64,000 nucleotides of DNA from the NCBI GenBank assembly GCA_029776225.1, contig JAKOTR010000053.1, positions 372,001 through 436,000 on the forward strand, in the 5' to 3' direction. This document shows positions 1 through 64,000 of this stretch, one piece after another; the stretch's first letter is position 1; every line of letters starts with the position of its first letter. Below the pieces are notes generated by a model. It saw only the letters and a list, made by a program, of their open reading frames with translations, did not search any database and had not been told where the DNA came from. This DNA is from Acidobacteriota bacterium. GTDB lineage: Bacteria; Acidobacteriota; Terriglobia; Bryobacterales; Bryobacteraceae. Position numbers and translations under genes: made by a program.

Positions 1-986
1 ATCGGATCGAAGCCCATCAGGGCTGTACAGACCGCGTCGGTGCACACGGGATTGAGTCCCGCGACCAGCAGCCCAGGGCTGTTCGGGTACGAACCGCGGA
101 TCCAGGGCCCCTCGCCGCCGCCCATCGATTCTATCCCTTCCACCACCGCCAGATGAATCGGACGCGCGGCTACCAGGTCGGCTACAATCCGCGGCACGCG
201 ATATCCGTCGTCCCGCGGCGAGTTGGGGTCGATTTCGGGATTTCCCGGCGGCTGCCAGCGGCCGCGATGGAACACTTCGCGGCCACCCTGCGGGAACTTG
301 GTCGGCTCGCCCTGGTCTCTAGCGCCAGTGCCGTAGATCGTGCATGGCGTAATGCCGAAGCAGTTCTTCATCGAGAGAGTCACGCCCGTGGTGGCATGCT
401 CCTTCATCTTGGCGATCGACACGAAGACGTCGGTGTCCTCGTAGCAGTGGTTCAGTTCGTACGACTTGTAGATGTAGCCACCGTGTGGAGGAAACACCCG
501 CACATACTTCTTCCCGCTGCCCAGCCAGTTGGTGTTCTCGAATTCCACCCGCGGCGCGGCGCTAAGGAACATCGAAGGAGACCAGTTCGCCTGGAGCATT
601 ACCTCTTCGAGCGGATCCGCGGTGGACCAGGGGCACTCGACGATGCGGATGCGCCTCGCTCCCGCTTTGCCCAGCAAGTGTGTAACGGCAGCGGTCACGC
701 GCGGATGCGTCCAGTGCGCAAGCTCGGCCGGGCGGTAACCCAAGCGGTAGTTCACGTCTCCGGTAAGGTTGATCTTGATCGTGACCGTCTTGCCCTTCAC
801 CAGTCTCCCCATGCCGCCGAGCTGATCGAACATGCGCTCCAGTGTGGGGAGCAGCTCGGAGCCGTAGCTCTTGCACTTGGCGACGGCAACGGGCGAAGCA
901 GGCGCGGCTGCCCGGGCAGGCTGCTTTACCGCCAGCGCAGCGCCCAGACCGGCCAGGAGTTCTCTGCGAGTGATCTGTGTCGTCAT
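1..986 (-). CDS. DUF362 domain protein with Tat-like leader (C-terminus cut by window edge)
   Basis: The frame reads from an ATG at 986 to the left edge without a stop, so about 328 residues are visible and the C-terminus is missing. The start MTTQITRRELLAGLGAALAV is a twin-arginine leader, predicting export. The body matches DUF362 proteins: KTVTIKINL near residue 70, then a segment around FVSIAKMKEHATTG and SMKNCFG, the most conserved part of the family. DUF362 proteins often sit with ferredoxin-like or sugar-catabolic genes, but their reaction is not established. The gene is the last member of a minus-strand run beginning at 5269. Family assignment is good; the function is unknown. Confidence 0.8.
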   Translation of the reverse strand, partial: MTTQITRRELLAGLGAALAVKQPARAAAPASPVAVAKCKSYGSELLPTLERMFDQLGGMGRLVKGKTVTIKINLTGDVNYRLGYRPAELAHWTHPRVTAAVTHLLGKAGARRIRIVECPWSTADPLEEVMLQANWSPSMFLSAAPRVEFENTNWLGSGKKYVRVFPPHGGYIYKSYELNHCYEDTDVFVSIAKMKEHATTGVTLSMKNCFGITPCTIYGTGARDQGEPTKFPQGGREVFHRGRWQPPGNPEIDPNSPRDDGYRVPRIVADLVAARPIHLAVVEGIESMGGGEGPWIRGSYPNSPGLLVAGLNPVCTDAVCTALMGFDP

Positions 987-1005
987 GTCGATTCTCCGTG
1001 CCCCT

Positions 1006-2304
1006 CTAACTATCCAATTCTATGGCAGCATACACATTGAATGCTGGGATGTGGACTTCCATGCCGCCGTCCTCGGTCGGGAACAGCTCGAGCGGCTGCG
1101 CCGTTCCGTCCTCCAGCTTCCAGAGGCGCGCCGCGCGGAAACGCCTCGTAAATGACGCAGAAACCAGATTGTTGGACGGGCGCATCGCGTAGTTGATGAT
1201 CTGAAGCAGCGACTTTTTGCCGTCGGCCGACGCGGTGTAGTAGCAGTTGAGGGTGCCCGTGTTAAAAAATCGCACCAGGTCGTTTTTGTGGCTCATCAGC
1301 AGTTGGGCGTCGGCGGCGATCAGCCACGGATCCTGCGATTCCTCCTTGGCCACGGCGATGCGTCCCTTTCCCACTTGCCGCAGGTCATAGCGGCCGTAGA
1401 CATCGCTGCCCAGCGGAGTGCCCTTCGGCGCAGGGAAATTCGCCGGGACCATCAGCAGCCCGCCCTCGTTCACGAAGTCCAGCAGTTTCTTCATCAGGGC
1501 CGCATCGGGCGCCTGCTCGTCGGGATAAACAATCGCCTTCAGCCCTGCGAACGAGGCGGCCACGGCGCGCGACTTGATAAAAATGCGGTACGGGAGACTG
1601 CGCCGCGACGACAGGTTGAGCACCTCGCCGGCAAGGAACTCGTTCGGGCCATGGAAATCCGAGACGACACCGAGCGCGCCCAACGGCTTGTACGCGGCCC
1701 AATCCCTGTGCGCGTCGAAGAACCGCAATGCGGCCGTAATCGTCTTCCAACCGTCCATTAAGGCCGGAGTCTTTTTGGCCAGTCCGTCGCACCACTGCTT
1801 GTCAAGCGAGATGACCCACCGGGCGCCGTGGGCCTCCGCGTCTGCCACTGCAAGCTGGTAAACCGCAGCCCGTAAATTATTCGCGTCCTCCGGCGGCTCC
1901 GCGGCGACCCAGATGTCCTTGTTCTGCGCCAGCGCGCGGCACAGTTGAATCATCCAGCCGTTGGAATCGATCCACGGCGCCCCCGTCGGACCGGCTTCCT
2001 CGCGGGAACGCCGCTGGACTCCGGGCCAGACGCCGTCGGTGATCGCCAGCACGGATTGCGAGCCGTCCCAAGGCGCGTCGGCCCGTTCGGTCCAGGCAAC
2101 CGCGGGCGAGTTCCCCGCCTGGACGAACGTAAGCCCGGCCTGTTTGGCTTTTTCGAGGACAGCCGGAGCAGGCGCCTCCTCTCCGGTGGACACCAGGCAG
2201 TTGATTGGGGTTCCTGTTAGCAGTTCCAATAATGCGGGGTCGCGCCATTCGGCGGGCCAGCGCATCGGAACAAGATGAGGGCGTGCATTTTGCTGAGAGA
2301 GCAT
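1006..2304 (-). CDS. Hypothetical protein with an amidotransferase/beta-galactosidase-trimerisation-like region
   Basis: 432 residues with no clear signal peptide; I do not recognise a named family over the full length. The middle (about residues 240-310) reads FAGLKAIVYPDEQAPDAA followed by LLDFVNEGGLLMVPANFP. This resembles the class I amidotransferase-like trimerisation domain of GH42-type beta-galactosidases, and the same kind of segment occurs in the glycoside hydrolase at 5362. The C-terminal 80 residues look like a small beta domain. The gene lies 39 nt behind the mannonate-dehydratase-like gene and 19 nt before the DUF362 gene, so co-transcription is likely. A role in carbohydrate processing is inferred from context only. 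An internal ATG at 2265 is an alternative start; neither start has a strong ribosome binding site. Confidence 0.65.
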   Translation of the reverse strand: MLSQQNARPHLVPMRWPAEWRDPALLELLTGTPINCLVSTGEEAPAPAVLEKAKQAGLTFVQAGNSPAVAWTERADAPWDGSQSVLAITDGVWPGVQRRSREEAGPTGAPWIDSNGWMIQLCRALAQNKDIWVAAEPPEDANNLRAAVYQLAVADAEAHGARWVISLDKQWCDGLAKKTPALMDGWKTITAALRFFDAHRDWAAYKPLGALGVVSDFHGPNEFLAGEVLNLSSRRSLPYRIFIKSRAVAASFAGLKAIVYPDEQAPDAALMKKLLDFVNEGGLLMVPANFPAPKGTPLGSDVYGRYDLRQVGKGRIAVAKEESQDPWLIAADAQLLMSHKNDLVRFFNTGTLNCYYTASADGKKSLLQIINYAMRPSNNLVSASFTRRFRAARLWKLEDGTAQPLELFPTEDGGMEVHIPAFNVYAAIELDS

Positions 2305-2343
2305 ATCAGACCCGCTTGTCGTTATTTTTTAACCACTTCGTAC

Positions 2344-3423
2344 CTAAGGTTCTTGACTAACCAATTGAATCAAGGCTTGTATGTAGCCAAAGCAAAAAGC
2401 GAAAGCCTGGCGACCGCCCGGATCGTTTTGAATGCGGGGCACGTGGTCGGGCATAATCATGCCGTCGTAACCAACTTCTTTATAGACGCGCATGCACTGA
2501 ATCATATTGACGTCGCCATCATCCGGAAATGTTTCCCGGAAGTCCAAGAATTTCCCGCTGATGTTGCGGAAGTGGACGTTGAAGATCTTTCGGCGTTTGC
2601 CGAAGTACCGGATGATGTCGGCGATTTCGCGGTTGGGATCTTCGAGCATTTCGCAGATCGTACCCTGGCAGAAGTTCAGGCCGTGGTAATCGCTGGGCAC
2701 GATGTCGATGAAGCGTTTGAGGCCGTCCACGCTGCCGAGCACGCAGTTGACGCCGCGAAAACCGGTTTTGCGCGGCATGGGCGGGTCGTGCGGATGGCAC
2801 GCCATCTTGACCTTATACTCCTCGGCGACGGGGATCACGCGTTCCAGGAAGTAAGTGATGCGCTCCCAGGCATCCTCCTCGCTGACGCGCCCTGCCTCGG
2901 TGAGCGGCGGGTCCTGTTTGGCCTTGCTGTAGACGAAGGTGCTGTAGAGGGCGCCGCCTCGTCCCGGTGTGGGGTCGGTCCGCGGGACACCCAAGATGTT
3001 CAAGTTGTACTTCACCGCGGGGATGCCCGCCCTGGAGACGTTCCGGATCATCTGGCAGATAGTGTCGATCTCGCGGTCGCGCTCGGGGCTTTTCCCCAGC
3101 ATGATGTTCGGATTCTCCGCCCGGGTGATGTAAACGGAACTGAGCGGCAGCGGCACCATCTCGAGCTTGATGCCGTGCGACTCAACCCGCTCGCGGAGCT
3201 TCAGGAGACCTTCGACCGACCAGTTCTCGTCGAACTTGGCCGAGGGCAGACGGCTGCAGATGTGGTTGACGCCGAAAGCGGCCATCACGCGGAGCACCTC
3301 GTCGGAGTCGTTGTGCTGCGTTCCGGCCTTCATCAGGGCCTTGCGGGGGGGCGCCGCAGGGCGGGTTTCGCGCGGTGCGACGGCAGCCGCCGCGCCGGCC
3401 TGAAGGAAATGTCTGCGGTCCAT
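2344..3423 (-). CDS. Mannonate dehydratase (UxuA)-like TIM-barrel enzyme with Tat leader
   Basis: Family members dehydrate D-mannonate to 2-keto-3-deoxygluconate in hexuronate catabolism using a divalent metal. Supporting motifs in the 359 residues are [21 protein letters not shown] and [11 protein letters not shown], which match the metal-binding strands of UxuA, and a final MPDHVP segment. The chosen start, ATG at 3423, gives [16 protein letters not shown], a short twin-arginine leader. An upstream in-frame start at 3441 would add six residues. Cytosolic UxuA has no such leader, so export or a changed substrate is possible. It could instead be a sugar isomerase/epimerase of the same fold. 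It sits in a tight minus-strand cluster with oxidoreductases. Confidence 0.75.
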
Positions 3424-3474
3424 GGTTGATGAGAATATCACGGGTGTGCAAGGCGCCGGAGGCCGGCCGGCGCC

Positions 3475-3735
3475 TCACTTCTCTTCGTAGGGGATGTATC
3501 CGTGACGGACCAGCACGGCCCGCGCCGCTTCCACATCCTGCTGCGCGACGTAAAAGAACGCGCCGACCCGCTCGGTGCGGAAAATGATGCCGCCAGCGTA
3601 CTTGTCGGCCTCGACATGATAGTCGACGCCGGCCTCAGTCAGTTGGGCCTCCAGTTTGAGGGCTTCTTTCAGGCGCTTGGCGATGTAGATGAGCGCCAGT
3701 TCCTGATCGCCGAAGAATTCCGGATCCCGCCTCAA
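3475..3735 (-). CDS. Small DUF2007-like protein
   Basis: 86 residues starting at a TTG one base after the TGA of the aldo/keto reductase gene, so translation is probably coupled. The sequence has the pattern of DUF2007-type small proteins: a helix rich in Leu and Glu (KRLKEALKLEAQLTEAG), a short strand (DYHVEADKY), a GGIIFRTERVGAFFYV strand pair and a C-terminal helix (DVEAARAVLVRHGY). Members are annotated as putative signal-transducing proteins, but their function is unproven. No signal peptide or membrane segment is present. The lack of an ATG makes the exact start uncertain; the frame is otherwise coding-like and conserved in style. Confidence 0.6.
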   Translation of the reverse strand: MRRDPEFFGDQELALIYIAKRLKEALKLEAQLTEAGVDYHVEADKYAGGIIFRTERVGAFFYVAQQDVEAARAVLVRHGYIPYEEK

Positions 3736-3736
3736 G

Positions 3737-4576
3737 TCACACCGCGTTTGGAATACGTTTGATCAAGTCGGCCATCTCTTGGCGGTTTTCCGCGCCGATG
3801 GTAAAGCAATCGACGCAGTCCAGCCCGAGAACGAACCGCAGCATCTCGTCCGGCCGGTCGCGCAACTGGCCTTCCCCGAAAATTTTCATCCCGATCACGC
3901 CCTTGCCCGCCGCCTTGTACTCTTGCAGGACGGGAATGACGGTTTTCGGGTCGGCGTCCATCATCACGCCGGCGGGGTTGATCCGCGCCAGGACCACATG
4001 CACCCAAGGCGTCTTGGCGCCGGTGCGCAGTGCGGCCAGCGAGTGGCAGGAGATGCCGTGCGTGCGAACGATCTTCTTCTCGCGCGCCTCCGCAAGATAC
4101 TCCATCGCGCCCTTGCACTGTTCCGGCCAGTTCTCCCGCATCATGGCGTGGAGCAGCACGATGTCCAGATAGTCGGTTCCAAGTTCCGTGCGAAACCGGT
4201 CGAGGGCCTCCCGCATCTGGGCCTCAGTCCGGGCGAGCGTCTTGGTCATGATGACGACCTTTTCGCGCGGCACGCTCTTCAGCGCTTCCCTTACGTGCGG
4301 ATGGCTGCCGTAGGCGTCGGCCGTATCCCAAAACGTAATGCCGTTGTCGAAGCCGAACTTCAGCAGGTCGGCCAGTCCCTGCAACCCCAACTGCCGGGTC
4401 TGATTCGTACTCTTGGAATACCCTTTTGTGCCCGTACCTTGGGCGAGCCGCGACAGTCTCACCTTGTCCGGGCCGAGTGTGATAAGGTCGTTCGCGCGAG
4501 GCGGAGCTGCGTGTACAACGCGGGCGAACGCGCCCGCGCCGAGAAGAGTACCCTGAACGAATTCGCGGCGTCTCAT
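3737..4576 (-). CDS. Aldo/keto reductase family protein with Tat leader
   Basis: Aldo/keto reductases are NADPH-dependent TIM-barrel enzymes acting on carbonyls. In this 279-residue protein the catalytic tetrad can be read: Asp and Tyr in FWDTADAYGSH, Lys in VVIMTKT and His in IVLLHAMM. MRRREFVQGTLLGAGAFA at the N-terminus is a twin-arginine leader, so the enzyme is predicted to be exported with bound cofactor or membrane-tethered. It is slightly short for the family. The C-terminus around FTIGAENRQEM fits the oxidoreductases often found in acidobacterial sugar clusters. It lies 33 nt behind the O-methyltransferase and overlaps no gene. The substrate is unknown; neighbours suggest sugar or sugar-acid catabolism. 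Confidence 0.85.
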   Translation of the reverse strand: MRRREFVQGTLLGAGAFARVVHAAPPRANDLITLGPDKVRLSRLAQGTGTKGYSKSTNQTRQLGLQGLADLLKFGFDNGITFWDTADAYGSHPHVREALKSVPREKVVIMTKTLARTEAQMREALDRFRTELGTDYLDIVLLHAMMRENWPEQCKGAMEYLAEAREKKIVRTHGISCHSLAALRTGAKTPWVHVVLARINPAGVMMDADPKTVIPVLQEYKAAGKGVIGMKIFGEGQLRDRPDEMLRFVLGLDCVDCFTIGAENRQEMADLIKRIPNAV

Positions 4577-4609
4577 TGCCGGATTATATCCCGAGCCGGA
4601 CCCTTTTGT

Positions 4610-5269
4610 TCAGCGCTTTTTCAAAGTCACGGACAGATCGCCGAAGAAGACGGTATCCAGTTTCGGGTTGGTGGTCACGGCCCGCATGTAATCAGGCGCC
4701 ATGCCGACGTTATCGGCCACGATCAGGCCTCCCGGACGCACGAGCGGGTACAGCTTGTTGAAGTAATCCAGATAGCCCTCCTTGTCGGCGTCCAGAAACA
4801 GGATGTCCACGCTATCCTTCACGCGGCTGATGGTCTCGTGGGCGTCGCCTTCGACAATCGTAACGATCCCGTCCACGCCCGCTTGCTCAAAATGTTTCCG
4901 GGCCATGGCCGCGCGCCCGCGGTCGATTTCGAAGGTAGTCAGGCGGCCGCCCGTTTTCTGAAGAGCGAGGCAGAACCAGAGTCCGGAATAGCCGGTCGAA
5001 GTGCCGATCTCAACCACGTTCTTCGCGTTCGTGGCTTCGGTGAGCAGGCGCAGTAGCCTGCCGCTTTCGGCCGGCACCTGAAGGTAGACGTTACCCTCAT
5101 TCCATGCGCTCTCCAGCACCGACAGGATCCTTTTTTCCGCTTCGGTTTCCGCAACCGGCGGATTCGTCATTGCCGGCCGGCGCCGCCCGAATCGCTGTGC
5201 CGCCAGAGTGGACGTTGCCGCCAGCACAATCGCTCCCACAGCTATCCATCGCTTCGCCGTTGGTCCCAT
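4610..5269 (-). CDS. Class I SAM-dependent O-methyltransferase with signal peptide
   Basis: 219 residues. The motif I segment VVEIGTSTGYSGLWF and later VDILFLDADKEGY and LIVADNVG are typical of the CCoAOMT/catechol O-methyltransferase family, which methylates hydroxyls using SAM and a divalent metal. The N-terminus MGPTAKRWIAVGAIVLAATS is hydrophobic and looks like a signal peptide or membrane anchor, unusual for a SAM-dependent enzyme. The start at 5269 is chosen over an in-frame ATG at 5311 because GGGAG precedes it by six bases. It is the first gene of the minus-strand cluster and is divergent from the glycoside hydrolase at 5362. Confidence 0.85.
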   Translation of the reverse strand: MGPTAKRWIAVGAIVLAATSTLAAQRFGRRRPAMTNPPVAETEAEKRILSVLESAWNEGNVYLQVPAESGRLLRLLTEATNAKNVVEIGTSTGYSGLWFCLALQKTGGRLTTFEIDRGRAAMARKHFEQAGVDGIVTIVEGDAHETISRVKDSVDILFLDADKEGYLDYFNKLYPLVRPGGLIVADNVGMAPDYMRAVTTNPKLDTVFFGDLSVTLKKR

Positions 5270-5311
5270 AGTTTGCTCCCACTCCGAATTGCAGCTTGCA
5301 GCAATGCTCAC

Positions 5312-5319
5312 AGTATACT
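5312..5319. promoter_or_regulatory. Palindromic -10-like element in divergent intergenic region
   Basis: The 92-bp gap between two divergent genes holds AGTATACT, a perfect palindrome that reads TATACT, a good -10 hexamer, on both strands. Candidate -35 boxes are weak on either side (TTCTGA-like upstream on the minus strand). This may be a shared divergent promoter; no experimental support is available. Confidence 0.3.
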
Positions 5320-5361
5320 GATCCGAAGCAGGTTTCAGAACGGCACAACGCGAGAGGCTGA

Positions 5362-7578
5362 ATGATGGAAACCCGACGCGAATTCCTGGCGCAGACGCTG
5401 GCCGCCGCCGCAGCGCCGGCGCAAAAGCCCGCCTCCGGAACGCCCTGGTACCGGCGTTGCTACCGCTGGGGCCAGACCAACATCACCGAGCGCGACCCAA
5501 CGCGCTACGACATCGCCTGGTGGCGCGAATACTGGAAGCGCACGCGCGTGCAGGGTGTAATCATCAACGCGGGCGGCATCGTGGCCTATTACCCGAGCAA
5601 GTTTCCTCTTCACTACCGCGCTCAATTTCTGGGAGGCCGCGACCTTTACGGCGAACTCGTCAAAGCCGCCCACGACGACGGCCTCGCCGTCCTCGCCCGC
5701 ATGGATTCCAACCGCGCCTCCGAAGAGTTTTTCAAGGCCCATCCGGACTGGTTCGCGCGCGACGCTTCCGGCGCACCCTACCGCGCGGCCGATAAGTACA
5801 TCGCCTGCATCAACAGTCCCTATTACGACGAGTACCTGCCGGCAGTCCTCACCGAGATTATCGAGCGCTCCCATCCCGAAGGCGTCACCGACAACAGTTG
5901 GGCCGGGCTAGGCAGAGACAGCATCTGCTACTGCGACAACTGCGCCCGCAAATTCCGCGACAAGACCGGCGCCGCGCTGCCGAAAAAGCGCGACTGGAAC
6001 GATCCCGTTTACCGCCAGTGGATCGAGTGGAGCTACGCGCGCCGCCTGGAGATCTGGGATCTCAACAACCGCACCACGAAGGCCGCCGGAGGGCCCGATT
6101 GCATCTGGGCCGGCATGAACAGCGGCTCCATTTCCGGACAGGCGGCGTCTTTCCGCGACCTCAAAGCCATTTGCGAGCGCGCCGAAATCATCATGCTGGA
6201 CCATCAGACCCGCTCGGACGCCGGCGGCTTCCAGCAGAACGCCGATACGGGCAAGCTCATCCACGGGGTCCTCGGCTGGGGCAAGCTCATCCCGGAAAGC
6301 ATGGCGATGTACCAGGCCGGCCGCAATGCTTTCCGCGTCGCAGCCAAACCCGCCGCGGAGGCCCGCATGTGGATGCTGGAAGGCTTCGCCGGGGGAATTC
6401 AGCCGTGGTGGCATCACGTGGGCGCGTATCACGAGGACCGGCGGGCCTACCGGACCGCCGCGCCCGTCATGCAATGGCACGAAGCCAACGAGCAGTATCT
6501 GGTGAACCGCCGCCCCATGGCCAGCGTGGGTCTGGTGTGGTCGCAGCGGAACACCGATTTTTACGGCCGTGACGAGGCCGCCGACATGGTGGATGCGCCT
6601 TACCGCGGCATGATGCACGCGCTGGTGCGGGCGCGCATCCCCTACGTCCCGATCCACATCGACAACATCGACCGGCACGGCCGCGAGATCCAGGTGCTCA
6701 TTTTGCCGAACATCGGGGCGATGTCCGATGCCCAGTGCGACGCGGTGCGCCGCTTTGTCGCCAATGGCGGGGGCCTGATTGCCACCGGCACGACCAGCCT
6801 GTTCAATGAATACGGCGACCCGCGCCCCGACTACGCGCTCGCCGGTCTGTTCGGAGCGCACGCCGCCGGGATGCCCGAGCGAAGCTGGGCCTCGCGATCG
6901 TTCCACACCTATTTGCGGCTCACGCCCGAACTGCGCGCGCGCGTATGGGGACCCAAAGCCGGCGACGAACCCTCACCCGCAGGCCAGCGCCACGCCGTCC
7001 TCAAAGGATTCGACGAAACGGATATCCTGCCGTTCGGCGGCATGCTCGCCCCGCTCAAGACAGACCCGGGCGTAATTGTGCCGCTGACTTTCGTGCCGCC
7101 ATTCCCCGTCTACCCGCCCGAAACCGCGTGGATGCGCGAGCCGAAAACAAATATTCCAGGCCTTGTTTTGAACCGCCGCGTGGCTTTTCTTCCAGCGGAC
7201 ATCGACCGCCGCTTCGCGCGCGACAACCTGCCCGACCACGGCGATCTGCTGGCCAACATCGTCCGCTGGATCGCAGGTGACAGCATCCCGCTCACGGTCA
7301 CAGGCCGCGGCCTGATCGATTGCAACCTCTATACGCAGCCCGGCCGCGTCATTTTCCACCTGGTCAACCTCACCAGCGCGGGCTCTTGGCGCGCGCCCAT
7401 AGACGAGCTGATTCCCGTGGGGCCGTTCGCCGTCAGGCTGCGGACGCCCGAAGGCGTTGCCGGGCGGCGGGTCCGGTTCCTCGTCGCGGGCAAAGAGCTT
7501 ACGCCGGCGAGGGAAGGCGGCCAGCTCGTCATCGAGGTCGCCTCCGTGCTGGACCACGAAGTCATGGTGATCGAATAG
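5362..7578 (+). CDS. Tat-exported glycoside hydrolase-like protein (GHL6/GH42-like)
   Basis: 738 residues. METRREFLAQTLAAAAAPA at the N-terminus is a twin-arginine leader. The N-terminal two thirds look like a TIM-barrel of the hypothetical glycosyl hydrolase 6/GH42 type: GVIINAGGIVAYY, ARMDSNRASEEF and ACINSPYYDEYL, followed by SICYCDNCARKFRDK, a short Cys pair segment typical of these enzymes. The region VLILPNIGAMSDAQCDAVRR followed by FVANGGGLIATG is a beta-galactosidase trimerisation-like (amidotransferase) domain, and a beta-sandwich tail ends the protein. A likely periplasmic role is hydrolysis of a plant or microbial glycan; the substrate is unknown. ATG codons at 5362 and 5365 are both possible, with AGAGG just upstream. 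Confidence 0.8.
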   Translation: MMETRREFLAQTLAAAAAPAQKPASGTPWYRRCYRWGQTNITERDPTRYDIAWWREYWKRTRVQGVIINAGGIVAYYPSKFPLHYRAQFLGGRDLYGELVKAAHDDGLAVLARMDSNRASEEFFKAHPDWFARDASGAPYRAADKYIACINSPYYDEYLPAVLTEIIERSHPEGVTDNSWAGLGRDSICYCDNCARKFRDKTGAALPKKRDWNDPVYRQWIEWSYARRLEIWDLNNRTTKAAGGPDCIWAGMNSGSISGQAASFRDLKAICERAEIIMLDHQTRSDAGGFQQNADTGKLIHGVLGWGKLIPESMAMYQAGRNAFRVAAKPAAEARMWMLEGFAGGIQPWWHHVGAYHEDRRAYRTAAPVMQWHEANEQYLVNRRPMASVGLVWSQRNTDFYGRDEAADMVDAPYRGMMHALVRARIPYVPIHIDNIDRHGREIQVLILPNIGAMSDAQCDAVRRFVANGGGLIATGTTSLFNEYGDPRPDYALAGLFGAHAAGMPERSWASRSFHTYLRLTPELRARVWGPKAGDEPSPAGQRHAVLKGFDETDILPFGGMLAPLKTDPGVIVPLTFVPPFPVYPPETAWMREPKTNIPGLVLNRRVAFLPADIDRRFARDNLPDHGDLLANIVRWIAGDSIPLTVTGRGLIDCNLYTQPGRVIFHLVNLTSAGSWRAPIDELIPVGPFAVRLRTPEGVAGRRVRFLVAGKELTPAREGGQLVIEVASVLDHEVMVIE

Positions 7579-7583
7579 CAGCT

Positions 7584-7934
7584 ATGGCGCTCCGCATTCG
7601 CAACATCACACGCGGCGCGGAACTGGCTTGCGCGGCCGACGTCGCCGATACCAGCAGGAAACGCCGCACCGGCCTGTTGAAGCACACGAGCCTTCCCGCC
7701 GGCGAAGGGCTTTGGATCGTCCCCTGCGAAGGCGTTCACACCTTCGGCATGAAATTTCCCATTGACGTGCTTTTTCTCGACCGCAAACGCAAGGTGCTCA
7801 AGATCCGTGCGAACATGCCGCGCGGGAGGATCGCCTTGTGTCTGAGCGCGCATTCCGTGCTCGAACTTCCCGCGGGCACGGCGGAAGCCACGGGAACCCA
7901 GCCGGGAGATCAACTGGAATTCGAAGAAGTCTGA
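7584..7934 (+). CDS. DUF192 family protein
   Basis: 116 residues beginning five bases after the glycoside hydrolase stop. The pattern RKRRTGLLKHTSLPAGEGLW, then HTFGMKFPIDVLFLDRKRKV and a late ELPAGTAEATGTQPGDQLEF is the DUF192 signature, a small beta-barrel of unknown function often found exported or near secreted proteins. This copy has no signal peptide, although many relatives do. The open frame continues further upstream inside the previous gene, but homology starts at this ATG. Co-transcription with the glycoside hydrolase is likely from the spacing. Confidence 0.85.
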   Translation: MALRIRNITRGAELACAADVADTSRKRRTGLLKHTSLPAGEGLWIVPCEGVHTFGMKFPIDVLFLDRKRKVLKIRANMPRGRIALCLSAHSVLELPAGTAEATGTQPGDQLEFEEV

Positions 7935-7996
7935 CGGGTGGCATCCCGCGATATCTTTACTATTTCGCCTGTGTCACACTGGGACGAGGGGATGCT

Positions 7997-8356
7997 ATGG
8001 AGAGAGCCCAAAAGCAGCAAAAGGCTTTGGCTATCCTCGACCGCTTGCGGACCTGTCTCGACCTGAGCCAGGAGGATCTCGGAACGATGTTCGGCGCAAC
8101 CGGGGAGGACGTGCGCGCGTGGGAGTCCGGCGCAGCCGAGATTCCCGAACTCACTTTCGCCCGGCTGGTTTCGGCGGACGGCGCGCTGGACCGCATGCTG
8201 TGGCTGTTCCGGCCCGACCGCCTGCCGCAGGTGATCCGCCGCCGCGCCGAGGCGTTTAACGGGGAGCGCGCGCTGGAGTGGATTTTCGACGGCCGCATTG
8301 CCGATGTAGCCGACCGCTACGATAGCGGTCTAGCCTACCAGCGCCGCAGCGCGTGA
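7997..8356 (+). CDS. Xre-like HTH protein with MbcA/ParS-type C-terminus (orphan)
   Basis: 119 residues preceded by GAGGGG. The N-terminal 50 residues (LDLSQEDLGTMFGATGEDVR, then AWESG) form a helix-turn-helix of the Xre type. The C-terminal part (RRRAEAFNGERALEWIFDGR, then IADVADRY) resembles the toxin-binding half of Xre/MbcA/ParS antitoxins, whose usual partner is a RES-domain toxin. No RES gene lies on either side: a DUF192 gene precedes it and a peptidase gene on the opposite strand follows 37 bases later. It may be a solitary regulator or the remainder of a toxin-antitoxin pair. Family placement is by eye and tentative. Confidence 0.6.
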   Translation: MERAQKQQKALAILDRLRTCLDLSQEDLGTMFGATGEDVRAWESGAAEIPELTFARLVSADGALDRMLWLFRPDRLPQVIRRRAEAFNGERALEWIFDGRIADVADRYDSGLAYQRRSA

Positions 8357-8393
8357 GCGCCTCGAAGTACACGCGGCCTTAATGGGCGGCCTT

Positions 8394-9212
8394 CTATTTC
8401 TTCTTAGGCGCGGGTGCGCGTGGCGGGCAAGGCTTAAGCGCCACCCACTGCCGCGGGTCTACGGGCACGCCATGGGCATAGAGGCCCCAGTGCAGGTGCG
8501 GTGCGGTAGAGCGCCCGGTGGACCCCACGTATCCGATCACGTCGCCCTTCTTCACCACCGCGCCCTCCTTGACCGCAAACTTCGATAGGTGCAGGTAGAT
8601 CGTTTGAAGTCCCTGGCCGTGATCGATCCCCACCGTGCCGCCATGAACATTCCACATGCGGGCCATCTTCACCACGCCGCCCGCCGCCGCGCGCACCGGA
8701 TGCCCAGCCGGCGATCTCTGGTCCACGCCGGTGTGATAACTTCCGCTCGGCTTGCCGTTGTACAACCGCTGCACGCCGAAAGGCGAACTGATACAGCCAG
8801 AGACCGGAGCAACCAGCGGCTCGTCCCAGTAGCGCTCCTTGCTGAGGTTTTTCCGGAATGTGGCGATGCTCTCCATCTCCCCCGGCGAGGGTTTCAGCTC
8901 CGCCACTGCCTTGCCAAGGATGATGTTCTGCTTCGGGAACCTGGCGTCCCGTACAACGACGTCCCGGGTTTGCAGCACGGCGCCATCCGCTCCCAGCATC
9001 TCCAGGCTGTAGTTGCCCGGCGGCGTTGTCGCGGGCACGGGCATTAGTCCCAGCAGGCTCCCGTCCTCCTGGGCGAACAGGGGAACAGTCTGGTCGTTCA
9101 TGCGCGCTTGCACGGCGCCGGCGGGCCCACGCAGCCGGATCACTTCCCCCTGTTGGACGGAAAGTGTCTGGCCCCACGCCGCCGCCGCAATCAACACAAA
9201 CAGCAAACGCAT
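8394..9212 (-). CDS. M23 family metallopeptidase (LytM-type), secreted
   Basis: M23 peptidases are zinc endopeptidases that cut peptide cross-links of murein; many act in the periplasm. The 272 residues begin with a signal peptide (MRLLFVLIAAAAWGQ) and an N-terminal beta domain of about 125 residues. The catalytic LytM domain follows: SSPFGVQR, SYHTGVDQRS with the metal-binding His and Asp, and APHLHWGLY with the HxH pair, all apparently intact. The ATG at 9212 was chosen because it starts the signal peptide directly; an in-frame start at 9233 adds seven polar residues. The C-terminus is Pro/Lys rich. It is divergent from the polysaccharide operon with a 102-bp gap. Confidence 0.9.
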   Translation of the reverse strand: MRLLFVLIAAAAWGQTLSVQQGEVIRLRGPAGAVQARMNDQTVPLFAQEDGSLLGLMPVPATTPPGNYSLEMLGADGAVLQTRDVVVRDARFPKQNIILGKAVAELKPSPGEMESIATFRKNLSKERYWDEPLVAPVSGCISSPFGVQRLYNGKPSGSYHTGVDQRSPAGHPVRAAAGGVVKMARMWNVHGGTVGIDHGQGLQTIYLHLSKFAVKEGAVVKKGDVIGYVGSTGRSTAPHLHWGLYAHGVPVDPRQWVALKPCPPRAPAPKKK

Positions 9213-9314
9213 CAATTCAGGATAAACGTACACCGGCCGGAATTAGAAGTCGAGTGCGTCCGGAGAGCCGGCTGCCGCGGGGAGAGGCCCCCAGACCCAC
9301 TAGAATGGGAAGAA

Positions 9315-10595
9315 GTGAATGCAGAAGTCTCATTGGATGCGCTGCCCGGCGGCACGCGCCCTCCCTCGCTCCGTGGAAACTTCGCCTGGACAATCGCGGG
9401 AAACACGGTATACGGCGCCGGACAGTGGGCCATCCTGAGCCTGCTGGCCAAGCTGGGCGGGGGGGAGATGCTGGGACAGTACGCGCTCGCCGTCGCCATA
9501 GCGGCGCCGCCGGCCATGCTGTCGCACTTGAACCTGCGCGCGGTATTGGCGACGGACATCAAGCGGTGCTATCCGTTCCGCGACTATTTGGCGGTCCGGC
9601 TCGGGGCAACCGCGGTTTCCCTCGCTGTAATTGCCGCGATCGCGCTTCTTTCCGGCTACGGCGGCACGGTGCAGGCGGCGATCATCCTGATGGGACTTGC
9701 GCTAGGCGCGGAAAACGTGAGCGACCTTTACTACGCCTTAATGCAGCGGCGGGAGCGCATGGATCAGATCGCCCGGTCGATGATCGCGCGCGGCGTTACC
9801 TCGGCGGCGGCGCTTGGGATCACGCTCTGGCTGACGCGCAGCCTGCTTTGGTCGGTGGCGGCGCTGGTGCTGGCGCGGCTGGCGGTCCTGGCGGCGTATG
9901 ACCGCCCGCGGGGCACTGCGGGCGAGGAGCGCGGTAGCGCGGGCATCAGCGCGCGGTGGGCAATTTTCCGTACGGCGCTGCCGCTCGGCGTCTCGCTGAT
10001 GCTGGTTTCGCTGACGGCCAACGTGCCCCGTTACGCCATCGAAGCCAAGCTCGGCACGCGCGAGCTGGGCGCTTTCGCGGCCGTCGCTTCGTTCATGACC
10101 GCAGGCGCGATGGTCATCAACGCGCTGGGGCAGTCCGCCACGCCGCGGCTGGCGCGCTATTTCGCCGAGCGCGACCTGCGGCGGTTCCGCGGCCTCTCGT
10201 TGCGGCTGCTCGGGCTGAGCGCGGCGCTCGGAGCGGCGGGCGTGGCGGGAGCGGCGTTGCTGGGCGGCTTCGTGCTGAGCCTCTTGTACCGTCCCGAGTA
10301 CGCGGCGTACAACGGCCTGTTCGTGGCGGTGATGGGCGCAAGCGTACTTAGCTATACCGGCGCCATGCTGGGATACATCATGACCAGCGCGCGCGCGTTC
10401 GCGCCGCAGATGCCGCTGCTGGCGGCGACGGCGGCAACGGCGGCGGCGGCGAGCTGGATCCTGATTCCGGCCATCGGGCTGCACGGCGCACCGGCGGCGG
10501 TGGCCCTGGCCGCCTGCGTACAGATCGGAGGCGCGGTCTGGGTTCTTTCGCGAACCATGCTGAAACTGCAAGCGCCAGCGGAGGCTGCGGCGTGA
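9315..10595 (+). CDS. Polysaccharide flippase (Wzx/MOP superfamily)
   Basis: 426 residues, almost entirely hydrophobic with about twelve membrane helices separated by short Arg-rich loops, as in O-antigen/EPS flippases. Members move undecaprenyl-linked repeat units across the inner membrane. The first helix region is NTVYGAGQWAILSLLAKLGG, a typical MOP N-terminus. The GTG at 9315 is chosen because homology begins shortly after and GGGAAG lies just upstream; a TTG at 9333 is possible. It is the first gene of a plus-strand polysaccharide operon, and its TGA overlaps the GTG of the next gene by four bases. Confidence 0.85.
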   Translation: MNAEVSLDALPGGTRPPSLRGNFAWTIAGNTVYGAGQWAILSLLAKLGGGEMLGQYALAVAIAAPPAMLSHLNLRAVLATDIKRCYPFRDYLAVRLGATAVSLAVIAAIALLSGYGGTVQAAIILMGLALGAENVSDLYYALMQRRERMDQIARSMIARGVTSAAALGITLWLTRSLLWSVAALVLARLAVLAAYDRPRGTAGEERGSAGISARWAIFRTALPLGVSLMLVSLTANVPRYAIEAKLGTRELGAFAAVASFMTAGAMVINALGQSATPRLARYFAERDLRRFRGLSLRLLGLSAALGAAGVAGAALLGGFVLSLLYRPEYAAYNGLFVAVMGASVLSYTGAMLGYIMTSARAFAPQMPLLAATAATAAAASWILIPAIGLHGAPAAVALAACVQIGGAVWVLSRTMLKLQAPAEAAA

Positions 10596-11791
10596 ACGCA
10601 CGCCGGCAATTCGATCCGTTGGAGAGCGCCGCGTGGCTGCTGCTGTGCCTTTTCGTGTTCTCGATTCCGTGGGAAAAGAGCGTCTGGGTGCCCGGCATCG
10701 GAACAATTTCGCGGTTCCTGGGCATGGTGGCGCTGGCGGCAGGCCTGCTGGCCGCGATCCGGCGGAAATGGACGCGGGCGCCGAACCTGGCGTTCGTCCT
10801 GGCGGGAGCGTTCGTTGCGTGGTCCTGCGCGACTTACTTCTGGAGCCTCGCCCCGGAGGCAACCGCCGCGCGCGGCTGGACCTTCGTGCAACTGCTCGCC
10901 ATGGTGTGGCTGGTTTGGGACCAGGCGCGCGTGGAAGAACGGCCGCCGCAACTCATGCAGGCTTACGTGGCTGGCGCCGTGCTGGCTTCCTTGGCCACGC
11001 TGGCGCGCTACGTGCAAAACCTTCAAACCTATTACCGCCGCTACGCCGCCCCGGGCTTCGACCCGAACGATCTTGCACTCACGGTGGCGCTTTCCATTCC
11101 AATGGCGTTTTATCTGGCGTCGCGCAGCCGGGGCATATGGCCCTGGATGTACCGCGCGGCCGTGCTGCCGGCGATCGCGGCCATTCTGCTGGCGGCCTCA
11201 CGGACGGCGCTGATCGGCGCCTTTCTGGCGTTCTGCTTCGTCATATTCACCTGGAGGCAATCGGACCGGCCGCAGCGCGTCGCGGGCGTACTGCTGCTGG
11301 GAGTGCTGCTGCTCGGCACCTTCCGCCTTGCGCCTTCGGCATCGCGGGAGCGCCTTGCAACCCTGCCTAACGAACTGACGCAGGGCACGCTGCACAACCG
11401 CACCAGGATCTGGAAAGCGGGACTCAAGACGCTGAAACAGTACCCGCTGGCCGGCGCCGGCGCGGCCGCTTATCCCGAGGCCGTGCGGCCCGCGCTCGGC
11501 AGGCCCGCCATCGAAGGGCACGAGTACGTCGCGCACAACACGTTTCTTTCGGTGCTGGTGGAAACCGGAATGATCGGGCTGGCGCTGTACGGGGCGATGC
11601 TCGCCACGCTGGCGGTGTTTGTCTGGATGATGCCGTTTATCGAACGCGTGCTGTGGGCGGTGATGCTGGCGGTGTGGGCCACGGGGGTTTCGACGCTGAC
11701 CTGGGAGCACCGCAAGCCAAGCTGGCTGATCTTCGCGCTCATCATGACCCAGTGGGCAACGGCGTTCCGGCAGGACTGCAAGCGCGCATGA
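10592..11791 (+). CDS. O-antigen ligase/polymerase family membrane protein (Wzy/WaaL type)
   Basis: 399 residues with about ten to twelve predicted membrane helices. A large periplasmic loop carries RTRIWKAGLKTLKQYPLAGA followed by AHNTFLSVLVETGMIGLALY. This is the core of the Wzy_C/O-antigen ligase family, including the conserved Arg and His. The enzyme either polymerises undecaprenyl-linked units or ligates the chain to a carrier; sequence alone does not separate the two. GTG overlaps the TGA of the flippase gene, and its own stop overlaps the next ATG, so the three genes are translationally coupled. Confidence 0.85.
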   Translation: MNARRQFDPLESAAWLLLCLFVFSIPWEKSVWVPGIGTISRFLGMVALAAGLLAAIRRKWTRAPNLAFVLAGAFVAWSCATYFWSLAPEATAARGWTFVQLLAMVWLVWDQARVEERPPQLMQAYVAGAVLASLATLARYVQNLQTYYRRYAAPGFDPNDLALTVALSIPMAFYLASRSRGIWPWMYRAAVLPAIAAILLAASRTALIGAFLAFCFVIFTWRQSDRPQRVAGVLLLGVLLLGTFRLAPSASRERLATLPNELTQGTLHNRTRIWKAGLKTLKQYPLAGAGAAAYPEAVRPALGRPAIEGHEYVAHNTFLSVLVETGMIGLALYGAMLATLAVFVWMMPFIERVLWAVMLAVWATGVSTLTWEHRKPSWLIFALIMTQWATAFRQDCKRA

Positions 11792-12894
11792 AGATCCGCG
11801 TACTCGAAATCATCCCGACACTCAAGCGCGCCGGCGCGGAAAACATGGTTGTATCGCTTGCCTGCCGGCTGGATGGCCGCCGCTTCGAAACCCTGGTGGC
11901 GTCTCTATACGATGCCTTTCCGAACGGGCTCGAGCCGGCGCTGGAGAGAGGCGGGGTTGCCGTGCGGCACCTGGGGAAGCGGCGCGGCTTCGATCCGCGC
12001 ATGTACCCCAGGCTTGCGGCGCTACGGAAGGAGTTTCGGCCGCACGTCGTCCATACGCACTCTTACGTCCTCCGCTATGCGCTGCCGATCTTTGCGCGGC
12101 GCGGCACGGCGATGGTGCATACCGTACACAATCTAGCCGAGCGGGAGGCGGACTGGCCGGGCAGGATGATCCACCGCTACGCGTTCCGCCGCAGGGTCAC
12201 GCCGGTGGCGATCGCGGGCGAGGTGGCGCGCACCGTTCGGGAAGTCTACGGCGTCGAGCCGGAGCTCATCCCCAACGGCATCGAGACCGGCGCGTTTCAG
12301 CGGCCCGAGGCGCGCCTGCCGTGGCGGGCGGCGAACGGCTTCGGCGAGGACGAAATCCTCGTTTTGTCGGCGGCCCGGCTGGACCCGCAGAAGAACCCGC
12401 TGGGGCTAATCGAAGCATTCGCGGCCGCGGCGGCAGGCGATGTCCGCTGCCGCCTGCTGATGGCGGGCGAGGGCAGCCTGATGGAAGAGGCGCGCCGGCG
12501 GGCCGCGCAGTTGGGTGTCGGCGGGCAGGTCAGCTTGCTCGGTGTGCGGACGGACATACCCGAGCTTCTGAACGCCTGCGATGCGTTCGCGCTGGCTTCT
12601 GATTGGGAAGGCCACCCGCTGTCGCTGATGGAGGCCATGGCCACGGGCCTGCCGGTGGTGGCGACAGCGGTGGGCGGCGTCCCCGAAATCGTGGAAGACG
12701 GCGTCACCGGCCTGCTTGTGCCGCCGGGTGACATTCAAGCGCTGGCGCAGGCGCTGGAATGCCTGATCCGGAATCCGCAGCGCCGGCGTGAACTGGGAGA
12801 AGCGGCGCGGGCAGCCTCGACGCGGTTCGATGCCTCGGTCATGGCATCGTCTTATGCGGCACTTTTCGAGCGGGTATGGAAAGCGGCGCTATGA
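11788..12894 (+). CDS. GT4 family glycosyltransferase
   Basis: 368 residues with a GT-B fold. The N-terminal acceptor-side domain starts KIRVLEIIPTLKRAGAENMV. The C-terminal nucleotide-sugar domain holds the EX7E element EGHPLSLME, followed by AVGGVPEIVEDGVTGLLVPP, the GT4 signature. It transfers a sugar to a lipid-linked acceptor on the cytoplasmic face; the donor cannot be told. It starts with an ATGA overlap to the ligase/polymerase gene and ends overlapping the next glycosyltransferase. Confidence 0.9.
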   Translation: MKIRVLEIIPTLKRAGAENMVVSLACRLDGRRFETLVASLYDAFPNGLEPALERGGVAVRHLGKRRGFDPRMYPRLAALRKEFRPHVVHTHSYVLRYALPIFARRGTAMVHTVHNLAEREADWPGRMIHRYAFRRRVTPVAIAGEVARTVREVYGVEPELIPNGIETGAFQRPEARLPWRAANGFGEDEILVLSAARLDPQKNPLGLIEAFAAAAAGDVRCRLLMAGEGSLMEEARRRAAQLGVGGQVSLLGVRTDIPELLNACDAFALASDWEGHPLSLMEAMATGLPVVATAVGGVPEIVEDGVTGLLVPPGDIQALAQALECLIRNPQRRRELGEAARAASTRFDASVMASSYAALFERVWKAAL

Positions 12895-13976
12895 CGACAC
12901 GCATCGTGATGCTCTCGACGAACCTGGCCCGTGGCGGGGCGGAAACGCAGGTTGTGGAACTGGCGCGCGGCCTGCGGCGGAGAGGCTGGGATGTGAGCGT
13001 GATCTCTATGCTGCCGCCGTCGGCTTTCGAAGAAGAACTGGCGGCATGCCGCGTTCCTGTGTATTCCCTGGGGATGCAACCCGGAGTGCCCAATCCGCTG
13101 GGATTCGCGCGGCTCGTGGCGCTGCTTGGAAAATTGAGGCCGCAGGTGCTGCACTGCCACATGTTCCACGCGAATCTGCTGGGGCGGGTAGTGCGCCTGT
13201 TCTGTCCGGTTCCGGTGGTGATTTCGACGATCCACAGCGCAATCGATAGCAGCCGTTCCGGCGGCGGGGCGCGCCTGCGCGAAGCCGTCTACAACCTTAC
13301 CAATCCCCTTGCGGACGTCACGACAAGGGTCTGCCGCACGTCCGGAAGGAAAGGCGTCGTGGTTCCGAACGGCGTGGACACCGCGCGCTTTGCGCCCGAC
13401 CGCGAGACGCGGGAAAGGGTGCGCCGCGAACTCGGCGTTGGCAGCGAATTCGTCTGGCTCGCCGTTGGGCGGCTGATGTGGAAGAAGGACTACCACACGA
13501 TGCTGCGCGCGTTCGCTGCGCAGGGTGAAGGGCTGCTGTGGATTGCGGGCGAGGGACCGCAGGAGGCGGAACTGCGCGCGCTCGCAGCAGACCTCCGCGC
13601 CAACGTGCGCTTCCTGGGCCTGCGCAGCGACGTCCCGGAGCTGATGAAGGCTTGCGACGGCTACCTGCTCAGCTCCGTGATTGAAGGCCTTCCGATGACG
13701 CTGCTCGAAGCGGCGGCGAGCGGCCTGCCTGCGGTGGCGACGGCGGTAGGCGGCGTGGAGGACGTAGTGATCGACGGCCGCACGGGATTCGTTGTGCCTC
13801 CCGGCGATGCAACGGCGTTCGCAAACGCGATGCGGCGCATCGTCCGCATGACGGCAGAAGAGCGCAGCCGGATGGGCCAGGCGGCGCGCGATCACGCGGC
13901 GGCAAACTTCGATATCCGGGCGGTGGTGCTGCGGTGGGAGCGCCTCTACACCCAGCTACTCACCTTGGTCGGTTAG
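12891..13976 (+). CDS. GT4 family glycosyltransferase
   Basis: 361 residues. The N-terminus TTRIVMLSTNLARGGAETQV and the EX7E motif EGLPMTLLE followed by AVGGVEDVVIDGRTGFVVPP place it in GT4. It is the second of three related glycosyltransferases in the operon and may be an old duplicate of the preceding one, as the C-terminal halves are closely alike. The ATG at 12891 overlaps the previous TGA. An in-frame start 15 bases upstream (12876) would add MESGA but lies deeper in the preceding gene. Confidence 0.9.
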   Translation: MTTRIVMLSTNLARGGAETQVVELARGLRRRGWDVSVISMLPPSAFEEELAACRVPVYSLGMQPGVPNPLGFARLVALLGKLRPQVLHCHMFHANLLGRVVRLFCPVPVVISTIHSAIDSSRSGGGARLREAVYNLTNPLADVTTRVCRTSGRKGVVVPNGVDTARFAPDRETRERVRRELGVGSEFVWLAVGRLMWKKDYHTMLRAFAAQGEGLLWIAGEGPQEAELRALAADLRANVRFLGLRSDVPELMKACDGYLLSSVIEGLPMTLLEAAASGLPAVATAVGGVEDVVIDGRTGFVVPPGDATAFANAMRRIVRMTAEERSRMGQAARDHAAANFDIRAVVLRWERLYTQLLTLVG

Positions 13977-13991
13977 GATGGGAGACTGCCC

Positions 13992-14759
13992 ATGGACGTC
14001 ACGAACCGTTTCATGCTGGATTTCGCGAAACGATTCGCGTGCGCCCGGCCCGGCGCGAAGATTCTCGAGTTCGGCTGCGGCGCGGGAGCGGTGGTGATCG
14101 CAGGGCGCGCGGCGGGCCTGGATATCGTTGGCGCGGACGTTTTCTATAGCGGATCGAATGCGCGCGCGGAAGCGGAACGCTCCGGGCTGCTCGGCTCCGC
14201 GATTCTGGAGATTCAAGACGGAAAGCTGCCGTTTCCCGATTCGTATTTCGATTTGATTACCAACAACCAGGTTATGGAGCACGTGGAGGACCTCGACGCC
14301 GTTTTGTGCGAGTTGAACCGCGTGCTGAAACCGGGCGGAACCGTGCTCAGCATCTTCCCTTCGCGCGACGTGTTCCGCGAAGGCCACATCGGGATCCCGT
14401 TCGCCCACTGGTTTAAGAAGGATTCACGCGCGCGGTTCCTGTACACCTGGGCGCTGCGGTCGCTGGGCGCCGGCACGTGGAAGGAGCAGGCGCCGACGCG
14501 GCGGCAGTGGGCCGCCGACAAGCTGAAGTGGATCGACACGTACACGTATTACCGCAGCCGTAAAGAAATTTTTGCGGCGTTCGGGCGTTACTTCCAGACG
14601 GAACTGCGCGAGCCCGACTACATACGCTACCGGCTGCGCGACCGGCGTTCGCTTGCGCCGCTGGAGCGGCTGCTCGATTTGCCGGGCGCGCCGGGTGCGG
14701 CGGCGGCGTTGTTCCGCAAGCTCGCCTTCCTGGTGCTCGTATCCCGCAAGCCGGCCTGA
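13992..14759 (+). CDS. SAM-dependent methyltransferase (Methyltransf_11 type)
   Basis: 255 residues. Motif I is ILEFGCGAGAVVI (about residues 24-36), with the acidic residue after strand two in DIVGADVF. The later segment ITNNQVMEHVEDLDAVLCEL with RVLKPGGTVLSIFP is typical of class I methyltransferases. The C-terminal half is a basic domain ending in a hydrophobic helix (AAALFRKLAFLVLVS), which may touch the membrane. Position within the operon suggests methylation of a sugar in the polysaccharide or its lipid intermediate; the target is unknown. Confidence 0.85.
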   Translation: MDVTNRFMLDFAKRFACARPGAKILEFGCGAGAVVIAGRAAGLDIVGADVFYSGSNARAEAERSGLLGSAILEIQDGKLPFPDSYFDLITNNQVMEHVEDLDAVLCELNRVLKPGGTVLSIFPSRDVFREGHIGIPFAHWFKKDSRARFLYTWALRSLGAGTWKEQAPTRRQWAADKLKWIDTYTYYRSRKEIFAAFGRYFQTELREPDYIRYRLRDRRSLAPLERLLDLPGAPGAAAALFRKLAFLVLVSRKPA

Positions 14760-14767
14760 CTGGAACC

Positions 14768-15898
14768 ATGAGAATCGCCTACGTCATAACTCGTGCCGAT
14801 GCCGTTGGAGGCGCCAGCATCCACGTGCGCGACATGGCCCGCGAGATGTTATCGCGCGGGCACGAGGTCATGGTGTTTTCCGGAGGCGAAGGGCCGGTAA
14901 CAGGGCTGCTGAAATGCGCGGGCGTTCCCTTCCGCCCGCTCGCATTCCTCCAACGCGCGGTGAACCCGTACCGCGATGCGCGGGCCTATTACGAGCTGGC
15001 GGAAGCGCTTGAAGAGTACCGGCCGGAGCTTGTTTCCACCCATACGGCCAAAGCCGGATGGATCGGCCGCGCGGCCTGCGCGCGGTTGGGCCTGCCGGTC
15101 CTTTATACTCCGCACGGCTGGCCCTTTGAGGACCGCATGGGCAGGCTCCGGGGGCCGCTATTCGCGATTGCGGAGAGAGCCGCGGCGCGGTGGGCGGGCG
15201 GAATTGTCTGCGTGTCGCAGTTTGAACGGGAGCTGGCGCTGAAACGGCGAATCGCAAGCCCGGAAAGACTCCACTTGATTTACAACGGGGTGCGCGACGT
15301 CCCGCCTGCTCTCCGGGCCGAACCCGGGGCGCGGCCGGTGCGCATCATCTGCGTCGCGCGATTCGAACCGCCCAAGGACCACCATACGCTGCTGGAGGCG
15401 CTGGCGGCGCTGCGGGAAGCGGATTGGGAACTGGAGCTAGTGGGCGACGGGCCGTTGGAGGACAACGTCCGCAACGTCGCCGCGAAACTGGGCATCGGCG
15501 CGCGCATCCGCTGGTCGGGATACCAAATTGACCCCGCAGCCGCCCTGGCGCGCGCGCAAATTTTCGCTCTATCTTCGACCTCGGAGGGATTTCCCCGGAG
15601 CATCCTGGAGGCCATGCGGGCCGGGCTGCCGGTGGTGGCTTCGGATGTCGGGGGCGTCAGGGAGGCGGTCGCCAACGGCGTCAGCGGATACCTCGTGCCG
15701 CGGCGGGATCCGGGCGCGATGTCGGCGGCGCTGGGGAAGTTGATAAAAAGTGCTTCAGAGAGGCAACTACTCGGTACCGCTGCACGTCGGATATACGAGG
15801 AGAGATTCCGTTTCGAGGGGATGTTCGATAAAACGGTCGCTCTCTATGATACGTTGAAAGATAGATTCCCCTCGGCGCGGAAGCGGTATTCAGCATGA
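14768..15898 (+). CDS. GT4 family glycosyltransferase
   Basis: 376 residues. MRIAYVITRADAVGGASIHV is a GT4 N-terminus. LVSTHTAKAGWIGRAAC and YTPHGWPFEDR resemble EpsD/WcfD-type enzymes, and EGFPRSILE is the EX7E motif, followed by SDVGGVREAVANGVSGYLVP. The last 60 bases are less GC rich than the rest. It ends in a four-base ATGA overlap with the initiating transferase gene. Its acceptor is likely a lipid-linked mono- or oligosaccharide made by the neighbouring genes. Confidence 0.9.
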   Translation: MRIAYVITRADAVGGASIHVRDMAREMLSRGHEVMVFSGGEGPVTGLLKCAGVPFRPLAFLQRAVNPYRDARAYYELAEALEEYRPELVSTHTAKAGWIGRAACARLGLPVLYTPHGWPFEDRMGRLRGPLFAIAERAAARWAGGIVCVSQFERELALKRRIASPERLHLIYNGVRDVPPALRAEPGARPVRIICVARFEPPKDHHTLLEALAALREADWELELVGDGPLEDNVRNVAAKLGIGARIRWSGYQIDPAAALARAQIFALSSTSEGFPRSILEAMRAGLPVVASDVGGVREAVANGVSGYLVPRRDPGAMSAALGKLIKSASERQLLGTAARRIYEERFRFEGMFDKTVALYDTLKDRFPSARKRYSA

Positions 15899-16587
15899 GC
15901 ACGTTAGTAAGACCGGCTCCAGTATATGGGGCGCCTGCCCTGGTAATTCAACAGCGAACGGGACTCCTCCGCCCGGAATTCCAGCGGCTCAAGCGAGTCT
16001 TCGACGTGATCTTCGCGCTGCTGCTGGGGCTGATTGCATTGCCTGCCGGCCTGCTAATCGCCGCGGCGATCGTCATCGATTCGCGCGGCCCCGTGTTCTT
16101 CACCCATACAAGGATCGGCAAAGGGAACCGGCGGTTCCGGCTGTGGAAGTTCCGTTCCATGATCACTAACGCCGACGAAGTGCTCGAGGAATACTTAAGA
16201 GCACATCCCGGCATGGCTGTGGAATGGCATTTGAAACACAAGCTGCGCAACGATCCGCGGGTGACCCGCGTCGGACGCTTCTTACGAAAGACAAGCCTGG
16301 ATGAACTGCCTCAGCTCTGGAACGTGCTGCGGGGCGACATGAGCATGGTCGGACCGCGGCCCATCGTCGAGGCCGAAATCCCCAAGTACGGCGCTGCCTT
16401 TGCGCTTTACTCGCGGGTACGGCCAGGACTGACCGGGCTGTGGCAGGTTTCCGGAAGGAACGATACGACCTACCGCGAGCGGGTGGAGCTTGATTCCAGG
16501 TACATCCGTAACTGGACGCCGCTTGTCGATTTCGGCGTACTGTTAAAGACGGTCAAGGTCGTTCTCGGCGGGCGCGGCGCATATTAG
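15895..16587 (+). CDS. Initiating phosphosugar transferase (PglC/WbaP C-terminal type)
   Basis: These enzymes move a sugar-1-phosphate from a UDP-sugar to undecaprenyl phosphate, the first step in repeat-unit synthesis. The 230 residues hold the minimal catalytic core: a membrane re-entrant helix (KRVFDVIFALLLGLIALPAG), then RIGKGNRRFRLWKFRSM, the catalytic Asp-Glu pair in TSLDELPQLWNVLRGDMS and MVGPRPI. It lacks the extra transmembrane bundle of full-length WbaP, so it resembles monotopic PglC. It closes the polysaccharide operon; initiation being encoded last is common. Confidence 0.9.
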   Translation: MSTLVRPAPVYGAPALVIQQRTGLLRPEFQRLKRVFDVIFALLLGLIALPAGLLIAAAIVIDSRGPVFFTHTRIGKGNRRFRLWKFRSMITNADEVLEEYLRAHPGMAVEWHLKHKLRNDPRVTRVGRFLRKTSLDELPQLWNVLRGDMSMVGPRPIVEAEIPKYGAAFALYSRVRPGLTGLWQVSGRNDTTYRERVELDSRYIRNWTPLVDFGVLLKTVKVVLGGRGAY

Positions 16588-16644
16588 AGCTGGCGAATCG
16601 AACGTCACGGCGTGCACCCCGCACCGCGCTATCCTGAAGTGAAG

Positions 16645-18909
16645 ATGTTGCGGAGCACGCGCGTTCTGCTGCTCCTGGCCTTCGTCCTGATGCTTGGCGC
16701 GGTCGGAGCTTCGTGGTACCGCCAGAAGTCTACCCTGTCGCGCGAGGCGCCCAAGCCGCCTAAATCCCTTCCGCTCGACACCACCACTGTCGCCACCGAC
16801 TGGGTGTTGACGAAGGACCAGGGCGGCCGCATCGTCTACGAAGTCCGTGCCCGCGACTTCCGGCAGTTGAACGAGCCCAGCCGGCTGGAACTCGACAACG
16901 TCGAGATCCGTTTGTTCAAGCCCGACGGCAACACGTTCGACCGGATAAGCTGCGCGCGCGCCCAGTTCGACCAGGTCACCGAGACGCTGTACTCCGAGGG
17001 CGAGGTCGAGATCAGCATGGGCATGCCCGCCGATGGAGCGCCCCCGGGACGCCTGCTTGCCATCGGCAGTTCCGGCGTCAGTTTCGACGTCAAGACAAGC
17101 GTCGTGAGCACCGATCGCGAGGTCGGCTTCACGTTCGATTTCGGCGGGGGTAAGGCTGTGGGCGCGGCCTACAATCCGACGTACCGCGAGCTGATTTTGA
17201 AGAGCGAGGTCGAGCTCCACTGGCACGGCGCCGGGCCGCAAACCCGGCCCATGAAGCTCGAAGCCCAGGAACTGATTTACCGGGAGGCGGACTCGCTCGT
17301 GCTGCTCCCGGCGTGGTCGCGTTTTACTCGCGAGGGAGTTGAGCTGAACGCCACCAACTCGGTGGTGACGCTCGAAGAGGGCATGATCCGGAAGATCGAG
17401 GGCAAACAGGCGCGCGGCTCGGCAGTTTATCCCAACCGCAAAATCGAGTACGCCGCCGACGAACTGCTGATGCTTCTGGATGCGGGCGGCGAGATCGAGA
17501 AACTGGTCGGCAGCCGCAACGCCCGCATGACCGCAACGTCGGATTCAGCGCGAACCGGCACCACCGCCGACCGCGTGGAGCTCGACTTCAATACGGCCGC
17601 GGGCGAAAGCGTGCTCAGGAGAGCCCTGGCCATGGGCAATGCGTCGATGGAGTCCGTGCCCCTCCCGCGCAAGGGCGTGCAGCCGCCGGAAACGCGCCGG
17701 CTGCGTAGCGAGGCGATCGTGATCACCATGCGGGAGGGGGGCCGCGAAGTGGCCACGGTCGAAACGCACGCCCCGGGACACCTGGAGTTCCTCCCGAACC
17801 ACCAGGGGCAGCGGCGGCGCACGCTCGATGCGGAGCGAATTACCATACGCTACGGCCCGGAAAACCGCATCGAATCCGTCAGCGCATACAAGGCGGCCAC
17901 CAGGACCGATCCCCCGCCGCGCCCGCCAGGCGACAAGCGGCCGCCCGATCCCCCCGTGCTGACCTGGAGCAACGAGTTCCGCGCCGACTTCGACCCCAAG
18001 ACCGGCCAGCTTGCCCGGCTCGAGCAGTGGAACGACTTCCGCTACGAGGAAGGCGACCGCAGGGCCCTCGCCTACCGCGCCGTACTCGAAGAGGCGCGCG
18101 GCATGGTTGTTCTCGAACAGGCCGCCCGCGTCTGGGACTCCACCGGTTCGACCGCCGCCGACCGCATCACGCTGGACCAGAAATCGGGCGATGTGCTGGC
18201 CGAGGGCAACGTCGTATCCATGCGGCTGCCCGAGAAAAAGGGCGCGTCTTCGCCGGTACTGTCGCAGGAGGAGCCTTTAAACGCGCGTGCGGCGCGCATG
18301 ACGACCACGGAGCGCAATCGAAAGATCCACTACGAGGGCGGCGTAACCCTTTGGCAGGGCGCTAACCACATCTGGGCGGACAGCCTCGATATCGACCGCG
18401 CCAGCCGCCGCCTCACCGCGCAAGGAAACGTGCGCACGCGGTTCCTTGAGCGGCAAACCGCCGAGCAGAAAAAGGAAGCAAAGGCGAAACCGGCCGCAGT
18501 ATTCCTTGAAGTCACGGCGCAGAACCTGGTTCACACCGAGGCCGAACGCCTGGCCCACTACACCGGCGGCGCCCGGCTCACGCGTCCCGGCTTCGAGGTG
18601 AAAGCCTCGGAAATCCGCGCGTGGTTCAATGAGAGCGGCGCCGGCTCCTCGCTGGACCGCGCCTTCGCGGACGGGGCGGTGGAGATCGTCCGCAACGCAA
18701 GCCGCCGCACCCTGACCGGGACCAGCGAGCATGCCGAGTATTTCGCCGCCGAGCAAAAGGTAGTCCTCAACAGAGGCAACCCCACGCTGGTGGACAGCGC
18801 CCGCGGGTACACGAAAGGCCGCGAGTTGACCTACTGGGCCGATAACGATAAGCTGCTCGTGAATGGAATCGAGGAGGAGCCCGTCAAAACGCTGATCAAA
18901 CGGCGTTAG
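16645..18909 (+). CDS. LPS-transport bridge protein: LptC-like N-terminus with LptA/OstA-like repeats
   Basis: 754 residues. An N-terminal membrane anchor ([20 protein letters not shown]) is followed by an LptC-like domain: [20 protein letters not shown], then [13 protein letters not shown]. The C-terminal half has LptA/OstA-type beta-jellyroll repeats, for example [36 protein letters not shown] and [12 protein letters not shown]. coli LptC and LptA are separate proteins of about 190 residues; here both seem to lie in one chain that could span the periplasm. The ATG at 16645 begins the anchor; a GTG at 16612 gives a longer form. It lies 10 bases before lptB. Confidence 0.75.
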
Positions 18910-18919
18910 AAGCCCGCGC

Positions 18920-19651
18920 ATGCGAAAACTCCAAACCGAGGAAATCAGCAAGACCTACCGGCGGCGCCGTGTGGTGGATGGCCTGTCGATTTATATCGAG
19001 CAGGGTGAAGTAGTGGGTCTCCTGGGCCCGAACGGCGCCGGCAAGACCACGTCGTTCTACATGATTGTGGGGCTGATCAGCCCGGATTCGGGCCGCATCA
19101 TCCTGGACGACGAAGAGATCACCTATATGGCGATGTACCAGCGCGCGCGGCGCGGCATCAGCTATCTTCCGCAGGAGCCGTCGGTGTTCCGCAAATTGAC
19201 GGTGGAAGAGAACTTGATGGCGATCCTGGAGACGCTGCCGCTGACCAACGGCGAGCGCCGCGCCCGCATGGGACAGCTCATCGAGCAACTCGGGCTGGAG
19301 AAGGTGCGCAACAACAAGGGCTACGCGCTTTCGGGCGGCGAGCGGCGCCGTGTTGAGATCGCCCGTTCGCTGGCCATCCAGCCAAGTTTTCTGCTGCTGG
19401 ATGAGCCGTTTTCCGGCATCGATCCCATACAGGTCCGGGAGATCCAGCGCATCGTCTTCGACCTCCGGCGCAACGGCATCGGCATCCTGGTCACCGACCA
19501 CAACGTGCGGGAAACCCTGGCCGTTACCGACCGCGCCTACATCATTAACAACGGCAAGATCTTCCGCGCAGGCAGCCCCGAAGCGCTAAGTTGCGATCCC
19601 GAAGTCAAGCGCGTCTACCTCGGCGATAGTCTGGACGTGGGCGCCGTGTAG
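18920..19651 (+). CDS. lptB: LPS export ABC transporter ATP-binding protein LptB
   Basis: LptB powers extraction of LPS from the inner membrane and its passage through LptC/LptA to the outer membrane. The 243 residues show Walker [14 protein letters not shown], the signature [15 protein letters not shown], Walker [14 protein letters not shown] and the H-loop in [10 protein letters not shown], the last characteristic of LptB. Length matches the family (about 240). It follows the LptC/LptA-like gene by 10 bases, and rpoN follows after 127 bases, a gene order shared with many diderm bacteria. The LptF/LptG permeases are not in this window. Confidence 0.95.
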
Positions 19652-19778
19652 CCGGAACGCACTCCAGGGGCCACCTGGGTAAGCCAGCGTTTTTAACATC
19701 TTCCCGCCCCCGCGCAAGTGGCTGTGGATGATTCTCTTGTGCGCTGACTGATGCCCTGTTTGTTATGATGAGGAGCAG

Positions 19779-21359
19779 ATGAGCTTGCTGTCGCCGAGGC
19801 TGCAGTTAAAGGTCGCGCAGAAGCAGATCTTGACCCCTGGGCTGGTCCAGATGGTTACGGTTCTGCAGATGAACCGCCTTGAACTGCGCGAGATGATAGC
19901 CCAGGAGATCGCTCAGAACCCGGTGCTCGAGGAGGCGGGGGACGACGCCGGCGAGGAACTGAGCCCTGAGGAGCTTCAGCAACTTCTGGAGGCCGAGCGG
20001 GTCGCCGAACCGGCCGACCAGTCCATCCTCGAAGCGGCCACTGTCGATGGAGCCGCCGACCCCCTCGCGGACCTGGAGAGCGACGCGCCCTCGCTGGCCG
20101 GCGGGTTGCCCGCATCGGAAGCCGCCGACGCGGGGGAACCGATCGAACCGATCGAGACAAAAGCCGCCGACCCCTTCGAGGAAATCGATTTCGGCTCGTT
20201 TTTTGACGAATACCTCGATCCGGGCTACAAGAGCCCGTCGTCGGAGCAAGTCGAGAAGCCTTCGTTTGAGACGTTCCTTTCGGCTCCGGTCACGCTGGGT
20301 GACTATCTGCGGTCGCAGCTCAGCATGGTTCCGCTGTCGGGCAGCGTGCGCGACGCGGCCGACGCCATCATCGGCAACCTGGATGAGAGCGGCTATCTGA
20401 CCACGTCGCTCGAAGAGATTGCCGCCTCCGGTGAGTATTCGCTGCAGGACCTGGAAGCCGCTCTGCGCGAGGTGCAAAAACTCGATCCGGCCGGCGTCGG
20501 GGCGCGCGACGTGCGCGAGTGCCTGCTGCTCCAATTGGAGAGCCGGAACGGCCGCGGCGGCGTAGCGTGGCAGATTGTGTCCGACCATCTGAAGATGGTG
20601 GAGCTTCGCCAGTCGCGGGAACTGGCGCGCGCGCTCGGCCGCCCGATGGAACACATCCAGATCGCGCTGGAGGTGATCCGCCACCTCAACCCGCGGCCGG
20701 GTCTTCGCTACTCCGGACCGGGCGCCCGCCAGGTGGAGCCCGACATCCACATCTTCAAGGATGGCGACCAGTACGTCATCCAGCTCAATGACGACGATCT
20801 GCCGCAGTTGCGGCTCAACGCCCAATACCGCCGCATGCTCGACCGCAGCCAGGAACCGAGCAAGGAAGTTCGCAATTACGTCAAGGAGCGCTACGCCTCC
20901 GCGCTCCAGCTCATGAAAAACATCGAGCAGCGGAAGCAGACGATACTGCGCGTGTGCCAGGCGATTGTGCGGCGCCAGACCGAGTTCCTGGACCGTGGCA
21001 TCGACGCCCTCAAGCCGATGATGATCAAGGAAATCGCCGAGGAGATCGGCGTACATCCTTCCACGGTCAGCCGCGCCGTGGCGAACAAGTACGCCCACAC
21101 GCCGCAGGGTGTTTTCGAACTGCGCTATTTCTTCTCGGAAGCCGTGCAGGGACCCTCCGGCAGCACAACTCCGCTGCTGATCGTCAAGCGCATGGTGAAG
21201 AAGATGATCGAGGAAGAGGACCCTGCCCACCCGCTCACCGACGAGCAGGTCACCGCCCGCCTGCGAAGCGCCGGCATCCAGGTGACCCGCCGCACGGTGG
21301 CGAAGTACCGAGAGGACATGAAAATCCCGTCAACGCACCAGAGGCGCGTGCGCGCCTGA
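19779..21359 (+). CDS. rpoN: RNA polymerase sigma-54 factor RpoN
   Basis: Sigma-54 directs RNA polymerase to -24/-12 promoters and needs an enhancer-binding ATPase. The 526 residues comprise region I (QKQILTPGLVQMVTVLQMNR) with its Gln/Leu pattern, a long acidic region II (about residues 50-155), the core-binding part, the helix-turn-helix IAEEIGVHPSTVSRAVANKY and the RpoN box TRRTVAKYRE near residues 503-512. GAGGAG stands six to nine bases before the ATG. No enhancer-binding protein is encoded in the window. Confidence 0.97.
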   Translation: MSLLSPRLQLKVAQKQILTPGLVQMVTVLQMNRLELREMIAQEIAQNPVLEEAGDDAGEELSPEELQQLLEAERVAEPADQSILEAATVDGAADPLADLESDAPSLAGGLPASEAADAGEPIEPIETKAADPFEEIDFGSFFDEYLDPGYKSPSSEQVEKPSFETFLSAPVTLGDYLRSQLSMVPLSGSVRDAADAIIGNLDESGYLTTSLEEIAASGEYSLQDLEAALREVQKLDPAGVGARDVRECLLLQLESRNGRGGVAWQIVSDHLKMVELRQSRELARALGRPMEHIQIALEVIRHLNPRPGLRYSGPGARQVEPDIHIFKDGDQYVIQLNDDDLPQLRLNAQYRRMLDRSQEPSKEVRNYVKERYASALQLMKNIEQRKQTILRVCQAIVRRQTEFLDRGIDALKPMMIKEIAEEIGVHPSTVSRAVANKYAHTPQGVFELRYFFSEAVQGPSGSTTPLLIVKRMVKKMIEEEDPAHPLTDEQVTARLRSAGIQVTRRTVAKYREDMKIPSTHQRRVRA

Positions 21360-21379
21360 ACCGGGGAATCGGAGAAGCG

Positions 21380-21943
21380 ATGAAGATCACGTACACGGGA
21401 AAACCCGAAGGTCTGACGCCCGCTGAAAACAGAAAAATCGAGGCAAAATTCGCCAAGCTGGCCAAACTCCTCGACGCGCGCAAAGGGGAACGGGAAGCGC
21501 GCGTCATCCTGAGCCAGGAACGGCATTTAAACCACGCCGAAATTACCGTTCGCTACCAGGATCGCGACCTGGTCGGCGTCGGCTCCGCCGCCGACACCTA
21601 CTCGGCGATGGGATTGGCGCTGGAGAAACTCGAAAAGCAAATCCTCCGGCTGCGCGAGCGCGTGCGCGACAGCCATCGCGGCCCCAAACCGGAGACCGAG
21701 CTTGAAGCCCCGGCCGGAGCCGAGGCCGAAGCGGAGGCGGCAGAGGAGTCTGAGACCGAAACCGCGGCTGCTCCCCAGGTGTTTCGCGTAAACCACCACG
21801 CCGGCCAAAAGCCCATGACGCTCGATGAGGCGCTGCTGGCGATCGAGGGCCGCAATTATGTCGTTTATCACGACGCGGAATCGGGTCGGGTTTCCGTGCT
21901 CGTGCGCCGGCGCGACGGCAATTTTGACCTGATCCAGGCGTGA
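21380..21943 (+). CDS. hpf: Long-form ribosome hibernation promoting factor
   Basis: 187 residues. The N-terminal S30AE domain (about 1-105) starts MKITYTGKPEGLTPAENRKI and blocks the decoding centre. An Ala/Glu-rich linker (about 110-135) joins a C-terminal dimerisation domain reading HHAGQKPMTLDEALLAIEGR and then RRRDGNFDLIQA. The long form drives direct 100S ribosome dimer formation without RMF. The gene lies between rpoN and rapZ, a conserved neighbourhood, and its stop overlaps the GTG start of rapZ. The frame is open upstream, but homology starts at this ATG, preceded by GGAGAAG. Confidence 0.95.
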   Translation: MKITYTGKPEGLTPAENRKIEAKFAKLAKLLDARKGEREARVILSQERHLNHAEITVRYQDRDLVGVGSAADTYSAMGLALEKLEKQILRLRERVRDSHRGPKPETELEAPAGAEAEAEAAEESETETAAAPQVFRVNHHAGQKPMTLDEALLAIEGRNYVVYHDAESGRVSVLVRRRDGNFDLIQA

Positions 21944-22839
21944 ACCGCACCAGAGAGTCCTCCGCCCGGCCGGCATCCCCGGAGCTGGTCATCATTACAG
22001 GTCTGAGCGGATCCGGCAAAGGAACCGTTTTGAAGTGCCTGGAGGACTTGGGTTATTACTCGGTCGATAACCTGCCGATCGACCTGATTCCCAAGTTCGC
22101 CGAGTTAACCAAAGCATCTCCCGGCATCTCCCAGGCCGCCCTTGTAGTCGATATCCGGGAAGGCGAGGGCCTCCAGCGTTTCCCCGAAATCTATGAGCGG
22201 ATCCGCCGCAAGATTCGCACCACGCTTTTGTTTTTGGAGGCGGATGACGAAACGCTGATGCGCCGGTACAGCGAAACGCGCCGCCCGCACCCTCTCGGCA
22301 CGGAACGCTCGGTGGCCCGCAGCATCAAAGCCGAACGCCAGGCGCTCGCGCCTATCCGCGCGCTGGCGGACCACATCGTCAGCACATCGAAATTCAACGT
22401 TCACGAGCTGCGCGATATCATCGCCGAGAAGTTCCGAGGGGAACGGGAGCAGTCGAAGCTTCTCGTCTACGTCACCAGCTTCGGCTACCGCTACGGCGTT
22501 CCTCCGGACAGCGACCTGGTTTTCGATGTCCGGTTTCTGCCCAACCCGAACTATATCCCGCAGTTCAAGAAGCTGAGCGGACGCCACCCGTCGGTGGCCC
22601 GCTACATCCGCTCGTTCCCGCAGACTACCGAGTTCATCCAGCGCATCTCCGACCTGCTCGTTTACCTGATTCCCCACTACATCAGTGAAGGCAAGAGCTA
22701 TCTCACCATCGCATTCGGCTGTACCGGAGGTCAGCACCGCTCTGTGATGATCGCGGATGAGATGCGGAAGCGCCTGGCGCGCTTCGGCTTCAAAGTGAAG
22801 GCCACACACCGCGATATCGCCAAGGCCGCCTCTGCGTAG
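21940..22839 (+). CDS. rapZ: RapZ family nucleotide-binding protein (RNase adapter)
   Basis: 299 residues. Walker A is GLSGSGKGT near residue 29, followed by LEDLGYYSVDNLPIDLIPKF. The C-terminal domain has SFGYRYGVPPDSDLVFDVRF, then LPNPNY, and FGCTGGQHRSVMIADEM, the most conserved RapZ segments. In E. coli RapZ delivers small RNAs to RNase E and senses glucosamine-6-phosphate; its role outside Proteobacteria is less clear. GTG start overlaps the hpf stop by four bases. The PTS genes often found nearby (hprK, ptsN) are absent here. Confidence 0.93.
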   Translation: MNRTRESSARPASPELVIITGLSGSGKGTVLKCLEDLGYYSVDNLPIDLIPKFAELTKASPGISQAALVVDIREGEGLQRFPEIYERIRRKIRTTLLFLEADDETLMRRYSETRRPHPLGTERSVARSIKAERQALAPIRALADHIVSTSKFNVHELRDIIAEKFRGEREQSKLLVYVTSFGYRYGVPPDSDLVFDVRFLPNPNYIPQFKKLSGRHPSVARYIRSFPQTTEFIQRISDLLVYLIPHYISEGKSYLTIAFGCTGGQHRSVMIADEMRKRLARFGFKVKATHRDIAKAASA

Positions 22840-22840
22840 T

Positions 22841-23764
22841 TCAACGGCGTTCGGCGTGCGAACGGCCGCGCTTTTCGTTCCACCACTCCCAGAAGAATCC
22901 AGCGGCATTCGCCGCCTGGCTCAGCGCCATCAGGGCAGACACCACCAGCGGCGCCCGAAGGCCTTCCTGCCGCAGCGGCCAGCTCAGCATCCCCCAGTAG
23001 AAACGCAGAGGCTCGAAGCGGACATCGCTCCCCCAGCGCTTCCGGTGCTCGCGCCGGTAAATCCGTGCGCCCCGCCCGTAGCGGAAGTGTTGAGTCCAGA
23101 AACTCGCCAGCGTCAGCGGATGCCGGTGGCGCACCACCGCGTCCGGCGCGTACGCCATGGGGTGTCCCTTGAGGCGCAGCCGGTCGCTGAGATCGCGGTC
23201 CTCGCCCGCCGCGCAGGGATAGGAACGTTCGAAGCCGCCTACGGAGTGAAAGATCTTCGCGTCGAGCGCGAAATTGCACGTCGCCAGGAACCAGGGCTTA
23301 GTGGGGTCGTTGTTGAAGTACTCGTAAAGATAGCTGAGGAGCGCCTGGCTCGCGGCGGAAAAAACGTTGTTCTCCAGCCCGTTGATCGTTCTGCCGCCGA
23401 CGGCTGCGTTCGGCGCTTCCGCAAGACGCGCCGCAAGCCGATCCAGCCAGTCCGGCTCCGGCGCGCAGTCATCGTCCGCGAAGGCCAGGTATTTGCCCCG
23501 CGCGCAAGCGGCGCCGAGATTGCGGGCTGCGGCCGGCCCCGATCCACGTTGCTTCTGTACGCTGATCTGAATCTGCCCGCGCACTTGCTCCACGACGGGT
23601 TCCACCAGTTCCCTGCTCCCGTCGTCGACCACTATGACCTCGAACCTGGATCGCGGGTAGCGCAAATCCGCCAGCGCGCGGAGGCACGCCGCAAGCTGGG
23701 CAGGGCGGTCCCGCGTGGGCACAATGATCGTGAAGTCTATGCCGTCAGTTGCGGGCGTGCCCAT
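22841..23764 (-). CDS. GT2 family glycosyltransferase
   Basis: 307 residues with a GT-A fold. FTIIVPTRDRPAQLAACLRA opens the domain, followed by the first Asp motif VIVVDDGSREL and the metal-binding AFADDDCAPEPDWLDRL. The acceptor-site segment is AGEDRDLSDRLRLKGH. A C-terminal hydrophobic stretch (PLVVSALMALSQAANAAGFF) suggests membrane association. The ATG at 23764 is chosen because the glycosyltransferase core begins ten residues later; the open frame extends upstream only as a shadow of the next gene, which this start overlaps by 20 bases. It is last in a three-gene minus-strand unit. Confidence 0.88.
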   Translation of the reverse strand: MGTPATDGIDFTIIVPTRDRPAQLAACLRALADLRYPRSRFEVIVVDDGSRELVEPVVEQVRGQIQISVQKQRGSGPAAARNLGAACARGKYLAFADDDCAPEPDWLDRLAARLAEAPNAAVGGRTINGLENNVFSAASQALLSYLYEYFNNDPTKPWFLATCNFALDAKIFHSVGGFERSYPCAAGEDRDLSDRLRLKGHPMAYAPDAVVRHRHPLTLASFWTQHFRYGRGARIYRREHRKRWGSDVRFEPLRFYWGMLSWPLRQEGLRAPLVVSALMALSQAANAAGFFWEWWNEKRGRSHAERR

Positions 23765-24836
23765 GGCTCGACTGCAAGGTGCTGATCGAAACCGGCGCGC
23801 CTGTCCGCTCCGAACAGATGGCTGCGAGGGCGGCTTCCAGACTCCTCTTTCCGTCTTCCAGCCTGCACTCGCTCGGCTGACCGTTGAGGACGCAGCCGGC
23901 GAAGTGCCGCCAGATACCCTCAAACGTGGCCTGGAAGATTCCGCCCCGCGCGAGAAGCGGCAATACTTCGCACAGTTCGCCCAGCGCGCGGACTGCTTTC
24001 TTAAACCTGTCCGTGAGGTTCCCCGGATAGACCGCAAAAGGGAAAAATTCCAAGCCGTCGAAGCGGTAAAGCGAGATGCAGAGCCGGCCGTTCTCGCCGA
24101 AAATTTCGACTTCGCTGTTTGGAGCGCTCCCCATGGAGAAGACGCCGGTGGCAAGCACCCCGCCCGACAAACGCGCCGCCACAACGCTGGTTTCCTCTTC
24201 GTAGCGCTTCGACGGCGCCGCCCAGGCGTGGATCTCCTCCACATCGCTGCCGGTGAAGTATCGCCACAGGTCGAAGTGATGCACGGCTTCGTTCAGCGTC
24301 ACTCCGCCTCCGAGCTTCAGTTCCCGGTGCCAGTCGGGAGCGTTTTCGCCGGTACGGTTGTGCGTGTAAACGCTGCGGATTGCCTTGAAGCGGCCCAGGG
24401 CGCCCGTGCTGAGGAACTCGCGGGCGCGCCGGACAAGGCGGTGCCACCGCAGGTTGAACCCGACGACGATCCTGCACGGCGAGTCCGCGGCGCGGGCAAT
24501 GAGCCGGTCGCACTGCTCCAGGTTCATAGCCAGGGGCTTTTCCATGAACACGTGCTTGCCTGCATCCAGCGCCGCCAGTCCGATCTCGGCATGCGACATG
24601 GTGGGCGTCAGAATCGCAACCGCGTCCACATCCTCCAATTCCAGAACAGCGCGGTAATCGGCAAAATTCCGCGCGCCTTTGAAACAACCGGCCAGAGCGC
24701 GGCTCCGCTCTGCGTCGCAATCCGCCGCCGCCGTCACGCGAAACTCGGGCACACGCGACAGCGCCGGCAAGTGGCGCTCCCAGGCCACGCGCCCGCACCC
24801 GATGATTCCCAGCCGGATCGCATTTTTGGATGTCAT
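23745..24836 (-). CDS. Gfo/Idh/MocA family oxidoreductase
   Basis: 363 residues. The N-terminal Rossmann domain begins IRLGIIGCGRVAWERHLPAL and continues to HVFMEKPLAMNLEQCDRLIA, where EKP is the family hallmark with the catalytic Lys. The C-terminal alpha/beta domain includes GGGVTLNEAVHHFDLWRYFT, in which the His-Asp pair matches the family. These NAD(P)-dependent enzymes oxidise or reduce sugars and nucleotide sugars. ATGA overlap with the radical SAM gene and a 20-base overlap with the glycosyltransferase imply one transcript, perhaps for making and attaching a modified sugar. Confidence 0.9.
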   Translation of the reverse strand: MTSKNAIRLGIIGCGRVAWERHLPALSRVPEFRVTAAADCDAERSRALAGCFKGARNFADYRAVLELEDVDAVAILTPTMSHAEIGLAALDAGKHVFMEKPLAMNLEQCDRLIARAADSPCRIVVGFNLRWHRLVRRAREFLSTGALGRFKAIRSVYTHNRTGENAPDWHRELKLGGGVTLNEAVHHFDLWRYFTGSDVEEIHAWAAPSKRYEEETSVVAARLSGGVLATGVFSMGSAPNSEVEIFGENGRLCISLYRFDGLEFFPFAVYPGNLTDRFKKAVRALGELCEVLPLLARGGIFQATFEGIWRHFAGCVLNGQPSECRLEDGKRSLEAALAAICSERTGAPVSISTLQSSHGHARN

Positions 24837-25918
24837 TGCGCGCTTACTCCCTCAGCCAGTACGTAGACATTCGAGTTGAAGTCCGACACCGGGTGGTCCT
24901 TGTAGGGACAGTTGTGGCAGAAGCCGACCTCCGACATCCGGTCCCTGATGAGCCGCCGTAGCCGGGCCGCTTTCTCGCTCTTCCAGAGGTCCGTAAACGA
25001 CACATCGCCTTCAACGCGTCCCAACGCCAGTTCCGCGTTATAGTCCTGTTCGCACAGCACCACCGTCCCGTCGGCAAACAGGGTGGGAAACCAGAACGGA
25101 TGCAGGCAGTAGAACGTTCCGCCCGGCTCAGTGGCAACGCGGTCGGGCCGCAACCGGCGGCCGACGTCCGGATCGTGGGCTGGTTCGACATAGGTGCACA
25201 CGTCCCTCAAAGACAACAGCTCGAACTCGTGCTCTCTAGCGAACTCCATGACCTCCTGGGCTTCGTGCTCGTTGTGCCGCATCACGATAAACCGCATATT
25301 GAGGAGCGGCGCGCTCTGCCCGCGCCGGCGTTTCATCTCCGCCAGACGCCTCACGCCTTCCAGAATCGGGCTCATCCTCGCTCCAACCCGGTAAACGGAA
25401 TTCGTCTGGTCCGTCAGGCCGTCAAGAGCGACCAGCAGGTAATCGGGTGGTTCCTCGATGAGGGCTTCCAGCACGCGCTCGTGATTGAGCTGTTGCCCGT
25501 TGGTGGAAAACAGAGTGATCACGCCGTGCATCCGGGCCGCACGCAAGATTTCCTTCAGCCGCGGATGGAAGGTGGGTTCACCCCAGGCCCAGAGAGACGC
25601 GGTCAAAAGATAGGGGCCAACCTCGTCCCAGACGCGCCGGAACAGATCCACATCCATCGCCGCCGCCGGACGGCGCACCGAGCGCGTTCCCGCCGGGCAC
25701 ACCGGGCACCGCAGGTTGCAGTAGTTGGTTAGCTCGAACTGCATGTGCAGCGGCATGCTCCAGGGCTTCACCCGCCTGTGGAGCAGGTTGAAGCCAGACC
25801 GGAGCAGGTTGAGCCGCTTCCGCCAGGACATCCCGGACGCAACCATGGGCATGCGGTCATAGACGAACGCATAACGCCCGCGGACGAGAGCATCCCACAC
25901 CAGGCGGGGCGCGCGCAT
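24833..25918 (-). CDS. Radical SAM protein with SPASM-like C-terminal Cys region
   Basis: 361 residues. The CX3CX2C cluster site is in ELTNYCNLRCPVCPAG, followed by SLWAWGEPTFHPRLKEIL, the GxP-like SAM-binding region. The C-terminal part has FYCLHPFWFPTLFADGTVVL followed by CEQDYN and VGFCHNCPYKD. This is the SPASM arrangement that binds auxiliary iron-sulfur clusters. Such proteins modify peptides or sugars. The ATG at 25918 is preferred because AAGGA precedes it closely; an in-frame ATG at 25948 adds ten residues without a clear binding site. First gene of the rSAM-Gfo/Idh-GT2 unit. Confidence 0.88.
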   Translation of the reverse strand: MRAPRLVWDALVRGRYAFVYDRMPMVASGMSWRKRLNLLRSGFNLLHRRVKPWSMPLHMQFELTNYCNLRCPVCPAGTRSVRRPAAAMDVDLFRRVWDEVGPYLLTASLWAWGEPTFHPRLKEILRAARMHGVITLFSTNGQQLNHERVLEALIEEPPDYLLVALDGLTDQTNSVYRVGARMSPILEGVRRLAEMKRRRGQSAPLLNMRFIVMRHNEHEAQEVMEFAREHEFELLSLRDVCTYVEPAHDPDVGRRLRPDRVATEPGGTFYCLHPFWFPTLFADGTVVLCEQDYNAELALGRVEGDVSFTDLWKSEKAARLRRLIRDRMSEVGFCHNCPYKDHPVSDFNSNVYVLAEGVSAQ

Positions 25919-26028
25919 GATTCCTTGCCGGCGTTCGTGAGATCGCATGTCCGCTATGATATTGCAGCTTGCATCTGAGAGAGAACGCCCCCCGCCTGCC
26001 ATCCCAGCCAATCACCAACACGGGAACC

Positions 26029-26454
26029 ATGGAGGAGATCCTGGACCGGGAGGTCTTCCAGCGCCGGCTGCAAATGTTGATACTCGCCTGTTTTGCCGGA
26101 TGCGCGCTCGTGCTGGCCGCGATCGGGATTTACGGCGTGCTTTCGTATCTGGTGAACTGGCGGACGCGCGAGATCGGGGTGCGAACGACGTTGGGAGCGG
26201 GCCGTTCCGAGATCCTGGCGAGCGTGGTCGGGCAAGGCCTGGCGCTGGCCGCCTGCGGCATTGCGATCGGGCTGACGGGTGCGCTGGCGCTCACGCGGCT
26301 GATGTCCCATCTGCTGTTTGGCGTGACGGCAGCCGATCTGGCCACCTTCACCGCCGGGCCGGTCCTGTTCCTTGCCATCGGGCTGCTGGCCAGCTATATC
26401 CCCGCGCGGCGCGCTACCCTGGTGGACCCCGTGCTTGTTCTCCGGAACGAGTAG
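26029..26454 (+). pseudogene. FtsX-like permease C-terminal fragment (ADOP/MacB-type remnant)
   Basis: About 142 residues that match only the last domain of acidobacterial ADOP/MacB-type permeases. TMEEILDREVFQRRLQMLIL is followed by GIYGVLSYLV, the cytoplasmic loop RTREIGVRTTLGAGRSEILA, two more helices and the closing YIPARRATLVDPVLVLRNE. Intact family members have about 800 residues with two FtsX domains and large periplasmic domains. The N-terminal part is missing, and the sequence just upstream (25950-26000) does not resemble it. The frame is open upstream to 25969. This is best read as the tail left by a deletion; a short functional protein cannot be excluded. Confidence 0.7.
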
Positions 26455-26478
26455 CGCAAAGCGGCTACGATGAGGGGT

Positions 26479-26619
26479 ATGGAAGAGCCGGGGGAACTCT
26501 ACTGCCCGAAATGCGCGCGGCAGGTCGATGATCCTTTGGTGTGCGGCGATTGCCTAGCCGTGATTTGCCGCCAGTGCGGAACGCCTCTCGAGCGCGCGGA
26601 CGAACTTGGGATGGGTTAG
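26479..26619 (+). CDS. Small zinc-ribbon protein (46 aa, three CxxC pairs)
   Basis: A short frame of 46 residues starting MEEPGELYCPKCARQV (an ATG nine bases upstream gives 49). It holds three Cys pairs: CPKC, CGDC and CRQC, evenly spaced, which would bind one or two zinc ions in a rubredoxin- or zinc-ribbon-like fold. No other domain is present. It follows the FtsX remnant by 24 bases, and a strong hairpin begins at its stop codon, marking a transcript end. The function is unknown; similar tiny ribbons occur as regulators or chaperone-like proteins. The codon pattern and Cys spacing make it likely to be real. Confidence 0.6.
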   Translation: MEEPGELYCPKCARQVDDPLVCGDCLAVICRQCGTPLERADELGMG

Positions 26620-26641
26620 GCGCCGCTTCGCGGGCGGCGCC
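26619..26641 (+). terminator. GC-rich hairpin after the zinc-ribbon gene
   Basis: GGCGCCGC (26619-26626) pairs perfectly with GCGGCGCC (26634-26641) over a seven-base loop, followed by CTCGTTTCATT. The run of T is poor, so this is a possible intrinsic terminator of moderate quality. Confidence 0.4.
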
Positions 26642-26712
26642 CTCGTTTCATTAGAGGATCCGCCCGGAAGCCCAGCGGCTCCCGGGCAGACCCTCAGGCT
26701 GCGCCTTCCAGG

Positions 26713-29700
26713 TTAGAAGTAGAACTTAGCCGACAGTTGAACGAGCCGCGGCCAGTTCTGCTGGTTGTCCGGCAGTCTGCCGAACCGGTCGCTGCTGAAG
26801 GAGGTGTCCGGTCCGGCGTAGCCGGGGGTGTTTGTGAGGTTAAATGCCTCGCCTCGAATCACGAAGCGATATCGCTCGTTGATGTGAGTTGTTTTCTCCA
26901 GAGCGAAGTTCAACTGCTTGGTCGCCGGGTTGCGGATGTCCGGGAAGCGGTCCGGGAGAACCCGCAGCGTATAGCTCTGACGCGTTGCGTAGCACGACTT
27001 GTCGTTGTTGAACCACGAATAGCGGGTCTGTTTCTTTGCGTGCCACTCGCCGCAGTAGTTCACGAGGTCCGGCCAGCTCGTCGGATATCCGGAAGTGTAA
27101 GTGTAGATCCAGACGGTCTGCCAGCCGCTGATAAGCTGGCGCACCATTGGGTTGATGGAATTGAGGTACTTGCGGCCCCTGCCGATCGGCAGGTCGTAGA
27201 CGCCGCTGAAGGACAGCATGTGGGGCTTGTCCTGATAATCAAGCTCCTTGACCAGCGGCTCCTCGAGGTTCCAGTTCTGCAAACGGTGGTTCGCCTCGAA
27301 CCCCTTGGAGAACGTATAGGACAGCACCCAGGTCAAAATGCCGGTGCTCTCTCCGCCCAGCACCCGCTTTTCAATCTTCGTCTGCAACGCGTCGTTACGG
27401 TACCAACCCCACTGCGTGAGGTTGTCTGTCATCCCCTGGAAAATGGGGTTCGGCCGGAGCAGTTGGCTGCGGGCAATTGTTGGATTTTGCCCCTGCCCGC
27501 CGTTCTGAGGCAGGATGCCGTAGAACGGGTTCGGGATCTGGGTGCTCGCGTACGTGGTGTCCTGGTACGCCCTGTTGAAGTGATACAACGACATCTCGTT
27601 GTAGTTCGTTCCGAGATTGACATAGATCTGGTAATTGCCCGCGTAGGAGACCTCCGCGAGAATATTGCCCGGCAATTGCTGCTGGATGCCGAACGAATAC
27701 TGGTAGGTCCGTGGGATTTTGAACCTCGGAGGATCCCAACTGACTCCCCGGCCGATATTCGTCAGCAGGCCATCGCCAGCGCCGGTGGGCTCCAGAATGC
27801 CAGCAGGGAACGGATCGACCAACGAGTAAGGCCCGGTCAGGTTGAGACCGGCGCTCGGCGTCATACCGTCAATCGAGCTCAGATAATTCGTGGTTATGGC
27901 AAAGCCGGTCGTGGTGTTGTTCTGGGTCGGCGACTGGTAGTAGATGCCGCCGCCGGCGCGGATTACCGTCCCGGGCACCACCTGCCAGGCCACGCCCACA
28001 CGAGGGCCGATATTCGTCCAGTCGGTGTCGTAGAGACGCCGGGGCTGCCCGTTGACTCCGGCAAACAAGTAGCCGCCCGTGAGCACCGGAGGCGCGTCCG
28101 GGAACGGGTACTTCGGGTTGGTCGCGTCGTACTCCTCCTTGATTTTCTTCCAGTTCTCGAGCACCGCGTCGCTGAGAGGATTTTTCGTCGTCAAATCGAA
28201 CCCCCGGTTGGAGCGGTTCCAGCGTTCCACCCAGGGGATCTGGACGTCATAGCGGAGCCCGAGGTTCAAGGTCAGGTTGCGGGCCACCTTCCAGTCGTCC
28301 TGGATGTAACCGGCGTAGTAGGGGCGGGTGCGATAGGGATTGTCGTTCCAGTCAACCTGGCCGTTGGCGGGATAGCCGAGCAGCAGGCTGGCGACGGAAC
28401 TGCCGTCGTAAGTGCCTTGATTGTACCCCGAGAGCTGCCGGGTCCAATCCCGGTTGAAGTTGAAGTAGCCGTTCGAGTAGGCGCGATTCCCGTAAGCTTG
28501 TGCAACATAGTTCAACTCAAAACCGGTACGGATAGTGTGGCTGCCCCGGGTGATCATCAGGCTGGGCGCAAAGTTCCACTGGTTGTAAGTGTTCCACTCT
28601 CCCGCGTTGCCGCCGGCGAACAGACAGGTCAGGCCGTCCAGGCAGAACCGCGGCACGGTGGCCTTGGGATTCGTGGGAGCGTGTGGCATGTGCGTCATGC
28701 CCAGCTTATCCACCGTGAAATCATAATCCGTGTAGCGGGGAAACCACGAAGTGAACCGCCCGAAGGAACCGCGGACGTCCAGCACAGTGGTCGGATTCAG
28801 TACGTGGTTCCAGGCGGTGATGTAATTCTGGTTCGTGCGCTGCGAGTTGATGTCGCCGCTGCCGGCCGGCGGAGGAAAACCGGTGGAGTTCCGGTACTCC
28901 TTGCCGTGCTGGTACGTCACCAGGACGTAAAACTTGTGGTTATCACTGATGTTGTGGTCCCAGCGGCCCATCGGCTGATCGTAGCGGTAGCGGCCGTTGG
29001 TGTTCGCGTAGTAGTTGCTGCTGATGGCCCGCGGGTCAGGGCCGTTCGCCTGCGGATAATACTTCAGGACCTCGGCACCCACCGGGCTGATCCTGCTCTT
29101 CGGGATGACGTTGTTCGGGAAGGGATCGCGAATGTAGGCCGACCCTCTGCAATCCGCCGGCGGAGCGCACGGCTTGGAGGTCATCGGATCGTAAATCTTG
29201 TATCCGTATTCCGTGAAGTGCTGGCCGTCGGCCAGCCCAGGGGCCGGAACGCTGGAAATCACGGAAGCCGGCTGGACTTCGCGCCAACCTTCGAAGCTGA
29301 AGAAAATGAAGTCCTTATCCCGCCGGAGCGGTCCGCCCACGACGCCGCCGAACTGATGCTGGTTGTGCGCCGGACGCTTCTGATTGATCTGCTTGTTTTC
29401 CGTCCTGTTAGCGTCGAGTACGGTGTTGCGAAAATAATCGAACACGTCGCCGTGCCATTCGTTGGTACCCCCGCGAATGGTGGTATTGACCACACCCCCG
29501 CCGAATCGCCCGTAGGAGGCATCATAGGTGTTGGTCATCACCTTGAATTCCTGGACAGCCTCGACGTTCGGGGCCAACTGCCAGTTGCCGTCCTTGTCGC
29601 TGATCGGGGCGCCGTTTAAAAGGAACAGGTTCTGGCCCGTGCGAGCGCCGTTGATTTTATAAGCGTTATTTACGTCCCAGCCGCGGGTTCCGGAAAATCC

Positions 29701-30216
29701 GCCCGGTCCGAACCTTTCCTGGGTGAAAATCACCCCCGGCGTCAGCGACATCAGCATGTACGTCTGGCGTCCGTTGAGCGGGAACTGCTGCGTTTTAATC
29801 GGGTCGAAAACCAGGCCCCGATCCGCCGAGGCCGTTTCGACCAGGGCCTGGGCGGCTGTAACGGTAACGGATTCCGTCGTTTGACCGACCGCCATTTCCA
29901 GCGGCAAGTTTACTTTATCCGCCACGCGAAGCACGATATTTTCCCGGATAAGAGTTTGAAAACCCGGGGCGGACGCCTCGACTCTGTAGGTACCCGGATC
30001 CAGATAGGGAATTGTGTAATTCCCTATGTTGGTGGTTTGGACTTCTTTAACCGTGTTTGTGCTGACATTGATAGCCCTGACTGTCGCCCCCGGAATCGCC
30101 GCGCCGCTCGGATCGGTTACGATACCGGTCAGCGTCGCACGGAAATCCTGTGCTGAGGCAGCGGCGGCCAGTATGACCAGCACGAGGAAGCAGCGGGCGA
30201 ACAATCCCACTTTCAT
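26713..30216 (-). CDS. Oar-type TonB-dependent receptor with carboxypeptidase-regulatory N-terminus
   Basis: 1167 residues, an outer-membrane beta-barrel of the large Oar-like class expanded in Acidobacteriota. Order: signal peptide (LFARCFLVLVILAAAASAQ), a carboxypeptidase regulatory-like domain (about 25-110: TLTGIVTDPSGAAIPGATVR, then TIPYLDPGTYRVEA), a plug (about 120-240, with NAYKINGARTGQNLFLLNGA) and a long barrel ending in Phe (QLSAKFYF), the usual final residue of barrel proteins. It probably takes up large glycans or peptides. GGAGG lies seven bases before the ATG at 30216; a TTG at 30231 is unlikely. It is divergent from a membrane-bound regulator. Confidence 0.92.
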   Translation of the reverse strand: MKVGLFARCFLVLVILAAAASAQDFRATLTGIVTDPSGAAIPGATVRAINVSTNTVKEVQTTNIGNYTIPYLDPGTYRVEASAPGFQTLIRENIVLRVADKVNLPLEMAVGQTTESVTVTAAQALVETASADRGLVFDPIKTQQFPLNGRQTYMLMSLTPGVIFTQERFGPGGFSGTRGWDVNNAYKINGARTGQNLFLLNGAPISDKDGNWQLAPNVEAVQEFKVMTNTYDASYGRFGGGVVNTTIRGGTNEWHGDVFDYFRNTVLDANRTENKQINQKRPAHNQHQFGGVVGGPLRRDKDFIFFSFEGWREVQPASVISSVPAPGLADGQHFTEYGYKIYDPMTSKPCAPPADCRGSAYIRDPFPNNVIPKSRISPVGAEVLKYYPQANGPDPRAISSNYYANTNGRYRYDQPMGRWDHNISDNHKFYVLVTYQHGKEYRNSTGFPPPAGSGDINSQRTNQNYITAWNHVLNPTTVLDVRGSFGRFTSWFPRYTDYDFTVDKLGMTHMPHAPTNPKATVPRFCLDGLTCLFAGGNAGEWNTYNQWNFAPSLMITRGSHTIRTGFELNYVAQAYGNRAYSNGYFNFNRDWTRQLSGYNQGTYDGSSVASLLLGYPANGQVDWNDNPYRTRPYYAGYIQDDWKVARNLTLNLGLRYDVQIPWVERWNRSNRGFDLTTKNPLSDAVLENWKKIKEEYDATNPKYPFPDAPPVLTGGYLFAGVNGQPRRLYDTDWTNIGPRVGVAWQVVPGTVIRAGGGIYYQSPTQNNTTTGFAITTNYLSSIDGMTPSAGLNLTGPYSLVDPFPAGILEPTGAGDGLLTNIGRGVSWDPPRFKIPRTYQYSFGIQQQLPGNILAEVSYAGNYQIYVNLGTNYNEMSLYHFNRAYQDTTYASTQIPNPFYGILPQNGGQGQNPTIARSQLLRPNPIFQGMTDNLTQWGWYRNDALQTKIEKRVLGGESTGILTWVLSYTFSKGFEANHRLQNWNLEEPLVKELDYQDKPHMLSFSGVYDLPIGRGRKYLNSINPMVRQLISGWQTVWIYTYTSGYPTSWPDLVNYCGEWHAKKQTRYSWFNNDKSCYATRQSYTLRVLPDRFPDIRNPATKQLNFALEKTTHINERYRFVIRGEAFNLTNTPGYAGPDTSFSSDRFGRLPDNQQNWPRLVQLSAKFYF

Positions 30217-30321
30217 AGCTTTTTCCTCCAAAAGGTCGAAAACTTAAGGCGCACTTCACCCTTGACTAGAAGTCTCTGCAACCGTTTTAACAACCCCCTT
30301 ATTCAGACTTCTCCCCTTTAC

Positions 30322-30350
30322 TTGTAACTCCCAGGGAAAAATGGCATACT
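30322..30350 (+). promoter_or_regulatory. Candidate promoter of the membrane-tethered regulator
   Basis: TTGTAA (30322-30327), a 17-base spacer and CATACT (30345-30350) match four of six bases each to the sigma-70 boxes. Transcription would start near 30357, about 58 bases before the ATG at 30415, inside the 198-bp divergent region shared with the Oar receptor. Confidence 0.35.
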
Positions 30351-30414
30351 GTCAACGGCTTCCTCAAGAGATGTCACAGGGAAGTCACTGGGACAAGTTA
30401 GCTTTTGCAAACAG

Positions 30415-31773
30415 ATGCGGAGTACAAGCAACCAGCGGCAGGCCGTGGACCCCAGCCTGACGGCCACGCCCAGCAAGGGGCACGTGGGTACCGACGTAGC
30501 TGACATCGAACGCGACGCGCTCGCCGATAATCCCTCCTGGATTCTCGTGCAAAGGATATCCGCCAGCGCGTGTTTCCAAAATTCGCCTCGTCTCAGACAG
30601 CTTTTGCTTTACCTTTGTGAACGCGCGTTGCTCAACCGCCCCGACGATCTTCGCGAGCAACTGATCGGTTGTAACGTTTTCCTCCGCAAGCCCGATTACA
30701 ACCCGGGAGAGGACAACGTCGTCCGCGTCCAAATCCGGCGCCTTCGACAACGCCTTGATGAGTATTTCAACTCCGAGGGAAGGGATGAACCGATTATCAT
30801 TAGTATTCCCAAAGGTTCCTATATCCCGGTTTTTCTTCCACGCAAACTTAGCGATAGCGGGACGCCGGCGGCAGCCGCTATACCGGCGCACGGGAGGCGG
30901 TACCGGATCGCCCCCATCGCGGCCGCTGCCATCGCCCTGCTTGGCATCGGGTTTGTAGCCGGACTTTGGACGGCGGGGGGCCCTCGGGCGCCGGACTGGT
31001 CACCGCTGTGGCCCGCCATCTTCAATCCCAACGAGAAGACTCTGATTGTCTGCGCCGACTCGACGCTGGTTATGGCCCAGGCACTTCTGCGCCGCCCTCT
31101 CTCCCTGGATGATTACGCCAGGCGCCGCTACGCCCCGCCCGGAGCCGTGTTGGGAAAGGATGCGGAAAGAATACTCAGCTTGCTTCCGGCATGGACGTGG
31201 ACCGATCTTGCCGACGTTCGTCTGGTCGGCCGCCTCCAGAGCGTCACTTCGGACTGGGACAGGATCTCGATCCGCACGGCAAAAACGGTCCAGATCCACG
31301 ATTTCACCAGCGGCAATGCGATCATTGTGGGAAGCGTTCAATCGAATCCCTGGAACGCCCTGTTCGATCAGCAGCTTAACTTTCGGGTGGAGTGGGACGA
31401 GCTGAAAAACACGGCTTACGTTCGGAACAAATCGCCTTTACCCGGCGAACATCCGGTGTACCCCCCCACTGAGGGAGGCGACCGTTCGGTAGTGTACAGC
31501 GTGATTGCATTTGTTCCGAACCTGCGGCGCAGCGGCAATATCCTCATCATTGCGGGAACCACGGGGCAAGCCACGGAAACGGCGGCAGAACACGTGACTA
31601 ACCCCGCCACTTACAAGCAGCTTATGCGGATGATTACCAGCCGCAACGGCGGGGAACTCCCCTACTTCGAGGTCCTTCTGAAGTCAAGCATGGTCGAGGG
31701 TATCGCGAAGGACGCCGAGGTGGTTGCTTTCCGTATTCTTGGCCCGGGCCCCAAGACCAGCAAGTCCGCGTGA
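30415..31773 (+). CDS. Membrane-tethered winged-helix regulator, ToxR/CadC-like topology
   Basis: 452 residues. The cytoplasmic part (about 45-143) has ACFQNSPRLRQLLLYLCERA, then REQLIGCNVFLRKPDYNPGE followed by VVRVQIRRLRQRLDEYF, and ends IPKGSYIPVFLP. This DNA-binding-like module is common at the N-terminus of acidobacterial proteins. A single helix follows (residues 165-187, APIAAAAIALLGIGFVAGLW), then a 265-residue domain predicted to be periplasmic and of no family I recognise. N-terminal DNA binding, one helix and an outer sensor is the ToxR/CadC plan. It is divergent from the Oar receptor, which is its obvious candidate target. No clear ribosome binding site precedes the ATG. Confidence 0.7.
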   Translation: MRSTSNQRQAVDPSLTATPSKGHVGTDVADIERDALADNPSWILVQRISASACFQNSPRLRQLLLYLCERALLNRPDDLREQLIGCNVFLRKPDYNPGEDNVVRVQIRRLRQRLDEYFNSEGRDEPIIISIPKGSYIPVFLPRKLSDSGTPAAAAIPAHGRRYRIAPIAAAAIALLGIGFVAGLWTAGGPRAPDWSPLWPAIFNPNEKTLIVCADSTLVMAQALLRRPLSLDDYARRRYAPPGAVLGKDAERILSLLPAWTWTDLADVRLVGRLQSVTSDWDRISIRTAKTVQIHDFTSGNAIIVGSVQSNPWNALFDQQLNFRVEWDELKNTAYVRNKSPLPGEHPVYPPTEGGDRSVVYSVIAFVPNLRRSGNILIIAGTTGQATETAAEHVTNPATYKQLMRMITSRNGGELPYFEVLLKSSMVEGIAKDAEVVAFRILGPGPKTSKSA

Positions 31774-31791
31774 GGGGCGGGCGGCAGAGGC

Positions 31792-32096
31792 CTTATTGCC
31801 TCACGCCGGCAAGAAATTTTTGTCTGGGTTCCAAGCCGCGGTCCAGTTTCTGCAAGGGGGGGTGGAGTACTTATTGCGTTAAACCGGCAAGAAGAGTCTT
31901 GGATGCGCTCCAGGCCGCGTTCGAGTTCCTGACAGGGGTTGCGGGCTTATTGCGTCAGGCCGGCAAGGAATTTTCCATGCGGTCCAAGCGGAGTCCGAGT
32001 TCCTGCCGGGAAGTGGCGGACTTATTGCACTAGGCCCGCAAGAAAAGTTTGGATGCGGTCCAGACCGCGTTCCAGCTCGTGCATGGAGGTGGCGTA
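31792..32096 (-). repeat. Four tandem 75-78 bp copies of the aminotransferase 3' end
   Basis: Units start with CTTATTGC at 31792, 31870, 31946 and 32021, giving spacings of 78, 76 and 75 bases. The last unit is the true 3' end of the aminotransferase gene; the three beyond it are diverged copies. Read on the minus strand, each ends with CAATAA and the preceding codons give variants of the C-terminal peptide FLAGLVQ: GLTQ, GLTQ and AGVRQ, each followed by a stop. The upstream ELERGLDRIQ part survives as ELERGLERIQ and KLDRGLEPRQ, with one-base indels in two copies. These look like ancient tandem duplications. They are not CRISPR: there are no spacers and the units decay. Confidence 0.8.
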
Positions 32097-33212
32097 AGAG
32101 ATCCTGATGTGGGAGCTGGTGCCGAAGGCCTCGCCCGGCACGACGGCGACCTGCTGCTCCTGCAACAGCCGTTCGGCAAACTGCGCGGTGTTCTCGATGC
32201 CGTTGCGGCCGAGCGCCGCCCCGATATTCGGATAAACGTAAAAGGCCCCCATCGGCTCCGCGCACGAGATGCCCGGGATTGCCTTCAACCGGCGGAGCAC
32301 GAATTCGCGCCGCCGCCGGTATTCGGCAAGCATGATCCGGATGGAATCCTGCGGGCCACGCAACGCTTCCACGCCGGCCTTCTGAGCCACCGAATTCGGG
32401 TTCGACGTGGAATGGCTCTGGAGCTTGGCCACCGCCTCAATAATGGGCTGCGGACCCAGGCCAAAACCAATGCGCCAGCCGGTCATCGCGTAGGTTTTCG
32501 ATAGCGAGCCGGCGACAATCACCGTCGCCTTTGCTCCTGGGGCGGAAGCGACGGAGTACGGCGCGCCGCCGTAGACGAAATGGCAGTAGCATTCGTCCGT
32601 AAGCAGGTAGATGCCGCGGCGCGAAGTGAGGCTCAGAATGCGCTCAAACTCCTCGGGATCGATCACCGCGCCGCTCGGGTTTGACGGCGAATTCACAATC
32701 AGAACCTTCGTGCGGCTGGTGAGGTACGGCTCGATGAGCGAGGCGGTCAGCCGGAACCCCTGTTTTTCGTCCGTGGGGGCGAAGACGCATTTGCCGCCGG
32801 CGTAGGCGACCACGTCGCGGAACGTGACCCAGTACGGAACCGGGATGATGACCTCGTCGCCCGGATTCACAAGCACCTGGATGACGTTGAACACCACGTG
32901 CTTGCCGCCCACGGAGATGACGCACTCCGAAGGCGAGTAGCGCGTATTGAAGTCGGCCGCGTGACGGTCGCACACCGCCTCTTTCAGCTCCGGAATGCCG
33001 CTGGCGGCCGTATACCGGGTGAAATCCTCTTCGATGGCGCGGACCGCGGCCTCCTTGATGTTGGCGGGAGTGGGAAAATCCGGCTCGCCGGGCCCCAAGT
33101 CCACCACGTCCTCGCCGGCGCGGCGCAGGCTCTCCGCGGCAGCCGCTACGCGCATCGTGGTGGAGACGCTGATCCGCGATATTCTGTCCGCCAGGTCCGC
33201 CGCCTGCAGCAT
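32022..33212 (-). CDS. Class I/II PLP-dependent aminotransferase (AspC/AAT-I family)
   Basis: 396 residues, fold type I. The Schiff-base lysine is in GSLSKTYAMTGWRIGFGLG, and other family marks are VDLGPGEPDFPTP near the N-terminus, SPSNPSGAVIDPEE and the C-terminal Arg in HIRISYATS that holds the substrate carboxylate. It most resembles the aspartate/prephenate aminotransferase subgroup, so it probably serves amino-acid synthesis; the exact substrate is not fixed by sequence. The ATG at 33212 lies seven bases after the coaD stop; an in-frame GTG at 33239 would overlap coaD. The last 25 codons were duplicated downstream in tandem. Confidence 0.93.
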   Translation of the reverse strand: MLQAADLADRISRISVSTTMRVAAAAESLRRAGEDVVDLGPGEPDFPTPANIKEAAVRAIEEDFTRYTAASGIPELKEAVCDRHAADFNTRYSPSECVISVGGKHVVFNVIQVLVNPGDEVIIPVPYWVTFRDVVAYAGGKCVFAPTDEKQGFRLTASLIEPYLTSRTKVLIVNSPSNPSGAVIDPEEFERILSLTSRRGIYLLTDECYCHFVYGGAPYSVASAPGAKATVIVAGSLSKTYAMTGWRIGFGLGPQPIIEAVAKLQSHSTSNPNSVAQKAGVEALRGPQDSIRIMLAEYRRRREFVLRRLKAIPGISCAEPMGAFYVYPNIGAALGRNGIENTAQFAERLLQEQQVAVVPGEAFGTSSHIRISYATSMHELERGLDRIQTFLAGLVQ

Positions 33213-33219
33213 GCGCTGA

Positions 33220-33702
33220 TTACACGCCTCTCGGAACACGCTCTCTGAGGCGCGCCTCCACGGAAGGCGGCACCATGTTCGCCACGTCGCCGCCGAGGCG
33301 GAACACTTCCTTGACCAGCTTCGAGCTAACGAACGAGTACGCTTCGCTGGCCATGAGAAAAACGGTTTCGATACTCGGGCAGAGCCGCCGGTTCATCAGA
33401 GCCATCTGCAGCTCGTACTCGTAATCGGAAATAGCGCGGATGCCGCGTATGATGATGCTGGCCTGCTTCCGCCGGGCGTAATCCACCAGCAGGCCGTCGA
33501 ACGAATCCACCTCGATGCGTGGGTTCTCGCCCACGACCTCGCGCAACATCTCCATGCGCTCGGCGGCGGTGAAGAACGGTTGCTTGTGTTGGTTGCGCAG
33601 GACCGCGACGATCAGGCGGTCGCAGAGCTTGGCGCCACGCTCGATCAAGTCAAGGTGGCCGTTCGTGATGGGGTCGAATGACCCCGGATAGATAGCAATC
33701 AT
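33220..33702 (-). CDS. coaD: Phosphopantetheine adenylyltransferase
   Basis: CoaD joins 4'-phosphopantetheine and ATP to give dephospho-CoA, the fourth step of CoA synthesis. The 160 residues match the family length. MIAIYPGSFDPITNGHLDLI carries the TxGH nucleotidyltransferase motif. IIIRGIRAISDYEYELQMAL follows, and the C-terminal signature here reads AYSFVSSKLVKEV. The ATG at 33702 starts exactly where the family does; the frame is open to 33750, but the added residues (MKQPRMPLQPAEK) have no counterpart in homologues. It is followed by the aminotransferase on the same strand. Confidence 0.96.
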   Translation of the reverse strand: MIAIYPGSFDPITNGHLDLIERGAKLCDRLIVAVLRNQHKQPFFTAAERMEMLREVVGENPRIEVDSFDGLLVDYARRKQASIIIRGIRAISDYEYELQMALMNRRLCPSIETVFLMASEAYSFVSSKLVKEVFRLGGDVANMVPPSVEARLRERVPRGV

Positions 33703-33782
33703 GTTGTGCGGCTTCTCCGCGGGCTGCAAAGGCATGCGGGGCTGTTTCAATTCGATTCTAGCGAAAAACGCGGCCGAAACGC

Positions 33783-33810
33783 GGGACGGCGGCCGGGATG
33801 CCGCCGTCCC
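33783..33810 (-). terminator. Perfect 11-bp hairpin after the OmpA-like gene
   Basis: GGGACGGCGGC (33783-33793) pairs without mismatch with GCCGCCGTCCC (33800-33810) over a six-base loop. It lies 21 bases beyond the stop of the minus-strand OmpA-like gene and 80 bases upstream of coaD. The T tract lies on the gene side of the stem (CTGTTTTTTC) rather than after it, so it may act as a Rho-independent terminator only weakly, or as an mRNA-stabilising stem. Confidence 0.45.
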
Positions 33811-33831
33811 GAAAAAACAGCCGTGTGCCGT

Positions 33832-36657
33832 TTACGGCGTTACCGCCGGACGGATCAGGGTGATCGTGACCGATGCCGAGCTGCTCAGGCCCTCGCTGTT
33901 GGTGACCGTCACGGTGAAGGTATAGGCCCCGTCCTGATTCGGCAGGTGCGCGATGGGGGTCGCGGTATTCGGGTTGATCAGCGTCACACCCGGGTGGTCC
34001 GCAACCCAGGAGAAGGTCAGCGGCAGCCCGTTCGGATCGGTGGATGCGCCCGCATTCAACGGGACCTGCATTACGTCCACGATCCGGTTCGGACCGGCGT
34101 TAGCCACCGGCGGCTGCACAGCGGGGTTCACGGTGATCGTCACGGTCGCGGTTGCCGTGTCGCTGCCGGCGCCCTGCACCGTCAGCGTATAGGTGGTGGT
34201 TGTGGCCGGCTGCACCTGCACCGACCCGTTCACCGCCACCGCGCCGACTCCGGGGCTGATGCTCGCCGAGACAGCGCCCTCGGTCTGCCAGGAAAGCAGC
34301 ACCATCTCGCCGGCCGTTATCGTTGTCGGGGTTCCCGTGAACGAGAGAATTCGGGCCTGCTGCGCCCCGGTCACGGTCACCGTCACCGAGGCCGTCGTCT
34401 GCCCGGTGCTGTTGGTCGCGATCAGAGTGTAAGTCGTGGTTTGGGCAGGCGATACGTTTACGCTGCCGCTGGTCGCCACCGGACCGATCCCGCTGATAGT
34501 CACCTGGTCGGCATTCTGCGTTTGCCAGCTCAGTGTCGAGGTGCCGCCCGCGGGGATCTCAGACGGGTTCGCCGTGAAAGAGGCGATCACGGGCAACTGC
34601 CCGGGCACGGCGCCGGTAACGGTGATCGTCACCGTAGCCGTCGTCTGCCCTTCCGAATTGGTCGCCGTTAACGTGTAAGTGGTGGTTTCCGAGGGCGATA
34701 CGGACGTGCTGCCACTCAGGGCCACTTCGCCGATGCCGCTGATGGTCACCTGATCGGCGTTCTGCGTCTGCCAGATCAGCACGGCTGCCTGCCCCGGCGC
34801 GATGGTCGTCGGGTTGGCCAGGAAGCTCACGATGGCCGGCTGCGCCTGGGACCCCCTCGTGGTCACGGTGACGCGCGCCGCTGACTGCGCGCCCTGGGGA
34901 TCTTTCACCGTAAGCCGGAACGCGTAGGTCTGCCCGGCTTCCGCTGTGAAGGTCGTCGTCACGGAAGTGGGATTAGACAGAGTCACCGAAGGCCCGGCGA
35001 TCTGGGTCCACTGATAGGTGAGGGTGTCGCCGTCCGGATCGAATGAACCGGAGCCGTCCAGCGTGATGGTTCCGGCCGCCACGCCGATCTGGTCGGGTCC
35101 CGCATTTGCCACCGGGGCGCCGTTGCCCGTCCGCACGCGCCTGGTCAGCAATTCATACCGCACGCGCGGGATCTCCATCGGCACGGCGTGCTCGACGGCC
35201 GTATACTGCTTCGGGCTCAGCCAGTTTCCGAGTTGCAGACCGAAAACGATGCGCCCGTCGTTGGTGGGCCCGACCATGGTCGGGTTCAGGCCCGCTTCCA
35301 CGGTGAACGCCCACATCGAGTTGATCGGCTGCACCAGGCGGACCATGGCGCCGGCACGATTCTCGCCGCCCTTGCGGAACAGCGCACCGAGGTTGGCGTC
35401 CAGGTACGCGTCTTTCCACAGGCCGAGCGACGTGCTTCCGCCGACCTGATCGACGGCCCGCAGAATCGTCTCATCGAAAACGTTGAAGTTGATCAGCCCG
35501 GACGCGGTCTGCACCGGAGTCCGCGCCAGCACGCGATCGCTAAGATACGACTTCGTGCCGAACACGCCGACACGGCCGTACTTGAACAGGTAGTCCGCCG
35601 TCAGCACTCCCTGGCCGAGCGTGCCGCCGGCGCCGAGATCGCTGATGTGCACGTGCTTCATGCTGTTGAAGAGACCGAGCTGCATACTTCTCCAGCGATT
35701 CACGAGACCGATGTCGAACTGCCCCTCCTGCCGGCCCGGGAAGTACAGGTATTCGGCTTCGGCCTGCACCGCCATGGTTTCCGTCCTGCCGAACGGCGCG
35801 AAGTAGCGGCCCTTCCCGGTGAAGGTGATGTTGCCCGCGTTCGACAACTTGATGTCGCGATCGAAGCCCGGGCGGAAGGTGTCAGCCAGGGTGGGGCCGA
35901 TGTTCAACCCAAGCAACGCAAAGCGCGGCGGCTTGGCGCGGTTGATGGCGTCGGTCGCTGTCTGGGTCATCATCTGTTGGAGTTCGGCCCTCTCAGGCGG
36001 CTTGGGCAGTTCGGCCACCTGCTTCTGGATGCCGGACTGAGCCTGCTGGAGCGCCGCCACGTCCTGCTTCAGCTTCTCGTTTTCGGCTTTCAGATCCTTG
36101 AGAGCGGCCAGAATTTCATCGAGCTTGTCGAGACGCCTGAGAATTTCCTGGCAGCATTCCTCCTGCTTTTTCTCAAGCGCCTGCATCGCTCTGATGGCGT
36201 CGCCGACGCCGCCGGCGGACACGGTCCGCCCCTGCCCGTCGGTTACGGTCATGGTAACGCGCCGGTTCATGAAGCGGCCTTCCCGGGTCCGGTTATCGAC
36301 CTTGGGAGCCCGCTTTCCGCGCGCCTCGATGGTGATCTGGCTGGCACTGGCGCCATACTTGACCAGAAAATCCCTGACCGCTTCGGCGCGCCGCCTCGAA
36401 AGCCTGTCGTTATAGCTGTCCGATCCCACCCAATCGGTGTTGCCTTCGAGCCGCACTCGGTAGTCAGGATTCGCTTTCAGCAACTCGGCAAGCCTGAGCA
36501 GACTGGGATAGCCATCGGACAAAATTGCCGAGTTGAACTCGAAATTAATCTCTTCCCAATCGTCCTTGGTTGCCGTGGTAGTCAGTCCCTGCGCAGAAAG
36601 GAGCGCAGCACAGAGGCATAAAGCAGCTAGCAGAACAAGAGTTTTGTGAACTTGCAT
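33832..36657 (-). CDS. OmpA-domain surface protein with coiled coil and C-terminal PKD/Ig-like repeats
   Basis: 941 residues. Order: signal peptide (1-22, LVLLAALCLCAALLSAQG), an OmpA-like peptidoglycan-binding domain (about 36-140: IEARGKRAPKVDNRTREGRF, and NTDWVGSDSYNDRLSRRRAE earlier), a coiled coil (about 155-215), a barrel-like middle section, a PKD domain (GAPVANAGPDQIGVAAGTIT), three tandem Ig-like repeats and a final PKD-like domain. OmpA domains usually sit at the C-terminus, so the order is unusual. GGAGGAG stands four bases before the ATG. It probably links the cell wall to surface structures; it could be an adhesin. Divergent from rnpB. Confidence 0.82.
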   Translation of the reverse strand: MQVHKTLVLLAALCLCAALLSAQGLTTTATKDDWEEINFEFNSAILSDGYPSLLRLAELLKANPDYRVRLEGNTDWVGSDSYNDRLSRRRAEAVRDFLVKYGASASQITIEARGKRAPKVDNRTREGRFMNRRVTMTVTDGQGRTVSAGGVGDAIRAMQALEKKQEECCQEILRRLDKLDEILAALKDLKAENEKLKQDVAALQQAQSGIQKQVAELPKPPERAELQQMMTQTATDAINRAKPPRFALLGLNIGPTLADTFRPGFDRDIKLSNAGNITFTGKGRYFAPFGRTETMAVQAEAEYLYFPGRQEGQFDIGLVNRWRSMQLGLFNSMKHVHISDLGAGGTLGQGVLTADYLFKYGRVGVFGTKSYLSDRVLARTPVQTASGLINFNVFDETILRAVDQVGGSTSLGLWKDAYLDANLGALFRKGGENRAGAMVRLVQPINSMWAFTVEAGLNPTMVGPTNDGRIVFGLQLGNWLSPKQYTAVEHAVPMEIPRVRYELLTRRVRTGNGAPVANAGPDQIGVAAGTITLDGSGSFDPDGDTLTYQWTQIAGPSVTLSNPTSVTTTFTAEAGQTYAFRLTVKDPQGAQSAARVTVTTRGSQAQPAIVSFLANPTTIAPGQAAVLIWQTQNADQVTISGIGEVALSGSTSVSPSETTTYTLTATNSEGQTTATVTITVTGAVPGQLPVIASFTANPSEIPAGGTSTLSWQTQNADQVTISGIGPVATSGSVNVSPAQTTTYTLIATNSTGQTTASVTVTVTGAQQARILSFTGTPTTITAGEMVLLSWQTEGAVSASISPGVGAVAVNGSVQVQPATTTTYTLTVQGAGSDTATATVTITVNPAVQPPVANAGPNRIVDVMQVPLNAGASTDPNGLPLTFSWVADHPGVTLINPNTATPIAHLPNQDGAYTFTVTVTNSEGLSSSASVTITLIRPAVTP
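34118..34850 (-). repeat. Three tandem Ig-like repeat units inside the OmpA-domain protein
   Basis: Three units of about 240 bases (roughly 34850-34612, 34602-34365 and 34355-34118) encode about 80 residues each. The first two share WQTQNADQVTISGIG exactly, and all three end in TTTYTL followed by a VTVTVTG-type strand. The first two units are the most similar, pointing to a recent internal duplication. Confidence 0.75.
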
Positions 36658-36834
36658 AGTCTCCTCCAACTGGCGAAATTCCGCCATCGTTCCAGCGCCA
36701 TCCCGGTGGAGCGGTGGCGCACATCAGATCAACTTCTCTTAATGCCTTGTATCCAGAATACAGGCGTGTGCGCCGCGTTCGCAAGCGCGGGTGGCGCTAA
36801 ATGTTTGCATGTAAAGGATGTTTCAAAGATAAGC

Positions 36835-36840
36835 TATACT
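36835..36840 (+). promoter_or_regulatory. -10 box of the rnpB promoter
   Basis: TATACT at 36835-36840 ends eight bases before the first base of the P1 stem of RNase P RNA (36849), the expected distance to the RNA start. A matching -35 box is not obvious; TTGCAT at 36805-36810 is 24 bases away, too far for a standard spacer. Confidence 0.5.
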
Positions 36841-36848
36841 TAATGATA

Positions 36849-37211
36849 GGCCTGCCGGACGGGCAGTCGCCCCCACACGGGGGAGGAAAGTCCGGTCTCC
36901 AAAGGGCAGCGTGCCGGCTAACGGCCGGGGGAATCCGCTCAAAGCGGGTTTCACGGAAAGTGCCACAGAAAACATACCGCCGGGCGGTTTCCGTCCGGTA
37001 AGGGTGAAAAGGTGCGGTAAGAGCGCACCGCGGCCGGAGTAATCCGGCTGGCAGGGTAAACCCCACGCGGAGCAAGACCAAATAGGAGAGGAGGAGTGGC
37101 CCGCTCCGTTTGACTCTCGGGTAGGTCGCTTGAGCCTGGCAGTAATGCCTGGCCTAGATGAATGACTGCCGCCCGCAAGGGTACAGAAACCGGCTTATAG
37201 TCCGGCGGGCC
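36849..37211 (+). ncRNA. rnpB: RNase P RNA, bacterial type A
   Basis: Catalytic RNA of RNase P, which trims the 5' leader of tRNA precursors. The ends pair as stem P1: GGCCTGCCGGAC (36849-36860) with GTCCGGCGGGCC (37200-37211), with one G-U. Conserved regions are present: GAGGAAAGTCCGG at 36883-36895 with the following TCTCC, and ACAGAAACCGGCTTATAG near 37183-37200, the CR V element that closes P4. The length of 363 bases is normal. The transcript is divergent from the OmpA-like gene, and the convergent GH15 gene ends 33 bases later. Confidence 0.95.
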
Positions 37212-37244
37212 TTAGCAGACCCACCCCTCCGTTTCCTTTCCTTC

Positions 37245-39020
37245 CTATGCTTTGCTTTCCTGTTGTTGTTGATCCAGAATCCGCGCGGTATTGATTAATC
37301 CCACGTGCGAGAACGCCTGGGGAAAGTTGCCCAACAAGCGGCGCTGCGCCGGGTCGTAATCCTCGGAGAGCAATCCGACATCGTTGCGAATCTCAAGCAG
37401 CCGCTCGAAGATGGCGCGCGCCTCCTCGCCACGGCCCTGGAGCGCCAAATTGTTGGCATACCAGAACGTGCAAAGGATGAACATGCTTTCGCTCGGCGGG
37501 AGCCCATTGACACCGGGCCGGTAGCGCGCGACGAAGCCGTCCCGGAGCAAGTGCCGCTCGATAAACCGGACCGTCCCGAGCATGCGCGGGTCGCCGGCGG
37601 GCAGGAATTTTACCAACGGCAGCAACAACAGGCTTGCGTCCGGTTCCGTGGAGCCGTAAGACTGCACGAAGGCGTTTACCGACGCATTGAAACCTTTGTC
37701 CAGCACGTCCTGACGAATGCGGTCCCGCAGTTCGCGCCACTTCCGGACGTCGCCGGGAACGCCGTGCCGCTCGACTGCTTTCACAGCTCTGTCGAGCGCC
37801 ACCCAGCACATCACCTTGGAGTGCGTGTGGTGCTGCTGCGGAGAGCGCATCTCCCAAATACCCTCATCCGGCTGCGTCCAGACCTCTTCCACGTAATCGA
37901 GCAGCTCGCGCGCTATGTGCCAGGCGTTCTGATCCGGGTGCAGCCCGCTCTCCAGAGTCTGGTAGAGAGCCTCCATGACCTCGCCAAAAATGTCGAGCTG
38001 GCGCTGCACGAAGGCGGCGTTGCCGATTCGCACCGGTGAAGAGTTTGCGTACCCGGGAAGCCAGTCCACTTCCCATTCAGCCAGCCTGCGCTCCCCGCCC
38101 ACTCCGTACATGATTTGCATTTGCGCAGGCGAGCCCGCCACCGAGTTAACCAGCCACTCGCGCCAGGCGCGCGCCTCTTCGCGATAGCCGCCCGCTAGGA
38201 GCGCATCGAGTGTAAAGGCCGCGTCTCTCAACCAGCAGTAACGATAGTCCCAGTTCCTGACACTGCCGGGAAGCTCCGGCAGAGATGTTGTGGGCGCCGC
38301 AACCAGGCCCCCGGTCGAAGAATACGTGAGCGCCTTGAGCGTAATCAGCGAGCGCTGAACGGCTTCGCGCCAGCGGCCCTTGTATGCGCTCTTGCCGGAC
38401 CACTCCTTCCACCACTGCTCGGTGACCTGCAGCGTATGCTCCGGATCGAATTTCGGGAGGGCCGCCGCACCGTAGGTGGGCGTCCACAACAGCTCCGATG
38501 CGAGCCTCTGCCCTGCCTGCACAGTAAAGCTTGCGACCGTCCGGAAATCCCGGCCTTTGGCGGACAGGTCGCTGCGCAGGTGCAAGGTGTCCGGACCGGC
38601 GGTGGCATGGATGCCTTCCCGGGTGCCGCTCACCCAGGGCACCACGCGACCGTAATCGAAGCGGATGACGAGTTCCATGTGCATCGGCACGGCGCCGCTA
38701 ACGCCCTCGACGATGCGCACCAAGTCGGCGCCCTCCGCCCTCGGCGGCATGAAGTCGATCAGGTTCACGACGCCGGCGGCAGTCTCAAACGTGGTCTCCA
38801 GAATCAGTGTGTCTTCGCGGTAGCGGCGCCGGACCCGCTTTACTTCGACCTCCGGCGCGATCAGCCAGCGGCCGTGTTCGGAATTACCCAGCAGAGCCGC
38901 GAAGCAGGCGGGAGAGTCGAAGCGGGGCAGGCAGAGCCAGTCGATGGAACCGTTGCGGCAGATCAGAGCCGCGGTCTGGCAGTCGCCAATCATCGCGTAA
39001 TCTTCGATGGGGTACGACAT
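37245..39020 (-). CDS. GH15 family glucoamylase/trehalase-like enzyme
   Basis: 591 residues. The N-terminal beta domain starts YPIEDYAMIGDCQTAALICR followed by NGSIDWLCLPRFDSPACFAA, the standard opening of bacterial GH15 proteins. The (alpha/alpha)6 barrel has NWDYRYCWLRDAAFTLDALL, and DEGIWEMRSPQQHHTHSKVM holds one of the catalytic glutamates. These enzymes release glucose from alpha-glucans or trehalose. The ATG at 39020 is chosen because homology begins at once; the frame is open upstream for over 170 residues only because it is antisense to the next gene. No signal peptide, so cytoplasmic use of glycogen or trehalose is likely. Confidence 0.93.
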   Translation of the reverse strand: MSYPIEDYAMIGDCQTAALICRNGSIDWLCLPRFDSPACFAALLGNSEHGRWLIAPEVEVKRVRRRYREDTLILETTFETAAGVVNLIDFMPPRAEGADLVRIVEGVSGAVPMHMELVIRFDYGRVVPWVSGTREGIHATAGPDTLHLRSDLSAKGRDFRTVASFTVQAGQRLASELLWTPTYGAAALPKFDPEHTLQVTEQWWKEWSGKSAYKGRWREAVQRSLITLKALTYSSTGGLVAAPTTSLPELPGSVRNWDYRYCWLRDAAFTLDALLAGGYREEARAWREWLVNSVAGSPAQMQIMYGVGGERRLAEWEVDWLPGYANSSPVRIGNAAFVQRQLDIFGEVMEALYQTLESGLHPDQNAWHIARELLDYVEEVWTQPDEGIWEMRSPQQHHTHSKVMCWVALDRAVKAVERHGVPGDVRKWRELRDRIRQDVLDKGFNASVNAFVQSYGSTEPDASLLLLPLVKFLPAGDPRMLGTVRFIERHLLRDGFVARYRPGVNGLPPSESMFILCTFWYANNLALQGRGEEARAIFERLLEIRNDVGLLSEDYDPAQRRLLGNFPQAFSHVGLINTARILDQQQQESKA

Positions 39021-39068
39021 AGGGAGCCCCAGTGAAAGGCGGAACCGCGGTAATACAACCTTATCCGC

Positions 39069-40283
39069 ATGATACAGCCTCGGCAGGAGCGGTATGCGAT
39101 CATGGAGGTAGCCAACACGTGCTGCCGGCAGTTCCGGGGGGCATTGCCGGCGCGATTCAGAAAGACTCATGGGCGCCAGCGCCAGGCCGGACGCGGCCAT
39201 CAGCCGGTGAACGTTTCGGCTTACGACATTCCGACGGAGGTTCCCGAGTCGGACGGTACGTTCGCCTGGAGCAAGACCACAGCGGTCGTCGTGGAACTCG
39301 AAGCGGCGGGCTGCCCGGGGCTGGGATACACCTACGCGGATCCGGCCACGGCCGTGCTGATCGATTCGCTGAAGGATGCGGTCGTGGGGCGCGATGCGTT
39401 CGATATCGCTGCCGTGTGGGCGGCGCTGGTGGGCCGCATCCGGAACCTTGGCCGGCCAGGCATCTGTTCGATGGCGACCGCGGCAATCGATATCGCCCTC
39501 TGGGATCTCAAGTCCCGGCTGCTCGGCCTCCCGTTGGCCAGGCTGCTCGGCCAGGCACACGAGAGCGTAGAAGCCTACGGCAGCGGAGGATTCACTTCCT
39601 ACTCCATCAAGCAGCTTCAGGAGCAGCTAAGCCGCTGGGCGGAGCAGGGCTTTGGCGCGGTGAAGATGAAGGTGGGTTCGCGCCCCGAAGAAGACGCCGC
39701 GCGCGTCGCGGCAGCGCGCCAGGCAATCGGCGCGGAGGTTCGCCTCTACGTGGATGCCAACGGAGCGTACTCGCGCAAGCAGGCGCTCAGGATGGCGGAA
39801 AGCTTTGCCGAAGCGGGCGCAACCTGGTTCGAGGAGCCGGTATCGTCGGACGATCTGGAAGGGCTGCGGCTGATACGCGACCAGGGGCCTCCGGGGCTCG
39901 ACATTGCCGCCGGCGAGTACGGCTACGACCTCGTCTACTTCCGGCGCATGCTGGAAGCGGGCGCTGTGGACGTTTTGCAGGCGGACGCGACGCGATGCGC
40001 GGGAATCACCGAGTTCATGCGGGCGGCGGCGCTGGCAGCCTCGCACTCCGTGCGCTTCTCGGCCCATACGGCGCCCTCTCTGCACACTCCTCTGTGCTGC
40101 GCGGCGCTGCCCGGCTGCAACGTCGAGTACTTTTACGATCACGCCCGCATCGAGCAACTTTTGTTCGATGGCGCGCCGCGGCCGGCCAATGGGATGCTGC
40201 GCCCCGATCTCACCCGTCCCGGACTGGGTTTGGAGCTGAAGCATACGGATGCAGCTGGATATCGGATCTACGGAAACAGCTAG
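39069..40283 (+). CDS. Enolase-superfamily enzyme (mandelate racemase/muconate lactonising type)
   Basis: 404 residues if read from the ATG at 39069, but homology begins near residue 47 (VNVSAYDIPTEVPESDGTFA). The catalytic set can be read: Lys-x-Lys in VKMKVG, Asp in LYVDANGAYS, Glu in WFEEPVSSDD, Glu in AAGEYG and the His in SAHTAPSLHT. These enzymes abstract a proton next to a carboxylate, for example in sugar-acid dehydration. Alternative starts are 39102 (ATG) and 39207 (GTG). A nearby ATG in another frame ends in AISR just before VNVSAY, so a one-base shift may have altered the N-terminus. It precedes an oxidase gene by nine bases. Confidence 0.8.
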   Translation: MIQPRQERYAIMEVANTCCRQFRGALPARFRKTHGRQRQAGRGHQPVNVSAYDIPTEVPESDGTFAWSKTTAVVVELEAAGCPGLGYTYADPATAVLIDSLKDAVVGRDAFDIAAVWAALVGRIRNLGRPGICSMATAAIDIALWDLKSRLLGLPLARLLGQAHESVEAYGSGGFTSYSIKQLQEQLSRWAEQGFGAVKMKVGSRPEEDAARVAAARQAIGAEVRLYVDANGAYSRKQALRMAESFAEAGATWFEEPVSSDDLEGLRLIRDQGPPGLDIAAGEYGYDLVYFRRMLEAGAVDVLQADATRCAGITEFMRAAALAASHSVRFSAHTAPSLHTPLCCAALPGCNVEYFYDHARIEQLLFDGAPRPANGMLRPDLTRPGLGLELKHTDAAGYRIYGNS

Positions 40284-40292
40284 GAGGGAACG

Positions 40293-43200
40293 ATGGCGAG
40301 CTTGGTAACGGTAAAGCCTGCCGGGCGGCTGGACAACGTGCCCGGCCCGAGCCGCATGCGCCCCGATGACAGGCAACCTGCCTACGCCGGGGACCTCGCG
40401 CGAGAACTGCGAAAGAGGGTCAAAGGGGAGGTCCGTTTCGATCCGGGCAGCCGGGCGCTCTACTCTACGGATGGCTCCAACTACCGCCAGGCGCCAATTG
40501 GAGTCGTGGTCGTTCGCGACAAGGAAGACATCATTGAAACGGTCGCGGTTTGCCGCGAATTCGATGCCCCGATTCTTGCCCGCGGGGGAGGCACGAGTCT
40601 GGCCGGGCAGTGCTGCAACGCCGCCGTCGTCATCGACTGCTCGAAATACATGCGCCGCGTTCTGGATTTGGACCCCGCCGGCAGAACGGCGCGGGTGGAG
40701 CCGGGAGTCGTTCTGGACGATTTGCGCCGCCAGGCGAACCGCCACGACCTCACCTTCGCTCCCGATCCCGCCACCCACAACCACTGCACGCTGGGCGGCA
40801 TGATGGGGAACAACTCCTGCGGGATCCACTCGATCATGGGCGGGAAAACCGACGACAACACCGACGAACTCGAAATCCTCACTTATGACGGCCTCCGCAT
40901 GTGGGTTGGCAAGACCGGCGAAGACGAACTGGGGCGCATCATCTCCGAGGGCAGCCGCCGTAGCGAAATTTACGCGGGCATGAAGCGGCTTCGGGATGAG
41001 TACGCCGATCTGATTCGCGCGCGCTTCCCCGATATCCCGCGCCGGGTTTCCGGATACAACCTGCCTTACCTTTTGCCTGAAAAAGGCTTCGACCTAGCCA
41101 AAGCTCTGATCGGCAGCGAGTCGACGCTCGTGCTGATCCTGGAGGCGAAGCTGCGGCTGGTTCCCTGGCCCCGGCATCGCAGCCTGCTCGCTCTCGGTTA
41201 TCCCTCGGTGTACGAGGCCGCCGATCACATCATGGAGATTCGGGAGGCCGCCCCGATCGGGCTCGAAGGCATCGACGACTATCTCGTCGAGAACATGAGA
41301 AAAAAGGGCCTGCACATGGGGGATCTTCCGTTTCTGCCGGAAGGCAAGGGATGGCTCCTGGTGGAGTTCGGGGGAGAGAACCGGGCCGATGCCGACGGGA
41401 AAGCGCAAGCTCTCATGTCGCGGCTGAGACGGGAGACGAACCCGCCCTCGATGAAGCTCTACGATGATCTCCGGCAGGAAAGGCTTGTCTGGGAGATTCG
41501 CGAGTCCGGACTGGGCGCTACCGCGTTCGTCCCGGGCGATCCGGTCACCTGGGAAGGCTGGGAGGATTCCGCGGTGCCGCCCGAAAACCTGGGGCGCTAC
41601 CTCCGCGCACTGCGCAACTTGTACAACCGGCACGGCTACGTGGGCGCGCTCTATGGCCATTTCGGCCAGGGCTGCATTCATACCCGCATCAATTTCGACT
41701 TGAAAACCGCCGCCGGCATCGCAAACTACCGGCGATTCATGCACGAGGCGGCGGAGCTTGTCATCAGCATGGGCGGTTCGCTCTCCGGCGAGCACGGCGA
41801 CGGGCAGTCCCGCGCCGAGTTGTTGCCGATGATGTTCGGCCCCGAGATCATTCGGGCCTTCGAGCAATTCAAGGCGATATGGGACCCTCAAAACCGGATG
41901 AATCCGGGCAAGGTCGTCCATCCTTACCGTATCGACGAAAACCTCAGGCACGGCGCCGATTACAGCCCGCCGGTTCTAGAGACGCATTTTCACTTTCCGG
42001 AAGAAGGCGGATGGAGTGGCGCGGTTGATCGCTGCGTGGGAGTCGGCAAGTGCAGGCGGGGAGAAGGCGGCACGATGTGCCCGAGCTACATGGTGACCCA
42101 CGAAGAGGAGCACTCCACGCGCGGCCGCTCGCGCATGCTGTTTGAGATGCTTCAGGGCGAGCTGATCACCGAAGGCTGGAAGAGCCGCCACGTCTTCGAG
42201 TCGCTGGACCTCTGCCTCTCGTGCAAGGGCTGCAAAGGCGAGTGCCCGGTCAACGTCGATATGGCGAGCTACAAAGCGGAGTTCCTTTCTCACTACTACG
42301 AGGGCCGGCTCCGCCCCCGCCACGCCTATTCCATGGGCCTCATCATGTACTGGGCGCGGCTCGCCTCGAAAGTCCCCCGCCTCGCCAATCTGGCCACGCG
42401 GACTCCGGGGCTGGCTAACCTCATCAAGGCGGCGGGAGGAATTTCCCAGCGCCGCAGCATGCCGAAATTCGCGACGCGAACGTTCAAGGAATGGTTCCGA
42501 ACCCACACGCCGAAGAACGCCGGCGGACCCAAAGTGATCCTCTGGCCGGACACCTTCAATAACTACTTCCACCCGCGGACGGCACAAGCCGCAGTTGAAG
42601 TGCTCGAAGCGGCCGGATATCACGTGCTGGTTCCGCGCAAAGATCTCTGCTGCGGGCGCCCGCTTTACGATTTCGGCATGCTGGACACGGCCGAACGTAT
42701 GCTGGCCACGACTCTTGAAACCTTGCGCCCGGCGATTCACGACGGCACTCCGATGGTGGGCCTGGAACCGAGCTGCGTAGTCGTGTTCCGCGACGAGCTG
42801 CGCAACCTGTTTCCTGAAGACATCGACGCCGGCCGGCTTGCACAACAGACATTCACGCTTTCCGAATTTCTTAACAACGCGCAGGGCTACCGTCCACCGT
42901 CCTTTCATCGCAAAGCCGTCGTCCACGGACATTGCCATCACAAGGCAATCATGAAAATGGACGCGGACGAGAAGCTGATGAAGGCGATCGGCCTCGATTT
43001 TGAAATTCTGGATTCAGGCTGTTGCGGCATGGCCGGCAGTTTCGGTTTCGAGTCCTCCAAGTACGACATTTCGGTAAAGTGCGGCGAGCGGGTTCTTCTG
43101 CCCGCGGTGCGGAATGCCGCGAAGGACACCTTGATCATCGCCGACGGTTTCAGTTGCCGCGAGCAGATCGAGCAGCTCACAGACCGCAGGGCGCTTCATC

Positions 43201-43385
43201 TGGCGCAGGTTCTCCAGATGGCGCTGCGCGAGGGCGCCCAAGGCCCCTGCCACGACTACCCCGAACGGGAATACCTGGAGGACCTCGGTCCGGCGGCGAA
43301 CGGCAGGCTTCTCGGGCTCGCAGCCGGCGCCCTGCTGGCGGGAGGCGCACTCTACTGGGTGATGAACCGGTCAAAGCATGCCTGA
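40293..43385 (+). CDS. FAD-linked dehydrogenase fused to Fe-S CCG-domain subunit, C-terminal membrane tail
   Basis: 1030 residues. The N-terminal half is a PCMH-type FAD domain of the D-lactate/glycolate dehydrogenase family (ILARGGGTSLAGQCCNAAVV near residue 95, and GMMGNNSCGIHSI). It is followed by a ferredoxin-like region with Cys clusters near residues 579 and 639 (CLSCKGCKGECPVN), then two CCG modules (LCCGRPLYDF near 784 and GCCGMAGSFG near 908). The last 25 residues (GLAAGALLAGGALYWVM) are a single hydrophobic helix. It likely oxidises a 2-hydroxy acid and passes electrons to the quinone pool, with the tail holding it to the inner membrane. Overlaps the next gene by eight bases. Confidence 0.9.
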   Translation: MASLVTVKPAGRLDNVPGPSRMRPDDRQPAYAGDLARELRKRVKGEVRFDPGSRALYSTDGSNYRQAPIGVVVVRDKEDIIETVAVCREFDAPILARGGGTSLAGQCCNAAVVIDCSKYMRRVLDLDPAGRTARVEPGVVLDDLRRQANRHDLTFAPDPATHNHCTLGGMMGNNSCGIHSIMGGKTDDNTDELEILTYDGLRMWVGKTGEDELGRIISEGSRRSEIYAGMKRLRDEYADLIRARFPDIPRRVSGYNLPYLLPEKGFDLAKALIGSESTLVLILEAKLRLVPWPRHRSLLALGYPSVYEAADHIMEIREAAPIGLEGIDDYLVENMRKKGLHMGDLPFLPEGKGWLLVEFGGENRADADGKAQALMSRLRRETNPPSMKLYDDLRQERLVWEIRESGLGATAFVPGDPVTWEGWEDSAVPPENLGRYLRALRNLYNRHGYVGALYGHFGQGCIHTRINFDLKTAAGIANYRRFMHEAAELVISMGGSLSGEHGDGQSRAELLPMMFGPEIIRAFEQFKAIWDPQNRMNPGKVVHPYRIDENLRHGADYSPPVLETHFHFPEEGGWSGAVDRCVGVGKCRRGEGGTMCPSYMVTHEEEHSTRGRSRMLFEMLQGELITEGWKSRHVFESLDLCLSCKGCKGECPVNVDMASYKAEFLSHYYEGRLRPRHAYSMGLIMYWARLASKVPRLANLATRTPGLANLIKAAGGISQRRSMPKFATRTFKEWFRTHTPKNAGGPKVILWPDTFNNYFHPRTAQAAVEVLEAAGYHVLVPRKDLCCGRPLYDFGMLDTAERMLATTLETLRPAIHDGTPMVGLEPSCVVVFRDELRNLFPEDIDAGRLAQQTFTLSEFLNNAQGYRPPSFHRKAVVHGHCHHKAIMKMDADEKLMKAIGLDFEILDSGCCGMAGSFGFESSKYDISVKCGERVLLPAVRNAAKDTLIIADGFSCREQIEQLTDRRALHLAQVLQMALREGAQGPCHDYPEREYLEDLGPAANGRLLGLAAGALLAGGALYWVMNRSKHA

Positions 43386-44376
43386 CAAACCGAAAGTGGT
43401 AGTCGTAACCGGGGCCGGAGCCGGACTGGGTCGAGCGATCGCCAGGCGGTTCGCGAAAGACAAGGCCCGCATCGGCCTGTTCGGGCGCGACAACGCTCGC
43501 CTCGAGGCGGCGCGCCGCGAAGTTGAGGCGGCCGGGGGCGCGGCGCTCGCGCTGCCAACCGATGTGGCCGATGCCGGCCAGGTGGAGGCTGCGGCGGAAG
43601 CCGTGGAGCGAGCATTCGGCCCGATCGATATATGGGTCAATAACGCCATGGTCACGGTCTTTTCCCCGTTTTCCGAGATCAAGCCCGAGGAATACCGGAG
43701 AGCCACCGAGGTCACTTATCTGGGCACGGTTTACGGGACCATGGCCGCTCTCAAGCGCATGGCGCCGCGCGATGACGGCGTGATCGTCCAGGTGGGCTCG
43801 GCTCTCGCCTACCGCTCCATTCCGCTTCAGGCGCCCTACTGCGGGGCGAAGGCCGCCATCCGCGCCTTCACCGGTTCGGTTCGAACCGAGCTGCTCCACA
43901 ATGGCAGCCGGGTTCACATCACGATGGTGCAGATGCCGGCACTGAACACACCGCAGTTCGACTGGTGCCGGTCGCGCCTGCCGAATCACCCCCAGCCCGT
44001 GCCTCCGGTATATCAGCCGGAGGTGGGGGCCGAGGCGGTGGTTTGGGCTGCCGCCAACCGGCGCAGGGAGGTTTACGTAGGGTGGCCGACCGTTGTCTCG
44101 ATCATCGGGAACAAGATCGCCCCGGGTCTGCTCGACAGATACCTGGCCAGAACAGGCTACAAGTCGCAGCAGACCGGTGAGCCTGTCGCTCCGGACAGGC
44201 CTGACAACCTCTTCGAACCGGTGAGGGGAGATTTCGCGGCGCGCGGAGCCTTCAGCGCCAGGGCTCAAGAGCGCAGTACCCAGCTATGGATGACCACGCA
44301 CCGTACCTGGCTGCTGCTGTGCGCGAGCGGATTCGCGATTGCCGCCGGCGCAGCACTGCGCCGCAAGAGCCGGTAG
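43378..44376 (+). CDS. Short-chain dehydrogenase/reductase with C-terminal membrane tail
   Basis: 332 residues. The N-terminal Rossmann motif is VTGAGAGLGRAIA, the active site Ser is in QVGSALAY and the Tyr-x3-Lys pair is in APYCGAKAAIRAF. Classical SDRs have about 250 residues; here a 70-residue extension ends in WLLLCASGFAIAAGAALRRK, a hydrophobic tail followed by positive charges. It overlaps the FAD dehydrogenase gene by eight bases, and both products end in a membrane tail. A joint membrane-bound oxidation path is inferred. The substrate is unknown. Confidence 0.88.
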   Translation: MPDKPKVVVVTGAGAGLGRAIARRFAKDKARIGLFGRDNARLEAARREVEAAGGAALALPTDVADAGQVEAAAEAVERAFGPIDIWVNNAMVTVFSPFSEIKPEEYRRATEVTYLGTVYGTMAALKRMAPRDDGVIVQVGSALAYRSIPLQAPYCGAKAAIRAFTGSVRTELLHNGSRVHITMVQMPALNTPQFDWCRSRLPNHPQPVPPVYQPEVGAEAVVWAAANRRREVYVGWPTVVSIIGNKIAPGLLDRYLARTGYKSQQTGEPVAPDRPDNLFEPVRGDFAARGAFSARAQERSTQLWMTTHRTWLLLCASGFAIAAGAALRRKSR

Positions 44377-44403
44377 CTCACTTCTGTGAATTGCCTCAGG
44401 AAC

Positions 44404-44409
44404 TATACT
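44404..44409 (+). promoter_or_regulatory. Candidate -10 box before the small membrane protein
   Basis: TATACT at 44404-44409 lies 23 bases upstream of the TTG start at 44433 and directly abuts the alternative ATG at 44415. With this box the RNA would begin near 44416, which favours the TTG start and its GGGAGGAG binding site. Confidence 0.3.
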
Positions 44410-44432
44410 GACTGATGGGAGGAGCTAGCGAA

Positions 44433-44969
44433 TTGCGCCTTGAAAACCGGAGGCGGGGCGGTGTTCTGGCCGGTGTACTCGCCGCCTTCGTCGTTCTGGC
44501 CATCCTGTTCGTGGGCGCGTCCATCTTCCTCGGCCTGTTTATGGCGCGCCACGTCCGCGTCGAGGAATCGTCTTCGGAGCGCGGGAAAGTGGTGCGTTTC
44601 GAAACCCCGGTCGGCTCGATGCGCGTTCGCGAGGCCGGCAGCCCGGACGATCTCCGGCGCCTCGGCCTCCCGGTCTACCCCGGCGCGGCGGTCGCTCCCG
44701 GTGAAGGGAAAACTGTCAATTTGGAGTTTCAGCTCGGCGACGAAAAGAACTTCAACGTCTCAGCGGCCGATTACACGACCGCCGATTCCGTTGCGAACGT
44801 CAGCGCCTTCTATCGCCAGGAACTGCCGGACTGGAGTTTCACCATGCGCGACGGCCGCGTCGAAATGCGGCACTCCGAAGGCGGGTATCAGACGGTAATC
44901 GCGATTCGGGAGCAGGGCGGCGTCACCCACATCTCGCTGGTCCAGATCGGCGAGCCTCTCGAAAACTGA
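44433..44969 (+). CDS. Membrane-anchored protein of unknown function
   Basis: 178 residues from the TTG at 44433; an ATG at 44415 would add six. GGGAGGAG eight bases before the TTG, and a -10 box that places the RNA start near the ATG, favour the TTG. A single helix (GVLAGVLAAFVVLAILFVGA) anchors the protein, followed by a soluble, probably periplasmic domain with SVANVSAFYRQELPDWSF, a pattern seen in DUF4878-like or lipoprotein domains, but I cannot name the family. It ends 10 bases before the convergent Ku gene. Confidence 0.6.
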   Translation: MRLENRRRGGVLAGVLAAFVVLAILFVGASIFLGLFMARHVRVEESSSERGKVVRFETPVGSMRVREAGSPDDLRRLGLPVYPGAAVAPGEGKTVNLEFQLGDEKNFNVSAADYTTADSVANVSAFYRQELPDWSFTMRDGRVEMRHSEGGYQTVIAIREQGGVTHISLVQIGEPLEN

Positions 44970-44979
44970 ACTCCCCGGT

Positions 44980-45843
44980 TCACGCTGAGGCTTTCTTCGC
45001 GGAGCGTTTCCTTGGCGCGGGAGCCGGGGCGGCTTCATCGATAGCGCGCACTTCGGCGGCGGGTTTCGCCGGCTTGCGGGGCAGAGCCGCCAGGCTTTTC
45101 TGCAAAGCTTCCATCAGGTCGACCACCGGCGCTAAGCGCGGTGCGGTCGCGGGCGTCACTTCCAGACCCTGCCGCTTGGTCTCTAACATCTCCCGCACCC
45201 TGTGCTGGTATTCATCGCGGTACTTGGAGGGATCAAAGGGCGCGGCAAGGGTTTCCACGAGGCGTTTGGCCAGCTCCACTTCCTGCGGCTTCACCTCGAC
45301 ATCGGAGGGCTGCCCGTATTCGGCCACCTGGCGCACCTCTTCGGCGTAATACATCGTATGCAGCGTCAGGCCGTTGCCGTGCGGCTGCATAATCACGAGG
45401 TGCTCCCGCTGGTGCATGGCCACCTTCGCCAAAGCCGCGTATCCGGAGGCGCGCATCGTTTCGACCAGCAGGTGATAGGCCTTGCGGCCCGGCTCTTCCG
45501 GCACGACGTAGTACGAAGTGTCGAAAAACAGCGAGGGGATCTCCTGCGCCTTCACGAACTCAAGGATCTCCATCGTCCGGGCCGATTCGGGCGCGATCTT
45601 CTCCAGGTCATCGTCGTCGATCAGGACGTAGCGGTCCTTTTCGTACTCGTATCCCTTAACGATCTCCTCGCGCTCAACCTTGCGGTCGCACACCGGACAG
45701 TACAGCCACTGGCGGATTCGCGATTTGCATTCCTTGTGAAGCTGGTTGAAACTGATCCGCTCGCTGCGCGCCGCCGCGAACAGGCGGACGGGAACGGACA
45801 GCAGTCCAAACGTGATGTACCCTTTCCAGACGGTGGAAGCCAT
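44980..45843 (-). CDS. ku: Ku protein (non-homologous end joining)
   Basis: 287 residues with the typical start ASTVWKGYITFGLLSVPVRL, FNQLHKECKSRIRQWLYCPV near residue 35 and the ring-forming core around DTSYYVVPEEPGRKAYHLLV. Ku homodimers slide onto DNA ends and recruit the ligase LigD. The C-terminal extension is Pro/Ala/Lys rich, a common basic tail for DNA binding. No ligD gene occurs in the window, although the two are often adjacent. It is convergent with the small membrane protein gene. Confidence 0.95.
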   Translation of the reverse strand: MASTVWKGYITFGLLSVPVRLFAAARSERISFNQLHKECKSRIRQWLYCPVCDRKVEREEIVKGYEYEKDRYVLIDDDDLEKIAPESARTMEILEFVKAQEIPSLFFDTSYYVVPEEPGRKAYHLLVETMRASGYAALAKVAMHQREHLVIMQPHGNGLTLHTMYYAEEVRQVAEYGQPSDVEVKPQEVELAKRLVETLAAPFDPSKYRDEYQHRVREMLETKRQGLEVTPATAPRLAPVVDLMEALQKSLAALPRKPAKPAAEVRAIDEAAPAPAPRKRSAKKASA

Positions 45844-45958
45844 TTGTGTCGTCGCCCTCTGTTTGCAGCCAGTTTAGCACGCCGGGGTTGCCTGGCCGCT
45901 TGCATGGCGTCCAACCGCCCGTTGGGTATATTGAGCACATGCCGGTAGTGCGAAATGC

Positions 45959-46348
45959 TCAAGCCGCCGCCGTCTGCGTCTCCTGTCCGAGAACACGCTG
46001 CACGGAGCGAAGGAGTTGAGCCGGACTGTAGGGCTTCTCCAAAAAGCCGGCGGCCGGCCCGCCGGATTCGGTGAGAAGCGCCGCCGGGCTTCCATCTCCG
46101 CTGGTGACCAGCACCTTAACGCGTGAACTGATCTGTTTGATACTGAGAAGCACGTCCTCGCCGTCCAAATCCTCGAGGCGCCAGTCCAGCAGAACAAGCG
46201 CGATCTCCTCCCCCGCCTGTCTCAACATGGAAAGCGCCTCTGCGCCTGTAGTAGCCGTCAGGACGTGATAACCCCGCCGCTCCAATGCCAATCGAGTCAC
46301 TCCGAGCACAAGGGGATCGTCGTCCACACATAGAACCGTTGCCGCCAT
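45959..46348 (-). CDS. Stand-alone response regulator receiver protein
   Basis: 129 residues forming a single receiver domain. The acidic pocket is VLCVDDDP, the phosphoacceptor Asp lies in LLDWRLED, the Thr/Ser switch in VLVTSGDG and the Lys in FLEKPYSPAQL. No output domain follows, so it must act on another protein or as a phosphate relay. GGAGGGG lies upstream of the ATG, and two perfect inverted repeats stand between this gene and glnE. No histidine kinase is encoded nearby. Confidence 0.9.
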   Translation of the reverse strand: MAATVLCVDDDPLVLGVTRLALERRGYHVLTATTGAEALSMLRQAGEEIALVLLDWRLEDLDGEDVLLSIKQISSRVKVLVTSGDGSPAALLTESGGPAAGFLEKPYSPAQLLRSVQRVLGQETQTAAA

Positions 46349-46382
46349 CGAGTGCCCCTCCTGTGTGCGATTAACCAGATGC

Positions 46383-46425
46383 TAGCACGGATCCCGCGGC
46401 GGCGTGCTACTCGCGAATTCGCGAG
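46383..46425 (-). promoter_or_regulatory. Two adjacent inverted repeats between glnE and the receiver gene
   Basis: CTCGCGAATTCGCGAG (46410-46425) is a perfect 16-bp palindrome. Directly next to it TAGCACG (46383-46389) and CGTGCTA (46403-46409) form a second perfect repeat with a 13-base spacer. They lie 35-77 bases upstream of the receiver ATG on the minus strand and 35 bases or more past the glnE stop. They could be an operator for the receiver gene or a double hairpin ending the glnE transcript. Confidence 0.4.
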
Positions 46426-46459
46426 CTTTTAATGGGAAAAGCGCGCAGCGGCGCGTGGA

Positions 46460-49375
46460 TTATGAAACAGCCGCAGACTTGAATAGCCGGTCAAAAAACT
46501 CCCGCGTGCGCGTTTGAATCTGAGCCAGTTCCAGATCGAGCGGCTGGTCGTGCAGGTGATCCGGCGTCCAGCGCTGCACGAGTGAGGTGAGCATTTCCAG
46601 TTGCGATCCGGCGGCGGGCAGGTCGCCTTCCGTGTGCCCGCTCAACACCCGGAGGCCGTGGTCCAGCGCGCGGTAGAAGGTGGCGGCGTCGCGGAGGAAA
46701 TCCGCATCCTGCCTTTCCAGGTGGCCCATCTTCTCGATGACGTCGATGCGCGCCGGCGTGTTCAACACCTTGAAGAAAATGCCGGCCCCTTTCAAGCGCA
46801 GATACATCAGCGCGAAATCGATGTCGTAGTATCCGCCCTGCCCCGCCTTGAGAGGATTTCCGCCGCCCTGCTCCTTTTCCAGCTTCATCCGCATCTGCAT
46901 GAGCTGCCGGCGCGAGCGCCAGCTCTGCCCGTAGCGGCGCCAGTTCACTTCCTGCAATTCGTTCAAGAAGCGCGTGCCACGCTCGATGTCGCCCGCCACC
47001 GCGCGGGTCTTCATGTAGGTGATGCCTTCCCACGCCTGGGCGGTAGTGGCGAAGTAATCCTTGTAGCTGGACACGGGCTGCACCAGCGCGCCTTCGCGGC
47101 CGTTCGGTCTGAGCCGCGTGTCCACCGCGAACATCACGCCGTCGCCGGTGTACGCGCTGATGATGCTGATCATCCGCTCGGCTACGCGCGTCCAGAACAT
47201 AAGTTCCCGGACGTCCTCATCCGGGATGACAAAAACCAGGTCCGCGTCCGACCCCATGTCGAACTCACGCATCCCGAGCCGCCCCATCGTGATCACCATC
47301 ATCTGCTCGGACGGTGCGTAATCCGGAGAGGCAGGCGGATGCTTCGCGGCGACCTCAGCCACGGCCATGCGGTACGTCGCGCGGATGACCGCATCCGCCA
47401 GTTCCGAAGTGCGCTCCAGCGTGGTGAAGATCGGAGTTTCGAGGCAGATGCTCTCACACTGTATGCGGAACATCTCCCGGCGGAAGAAGCGGCGCAGCTC
47501 GGTGGCGTCGTCCAGCTCGGGGATCACGTCCTGATAGGGCACATCCGGCCGGGAGTCCTCGCGCATCGCGCGAACTTCAGCGATCAGCTCCGGCGTTCGT
47601 ATGAGCTGCTCGGCGAGATACGGGCTGTGTTCGAAGATGTCGATGACGTGCCTGGCCAGGGTGGAGTCCGTGTTCATCCACTCCATCCACTCCGGCCGGT
47701 GCACGATGCGCTCCAGAAAGTGCTCGAAATAGGTGCGCCCGCGGCGCAGGTTCACCCGGGAGAGCGTGCCCGCAAGGTTCGGCGCGCACTGATCCAGAAA
47801 TCGGACCAGGTTGCTGGCAGGTTCCTGGGGACCCGGTTCCTCGACCTGCAGCCGCGGCTCCAGCGGCGGCTCGGGCGCTTGCGCAGGCGCGGGCGGGCCG
47901 TAGTAAATCGGCTGCTGGGCGTGGATGACGCGCTCGTAGATCTCCTGCACTTCCTCCAGGTGTTGATTCACCTGGCGGAGCAGGAGGTCCGCGGAAGGCG
48001 CGGCGCCGATCTGCGCCGCCGGCATCTCGCGGGCCAACACGTCGAGGATTTCCTTCCGGTTGGGCAGTAGATGGGTCTGGCGGTCGTCGTAAATTTGCAG
48101 CCGGTGCTCCAGCGTCCGCAGGAACTGATAAGCCGAGGCCAGCCGCGAGTACTCGGTGTCGGAAAGCAGGTCCTTGTCGCGCAGCCGGAACAGCGCCAGC
48201 AGCGTTCCGCCGTGCCGCACCCATTTTTCCCGGCCGCCGTGCAACCGCTGGAGACACTGCACCAGGAACTCGATATCGCGAATCCCGCCGGGCGCCAGCT
48301 TGATATTGAAACCGCGAGAAGCGCTGCGGCGGGCAGCCAGCTTTTCGCCGATCCGCTCCCGCGTCGCCGACGCCTCCTCCACAACCGAAAAGTCGAGCGT
48401 GCTCGAATAAATCAGCGGGTCGACGAATTCCAGCAGCTCCTCACCCGGCTGCCGCTCACCGGCCGACACCCGGGCCTTGATCAGCATCTGCAATTCCCAG
48501 TCGCGCGCCCGGCTCTGGTAGTAGCTTTTCGCTCCCTCGAGCGACATGCAGACTTCGCCGAGGCGGCCGTCCGGCCTCAGGCGCAAGTCCACCCGGTACG
48601 GCGTGCCCGCGCTGGTATAGGTGGAAAGCAGATCGGTAAGCTGGTTGGCGACCTTCTTGTAAAATTCCTTGTTTGAAATTCGCTGCGGTCCGGGGGTTTC
48701 GCCGTTGCTCCCGTAAATGAACATCAGGTCGATGTCCGAACTGTAGTTGAGCTCTTTTCCCCCCAGCTTTCCGAGCGAGATGATGGAGAAACCCGCGTCC
48801 GTGGGCCGGCCGTAGCGCGCGGCCAACTGTTCGCTGATGCGCCGGTAACAGACGTCGAGGACCGCATCCGCGAGGCTCGATAGCTCTTCGGTGGTTTCCG
48901 GCAGCGTGCCAAGCCCCATCACATCGCGCGCCAGAATGCGCAGGATCTGGCGACGCCGGAACACGGCGATCGAGAGCGGTGTGGGAACGCGGCTGCCCTC
49001 GGCCTGGAGTTCGGCTTCCAGCCGCTCCGCGTAGTCCTCCGCAGTCAGCACCCTGTAAAGGTCGCCGCTCGCGACGAGTTCATCCACCCACTCGGGATGA
49101 ACCAGTATCGCCTCGGAAAGGAACCGGCTGTGGGAAAAGACCGCGACCAGCACCTGGAGAGCGGCGTTCGACCCGGTGAGGCGATGAAAGGCGTCGGGCT
49201 GCTCGCGCTGCAAGCGGTCGAAGAAGTGCAGAGCGTCGTCCGGATCGGCGCAGGCCCTCACCAGCGCGTAAAGCCGCGCCTGCAGGTCCTCCGAAACGTG
49301 CTCGCAAAGGTTCTGCACATTAGCGGCAGCGCGCTCGGGGTCGCGGAACTCGACCTCTTTGAGGAGTGCCCGCAT
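46460..49375 (-). CDS. glnE: Glutamine synthetase adenylyltransferase/removase
   Basis: GlnE attaches AMP to, and removes it from, a Tyr of glutamine synthetase in response to PII and glutamine. The 971 residues match the family and contain two nucleotidyltransferase domains. The N-terminal (removing) one has SLGKLGGKELNYSSDIDLMF, and the C-terminal (adding) one has TMGRLGMREFDMGSDADLVF. In both, the DxD pair is intact. A regulatory helical part lies between them. It is on the same strand as glnA, separated by the MOSC gene, and GlnA carries the target Tyr. No PII gene is present in the window. Confidence 0.96.
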   Translation of the reverse strand: MRALLKEVEFRDPERAAANVQNLCEHVSEDLQARLYALVRACADPDDALHFFDRLQREQPDAFHRLTGSNAALQVLVAVFSHSRFLSEAILVHPEWVDELVASGDLYRVLTAEDYAERLEAELQAEGSRVPTPLSIAVFRRRQILRILARDVMGLGTLPETTEELSSLADAVLDVCYRRISEQLAARYGRPTDAGFSIISLGKLGGKELNYSSDIDLMFIYGSNGETPGPQRISNKEFYKKVANQLTDLLSTYTSAGTPYRVDLRLRPDGRLGEVCMSLEGAKSYYQSRARDWELQMLIKARVSAGERQPGEELLEFVDPLIYSSTLDFSVVEEASATRERIGEKLAARRSASRGFNIKLAPGGIRDIEFLVQCLQRLHGGREKWVRHGGTLLALFRLRDKDLLSDTEYSRLASAYQFLRTLEHRLQIYDDRQTHLLPNRKEILDVLAREMPAAQIGAAPSADLLLRQVNQHLEEVQEIYERVIHAQQPIYYGPPAPAQAPEPPLEPRLQVEEPGPQEPASNLVRFLDQCAPNLAGTLSRVNLRRGRTYFEHFLERIVHRPEWMEWMNTDSTLARHVIDIFEHSPYLAEQLIRTPELIAEVRAMREDSRPDVPYQDVIPELDDATELRRFFRREMFRIQCESICLETPIFTTLERTSELADAVIRATYRMAVAEVAAKHPPASPDYAPSEQMMVITMGRLGMREFDMGSDADLVFVIPDEDVRELMFWTRVAERMISIISAYTGDGVMFAVDTRLRPNGREGALVQPVSSYKDYFATTAQAWEGITYMKTRAVAGDIERGTRFLNELQEVNWRRYGQSWRSRRQLMQMRMKLEKEQGGGNPLKAGQGGYYDIDFALMYLRLKGAGIFFKVLNTPARIDVIEKMGHLERQDADFLRDAATFYRALDHGLRVLSGHTEGDLPAAGSQLEMLTSLVQRWTPDHLHDQPLDLELAQIQTRTREFFDRLFKSAAVS

Positions 49376-49406
49376 AGTGATCCGGCATAGAGATTATAGC
49401 CCGCCG

Positions 49407-49892
49407 CTAGACCGCAATCTCCGCGAGCACAATCGGGTCGCCCGCGCGAACCCAGCCGGGCTTCAGCACCGCCGCATAGAAGCCGCTCAGTCCCCAGGCC
49501 GGATGGCCCGGCTGCATGTCCTTTTCGTAGATCTCGGTTTTCAATTGCGGGGAGTACACGTCGAGGCTCTTGCAGGCCCGGCGCAGCCTTGTAAGCTCCA
49601 CGATCGCTTCTCCGATCCGGAACCGCTGCCCGCCGCGGAGCATGCGCCTGTCCAGTCCGCGCGTGGTCAGGTTTTCGCCCAGCGCGCCGTAGAACAAGGG
49701 ATAGCCGCGGGCAACCAGTTCGTCGATGCCCTCCGCCGTAATCAGAAGAACGGCCTGCAGCGGGCCTCCGTGAACCTCCGGATGCGCGACCGAGTCCCCC
49801 TCAAATCCGAGCGGGGTCAAGAACGCCTCCGGGACCGGCCGCTTGGGCAGTCCGCCCGGGGAAAGGTTGATTTGAAGTATGGTGCCTTGCAA
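49407..49892 (-). CDS. MOSC domain protein
   Basis: 161 residues consisting of one MOSC domain, a beta-barrel found in molybdenum cofactor sulfurases and in YiiM-type proteins. The start GTILQINLSPGGLPKRPVPE, the DSVAHPEVHGGPLQAVLLIT segment and the conserved Cys in RRACKSLDVY that carries the sulfur are all present. It stands alone without an N-terminal partner domain, so it resembles YiiM/YuaD rather than full sulfurases. It lies 31 bases from glnE and 72 bases behind glnA, after terminator-like hairpins. Confidence 0.9.
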   Translation of the reverse strand: MQGTILQINLSPGGLPKRPVPEAFLTPLGFEGDSVAHPEVHGGPLQAVLLITAEGIDELVARGYPLFYGALGENLTTRGLDRRMLRGGQRFRIGEAIVELTRLRRACKSLDVYSPQLKTEIYEKDMQPGHPAWGLSGFYAAVLKPGWVRAGDPIVLAEIAV

Positions 49893-49902
49893 TGTTTAAC
49901 TC

Positions 49903-49927
49903 GCGGGCCGGGGCAGACCCGGCCCGC
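49903..49927 (-). terminator. Strong GC hairpin between glnA and the MOSC gene
   Basis: GCGGGCCGGG (49903-49912) and CCCGGCCCGC (49918-49927) form a perfect ten-pair stem over a five-base loop. It lies downstream of glnA on the minus strand. The following T tract is short, so termination or attenuation between glnA and the MOSC gene is likely but not certain. Confidence 0.5.
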
Positions 49928-49951
49928 TCTCTCAAGAACAGTAAAACGAAG

Positions 49952-49968
49952 CTAACCTGGCAGGTTAG
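49952..49968 (-). terminator. Hairpin with T-rich tail overlapping the glnA stop codon
   Basis: CTAACCT (49952-49958) pairs with AGGTTAG (49962-49968), a perfect seven-pair stem with a GGC loop that includes the TAA stop of glnA. On the minus strand it is followed by CTTCGTTTTACTG, giving a short T run as in intrinsic terminators. Confidence 0.55.
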
Positions 49969-51374
49969 ATGTCGTAGTATAGCGCGAACTCGTACGGATG
50001 CGGGCGCAGCCGTACTGCCTCAGCCTCGTTCTTGCGCTTGTAGTCGATGTACGCTTCGATCATCTCCTCGGTGAACACGTCGCCTTTCATCAGGAAGCCG
50101 TGGTCCTCTTCGAGGCAGGTCAGCGCCTCGTCCAGCGACGCCGGCATCGCCGGAACATCCCGCAGCTCCTCCGGAGACAGGTCGTAGATGTCCTTGTCGA
50201 GCGGCTCACCGGGATTGATCTTGTTCAGCACGCCGTCCAGTCCGGCCATCATCATCGCCGCGAAAGCGAGGTAGGGGTTGGCCGAGGGATCCGGCGGGCG
50301 GAACTCGATGCGCTTTGCCTTCGGGTTCGAGGAGTACATCGGAATACGGACCGCCGCCGAACGGTTGCGCCGCGAGTACGCCAGGTTCACCGGCGCTTCA
50401 TAGCCCGGCACCAGGCGCTTGTAGCTGTTCGTCGTCGGGGCGATGATCGCCGACAGCGCCCGCGCGTGCTTCAGCAGCCCGCCGATGTACCACAGCGCCA
50501 ACTGGCTCAGCCCCGCGTAGCAGTCCCCCGCAAACAACGGCTGCCCGTCTTTCCACAGGCTCTGGTGGCAGTGCATCCCGCTCCCGTTATCGCCGAAGAT
50601 CGGCTTCGGCATGAACGTCACCGTCTTGCCGTACTGGTTCGCCACATTGCGGATGCAGTATTTGTAAAGCAGGATTGCATCGGCGGATCTGACCAGCGAA
50701 TCGAACTTCAGGTCGATCTCAGCCTGCCCACCCGTCGCCACTTCGTGGTGATGGCATTCCACAGTCAGGCCGCAGCGGAGCATGGTCTGCACCATCTCGC
50801 TGCGCAGGTCCTGGTAATGATCGGTCGGCGGCACGGGGAAATAGCCTTCCTTGTAGCGCGGCCGGTATCCCAGATTGTCCTTCTCCCGCCCCGAATTCCA
50901 GCGGCCTTCCTCGGCGTCGATGAAGTAAAATCCGCAGTGCTGGTTCTGATCGAACCGGATGTTGTCGAAGATGAAGAACTCAGCCTCGGCGCCAAAGTAA
51001 GCCGTGTCGGCGATGCCGGAATTCGCCAGGTACATCTCGGCTTTCTTGGCGATCCAACGCGGATCCCGCTCGTAGTGCTGGTGCGTGATGGGGTCGACCA
51101 CATCGCTGGTCATCACCAGCGTGGGTACTTCGGCAAACGGATCCATGAACGCCGTGTTCGGATCGGGTATCAGCAGCATGTCGCTCTCGCTGATGGCCGC
51201 CCAGGCACGGATGCTCGATCCGTCGAAGCCGAAGCCTTCTTCGAACGACTCCTCGCTCAACTGGGTGATCGGGTACGATACGTGATGCCACAGGCCGGGG
51301 ATGTCGGCGAAGCGCAGGTCGACTTGCTTGGCATCGTTTTTCTTTGCAAATTCCAATACTTCTTTAGGGCTCAT
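49965..51374 (-). CDS. glnA: Type I glutamine synthetase
   Basis: GlnA makes glutamine from glutamate, ammonia and ATP as a dodecamer. The 469 residues match type I-beta. The N-terminal beta-grasp part has [20 protein letters not shown], and later motifs include [40 protein letters not shown] and [12 protein letters not shown]. The adenylylation site is present: Tyr397 in [14 protein letters not shown], exactly at the classical position. GlnE, the modifying enzyme, is encoded 589 bases further along the same strand. It is divergent from xseA. Confidence 0.98.
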
Positions 51375-51480
51375 TCATCCTCCCGTGGGTGGGTAGACTT
51401 AGGGTGGGGATGCCGCAACCGCAATTGTTTTCTAGAATAGCGGAAGGAGATTCCCGCGTCAACAGGAAACATCAAACCGA

Positions 51481-52827
51481 GTGGAACAGATCGCGTTTTC
51501 TTTTGAACCCGCCCGAAAAACCTACAGCGTCTCCGAGCTGAACGCCGCGATCAGCAGCCTGCTCGGCCGCGAGTTCGGCGACGTCTGGGTCACGGGCGAA
51601 ATCTCGGGCACGCGCCTTGCCGCCAGCGGGCACTACTACTTCACCCTCAAGGAGCAGGACGCCCAGTTGCGCTGCGTCTGCTTCCGCTCCACGGCCCGCT
51701 ATCTCAAGTTCAAGCCGCAGGACGGAGTCGCCGTGATCGCCCGCGGGCGCATCGATGTCTACGAGGTGCGCGGCGAGTACCAACTGCTGGTCGAGCATTT
51801 GGAACCCCAGGGCCGCGGCGCTCTGCAGTTCGCCTTCGAACAGCTCAAGGCGAAACTGGCCGCCGAGGGCCTGTTCGAAGCCGCGCGCAAACGGCCCATC
51901 CCAAAATTCCCGTCCCGCATCGGGATCGTGACCTCGCTGGCCGGCGCCGTCATTCAGGATATGCTCAACATCCTTAGCCGCCGCTTCCCGGGCCTCCACA
52001 TCCGCATCTATCCCGCCCAGGTTCAGGGCGAGGGATCGGTCGAGGAAGTCTGCCGCGGCATCGAGTACTTCAGCAACTCGGGCTGGCCCGACGTGCTGAT
52101 CGTCGCCCGCGGCGGCGGTTCGCTCGAAGACCTCTGGACGTTCAACGAGGAGGCGGTCGCGCGCGCCATCGCCGCCTGTTCCGTCCCGGTCATTTCCGCC
52201 ATCGGGCACGAGACTGACGTCACGATTGCCGATTTCGTGGCGGACCTCCGCGCCCCGACGCCTTCAGCCGCCGCCGAGCTTGTGGTCGTACAACGGGAGC
52301 ACGTCTTCGAGCGCATTGACGGCTGCGTCTCGAAGCTGCGCCAGGCGCTGCGCTACCGGCTGGCCGAGGCGGCCCGCCAGCTCCACCTCCGCGGCATCGA
52401 GCGCGCCAGTTCCCTGCTCCACCGCCGCATCGGACGCGCCCTTCAGCGAATCGACGAACTCGATTACATTCTGCGCAATACGGTGCGCGCGGTGATCGAC
52501 GCGCGGCGCGCCCGCCTGCGCGACCTCGACGCCCGCCTGACCGCGCTGGATTTGCGCCTGCGCTTCGCCCGCACCCGCCGCCGCCTGGAGATTGCGGAAT
52601 CCGCCGCCGCGCAGGCCATCCGCAGCCGCCTCGATGCGGGCCGCGGCCGCCTGGAAGGGCTCACCGCCCAGCTTAACCAGCTCAGCCCGCTGCGCGTTCT
52701 CGAGCGCGGTTATGCAATCGTCCAGGACGAATCGAAACGAATTGTGAAGGATCCCGCCGAAGTTCCGCCCGGGTCGGCTCTTGAGATCCGGCTGGCCCGC
52801 GGCCGCCTCCGGGCCCGCTCGGAGTGA
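51481..52827 (+). CDS. xseA: Exodeoxyribonuclease VII large subunit
   Basis: XseA is the catalytic subunit of the single-strand exonuclease VII. The 448 residues have an N-terminal OB-fold (SVSELNAAISSLLGREFGDV, then TGEISGTRLAASGHYYFTLK) and the catalytic core RIGIVTSLAGAVIQDMLNIL followed by ARGGGSLEDLWTFNEEAVAR and AIGHETDVTIADFVADLRAP. A coiled-coil of Arg-rich helices follows to the end. It starts with GTG. The small subunit xseB, often directly downstream, is not seen here. Confidence 0.95.
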   Translation: MEQIAFSFEPARKTYSVSELNAAISSLLGREFGDVWVTGEISGTRLAASGHYYFTLKEQDAQLRCVCFRSTARYLKFKPQDGVAVIARGRIDVYEVRGEYQLLVEHLEPQGRGALQFAFEQLKAKLAAEGLFEAARKRPIPKFPSRIGIVTSLAGAVIQDMLNILSRRFPGLHIRIYPAQVQGEGSVEEVCRGIEYFSNSGWPDVLIVARGGGSLEDLWTFNEEAVARAIAACSVPVISAIGHETDVTIADFVADLRAPTPSAAAELVVVQREHVFERIDGCVSKLRQALRYRLAEAARQLHLRGIERASSLLHRRIGRALQRIDELDYILRNTVRAVIDARRARLRDLDARLTALDLRLRFARTRRRLEIAESAAAQAIRSRLDAGRGRLEGLTAQLNQLSPLRVLERGYAIVQDESKRIVKDPAEVPPGSALEIRLARGRLRARSE

Positions 52828-52949
52828 TCTGGCGGCGCAGGGATGCCGGCGGGCGCGGCCATCCGCGCGATTAAGACCCAATCAGCCTGAAACATACCTT
52901 TTCCCCGGCGCATCCAAATCTTTGGTAGAGTCTCGGTTTAGAGGCGGCC

Positions 52950-54086
52950 ATGAAGACGTCAATGAAAATCGCGCTAATTTTGGCGGTAAGCCTTTGCGCC
53001 GGATTGTTTACACTCACTGCGCAGCAGGGCCCTCGCAAGGAGGGTAGCGAAACGGTCGCCAAGCCGCGCAGCAAGAAGAGCGAACCGGCGGAAACGCCCG
53101 AAGGGCCCAAGATCCCTTCGAGATTCGGCAAGAAGGACCAGCAGTTGCCGGAGGGCGTGCCGAGTTTCAGGAGCGACGTCACCACGGTAACGGTGGATGT
53201 GGCGGTGCTGGATAACAAGGGGCAGTTTATCCCAAACATTCCGCGCGAGTACTTCCGCATCCTCGAAGACAACGTGCCGCAGCAGATCAAGGAATTCAGC
53301 CAGGGCGAAGCCCCGATGACGGTGGCCATGGTGATCGAATTCAGCAATCTGTGGCAGAGCTACTGGACCGAAACGTGGTATCAAACGCTGACAGCCGCCT
53401 ACGGATTCCTCGAAACGCTCAAGCCGGAAGATTACGTCGCGGTGGTCGCCTTCGACTTGCGGACGGAAATCCTTTCGGATTTCTCCCAAGACAAGCGCGA
53501 AGCTTACGAGGCCATGCGCCGGCTTCAGATCGCAGCCTACTCGGAATCGAACATGTATGACGCGGTGGCCGAGACCGCTCAGCGCATGTCGGACATCGAG
53601 GGCCGCAAAGCCATCGTGCTGATCGCCTCCGGCTACGACACTTTCAGCAAGCTCACGTTCGATAAGACGCGCAAAATACTTCAGGAGGCCGGCGTTCCGA
53701 TTTACGCAATCGGAATCGGAGAAGCGATCCGCCAGTGGTACGATGCGCACGGCTATATGGGCCCGATCGCCCGGCTGGATGCGCTTCAAGCGAACAATGC
53801 CTTGCGTACTTTCGCCAAGGAAACCGGCGGAATGGCCTTTATTCCGCGCTTTTACGGCGAATTCCCCGCCATTTTCCAGGCCATATCGGACGCGCTGCGG
53901 CGCCAGTACGTGCTGACCTACAACCCGACGAACCAGGCGCGTGATGGCAAGTTCCGCAAGATCAAGGTCGAACTGGTCAACCCGGCCACCGGCGAACCGC
54001 TGCGCATCACGGATCAGAAGAACAAGCCCATCAAGTACCAGATCATCGCCAAGAACGGTTACACCGCGCCGCGCGAGGTGGAGTAG
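52950..54086 (+). CDS. Secreted von Willebrand A domain protein of the acidobacterial VWFA-related type
   Basis: 378 residues. A signal peptide (MKIALILAVSLCAGLFTLTA) is followed by a Lys/Pro/Glu-rich linker and a segment SDVTTVTVDVAVLDNKGQFI that is typical of the acidobacterial VWFA-related family, then the A domain (about 122-345). The metal-site motif DxSxS is changed to EFSNL at residues 130-134, so metal-dependent ligand binding is doubtful. The C-terminus RRQYVLTYNPTNQARDGKFR is the other family hallmark. The role is unknown; related proteins are often numerous in one genome. ATG codons at 52950 and 52962 are both possible. Confidence 0.85.
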   Translation: MKTSMKIALILAVSLCAGLFTLTAQQGPRKEGSETVAKPRSKKSEPAETPEGPKIPSRFGKKDQQLPEGVPSFRSDVTTVTVDVAVLDNKGQFIPNIPREYFRILEDNVPQQIKEFSQGEAPMTVAMVIEFSNLWQSYWTETWYQTLTAAYGFLETLKPEDYVAVVAFDLRTEILSDFSQDKREAYEAMRRLQIAAYSESNMYDAVAETAQRMSDIEGRKAIVLIASGYDTFSKLTFDKTRKILQEAGVPIYAIGIGEAIRQWYDAHGYMGPIARLDALQANNALRTFAKETGGMAFIPRFYGEFPAIFQAISDALRRQYVLTYNPTNQARDGKFRKIKVELVNPATGEPLRITDQKNKPIKYQIIAKNGYTAPREVE

Positions 54087-54178
54087 GGCCCCAAAAACGC
54101 GCCCGCGGAGAAGAATGTCCTTTTTTGCGAAAAAGTCAAGAATTTGATCTTGCTATTTTCCAGATCGTTACGAGTTCG

Positions 54179-54207
54179 TTGACAGAGGACTACGCGCTCT
54201 GTTAATT
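54179..54207 (+). promoter_or_regulatory. Promoter of the receiver gene, likely leaderless transcript
   Basis: A perfect TTGACA (54179-54184) is followed after 16-17 bases by GTTAAT/TTAATT (54201-54207). Transcription would start near 54213, only seven bases before the ATG at 54220, which has no ribosome binding site. Confidence 0.5.
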
Positions 54208-54219
54208 TCGCTTTTCACC

Positions 54220-54675
54220 ATGTCAGACTGGGACACTCGAACCGCCGGTCCTTCCGCGCATATTCTCTTGGTCGACGACAACCGATTGGGGCTGGTTGCT
54301 CGTAAGTCGGTACTAGAGGAACTTGGGTATCACATTACCACCGCATCGGAGGGGAGTACGGCGCTCGAGTTGTATGGCGCCGGCAAATTCGATCTCGTCA
54401 TCACGGATTACAAGATGCCGAAGATGAACGGGCTCGAACTGATCCGCCGCATCCGCGAACGAACCGCGGACGCACAGATCATCCTGATCTCCGGCTATGC
54501 GGACGCGCTCGGAATGACTGAAGAGAACACCGGCGCGGATGCGGTGATACCCAAGAGCGCGAACGAGGTGGCGCAGCTTGTGCGCTGCGTAAACCGGCTC
54601 TTGCGGCAGGGTGCTCAGAAAAAGCCGCCGGCTCGCCAGCGCGCTCGTGTGAAGGCGAAGCGCCAGGCGCGCTGA
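54220..54675 (+). CDS. Stand-alone response regulator receiver protein with basic tail
   Basis: 151 residues. The receiver domain has the acidic pair in ILLVDDNRLG, phosphoacceptor Asp in LVITDYKMPKMNGLELI, the Ser switch in IILISGYADA and the Lys in AVIPKSANEV. It ends in a tail of Lys, Arg and Pro (KKPPARQRARVKAKRQAR) that may bind nucleic acid or a partner protein. No output domain and no kinase neighbour. A second single-domain receiver lies at 45959; the two differ in sequence. No Shine-Dalgarno site precedes the ATG. Confidence 0.88.
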   Translation: MSDWDTRTAGPSAHILLVDDNRLGLVARKSVLEELGYHITTASEGSTALELYGAGKFDLVITDYKMPKMNGLELIRRIRERTADAQIILISGYADALGMTEENTGADAVIPKSANEVAQLVRCVNRLLRQGAQKKPPARQRARVKAKRQAR

Positions 54676-54690
54676 CGTAAGACTAGTGCA

Positions 54691-56439
54691 TTGAACTTCA
54701 CCCGAACTTCCATTGCCGTTCTGTTAGTGTGGGCGACGTGTTTCGCCGCGCAAAAGGCGCGGCAAAGCCGTCCGGTCAAGGCGCCGCAGTCCTCTCCCGT
54801 CAGTTCGTGGATGCGCTCGATGAGTATCCGCGACAAGGCGGCTCAGCTCGTATTTGTTCCCTTTTACGGAGAAGCGCTGAACACAGGGTCGGCGGAGTAC
54901 AGGAAGTATCTCCGCTGGGTGAGGGATCTGCGCGTGGGCGGGCTCGTGCTGGTGAACCGTGTGAGGGACGGCTCGGTGCAACGCGCCGAGCCGCGTGCCA
55001 TGGCCGCTTTCCTGAACCGTGTGCAGCGAGAGGCGAGGGTCCCGCTCCTTGTGGCCAGCGATTTCGAGCGCGGCGTTTCCATGCGCGTCGTATCCGAGAC
55101 GAAGTTCCCGCACAATATGGCGTTCGCGGCGGCGCGCGATCCCGAATTGAGCCGCTTCGCCGGAGAGACAACGGCGCGGCAGGCACGGGCGCTGGGAGTG
55201 CCGTGGATTCTCGCGCCGGTTGCGGATGTAAACAATAATCCGGAAAACCCGGTCATCAACATACGTTCCTACAGCGAGAATCCCGAAGAGGTAGCGGCGC
55301 ATGTGCGGGCCTTTATCGAAGGTGCGCATTCCGCTCCGGACCCGGTTCTGGTGACCGTAAAGCACTTCCCCGGACAAGGCGATACGGACACGGACACGCA
55401 TCTCGCCCTGGCGGTGCTGAACGCGGATAGCAAACGGCTGAATGCGGTGGAACTGGCGCCGTTTCGGGCGGCGATCGCCGCAGGCGTGGATCCCGTCATG
55501 GCGGCGCACATCGCGGTTCCGGCACTGGACTCTCCCAAGATTCCCTCGACACTGTCGCGCGCGGTCCTGACAGGCCTCTTGCGGGAAAAACTTGGTTTCG
55601 GCGGTTTGATCGCAACCGACGCCCTCAACATGAAGGGCATCACGAATCATTGGAACGCAGCCGAAGCGGCGGTGAAGGCCATTCAGGCGGGCGCTGACGT
55701 GTTGATCATGCCGGCGAATCCCGAGCGGGCGATTGCGGGCATCGTGCGGGCCGTGGAACGAGGCGCGATCAGCCGCCGGCGGCTTGACGAAAGCGTCCGC
55801 CGCATCTTGACGGCGAAGATGCGGGTGAATCTGCACCGGAAGAAGTACGTCGATCCGGAAGCCATGATGGACGCGCTTGACCGGCCGGAGGACATCGCGC
55901 GCGTGGACGAGATCGCCGAGCGCGCCATGACGCTGGTGAAGAACGAGGGCTCGCTCTTGCCGGTAAACGCCGCCGGGACCGCTTTCGTGGTTCTGCGGGA
56001 ATCCGCCCGCGGCGAGCAGGGCCAAGTGTTCGCGGCGGAGGTCAGAAAGCGGGCGCCGGACGCCTCGCTCGTGGTGCTCGAACCGGGCGCCTCGCAGGCG
56101 GAGTTCGATAGTGCGATCGAGGCTGTGAAGAGTGCGCGGGCGGTCGTGGTGGCGGCGTTCGCCTCCGTCGCATCATATCGCGGCGGCGCCGTGCTGGCGG
56201 GAGGCTATCCGAAGCTACTCGAGACGCTGATCGCGGGCGGGCCGCCGGTCGCGCTGATCGCGCTGGGGAATCCGTACCTGGCGCGCAGCTTTCCACGTGT
56301 AGCCGCGTATGTCGCCGCGTATAGCCCGGCGCCTCCCTGCGAACGGGCGGCCGTAAGAGCTCTCTTCGGCGAGATACCATTTCGCGGGAAGCTGCCGGTC
56401 ACGATTCCGGGAGTGGCAAGGTACGGCGACGGGCTGTAG
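54691..56439 (+). CDS. GH3 family glycoside hydrolase (NagZ-like), secreted
   Basis: 582 residues starting at a TTG. A signal peptide (FTRTSIAVLLVWATCFAAQK) is followed by the GH3 barrel: MSIRDKAAQLVFVPFYGEAL, VASDFERGVSMRV and KHFPGQGDTDTDTHLAL, whose Asp-x-His pair is the acid/base dyad of beta-N-acetylhexosaminidases. The nucleophile Asp is in GLIATDALNMKGI. A second, smaller domain of about 190 residues resembles the GH3 C-terminal domain. It probably removes GlcNAc from murein fragments or chitin in the periplasm. No ATG fits; the TTG is followed at once by the signal peptide. Confidence 0.87.
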   Translation: MNFTRTSIAVLLVWATCFAAQKARQSRPVKAPQSSPVSSWMRSMSIRDKAAQLVFVPFYGEALNTGSAEYRKYLRWVRDLRVGGLVLVNRVRDGSVQRAEPRAMAAFLNRVQREARVPLLVASDFERGVSMRVVSETKFPHNMAFAAARDPELSRFAGETTARQARALGVPWILAPVADVNNNPENPVINIRSYSENPEEVAAHVRAFIEGAHSAPDPVLVTVKHFPGQGDTDTDTHLALAVLNADSKRLNAVELAPFRAAIAAGVDPVMAAHIAVPALDSPKIPSTLSRAVLTGLLREKLGFGGLIATDALNMKGITNHWNAAEAAVKAIQAGADVLIMPANPERAIAGIVRAVERGAISRRRLDESVRRILTAKMRVNLHRKKYVDPEAMMDALDRPEDIARVDEIAERAMTLVKNEGSLLPVNAAGTAFVVLRESARGEQGQVFAAEVRKRAPDASLVVLEPGASQAEFDSAIEAVKSARAVVVAAFASVASYRGGAVLAGGYPKLLETLIAGGPPVALIALGNPYLARSFPRVAAYVAAYSPAPPCERAAVRALFGEIPFRGKLPVTIPGVARYGDGL

Positions 56440-56500
56440 AGAAACACCGCTTTCCACACTCCACGATCCGCTATCATCTGGGAGAGGAGAATAATTGCAC

Positions 56501-57199
56501 ATGGTGGAGATTACCTGGCTTGGGCACGGCACCTTCCAGTTCCGGCTGGAATCGGGCGAAGTCATCCTGATGGATCCGTGGATCGAGGGGAACCCATCGT
56601 ATCCCGCAAATCACTCGTTCTCGCGCATCGACACGATCATGATCACGCACGGGCATTTCGATCACATCCACGATGCCGTGGCGCTTGCGAAAAAGTACTC
56701 TCCGCAGGTGGTGGCGATCTACGAAACGTGCGAGTGGCTCGGGTCCAAGGGCGTGGGCCAGCTTAACCCGATGAACAAGGGCGGCTCTCAGAAAGTCGGA
56801 GCGGTAACGGTAACAATGACCCACGCGGTGCACAGTTGCGGCATCAAGGACGGAGACCACATGGTCTACGGCGGCGAGGCTTGCGGCTACGTGCTCCGTT
56901 TTCCGGACAACCGCTCGCTGTACTTCGCCGGCGACACCGGCGTGTTCTCCGACATGGCCCTCATCGAGCAGCTCTATCATCCCGAGCTGGCGATTCTTCC
57001 CATCGGCGATCTCTTTGTGATGGGTCCGAAAGAGGCGGCGCTGGCCTGCTGCATGCTCAAGCCGCGAAAAATCATTCCCATGCATTTCGGAACGTTCCCC
57101 GCGCTGAGCGGGCGGCCCGAGCAACTGGCCGAGCTGATCAAAGACCAGCGCGAAACCGAAGTCTGGACGCTGAAGCCGGGCGAGCCGGTCAAGTGGTAG
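56501..57199 (+). CDS. UPF0173 metal-dependent hydrolase (metallo-beta-lactamase fold)
   Basis: 232 residues. MVEITWLGHGTFQFRLESGE starts the fold. The metal-binding motif is ITHGHFDHIHDAVALAKKYS (HxHxDH), a further His is in THAVHS, Asp in YFAGDTGVFSDM and the last His in IPMHFGTFP. The UPF0173 family (YtkL type) is widespread but its substrate is unknown. The ATG at 56501 gives the usual N-terminus; a TTG at 56495 has better spacing to GAGGAG and cannot be ruled out. Its 3' end overlaps the convergent malic enzyme gene by 11 bases. Confidence 0.92.
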   Translation: MVEITWLGHGTFQFRLESGEVILMDPWIEGNPSYPANHSFSRIDTIMITHGHFDHIHDAVALAKKYSPQVVAIYETCEWLGSKGVGQLNPMNKGGSQKVGAVTVTMTHAVHSCGIKDGDHMVYGGEACGYVLRFPDNRSLYFAGDTGVFSDMALIEQLYHPELAILPIGDLFVMGPKEAALACCMLKPRKIIPMHFGTFPALSGRPEQLAELIKDQRETEVWTLKPGEPVKW

Positions 57200-59477
57200 C
57201 GGCGGGCCGTGCCTGGCCCGCGCCCTGAGATTCCTGGGCGTCCACGACAGCGATGGCGGCGACGTTGACGATGTCGTTGACCTCGGCGCCACGCTGCAAT
57301 ACGTGCACGGGTTTCGACATTCCCATCAGAATGGGGCCAATCACTTCACAGCCCCCGATGCGCGCCAGCAGCTTGTAGGCGATGTTGCCGGCTTCCAGGT
57401 CCGGAAACACCAGTACATTCGCGCCGCCCTTGATCGCGGCGAAGGGGTAGGTTTCGGCCAGGATCTCGGGCACCACGGCGGTGTCGGCCTGCATCTCGCC
57501 GTCGATGATGAGGGAAGGCTCGCGCTGGCGGACGATTTCGACCGCGCGGCGCACCTTCTCGGCGAGCGGGTGGCGCGTGCTTCCAAAGTTGGAAAAAGAA
57601 AGCATGGCGACGCGCGGCTCCACGTTGAATCGCCGCGCCGTCTCGGCGGTGCACAGGGCGATTTCGGCGAGGTCCTCCGACGTCGGCTCGATATTCACCG
57701 TGCAATCGGCGAGGAAATACACCTGACCCTTGGGCGTAATGAGCATGTAAACGCCGGAGACCTTGTGCAGGCCTTCGCGCACCGAAACGACCTGTAGCGC
57801 GGGGCGAATGGTATCGGGGTAGTGCTGGGTCAGGCCGCTGACCAGGGCGTCGGCGTCGCCGAGGCGCACCATCATCGAACCGAAAACGTTGCGCTGAAGC
57901 ATGGCCTCGTGCGCCTCGCTCAGCGTAAGCCCCTTGCGGTTGCGCAGGCGGTAGAGCTCTTCCGCGTAGCGCTGGCGATCGGGTGATGTGTGGACATCGA
58001 TGATGGTGACGCCCTCGAGGTTGAGGCGGCACTCGGCAATGCGCTGGCGGATGACTGACTCGGAGCCGAGCAGAATCGGGTGGGCGATTTTCTCATCGAG
58101 CAGAATCTGGCATGCCCGGAGAATTTTGGTCTCCTCGCCTTCGGGGAAAACAACGCGCATCGGACGGCGCTGCGCCTTGTGGATCATGATGCGCATCACC
58201 TCGCGGGCGCGGCCGAGACGCCGCTCGAGCTGCTCCTTGTATTCCTCCAAATCGATGGGCTGCTGGGCGACCCCGCTGTCCATGGCCGCCTTGGCGACCG
58301 CCGCCGATTCCCAAATGAGCACGCGGGGATCGAACGGCTTGGGAATGATGTAGTCGCGGCCGAACTCCATGTGGTCCACGCCGTAGGCGGCCCGCACCGA
58401 ATCGGGCACGTCCTCCTTGGCCAGAGCGGCGAGCGCGCGCGTAGCCGCGAGCTTCATCTCGTCGTTGATGGCTGTGGCGCGGACATCGAGGGCGCCGCGG
58501 AAGATGAAGGGAAATCCGAGAACGTTGTTGACCTGGTTGGGATAGTCCGACCGGCCGGTGCACATGATCACGTCGGGGCGCGCCCGGATGGCCACGTCGT
58601 AGGGAATCTCGGGATCGGGATTGGCCAACGCCAGCACGATCGGATCGCGCGCCATGGTCTTCAACATCTCGGCCGTGACGCAGTCTGCGCGGGAGAGGCC
58701 GACAAAGACGTCCGCGCCGCGCATGGCGTCGGCCAGGGTGCGGGCGCTCGTGTCCTGTACAAACCGCGCTTTGTACTTGTTCATGCCTTCCTCGCGGCCT
58801 TTATACAAGACCCCCTTGGAGTCGCACATCAGAATGTTTTCGCGCCGCAGGCCAAGGCGTATGTAATGCTCCGCGCAAGAGATGGCGCTGGCCCCCGCTC
58901 CGTTGATCACCATCCTCACCTCTTCGATGCGCTTCCCGACAATCTCCAGGGCGTTGAGCAGGGCTGCGCCGGAGATGATGGCCGTGCCGTGCTGGTCGTC
59001 GTGGAATACCGGAATCTTCATGGTGCGCTTGAGCTCTTCCTCGATCTCAAAGCACTCCGGGGCTTTGATGTCTTCGAGATTGATGCCGCCGAAGGTGGGC
59101 TCCAGGAGCTGGCAGGCAAGGATGATTTTCTCCGGATCGGTGGTGGCCAATTCGATATCGAAAACATCGATATCGGCAAAGCGCTTGAACAAAACGCCCT
59201 TGCCTTCCATGACGGGTTTGCTGGCCTGGGCGCCTATATTGCCGAGCCCGAGGACGGCAGTGCCGTTGGTCACGACGGCGACCAGGTTGCCTTTGGCGGT
59301 GTACTTATAGGCCAGCGTAGGATCGCGCTCGATCTCCTTACAAGGCACCGCGACCCCTGGCGTGTAAGCCATGCTCAAGTCGCGCTGGGTGCGGCAGGCC
59401 TTGGTAGGGGTGACCGAGATTTTCCCCGGCGTGGGACTCGAATGATACTCAAGCGCATCTTCTTTTCGGATTAACAT
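57189..59477 (-). CDS. maeB: NADP-dependent malic enzyme, MaeB type (malic + phosphotransacetylase-like domains)
   Basis: Malic enzyme turns malate into pyruvate and CO2 with reduction of NADP, feeding pyruvate and NADPH. The 762 residues have the two-part MaeB build: an N-terminal malic domain ([20 protein letters not shown], then [20 protein letters not shown] and [20 protein letters not shown]) and a C-terminal phosphotransacetylase-like domain (about 430-760) that acts as a regulator and has no acetyltransferase activity in known members. The ATG at 59477 begins the family-like N-terminus [20 protein letters not shown]. The frame is open upstream for 100 residues without homology. Confidence 0.95.
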
Positions 59478-60003
59478 GCCTGAAATAGCCTCTCTAATTC
59501 CAGCGTAACGCGAATCGTTTGCTGTCTGACGATTGTCGCACTTTGTTAACAGCCGGCGGGAACGGTCAACACCTGCAGAGTGGTGGTCAGGGCGGAGATG
59601 GCCCGCCGGCAGTCTCTTCAGTCCAGCCCGGGTGTGCCCCGCCTCGAACGAGGGGGCTGTAGGGGGGCGACAGCACTCAGGGGTGGGGGCTGCGACAAGA
59701 CGTAAGTAGGGACAGTTTGAAGTAAGAAACCGAATTGGCAGCATCCTGACCTGAACACTAACAGTAGGCAGTATCACCCTACCGTTACATCAGTAAAGCC
59801 GCACCGCGATCCGGACCCCCTGAAATCCGAGACTACTCCCTATTCTCTATAGAGTTTGGAAACGGTGATACCCGCCTGTTATGTAAGAACTTGGGTTACC
59901 GAAAGTGAATTTTTGCGTGTACCTGACAGCGGTTGCTTTACTCTACTGTAAGGTTTGCCAGTTAAGCCACACTGCCGAATTGTAAATTTTATTAACTTGT
60001 ATC
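59478..60003. other. Non-coding stretch upstream of the second Oar receptor
   Basis: No convincing gene is found. It is less GC-rich towards the right end. Notable elements are the palindrome CTCTATAGAG (59845-59854) and the inverted pair GTATCACC (59771-59778) and GGTGATAC (59864-59871). These may be regulator sites for the receptor gene, but I cannot assign them. Confidence 0.4.
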
Positions 60004-60033
60004 TTGCGTGTCAGGCTTAAACCGGATTATAAT
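60004..60033 (+). promoter_or_regulatory. Promoter of the second Oar receptor
   Basis: TTGCGT (60004-60009) and a perfect TATAAT (60028-60033) are separated by 18 bases. The transcript would start near 60040, leaving a leader of about 84 bases before the ATG at 60124. Confidence 0.6.
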
Positions 60034-60039
60034 AGCCTG

Positions 60040-60123
60040 TCCTACCAGCAACGGTGAGTTGCGAAGGGGCAAGGAGTCCCTCGCAGATGGTGGGTTCTCA
60101 ACTCAACTATAAAGGAAGGGGCT
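60040..60123 (+). promoter_or_regulatory. Structured 5' leader of the second Oar receptor
   Basis: The leader can fold into a two-part stem. TGAGTTG (60055-60061) pairs with CAACTCA (60099-60105), and inside it GCGA plus GGG (60061-60068) pairs with CCC plus TCGC (60078-60084), with one bulged A. AAAGGAAGGGG lies between the stem and the ATG and holds the ribosome binding site. It does not match any riboswitch class I know. It may control translation or transcript stability. Confidence 0.45.
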
Positions 60124-63100
60124 ATGAAGCTGACCAAGTGCTTGGGTGTGGCGTGTCTTCTCCTTCCCTCCCTCCTATTTGGGCAGGAGTTCCGCGCCAC
60201 GATTTCCGGTCACGTTTACGACCCTACTAACGCCGCCGTTCCCGGCGCCAACATACAGGCCGTAAACGTAGCGACTAACGAAACCGCAACCGCAGTCACG
60301 GATGCTTCGGGAGCTTACACAATTCCCTTTCTCCGTCCTGGCCAGTACAGACTGACAGTAACGGCGCAGGGGTTCAAGCAGTTCATCCGTGAGAATATCA
60401 CTTTGGAAGTTGGCAGGATCGCCGGCATCGATGTAACACTGGAGGTCGGCGAGGTTACCGAATCGGTCAGCGTCACTGCTGAAGCGGCGCTGCTGGAGAC
60501 CCAGACGGCCAGCCGCGGCGGCGTCGTCAACACCGTTCAGGTAGCCGAGCTGCCGCTCAACAGCCGGAATCCGTTTATGCTCGGCTCGATGATGGCGGGC
60601 GTCACCTTCCGCGGTGCGGCCATCTGGCAGCGGCCGTTCGACAACGGCGCCATCGCCGAGTGGTCGGTGAACGGCGGCCGGCAGTCCAACAACGAGTTTC
60701 TGCTGGACGGCGCGCCCAACAATGCTCAGGCGGGCGGTAACAACATCGCCTACGTGCCCATCGTGGACGCGGTGCAGGAGTTCAATGTGCAGTCGAACTC
60801 CTACGACGCCCAGTACGGGCATACCGGCGGCGGCATCTTCAACGTCATCCTGAAAAGCGGAACGCAGGAGCTGCACGGAGCTGCCTGGGAGTTCTACCGA
60901 ACCAAAGCATTAGACGCTAACACGTTCCAAAACAATGCGATAGGGGAGGAGCGCCCGGACCACAAGCTGCATCAGTACGGCGTTCAGTTGGGCGGGCCCC
61001 TTTACTTCCCCAAGCTTCTTAAGAAGGACTCCAACGTAAAAGCCTTTTTCCTGGGCAGCTTCGAAAATTACTACGAGGAATGGCCGCAGTTCCTCCGCAA
61101 CTCGTTTCCCGAGCCGGAGATGCGGGAAGGCGACTTCAGCAAGCTGACCACCGCGGACGGCCGGCCAATCATCATTTACAACCCGTTTACGAGCCGGTTT
61201 GATGCAAACGGAGACCCGATTCGCGAACCGTTCCCCAACAACAGGATCCCTGAAAGCATGATCCACCCGGTCGCCAGGGAGGTGACCAAGTACATGCCGA
61301 TGCCGAATGCGAAAACTCCGGGTCAACGGTACTCGATGCAGAACCTGCTGAATCCGGAGTACGCGGCAACCGACGATTTCTACAACCTGATTCTGAAGTT
61401 CGACTGGAATTTTGGCGACAAGCACCGGGCTTTCATCCGGCACGCCTCGAACGACCGGACCGAGGACCGGTGCATTAACGGCATCTGCGAGGGTCCCGGC
61501 ATGGACGGCCAGCAGCCTTTCCAGCGCATCAACGATGCCTACGTGCTGGACTGGGTCGGATCGCTTTCGCCGACCCTGGTCGTGAACGTGCGCGGAGCGT
61601 ATAACCGCTTTATCGAAAAAGGCTTCGGGCGCGGCAACGAGAACTTCGATTTGACCTCGCTCGGGTTGCCCCCCTCGCTTATCAGCCAGCTCCCCGGCCC
61701 GACCTACTTCGGACGCTGGGAATTCGAGAACGGCTACGCGCCGCTGGGCCGGTATCAGTCGATCAACATCACTAACAACTACGCGCTGATGGGCAATGTA
61801 ACCAAGGTGGCGGGCAGCCATACGGTGAAGATGGGTGTCGACATCCGCCGCATCCACTACATCCAGCAAAACAGCGGTAACATCCTTTACTTCCAGGGCC
61901 AGACGCGGTGGACCCAGCGGTTGTATAACCAGGGGGAGGAGACTTCGGGGGACGGCTACGCCTCGTTCCTGCTCGGCATTGTGAATGCCTCCTCGAACTA
62001 CCCGCTGTATCCGTTCACCCGGCAGTGGTACATCGCGCCGTATATTCAGGACGACTGGAAGGTGACCCGCAGGCTGACCCTGAACCTGGGCTTGCGCTGG
62101 GATTACAACGGTCCTCCGGACGAGAAGTGGAACCGCATAAACCGCGGCTTCGACCGGAACGCGCCCAACCCGGTGGCCAGCCAGATTCCCGCTGAGATGC
62201 TGGACCAGTATCCGCAACTGAGGGACCTGAAAGGGGGGCTAAGATTCGCCGGCGTGGACGGCCTGCCCAGGATCGTCGGCGACCGCGACTTGAATAACTT
62301 CCAGCCTCGTATCGGCGCCGCCTACCAGCTCACCTCGAAACTGGTCTTGCGCGGCGGCTACGGCCTTTACTACCTGAACCCGAATAACGACTATTTGAAG
62401 TTCGTCGGTTTCAGCACGAGCACGCCGTCGGTTTACAGCATTGACGGCAACCGGACTCCGATCGTCAATCTCGGAAACCCCTTCCCGGACGGCATCAACG
62501 TGCCGCCGGGCGCTTCCCGCGGTCTCCTGACCTACGTGGGGCAAAACACGAGCTGGTTTAACCCCAGCTTCGTCACTCCGAAGCTCCACTCCTTCTCTGT
62601 GGGGTGGCAGTATCAGCTCACCCAGGCGGCTACCGTGGAAGCGAGTTACGTGGGCACCCGGACCGTCGACGCCAACAACGAAAAGGCGTTCAACATTCCT
62701 TCGGCGGAATTCCGCAAGAGCTGCAACTTGTTGGAAGGCGGCGATCCGGTTTACTGCAACCAGGCGCTGCCTAACCCGTTCCGGAACGTCCCAGCGTTCC
62801 AGGGCACCAGCTTCTATACCGCCGCGACTCTGTCGCGATATCAGCTTGCCCGTCCGTTCCCGCAGTTCAGCGGGGATATGACCGAGCAGGGCCGCAACGG
62901 CAGCCGGTTCTGGTATAACTCGCTCCAGATCAACTACAACCACCGGTTCGGCCGCGGCCTCACCTTCCTTGCCAATTACTCGCTGAGCAAGACGGTCGAG
63001 AGCTGGGGCTACAACGATCCGTTCAACAATGTCGAGCAGCGGGGTCTGTACTTCAACGACCGCCCGCACTGGTTCAAAGCAACGGCGGTCTACGACCTGC

Positions 63101-63705
63101 CGTTCGGCCGCAACCAGCGTTTCGGCGCCGGAACGACGGGCGTCGTCTCGAAGCTGATCAGCGGCTGGGAGATCACGGGCTTCTTCAACTGGGCTTCCGG
63201 TGAACCGAACAATTTGCCGGGCAACGTGATCCAGTTGAAAGACCCGCGAACGATCGGCGGCCGCTGGACAGGCAAGGTGGACTGGAAGGCCCACCAGGTG
63301 GTCGGCTGGAACAACTGCGTACTGCGGCAGTTCAACGACGGCCGCATCGAGCCGATGGCCTACAGCCTGGCATCCGGCTGCGGGGAAGACTTCTCCAATT
63401 ACGCGTGGCTCATGACGGCCGACTACGCCCCCCGCATGACGCCGTACCGCAGCGGGCAGATCCGCAAGCAGCCGATGCTCACGTTCGACGCATCGCTGAA
63501 CAAGACCACAACCATCACCGAGCGTTTCCGGCTGCAACTGGGCCTGGAGGCGTTCAACGTGCTCAACCACTACTATTACGGGCGCGATAACCACTTCAAC
63601 ACCACACCGACCGACTCGAACTTCGGGACGCAGTTTCCGAGCCAGGCCTGGATCGGCAACGGCTATCCCCGGCAGGTGCAGGTGCGCATGAAGCTGATTT
63701 GGTAG
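60124..63705 (+). CDS. Oar-type TonB-dependent receptor with carboxypeptidase-regulatory N-terminus
   Basis: 1193 residues, the same type as the receptor at 26713. Signal peptide (CLGVACLLLPSLLFGQ), carboxypeptidase regulatory-like domain (about 22-110: RATISGHVYDPTNAAVPGAN and AYTIPFLRPGQYRLTV), plug (about 120-240, with AEWSVNGGRQSNNEFLLDGA) and a long barrel ending KLIW, a terminal aromatic residue as required for barrel assembly. Likely an importer of large oligosaccharides or peptides. Homology to the first receptor is moderate, so they are not recent duplicates. The ATG is preceded by AAAGGAAGGGG. Its own leader and promoter suggest separate control. Confidence 0.93.
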   Translation: MKLTKCLGVACLLLPSLLFGQEFRATISGHVYDPTNAAVPGANIQAVNVATNETATAVTDASGAYTIPFLRPGQYRLTVTAQGFKQFIRENITLEVGRIAGIDVTLEVGEVTESVSVTAEAALLETQTASRGGVVNTVQVAELPLNSRNPFMLGSMMAGVTFRGAAIWQRPFDNGAIAEWSVNGGRQSNNEFLLDGAPNNAQAGGNNIAYVPIVDAVQEFNVQSNSYDAQYGHTGGGIFNVILKSGTQELHGAAWEFYRTKALDANTFQNNAIGEERPDHKLHQYGVQLGGPLYFPKLLKKDSNVKAFFLGSFENYYEEWPQFLRNSFPEPEMREGDFSKLTTADGRPIIIYNPFTSRFDANGDPIREPFPNNRIPESMIHPVAREVTKYMPMPNAKTPGQRYSMQNLLNPEYAATDDFYNLILKFDWNFGDKHRAFIRHASNDRTEDRCINGICEGPGMDGQQPFQRINDAYVLDWVGSLSPTLVVNVRGAYNRFIEKGFGRGNENFDLTSLGLPPSLISQLPGPTYFGRWEFENGYAPLGRYQSINITNNYALMGNVTKVAGSHTVKMGVDIRRIHYIQQNSGNILYFQGQTRWTQRLYNQGEETSGDGYASFLLGIVNASSNYPLYPFTRQWYIAPYIQDDWKVTRRLTLNLGLRWDYNGPPDEKWNRINRGFDRNAPNPVASQIPAEMLDQYPQLRDLKGGLRFAGVDGLPRIVGDRDLNNFQPRIGAAYQLTSKLVLRGGYGLYYLNPNNDYLKFVGFSTSTPSVYSIDGNRTPIVNLGNPFPDGINVPPGASRGLLTYVGQNTSWFNPSFVTPKLHSFSVGWQYQLTQAATVEASYVGTRTVDANNEKAFNIPSAEFRKSCNLLEGGDPVYCNQALPNPFRNVPAFQGTSFYTAATLSRYQLARPFPQFSGDMTEQGRNGSRFWYNSLQINYNHRFGRGLTFLANYSLSKTVESWGYNDPFNNVEQRGLYFNDRPHWFKATAVYDLPFGRNQRFGAGTTGVVSKLISGWEITGFFNWASGEPNNLPGNVIQLKDPRTIGGRWTGKVDWKAHQVVGWNNCVLRQFNDGRIEPMAYSLASGCGEDFSNYAWLMTADYAPRMTPYRSGQIRKQPMLTFDASLNKTTTITERFRLQLGLEAFNVLNHYYYGRDNHFNTTPTDSNFGTQFPSQAWIGNGYPRQVQVRMKLIW

Positions 63706-63954
63706 CTCAGCGGCAGTGACCTGACCACGCGCGAAGTCCGGCCGCTCGATGGGTTTCAAGTGCAGAGGCCCGTCGGGCGGCCGGCGCGCATTCCCCCTCG
63801 CTTCCCCCGGGCCCATCCACTCCGCCGCTTCTGGACCCATCCGCTCCCCTCGCTTTCGGAATCTCCCTGTGATGTAATGGCAAGCGTTGAGCCTCGCGCC
63901 GCTGGAATGCTTTGGTGCACCGCGGCCGCGAGGCCGATCGAACAGGGAGTCACA

Positions 63955-64000
63955 ATGAATCGCGTTCTTCTACTGTTTTCTTATGTTTTTTGCTTCGGCC
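63955..64000 (+). CDS. Start of a gene cut by the window edge
   Basis: Fifteen complete codons are visible: an ATG five bases after GGGAG and a hydrophobic start MNRVLLLFSYVFCFG that looks like a signal peptide. The rest lies outside the window, so no function can be given. It follows the Oar receptor by 249 bases in which nothing else was recognised. Confidence 0.5.
   Translation, partial: MNRVLLLFSYVFCFG

What the first reader, a model, noticed from the sequence alone, without database searches (positions are those of the whole stretch)
31792..32096. An aminotransferase gene end copied four times in tandem
Three diverged 75-78 bp copies of the last codons and stop of the aminotransferase lie directly beyond the real stop. 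Each keeps the CAATAA stop context, and the C-terminal peptide pattern is still readable. Tandem copies of only a gene's 3' end are uncommon. They could come from repeated strand slippage, or the 3' end may work as RNA (3' UTR element, terminator or small RNA source) and be selected in multiple copies.
Basis: seen in the sequence. Interest (0 to 1): 0.6.

Follow-up and report, generated by a model that had tools for sequence, protein, structure and literature searches.

The report
Decaying tandem copies of gene end
The last 75 or so bases of an aminotransferase gene in a probable acidobacterium were copied three more times just past the stop codon and then left to decay; this is most likely harmless copying slippage, though this one genome seems to have several such cases at other gene ends.

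Summary
On the minus strand, the last 75 bp of a class I/II aminotransferase gene (stop 32022-32024) is followed by three diverged head-to-tail copies (75, 76, 78 bp). Pairwise identity is 72-78%, and 0 of 1000 shuffles match any pair. The array was found once in the genome and behind none of 78 homologous loci that had enough downstream sequence.

I found no sign of function: indels break the frame, substitutions fall on all codon positions, invariant columns are not clustered, RNA folding is ordinary, and no terminator lies on the gene's strand. Near-equal distances suggest one old burst. Best reading: slippage-type tandem duplication, tolerated because the first copy keeps the gene intact.

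The extra result: this genome may do it repeatedly. In a 1.22 Mb sample, all five strong non-CRISPR arrays outside genes span the stop of unrelated genes (units 71-81 bp); in 1.6 Mb of relatives, 0 of 4 do. It works like a degenerate minisatellite; arrays starting inside gene ends are already described in Borg elements (PMC9879509, passages).

The parts
32022..33239 (-). Aminotransferase class I/II gene; start at 33239 (GTG) or 33218
   Evidence: PF00155 E 2.5e-73; NCBIfam PLP-dependent aminotransferase models, none above its own cut-off among the best 25 of 73 shown; full-length matches at 57-74% aa identity in 36 of 40 relatives' genomes; of the other four, G005 and G025 hold only partial matches and G001 and G007 at best 41% and 40%
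32022..32096 (-). Unit 0: gene's own 3' end, last 25 codons including TAA
   Evidence: alignment of units
31946..32020 (-). Copy 1 (75 bp), frame broken, ends GCAATAAG
   Evidence: 56/77 identical to the gene unit, 0/1000 shuffles
31870..31945 (-). Copy 2 (76 bp), frame broken, ends GCAATAAG
   Evidence: 59/76 identical to the gene unit, 0/1000 shuffles
31792..31869 (-). Copy 3 (78 bp), ends GCAATAAG
   Evidence: 56/78 identical to the gene unit, 0/1000 shuffles
30415..31773 (+). Convergent neighbour gene (452 aa, no family) whose stop lies 18 bp past copy 3
   Evidence: ORF list; no Pfam or NCBIfam family at E 0.001; no tblastn match at 1e-4 in 80 loci L003-L082, some of which are cut short
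33220..33750 (-). coaD, upstream neighbour, also found near the aminotransferase in relatives
   Evidence: TIGR01510; matched in 64 of 80 loci L003-L082

Best explanation
A degenerate minisatellite made by local tandem duplication. A 75-bp stretch ending just past the aminotransferase stop codon was duplicated to four copies in a short time, probably by replication slippage or unequal exchange (inferred). The gene-proximal copy still supplies the normal C-terminus and stop, so the gene was not harmed and the extra copies became untranslated spacer between two convergent genes. They have since drifted by substitutions and small indels to about 75% identity with no detectable constraint (shown). 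The event is probably younger than the split from the nearest genus member with this gene, G002 (inferred).
For: Significant tandem similarity and abutting copies. Copies carry 1-2 bp indels that break the frame; differences by codon position are even (5,6,9; 6,6,9; 8,6,9). Invariant columns are not clustered: longest run P 0.10, best 22-column window P 0.15. No fold signal. Similar pairwise distances; raw differences of 0.20-0.31 are below the 0.508 third-position difference from the G002 orthologue. Not seen in relatives: of 29 loci none exceeds the best of 50 shuffles, though two equal it; of 51 loci two had too little downstream sequence and, of 49 scored, three had 0-1 of 100 shuffles, none reaching the stop or tandem. 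Array A of the same genome shows the process: two copies here, one in G001 and G002 with the same next gene.
Against: All four units keep GCAATAAG and TTGC-N9-GCAA unchanged, which could be a weak site. The array has kept four copies through roughly 15% change per copy, long for dispensable bacterial DNA. The stop bias of arrays in this genome (5 of 5 strong ones; 6 of 8 at the lower threshold) is higher than a simple placement model gives (6 of 8: P 0.002-0.018; 5 of 7 without the focal array: 0.007-0.042).
Confidence: 0.8

Rival explanations
1. The genome has a lineage-specific process that tandemly copies gene 3' ends in units of about 71-81 bp, and the focal array is one product.
For: In a 1.2165 Mb sample, the non-CRISPR arrays outside genes with score above 166 are 5, all spanning a stop, with units of 71, 75, 76, 79 and 81 bp; in about 1.6 Mb of relatives there are 4 such arrays, none spanning a stop (Fisher 0.008, without the focal array 0.029). 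At the first threshold (129): 6 of 8 against 0 of 6, Fisher 0.010, without focal 0.021. The genes are of different families and the arrays share no clear element. At gene tails there is an excess of downstream similarity (34 genes, 15.5 expected at score 32) that gene heads lack here (14, 13.8 expected).
Against: Small numbers, home-made gene calls, one draft genome, threshold first set from one control (4 of 10 later controls had rows above it). The weaker tail excess is not special to this genome: 13 against 3.5 in G006. Survival bias also favours stops. A locus outside Acidobacteriota (L077, Caldibacillus), left out of the relatives' count, has an ORF that ends in a tandem repeat, so such ends are not confined to this lineage.
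Confidence: 0.17
2. The copies are a multi-copy RNA or DNA element (terminator, 3' UTR stabiliser, protein site TTGC-N9-GCAA) kept by selection.
For: GCAATAAG and TTGC-N9-GCAA are invariant in 4 of 4 units; a terminator-like hairpin with T run lies in copy 3 on the plus strand.
Against: Invariance not above chance given overall identity; z-scores near zero or positive; terminator hit at chance (1 found, 1.0 expected); the dyad is not repeated elsewhere (9 further genome matches with 2 mismatches, the reversed control 8).
Confidence: 0.06
3. Copies are scars of site-specific integration into the gene's 3' end (att duplications) or of a rearrangement.
For: The convergent neighbour gene was not matched in any of 80 loci around homologues, so the downstream side of the gene has probably changed.
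Against: The copies abut with no element between them.
Confidence: 0.03

Closest known systems
Bacterial minisatellites / variable-number tandem repeats (general kind, from recall)
   Same: Head-to-tail copies of a unit of tens of bp in a spacer between genes, usually explained by slippage.
   Different: Copies are old and diverged (72-78%); no copy-number variation could be tested.
Tandem repeats of Borg elements (PMC9879509; passages seen)
   Different: Borg units are perfect, enriched in A, and 18-21 nt in the examples seen; here units are about 75 bp and diverged, in a sample of 62-64% GC.
Mycobacterial interspersed repetitive units, MIRU (passages in PMC12548453 and PMC2734929)
   Same: Units of 40-100 bp at gene junctions, with copy numbers that can vary; insertion with little effect on the gene.
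   Different: MIRU are a dispersed family that appears mobile and inserts at start codons; here each array is made around its own gene's end and no clear sequence is shared with the others.
Repeats of Candidatus Solibacter usitatus Ellin6076 (PMC3174227; passages seen)
   Same: An acidobacterial genome reported to have 8.7-fold more repeats than Ellin345, mostly under 50-100 nt.
   Different: The passages seen do not describe copies of gene ends.

Membership tests
Bacterial minisatellite | Several head-to-tail copies of a unit longer than about 10 bp | tested here: met
   four units, period 75-78
Bacterial minisatellite | Copy number varies between strains (VNTR) | not testable with these tools
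   none of the 40 relatives is of this species (best 74% aa); one search says records very near the window's genome may be left out
MIRU-like dispersed family | Related units at many places in the genome | tested here: not met
   one place in the genome; of 30 comparisons between the six arrays, three (all with array A) had 1-5 of 200 shuffles at or above the score, with short matches, about one expected
Borg-type tandem repeat | Perfect unit copies | tested here: not met
   72-78% identity
Borg-type tandem repeat | First unit within or partly within a gene end | tested here: met
   unit 0 holds the gene's last 25 codons
Tandem intrinsic terminators | G+C-rich hairpin plus T run in each copy on the gene's strand | tested here: not met
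   none on the minus strand; one weak site on plus at chance level
Repeat in a protein (coding tandem repeat) | Unit length a multiple of three and open frame through copies | tested here: not met
   stop at the end of unit 0; units 75, 76, 78 bp; frames broken
Diversity-generating retroelement | Reverse transcriptase beside template and variable repeats at a gene's 3' end | not tested
   considered from recall only; no search for a reverse transcriptase was made

The most novel reading that the evidence does not exclude
This lineage has a mutational process, not found described for bacteria in the searches made here, that tandemly copies the DNA around stop codons in units of about 71-81 bp at unrelated genes, seeding new 3' untranslated regions; roughly two dozen such arrays would be expected genome-wide if the sample is typical (6 in 1.22 of 5.18 Mb).
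Probability: 0.15. Interest if true: 0.6.

Novelty: new member of a known kind. Interest (0 to 1): 0.3.

Why it matters
Alone, the array is a clear fossil of harmless tandem duplication at a gene end. If the bias towards stop codons in this genome holds up, it would be a tractable case of how bacterial 3' untranslated regions and spacers grow, and it would ask why duplications of one size class collect at gene ends in one lineage and not in its relatives.

Tried and rejected
Conserved dyad TTGC-N9-GCAA as a protein site: rejected as unproven; its invariance is within chance and the genome has no further exact copy.

RNA element or terminator: no fold, terminator or Rfam support.

Coding repeat or plus-strand ORF through the array (31770-32033, 87 aa): frames of the copies are broken; no Pfam family for the ORF.

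Shared mobile element between the six arrays: 30 comparisons, three with 1-5 of 200 shuffles, short matches only.

Selective keeping of stop triplets in copies (e.g. TAG, TGA, TAA in array D): seen by eye. I judged it possible by chance and did no formal test.

Tail-against-downstream test for arrays B and C in orthologues: too blunt, since it also misses these two arrays in the own genome (22 and 32 of 100 shuffles). For these the TRF scan is the better evidence.

Rows dropped before the relatives' count: 13 loci outside Acidobacteriota (L067-L070, L072, L075-L082), among them L077 with a tandem repeat at an ORF end; and L227, which overlaps L226. 17.8 kb of the 434.6 kb were seen before in other loci. 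In one search genes near contig ends and beside the CRISPR array were left out (980 of 989 used for G000).

No title or abstract start seen there reports stop-spanning arrays as a genome-wide feature of bacteria; the claim rests on these searches only. Passages were seen in five papers, none read in full.

Full report
What is there. The window lies at G000:C21:372001-436000 of a draft genome of 5.18 Mb in 115 contigs. Named relatives in the genome collection are mostly Bryobacteraceae/Bryobacterales and other Acidobacteriota, so the host is probably of that group; no record named it. An aminotransferase of class I/II (PF00155) runs on the minus strand and stops at 32022-32024. Behind it lie three copies of its last 75 bp or so, of 75, 76 and 78 bp, and then 18 bp up to the stop of a convergent gene. 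Pairwise identity is 72-78% and no shuffle out of 1000 reaches any of the six pair scores; a fifth copy is not detectable. GCAATAAG is unchanged in all four units.

Is it elsewhere. The array is found once in its own genome, and the pattern TTGCNGGNNTNNNGCAATAAG occurs exactly only in the four units; allowing two mismatches adds nine places, while the reversed control gives eight. The homologue was examined in 29 loci of related genomes: none exceeded the best of 50 shuffles of its downstream sequence, and two equalled it. In 51 further loci from named genomes, two had too little downstream sequence; of the 49 scored, L042 and L045 had 1 of 100 and L070 0 of 100 shuffles at or above the score. 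In one search (1000 shuffles: 10, 46 and 0) the matches of these three lay 175-308 bp downstream, did not reach the stop and were not tandem. So none of 78 homologous loci with enough downstream sequence shows the array. Twelve of the 49 are homologues under 50% identity, and L054 and L064 are the same places as L020 and L017. TRF on 92 of the relatives' small loci also finds no stop-spanning array at score 100 or more.

Does it do anything. The copies have indels that break the frame, and substitutions against the gene unit fall evenly on codon positions (5,6,9; 6,6,9; 8,6,9). Invariant columns are 39 of 79; their longest run and best 22-column window are not unusual (P 0.10 and 0.15). RNA folding of either strand is ordinary (z -0.73 and -0.53), as are single units. 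The terminator scan finds one weak site, on the plus strand, with 1.0 expected. Rfam at gathering scores finds only RNase P, elsewhere in the window. The six pairwise distances are 0.24-0.32 by local and 0.33-0.39 by global alignment, close to a star, which suggests that the copies arose close together in time and have not been homogenised since. The third-position difference between this gene and the G002 orthologue is 0.508, more than the copies differ, so the array is probably younger than that split. That step is inference.

A wider pattern. I took 1.2165 Mb of the same genome in stretches (window included) and 1.1715 Mb from three relatives, called genes with a simple codon model and ran Tandem Repeats Finder with permissive settings. 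Periods of at least 25 and scores above 129, the maximum of one shuffled control, gave nine arrays not inside a gene. One is a CRISPR array beside cas9 and cas1. Of the other eight, six span a stop codon: the focal array F (76 bp x 4), A (79 bp x 2), B (75 x 2.6), C (71 x 3.4), D (81 x 2.9), E (34 x 3.1). One spans a start and one is intergenic. In the relatives' 1.1715 Mb and in 92 small loci of 434.6 kb (17.8 kb of it counted twice; 13 loci outside Acidobacteriota left out), six arrays outside genes passed the same mark and none spans a stop: five intergenic, one start. One of the five (L034 5-115) lies at a contig end, so its class is uncertain. Fisher's test gives 0.010, or 0.021 without the focal array, which was the reason for looking. 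Ten more shuffled controls had maxima up to 166, four of them above 129. At the stricter mark of 166 the counts are 5 of 5 against 0 of 4; Fisher 0.008, without focal 0.029. A placement model for a 76-bp unit gives stop-spanning 22% of non-disruptive places, or 33% if places spanning both a stop and a start are counted; 6 of 8 has P 0.002-0.018, and 5 of 7 without the focal array P 0.007-0.042.

The genes of these arrays are of different families: Lip_A_acyltrans (B), GyrI-like (C), DUF6920/DUF6544 (D), 3-keto-disaccharide hydrolase (E) and a protein only weakly like LolA (A, below the Pfam cut-off). The array units share no clear element. For A, the orthologues in G001 and G002 have the same next gene, judged by eye from the start of its sequence, and a single copy of the region, so the duplication probably happened in this lineage. 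For B, C and E the tail test shows nothing in the relatives' loci, but it also misses B and C in the own genome; the TRF scan, which covers these loci, finds no stop-spanning array there. D's orthologues were not searched.

Against the wider pattern: numbers are small, gene calls are home-made, and the relatives are not of the same genus except for a few small loci. A more sensitive comparison of gene tails with their downstream 300 bp gives 34 genes against 15.5 expected at score 32 in this genome (gene heads with upstream: 14 against 13.8), but 13 against 3.5 in G006 as well; only the strong cases set this genome apart (4 against 0.8 at score 40; G010 and G006 none, G028 1 against 0.5). Outside Acidobacteriota, L077 (Caldibacillus) has an ORF ending in a tandem repeat, so such ends exist elsewhere.

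Mechanism. A tandem duplication that takes in a stop codon leaves the gene intact, because the first copy carries the same last codons and stop; the added copies are untranslated. A duplication inside a gene usually damages it. So stop-spanning duplications survive, and afterwards decay as spacer. This explains the focal array without any function. Whether survival alone explains the excess over start-spanning and intergenic arrays in this genome, and the narrow unit size of 71-81 bp in five of six, is open.

Comparison with known things. Tandem repeats that begin inside gene ends are reported for Borg elements (passages of PMC9879509), there with perfect, A-enriched units, 18-21 nt in the examples seen. 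MIRU of mycobacteria are 40-100 bp (passages of PMC2734929) and insert at start codons (passage of PMC12548453), but are a dispersed family; the focal array fails that test. In some lake bacterioplankton, noncoding deletions were often tied to intergenic tandem repeats, put down to slippage (one passage of PMC9426551). Ellin6076 has many repeats (passages of PMC3174227).

Noticed in passing
L116 15623-15778 (array A, G000:C21:626623-626778): 79-bp unit spanning the stop of a 277-aa gene, two copies; single copy in G001 and G002 with the same next gene.
   Followed up: yes
L112 5324-5511 (array B, G000:C21:538324-538511): 75-bp unit spanning the stop of a lipid A acyltransferase-type gene, about 2.6 copies.
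   Followed up: partly
L122 2308-2542 (array C, G000:C17:99808-100042): 71-bp units beginning at the stop of a GyrI-like gene and reaching towards glmS (named from recall by sight of its translation); first unit folds well (z -3.96).
   Followed up: partly
L093 19348-19576 (array D, G000:C21:136348-136576): 81-bp units spanning the stop of a DUF6920/DUF6544 gene; by eye the aligned triplet is TAG, TGA, TAA in the three copies.
   Followed up: partly
L120 13809-13910 (array E, G000:C17:72309-72410): 34-bp units, three copies, repeating about the last ten codons and stop of a 3-keto-disaccharide hydrolase-like gene.
   Followed up: partly
L140 about 8241-18187 (G000:C45:105741-115687): Type II CRISPR: 5.4 kb array of repeats of 36-37 bp (length by eye) with Cas1 and a Cas9 of 1020 aa.
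   Followed up: partly
L077 6361-6966 (Caldibacillus thermoamylovorans): An ORF ending in a tandem repeat region of about 50-bp units; its tail matches downstream at score 124. It may not be a real gene.
   Followed up: partly
window 36851-37213: RNase P RNA, bacterial class A, plus strand.
   Followed up: no
window 30415-31773: 452-aa convergent gene without any Pfam or NCBIfam family and not matched in 80 loci around aminotransferase homologues; coaD on the other side is matched in 64 of them.
   Followed up: partly
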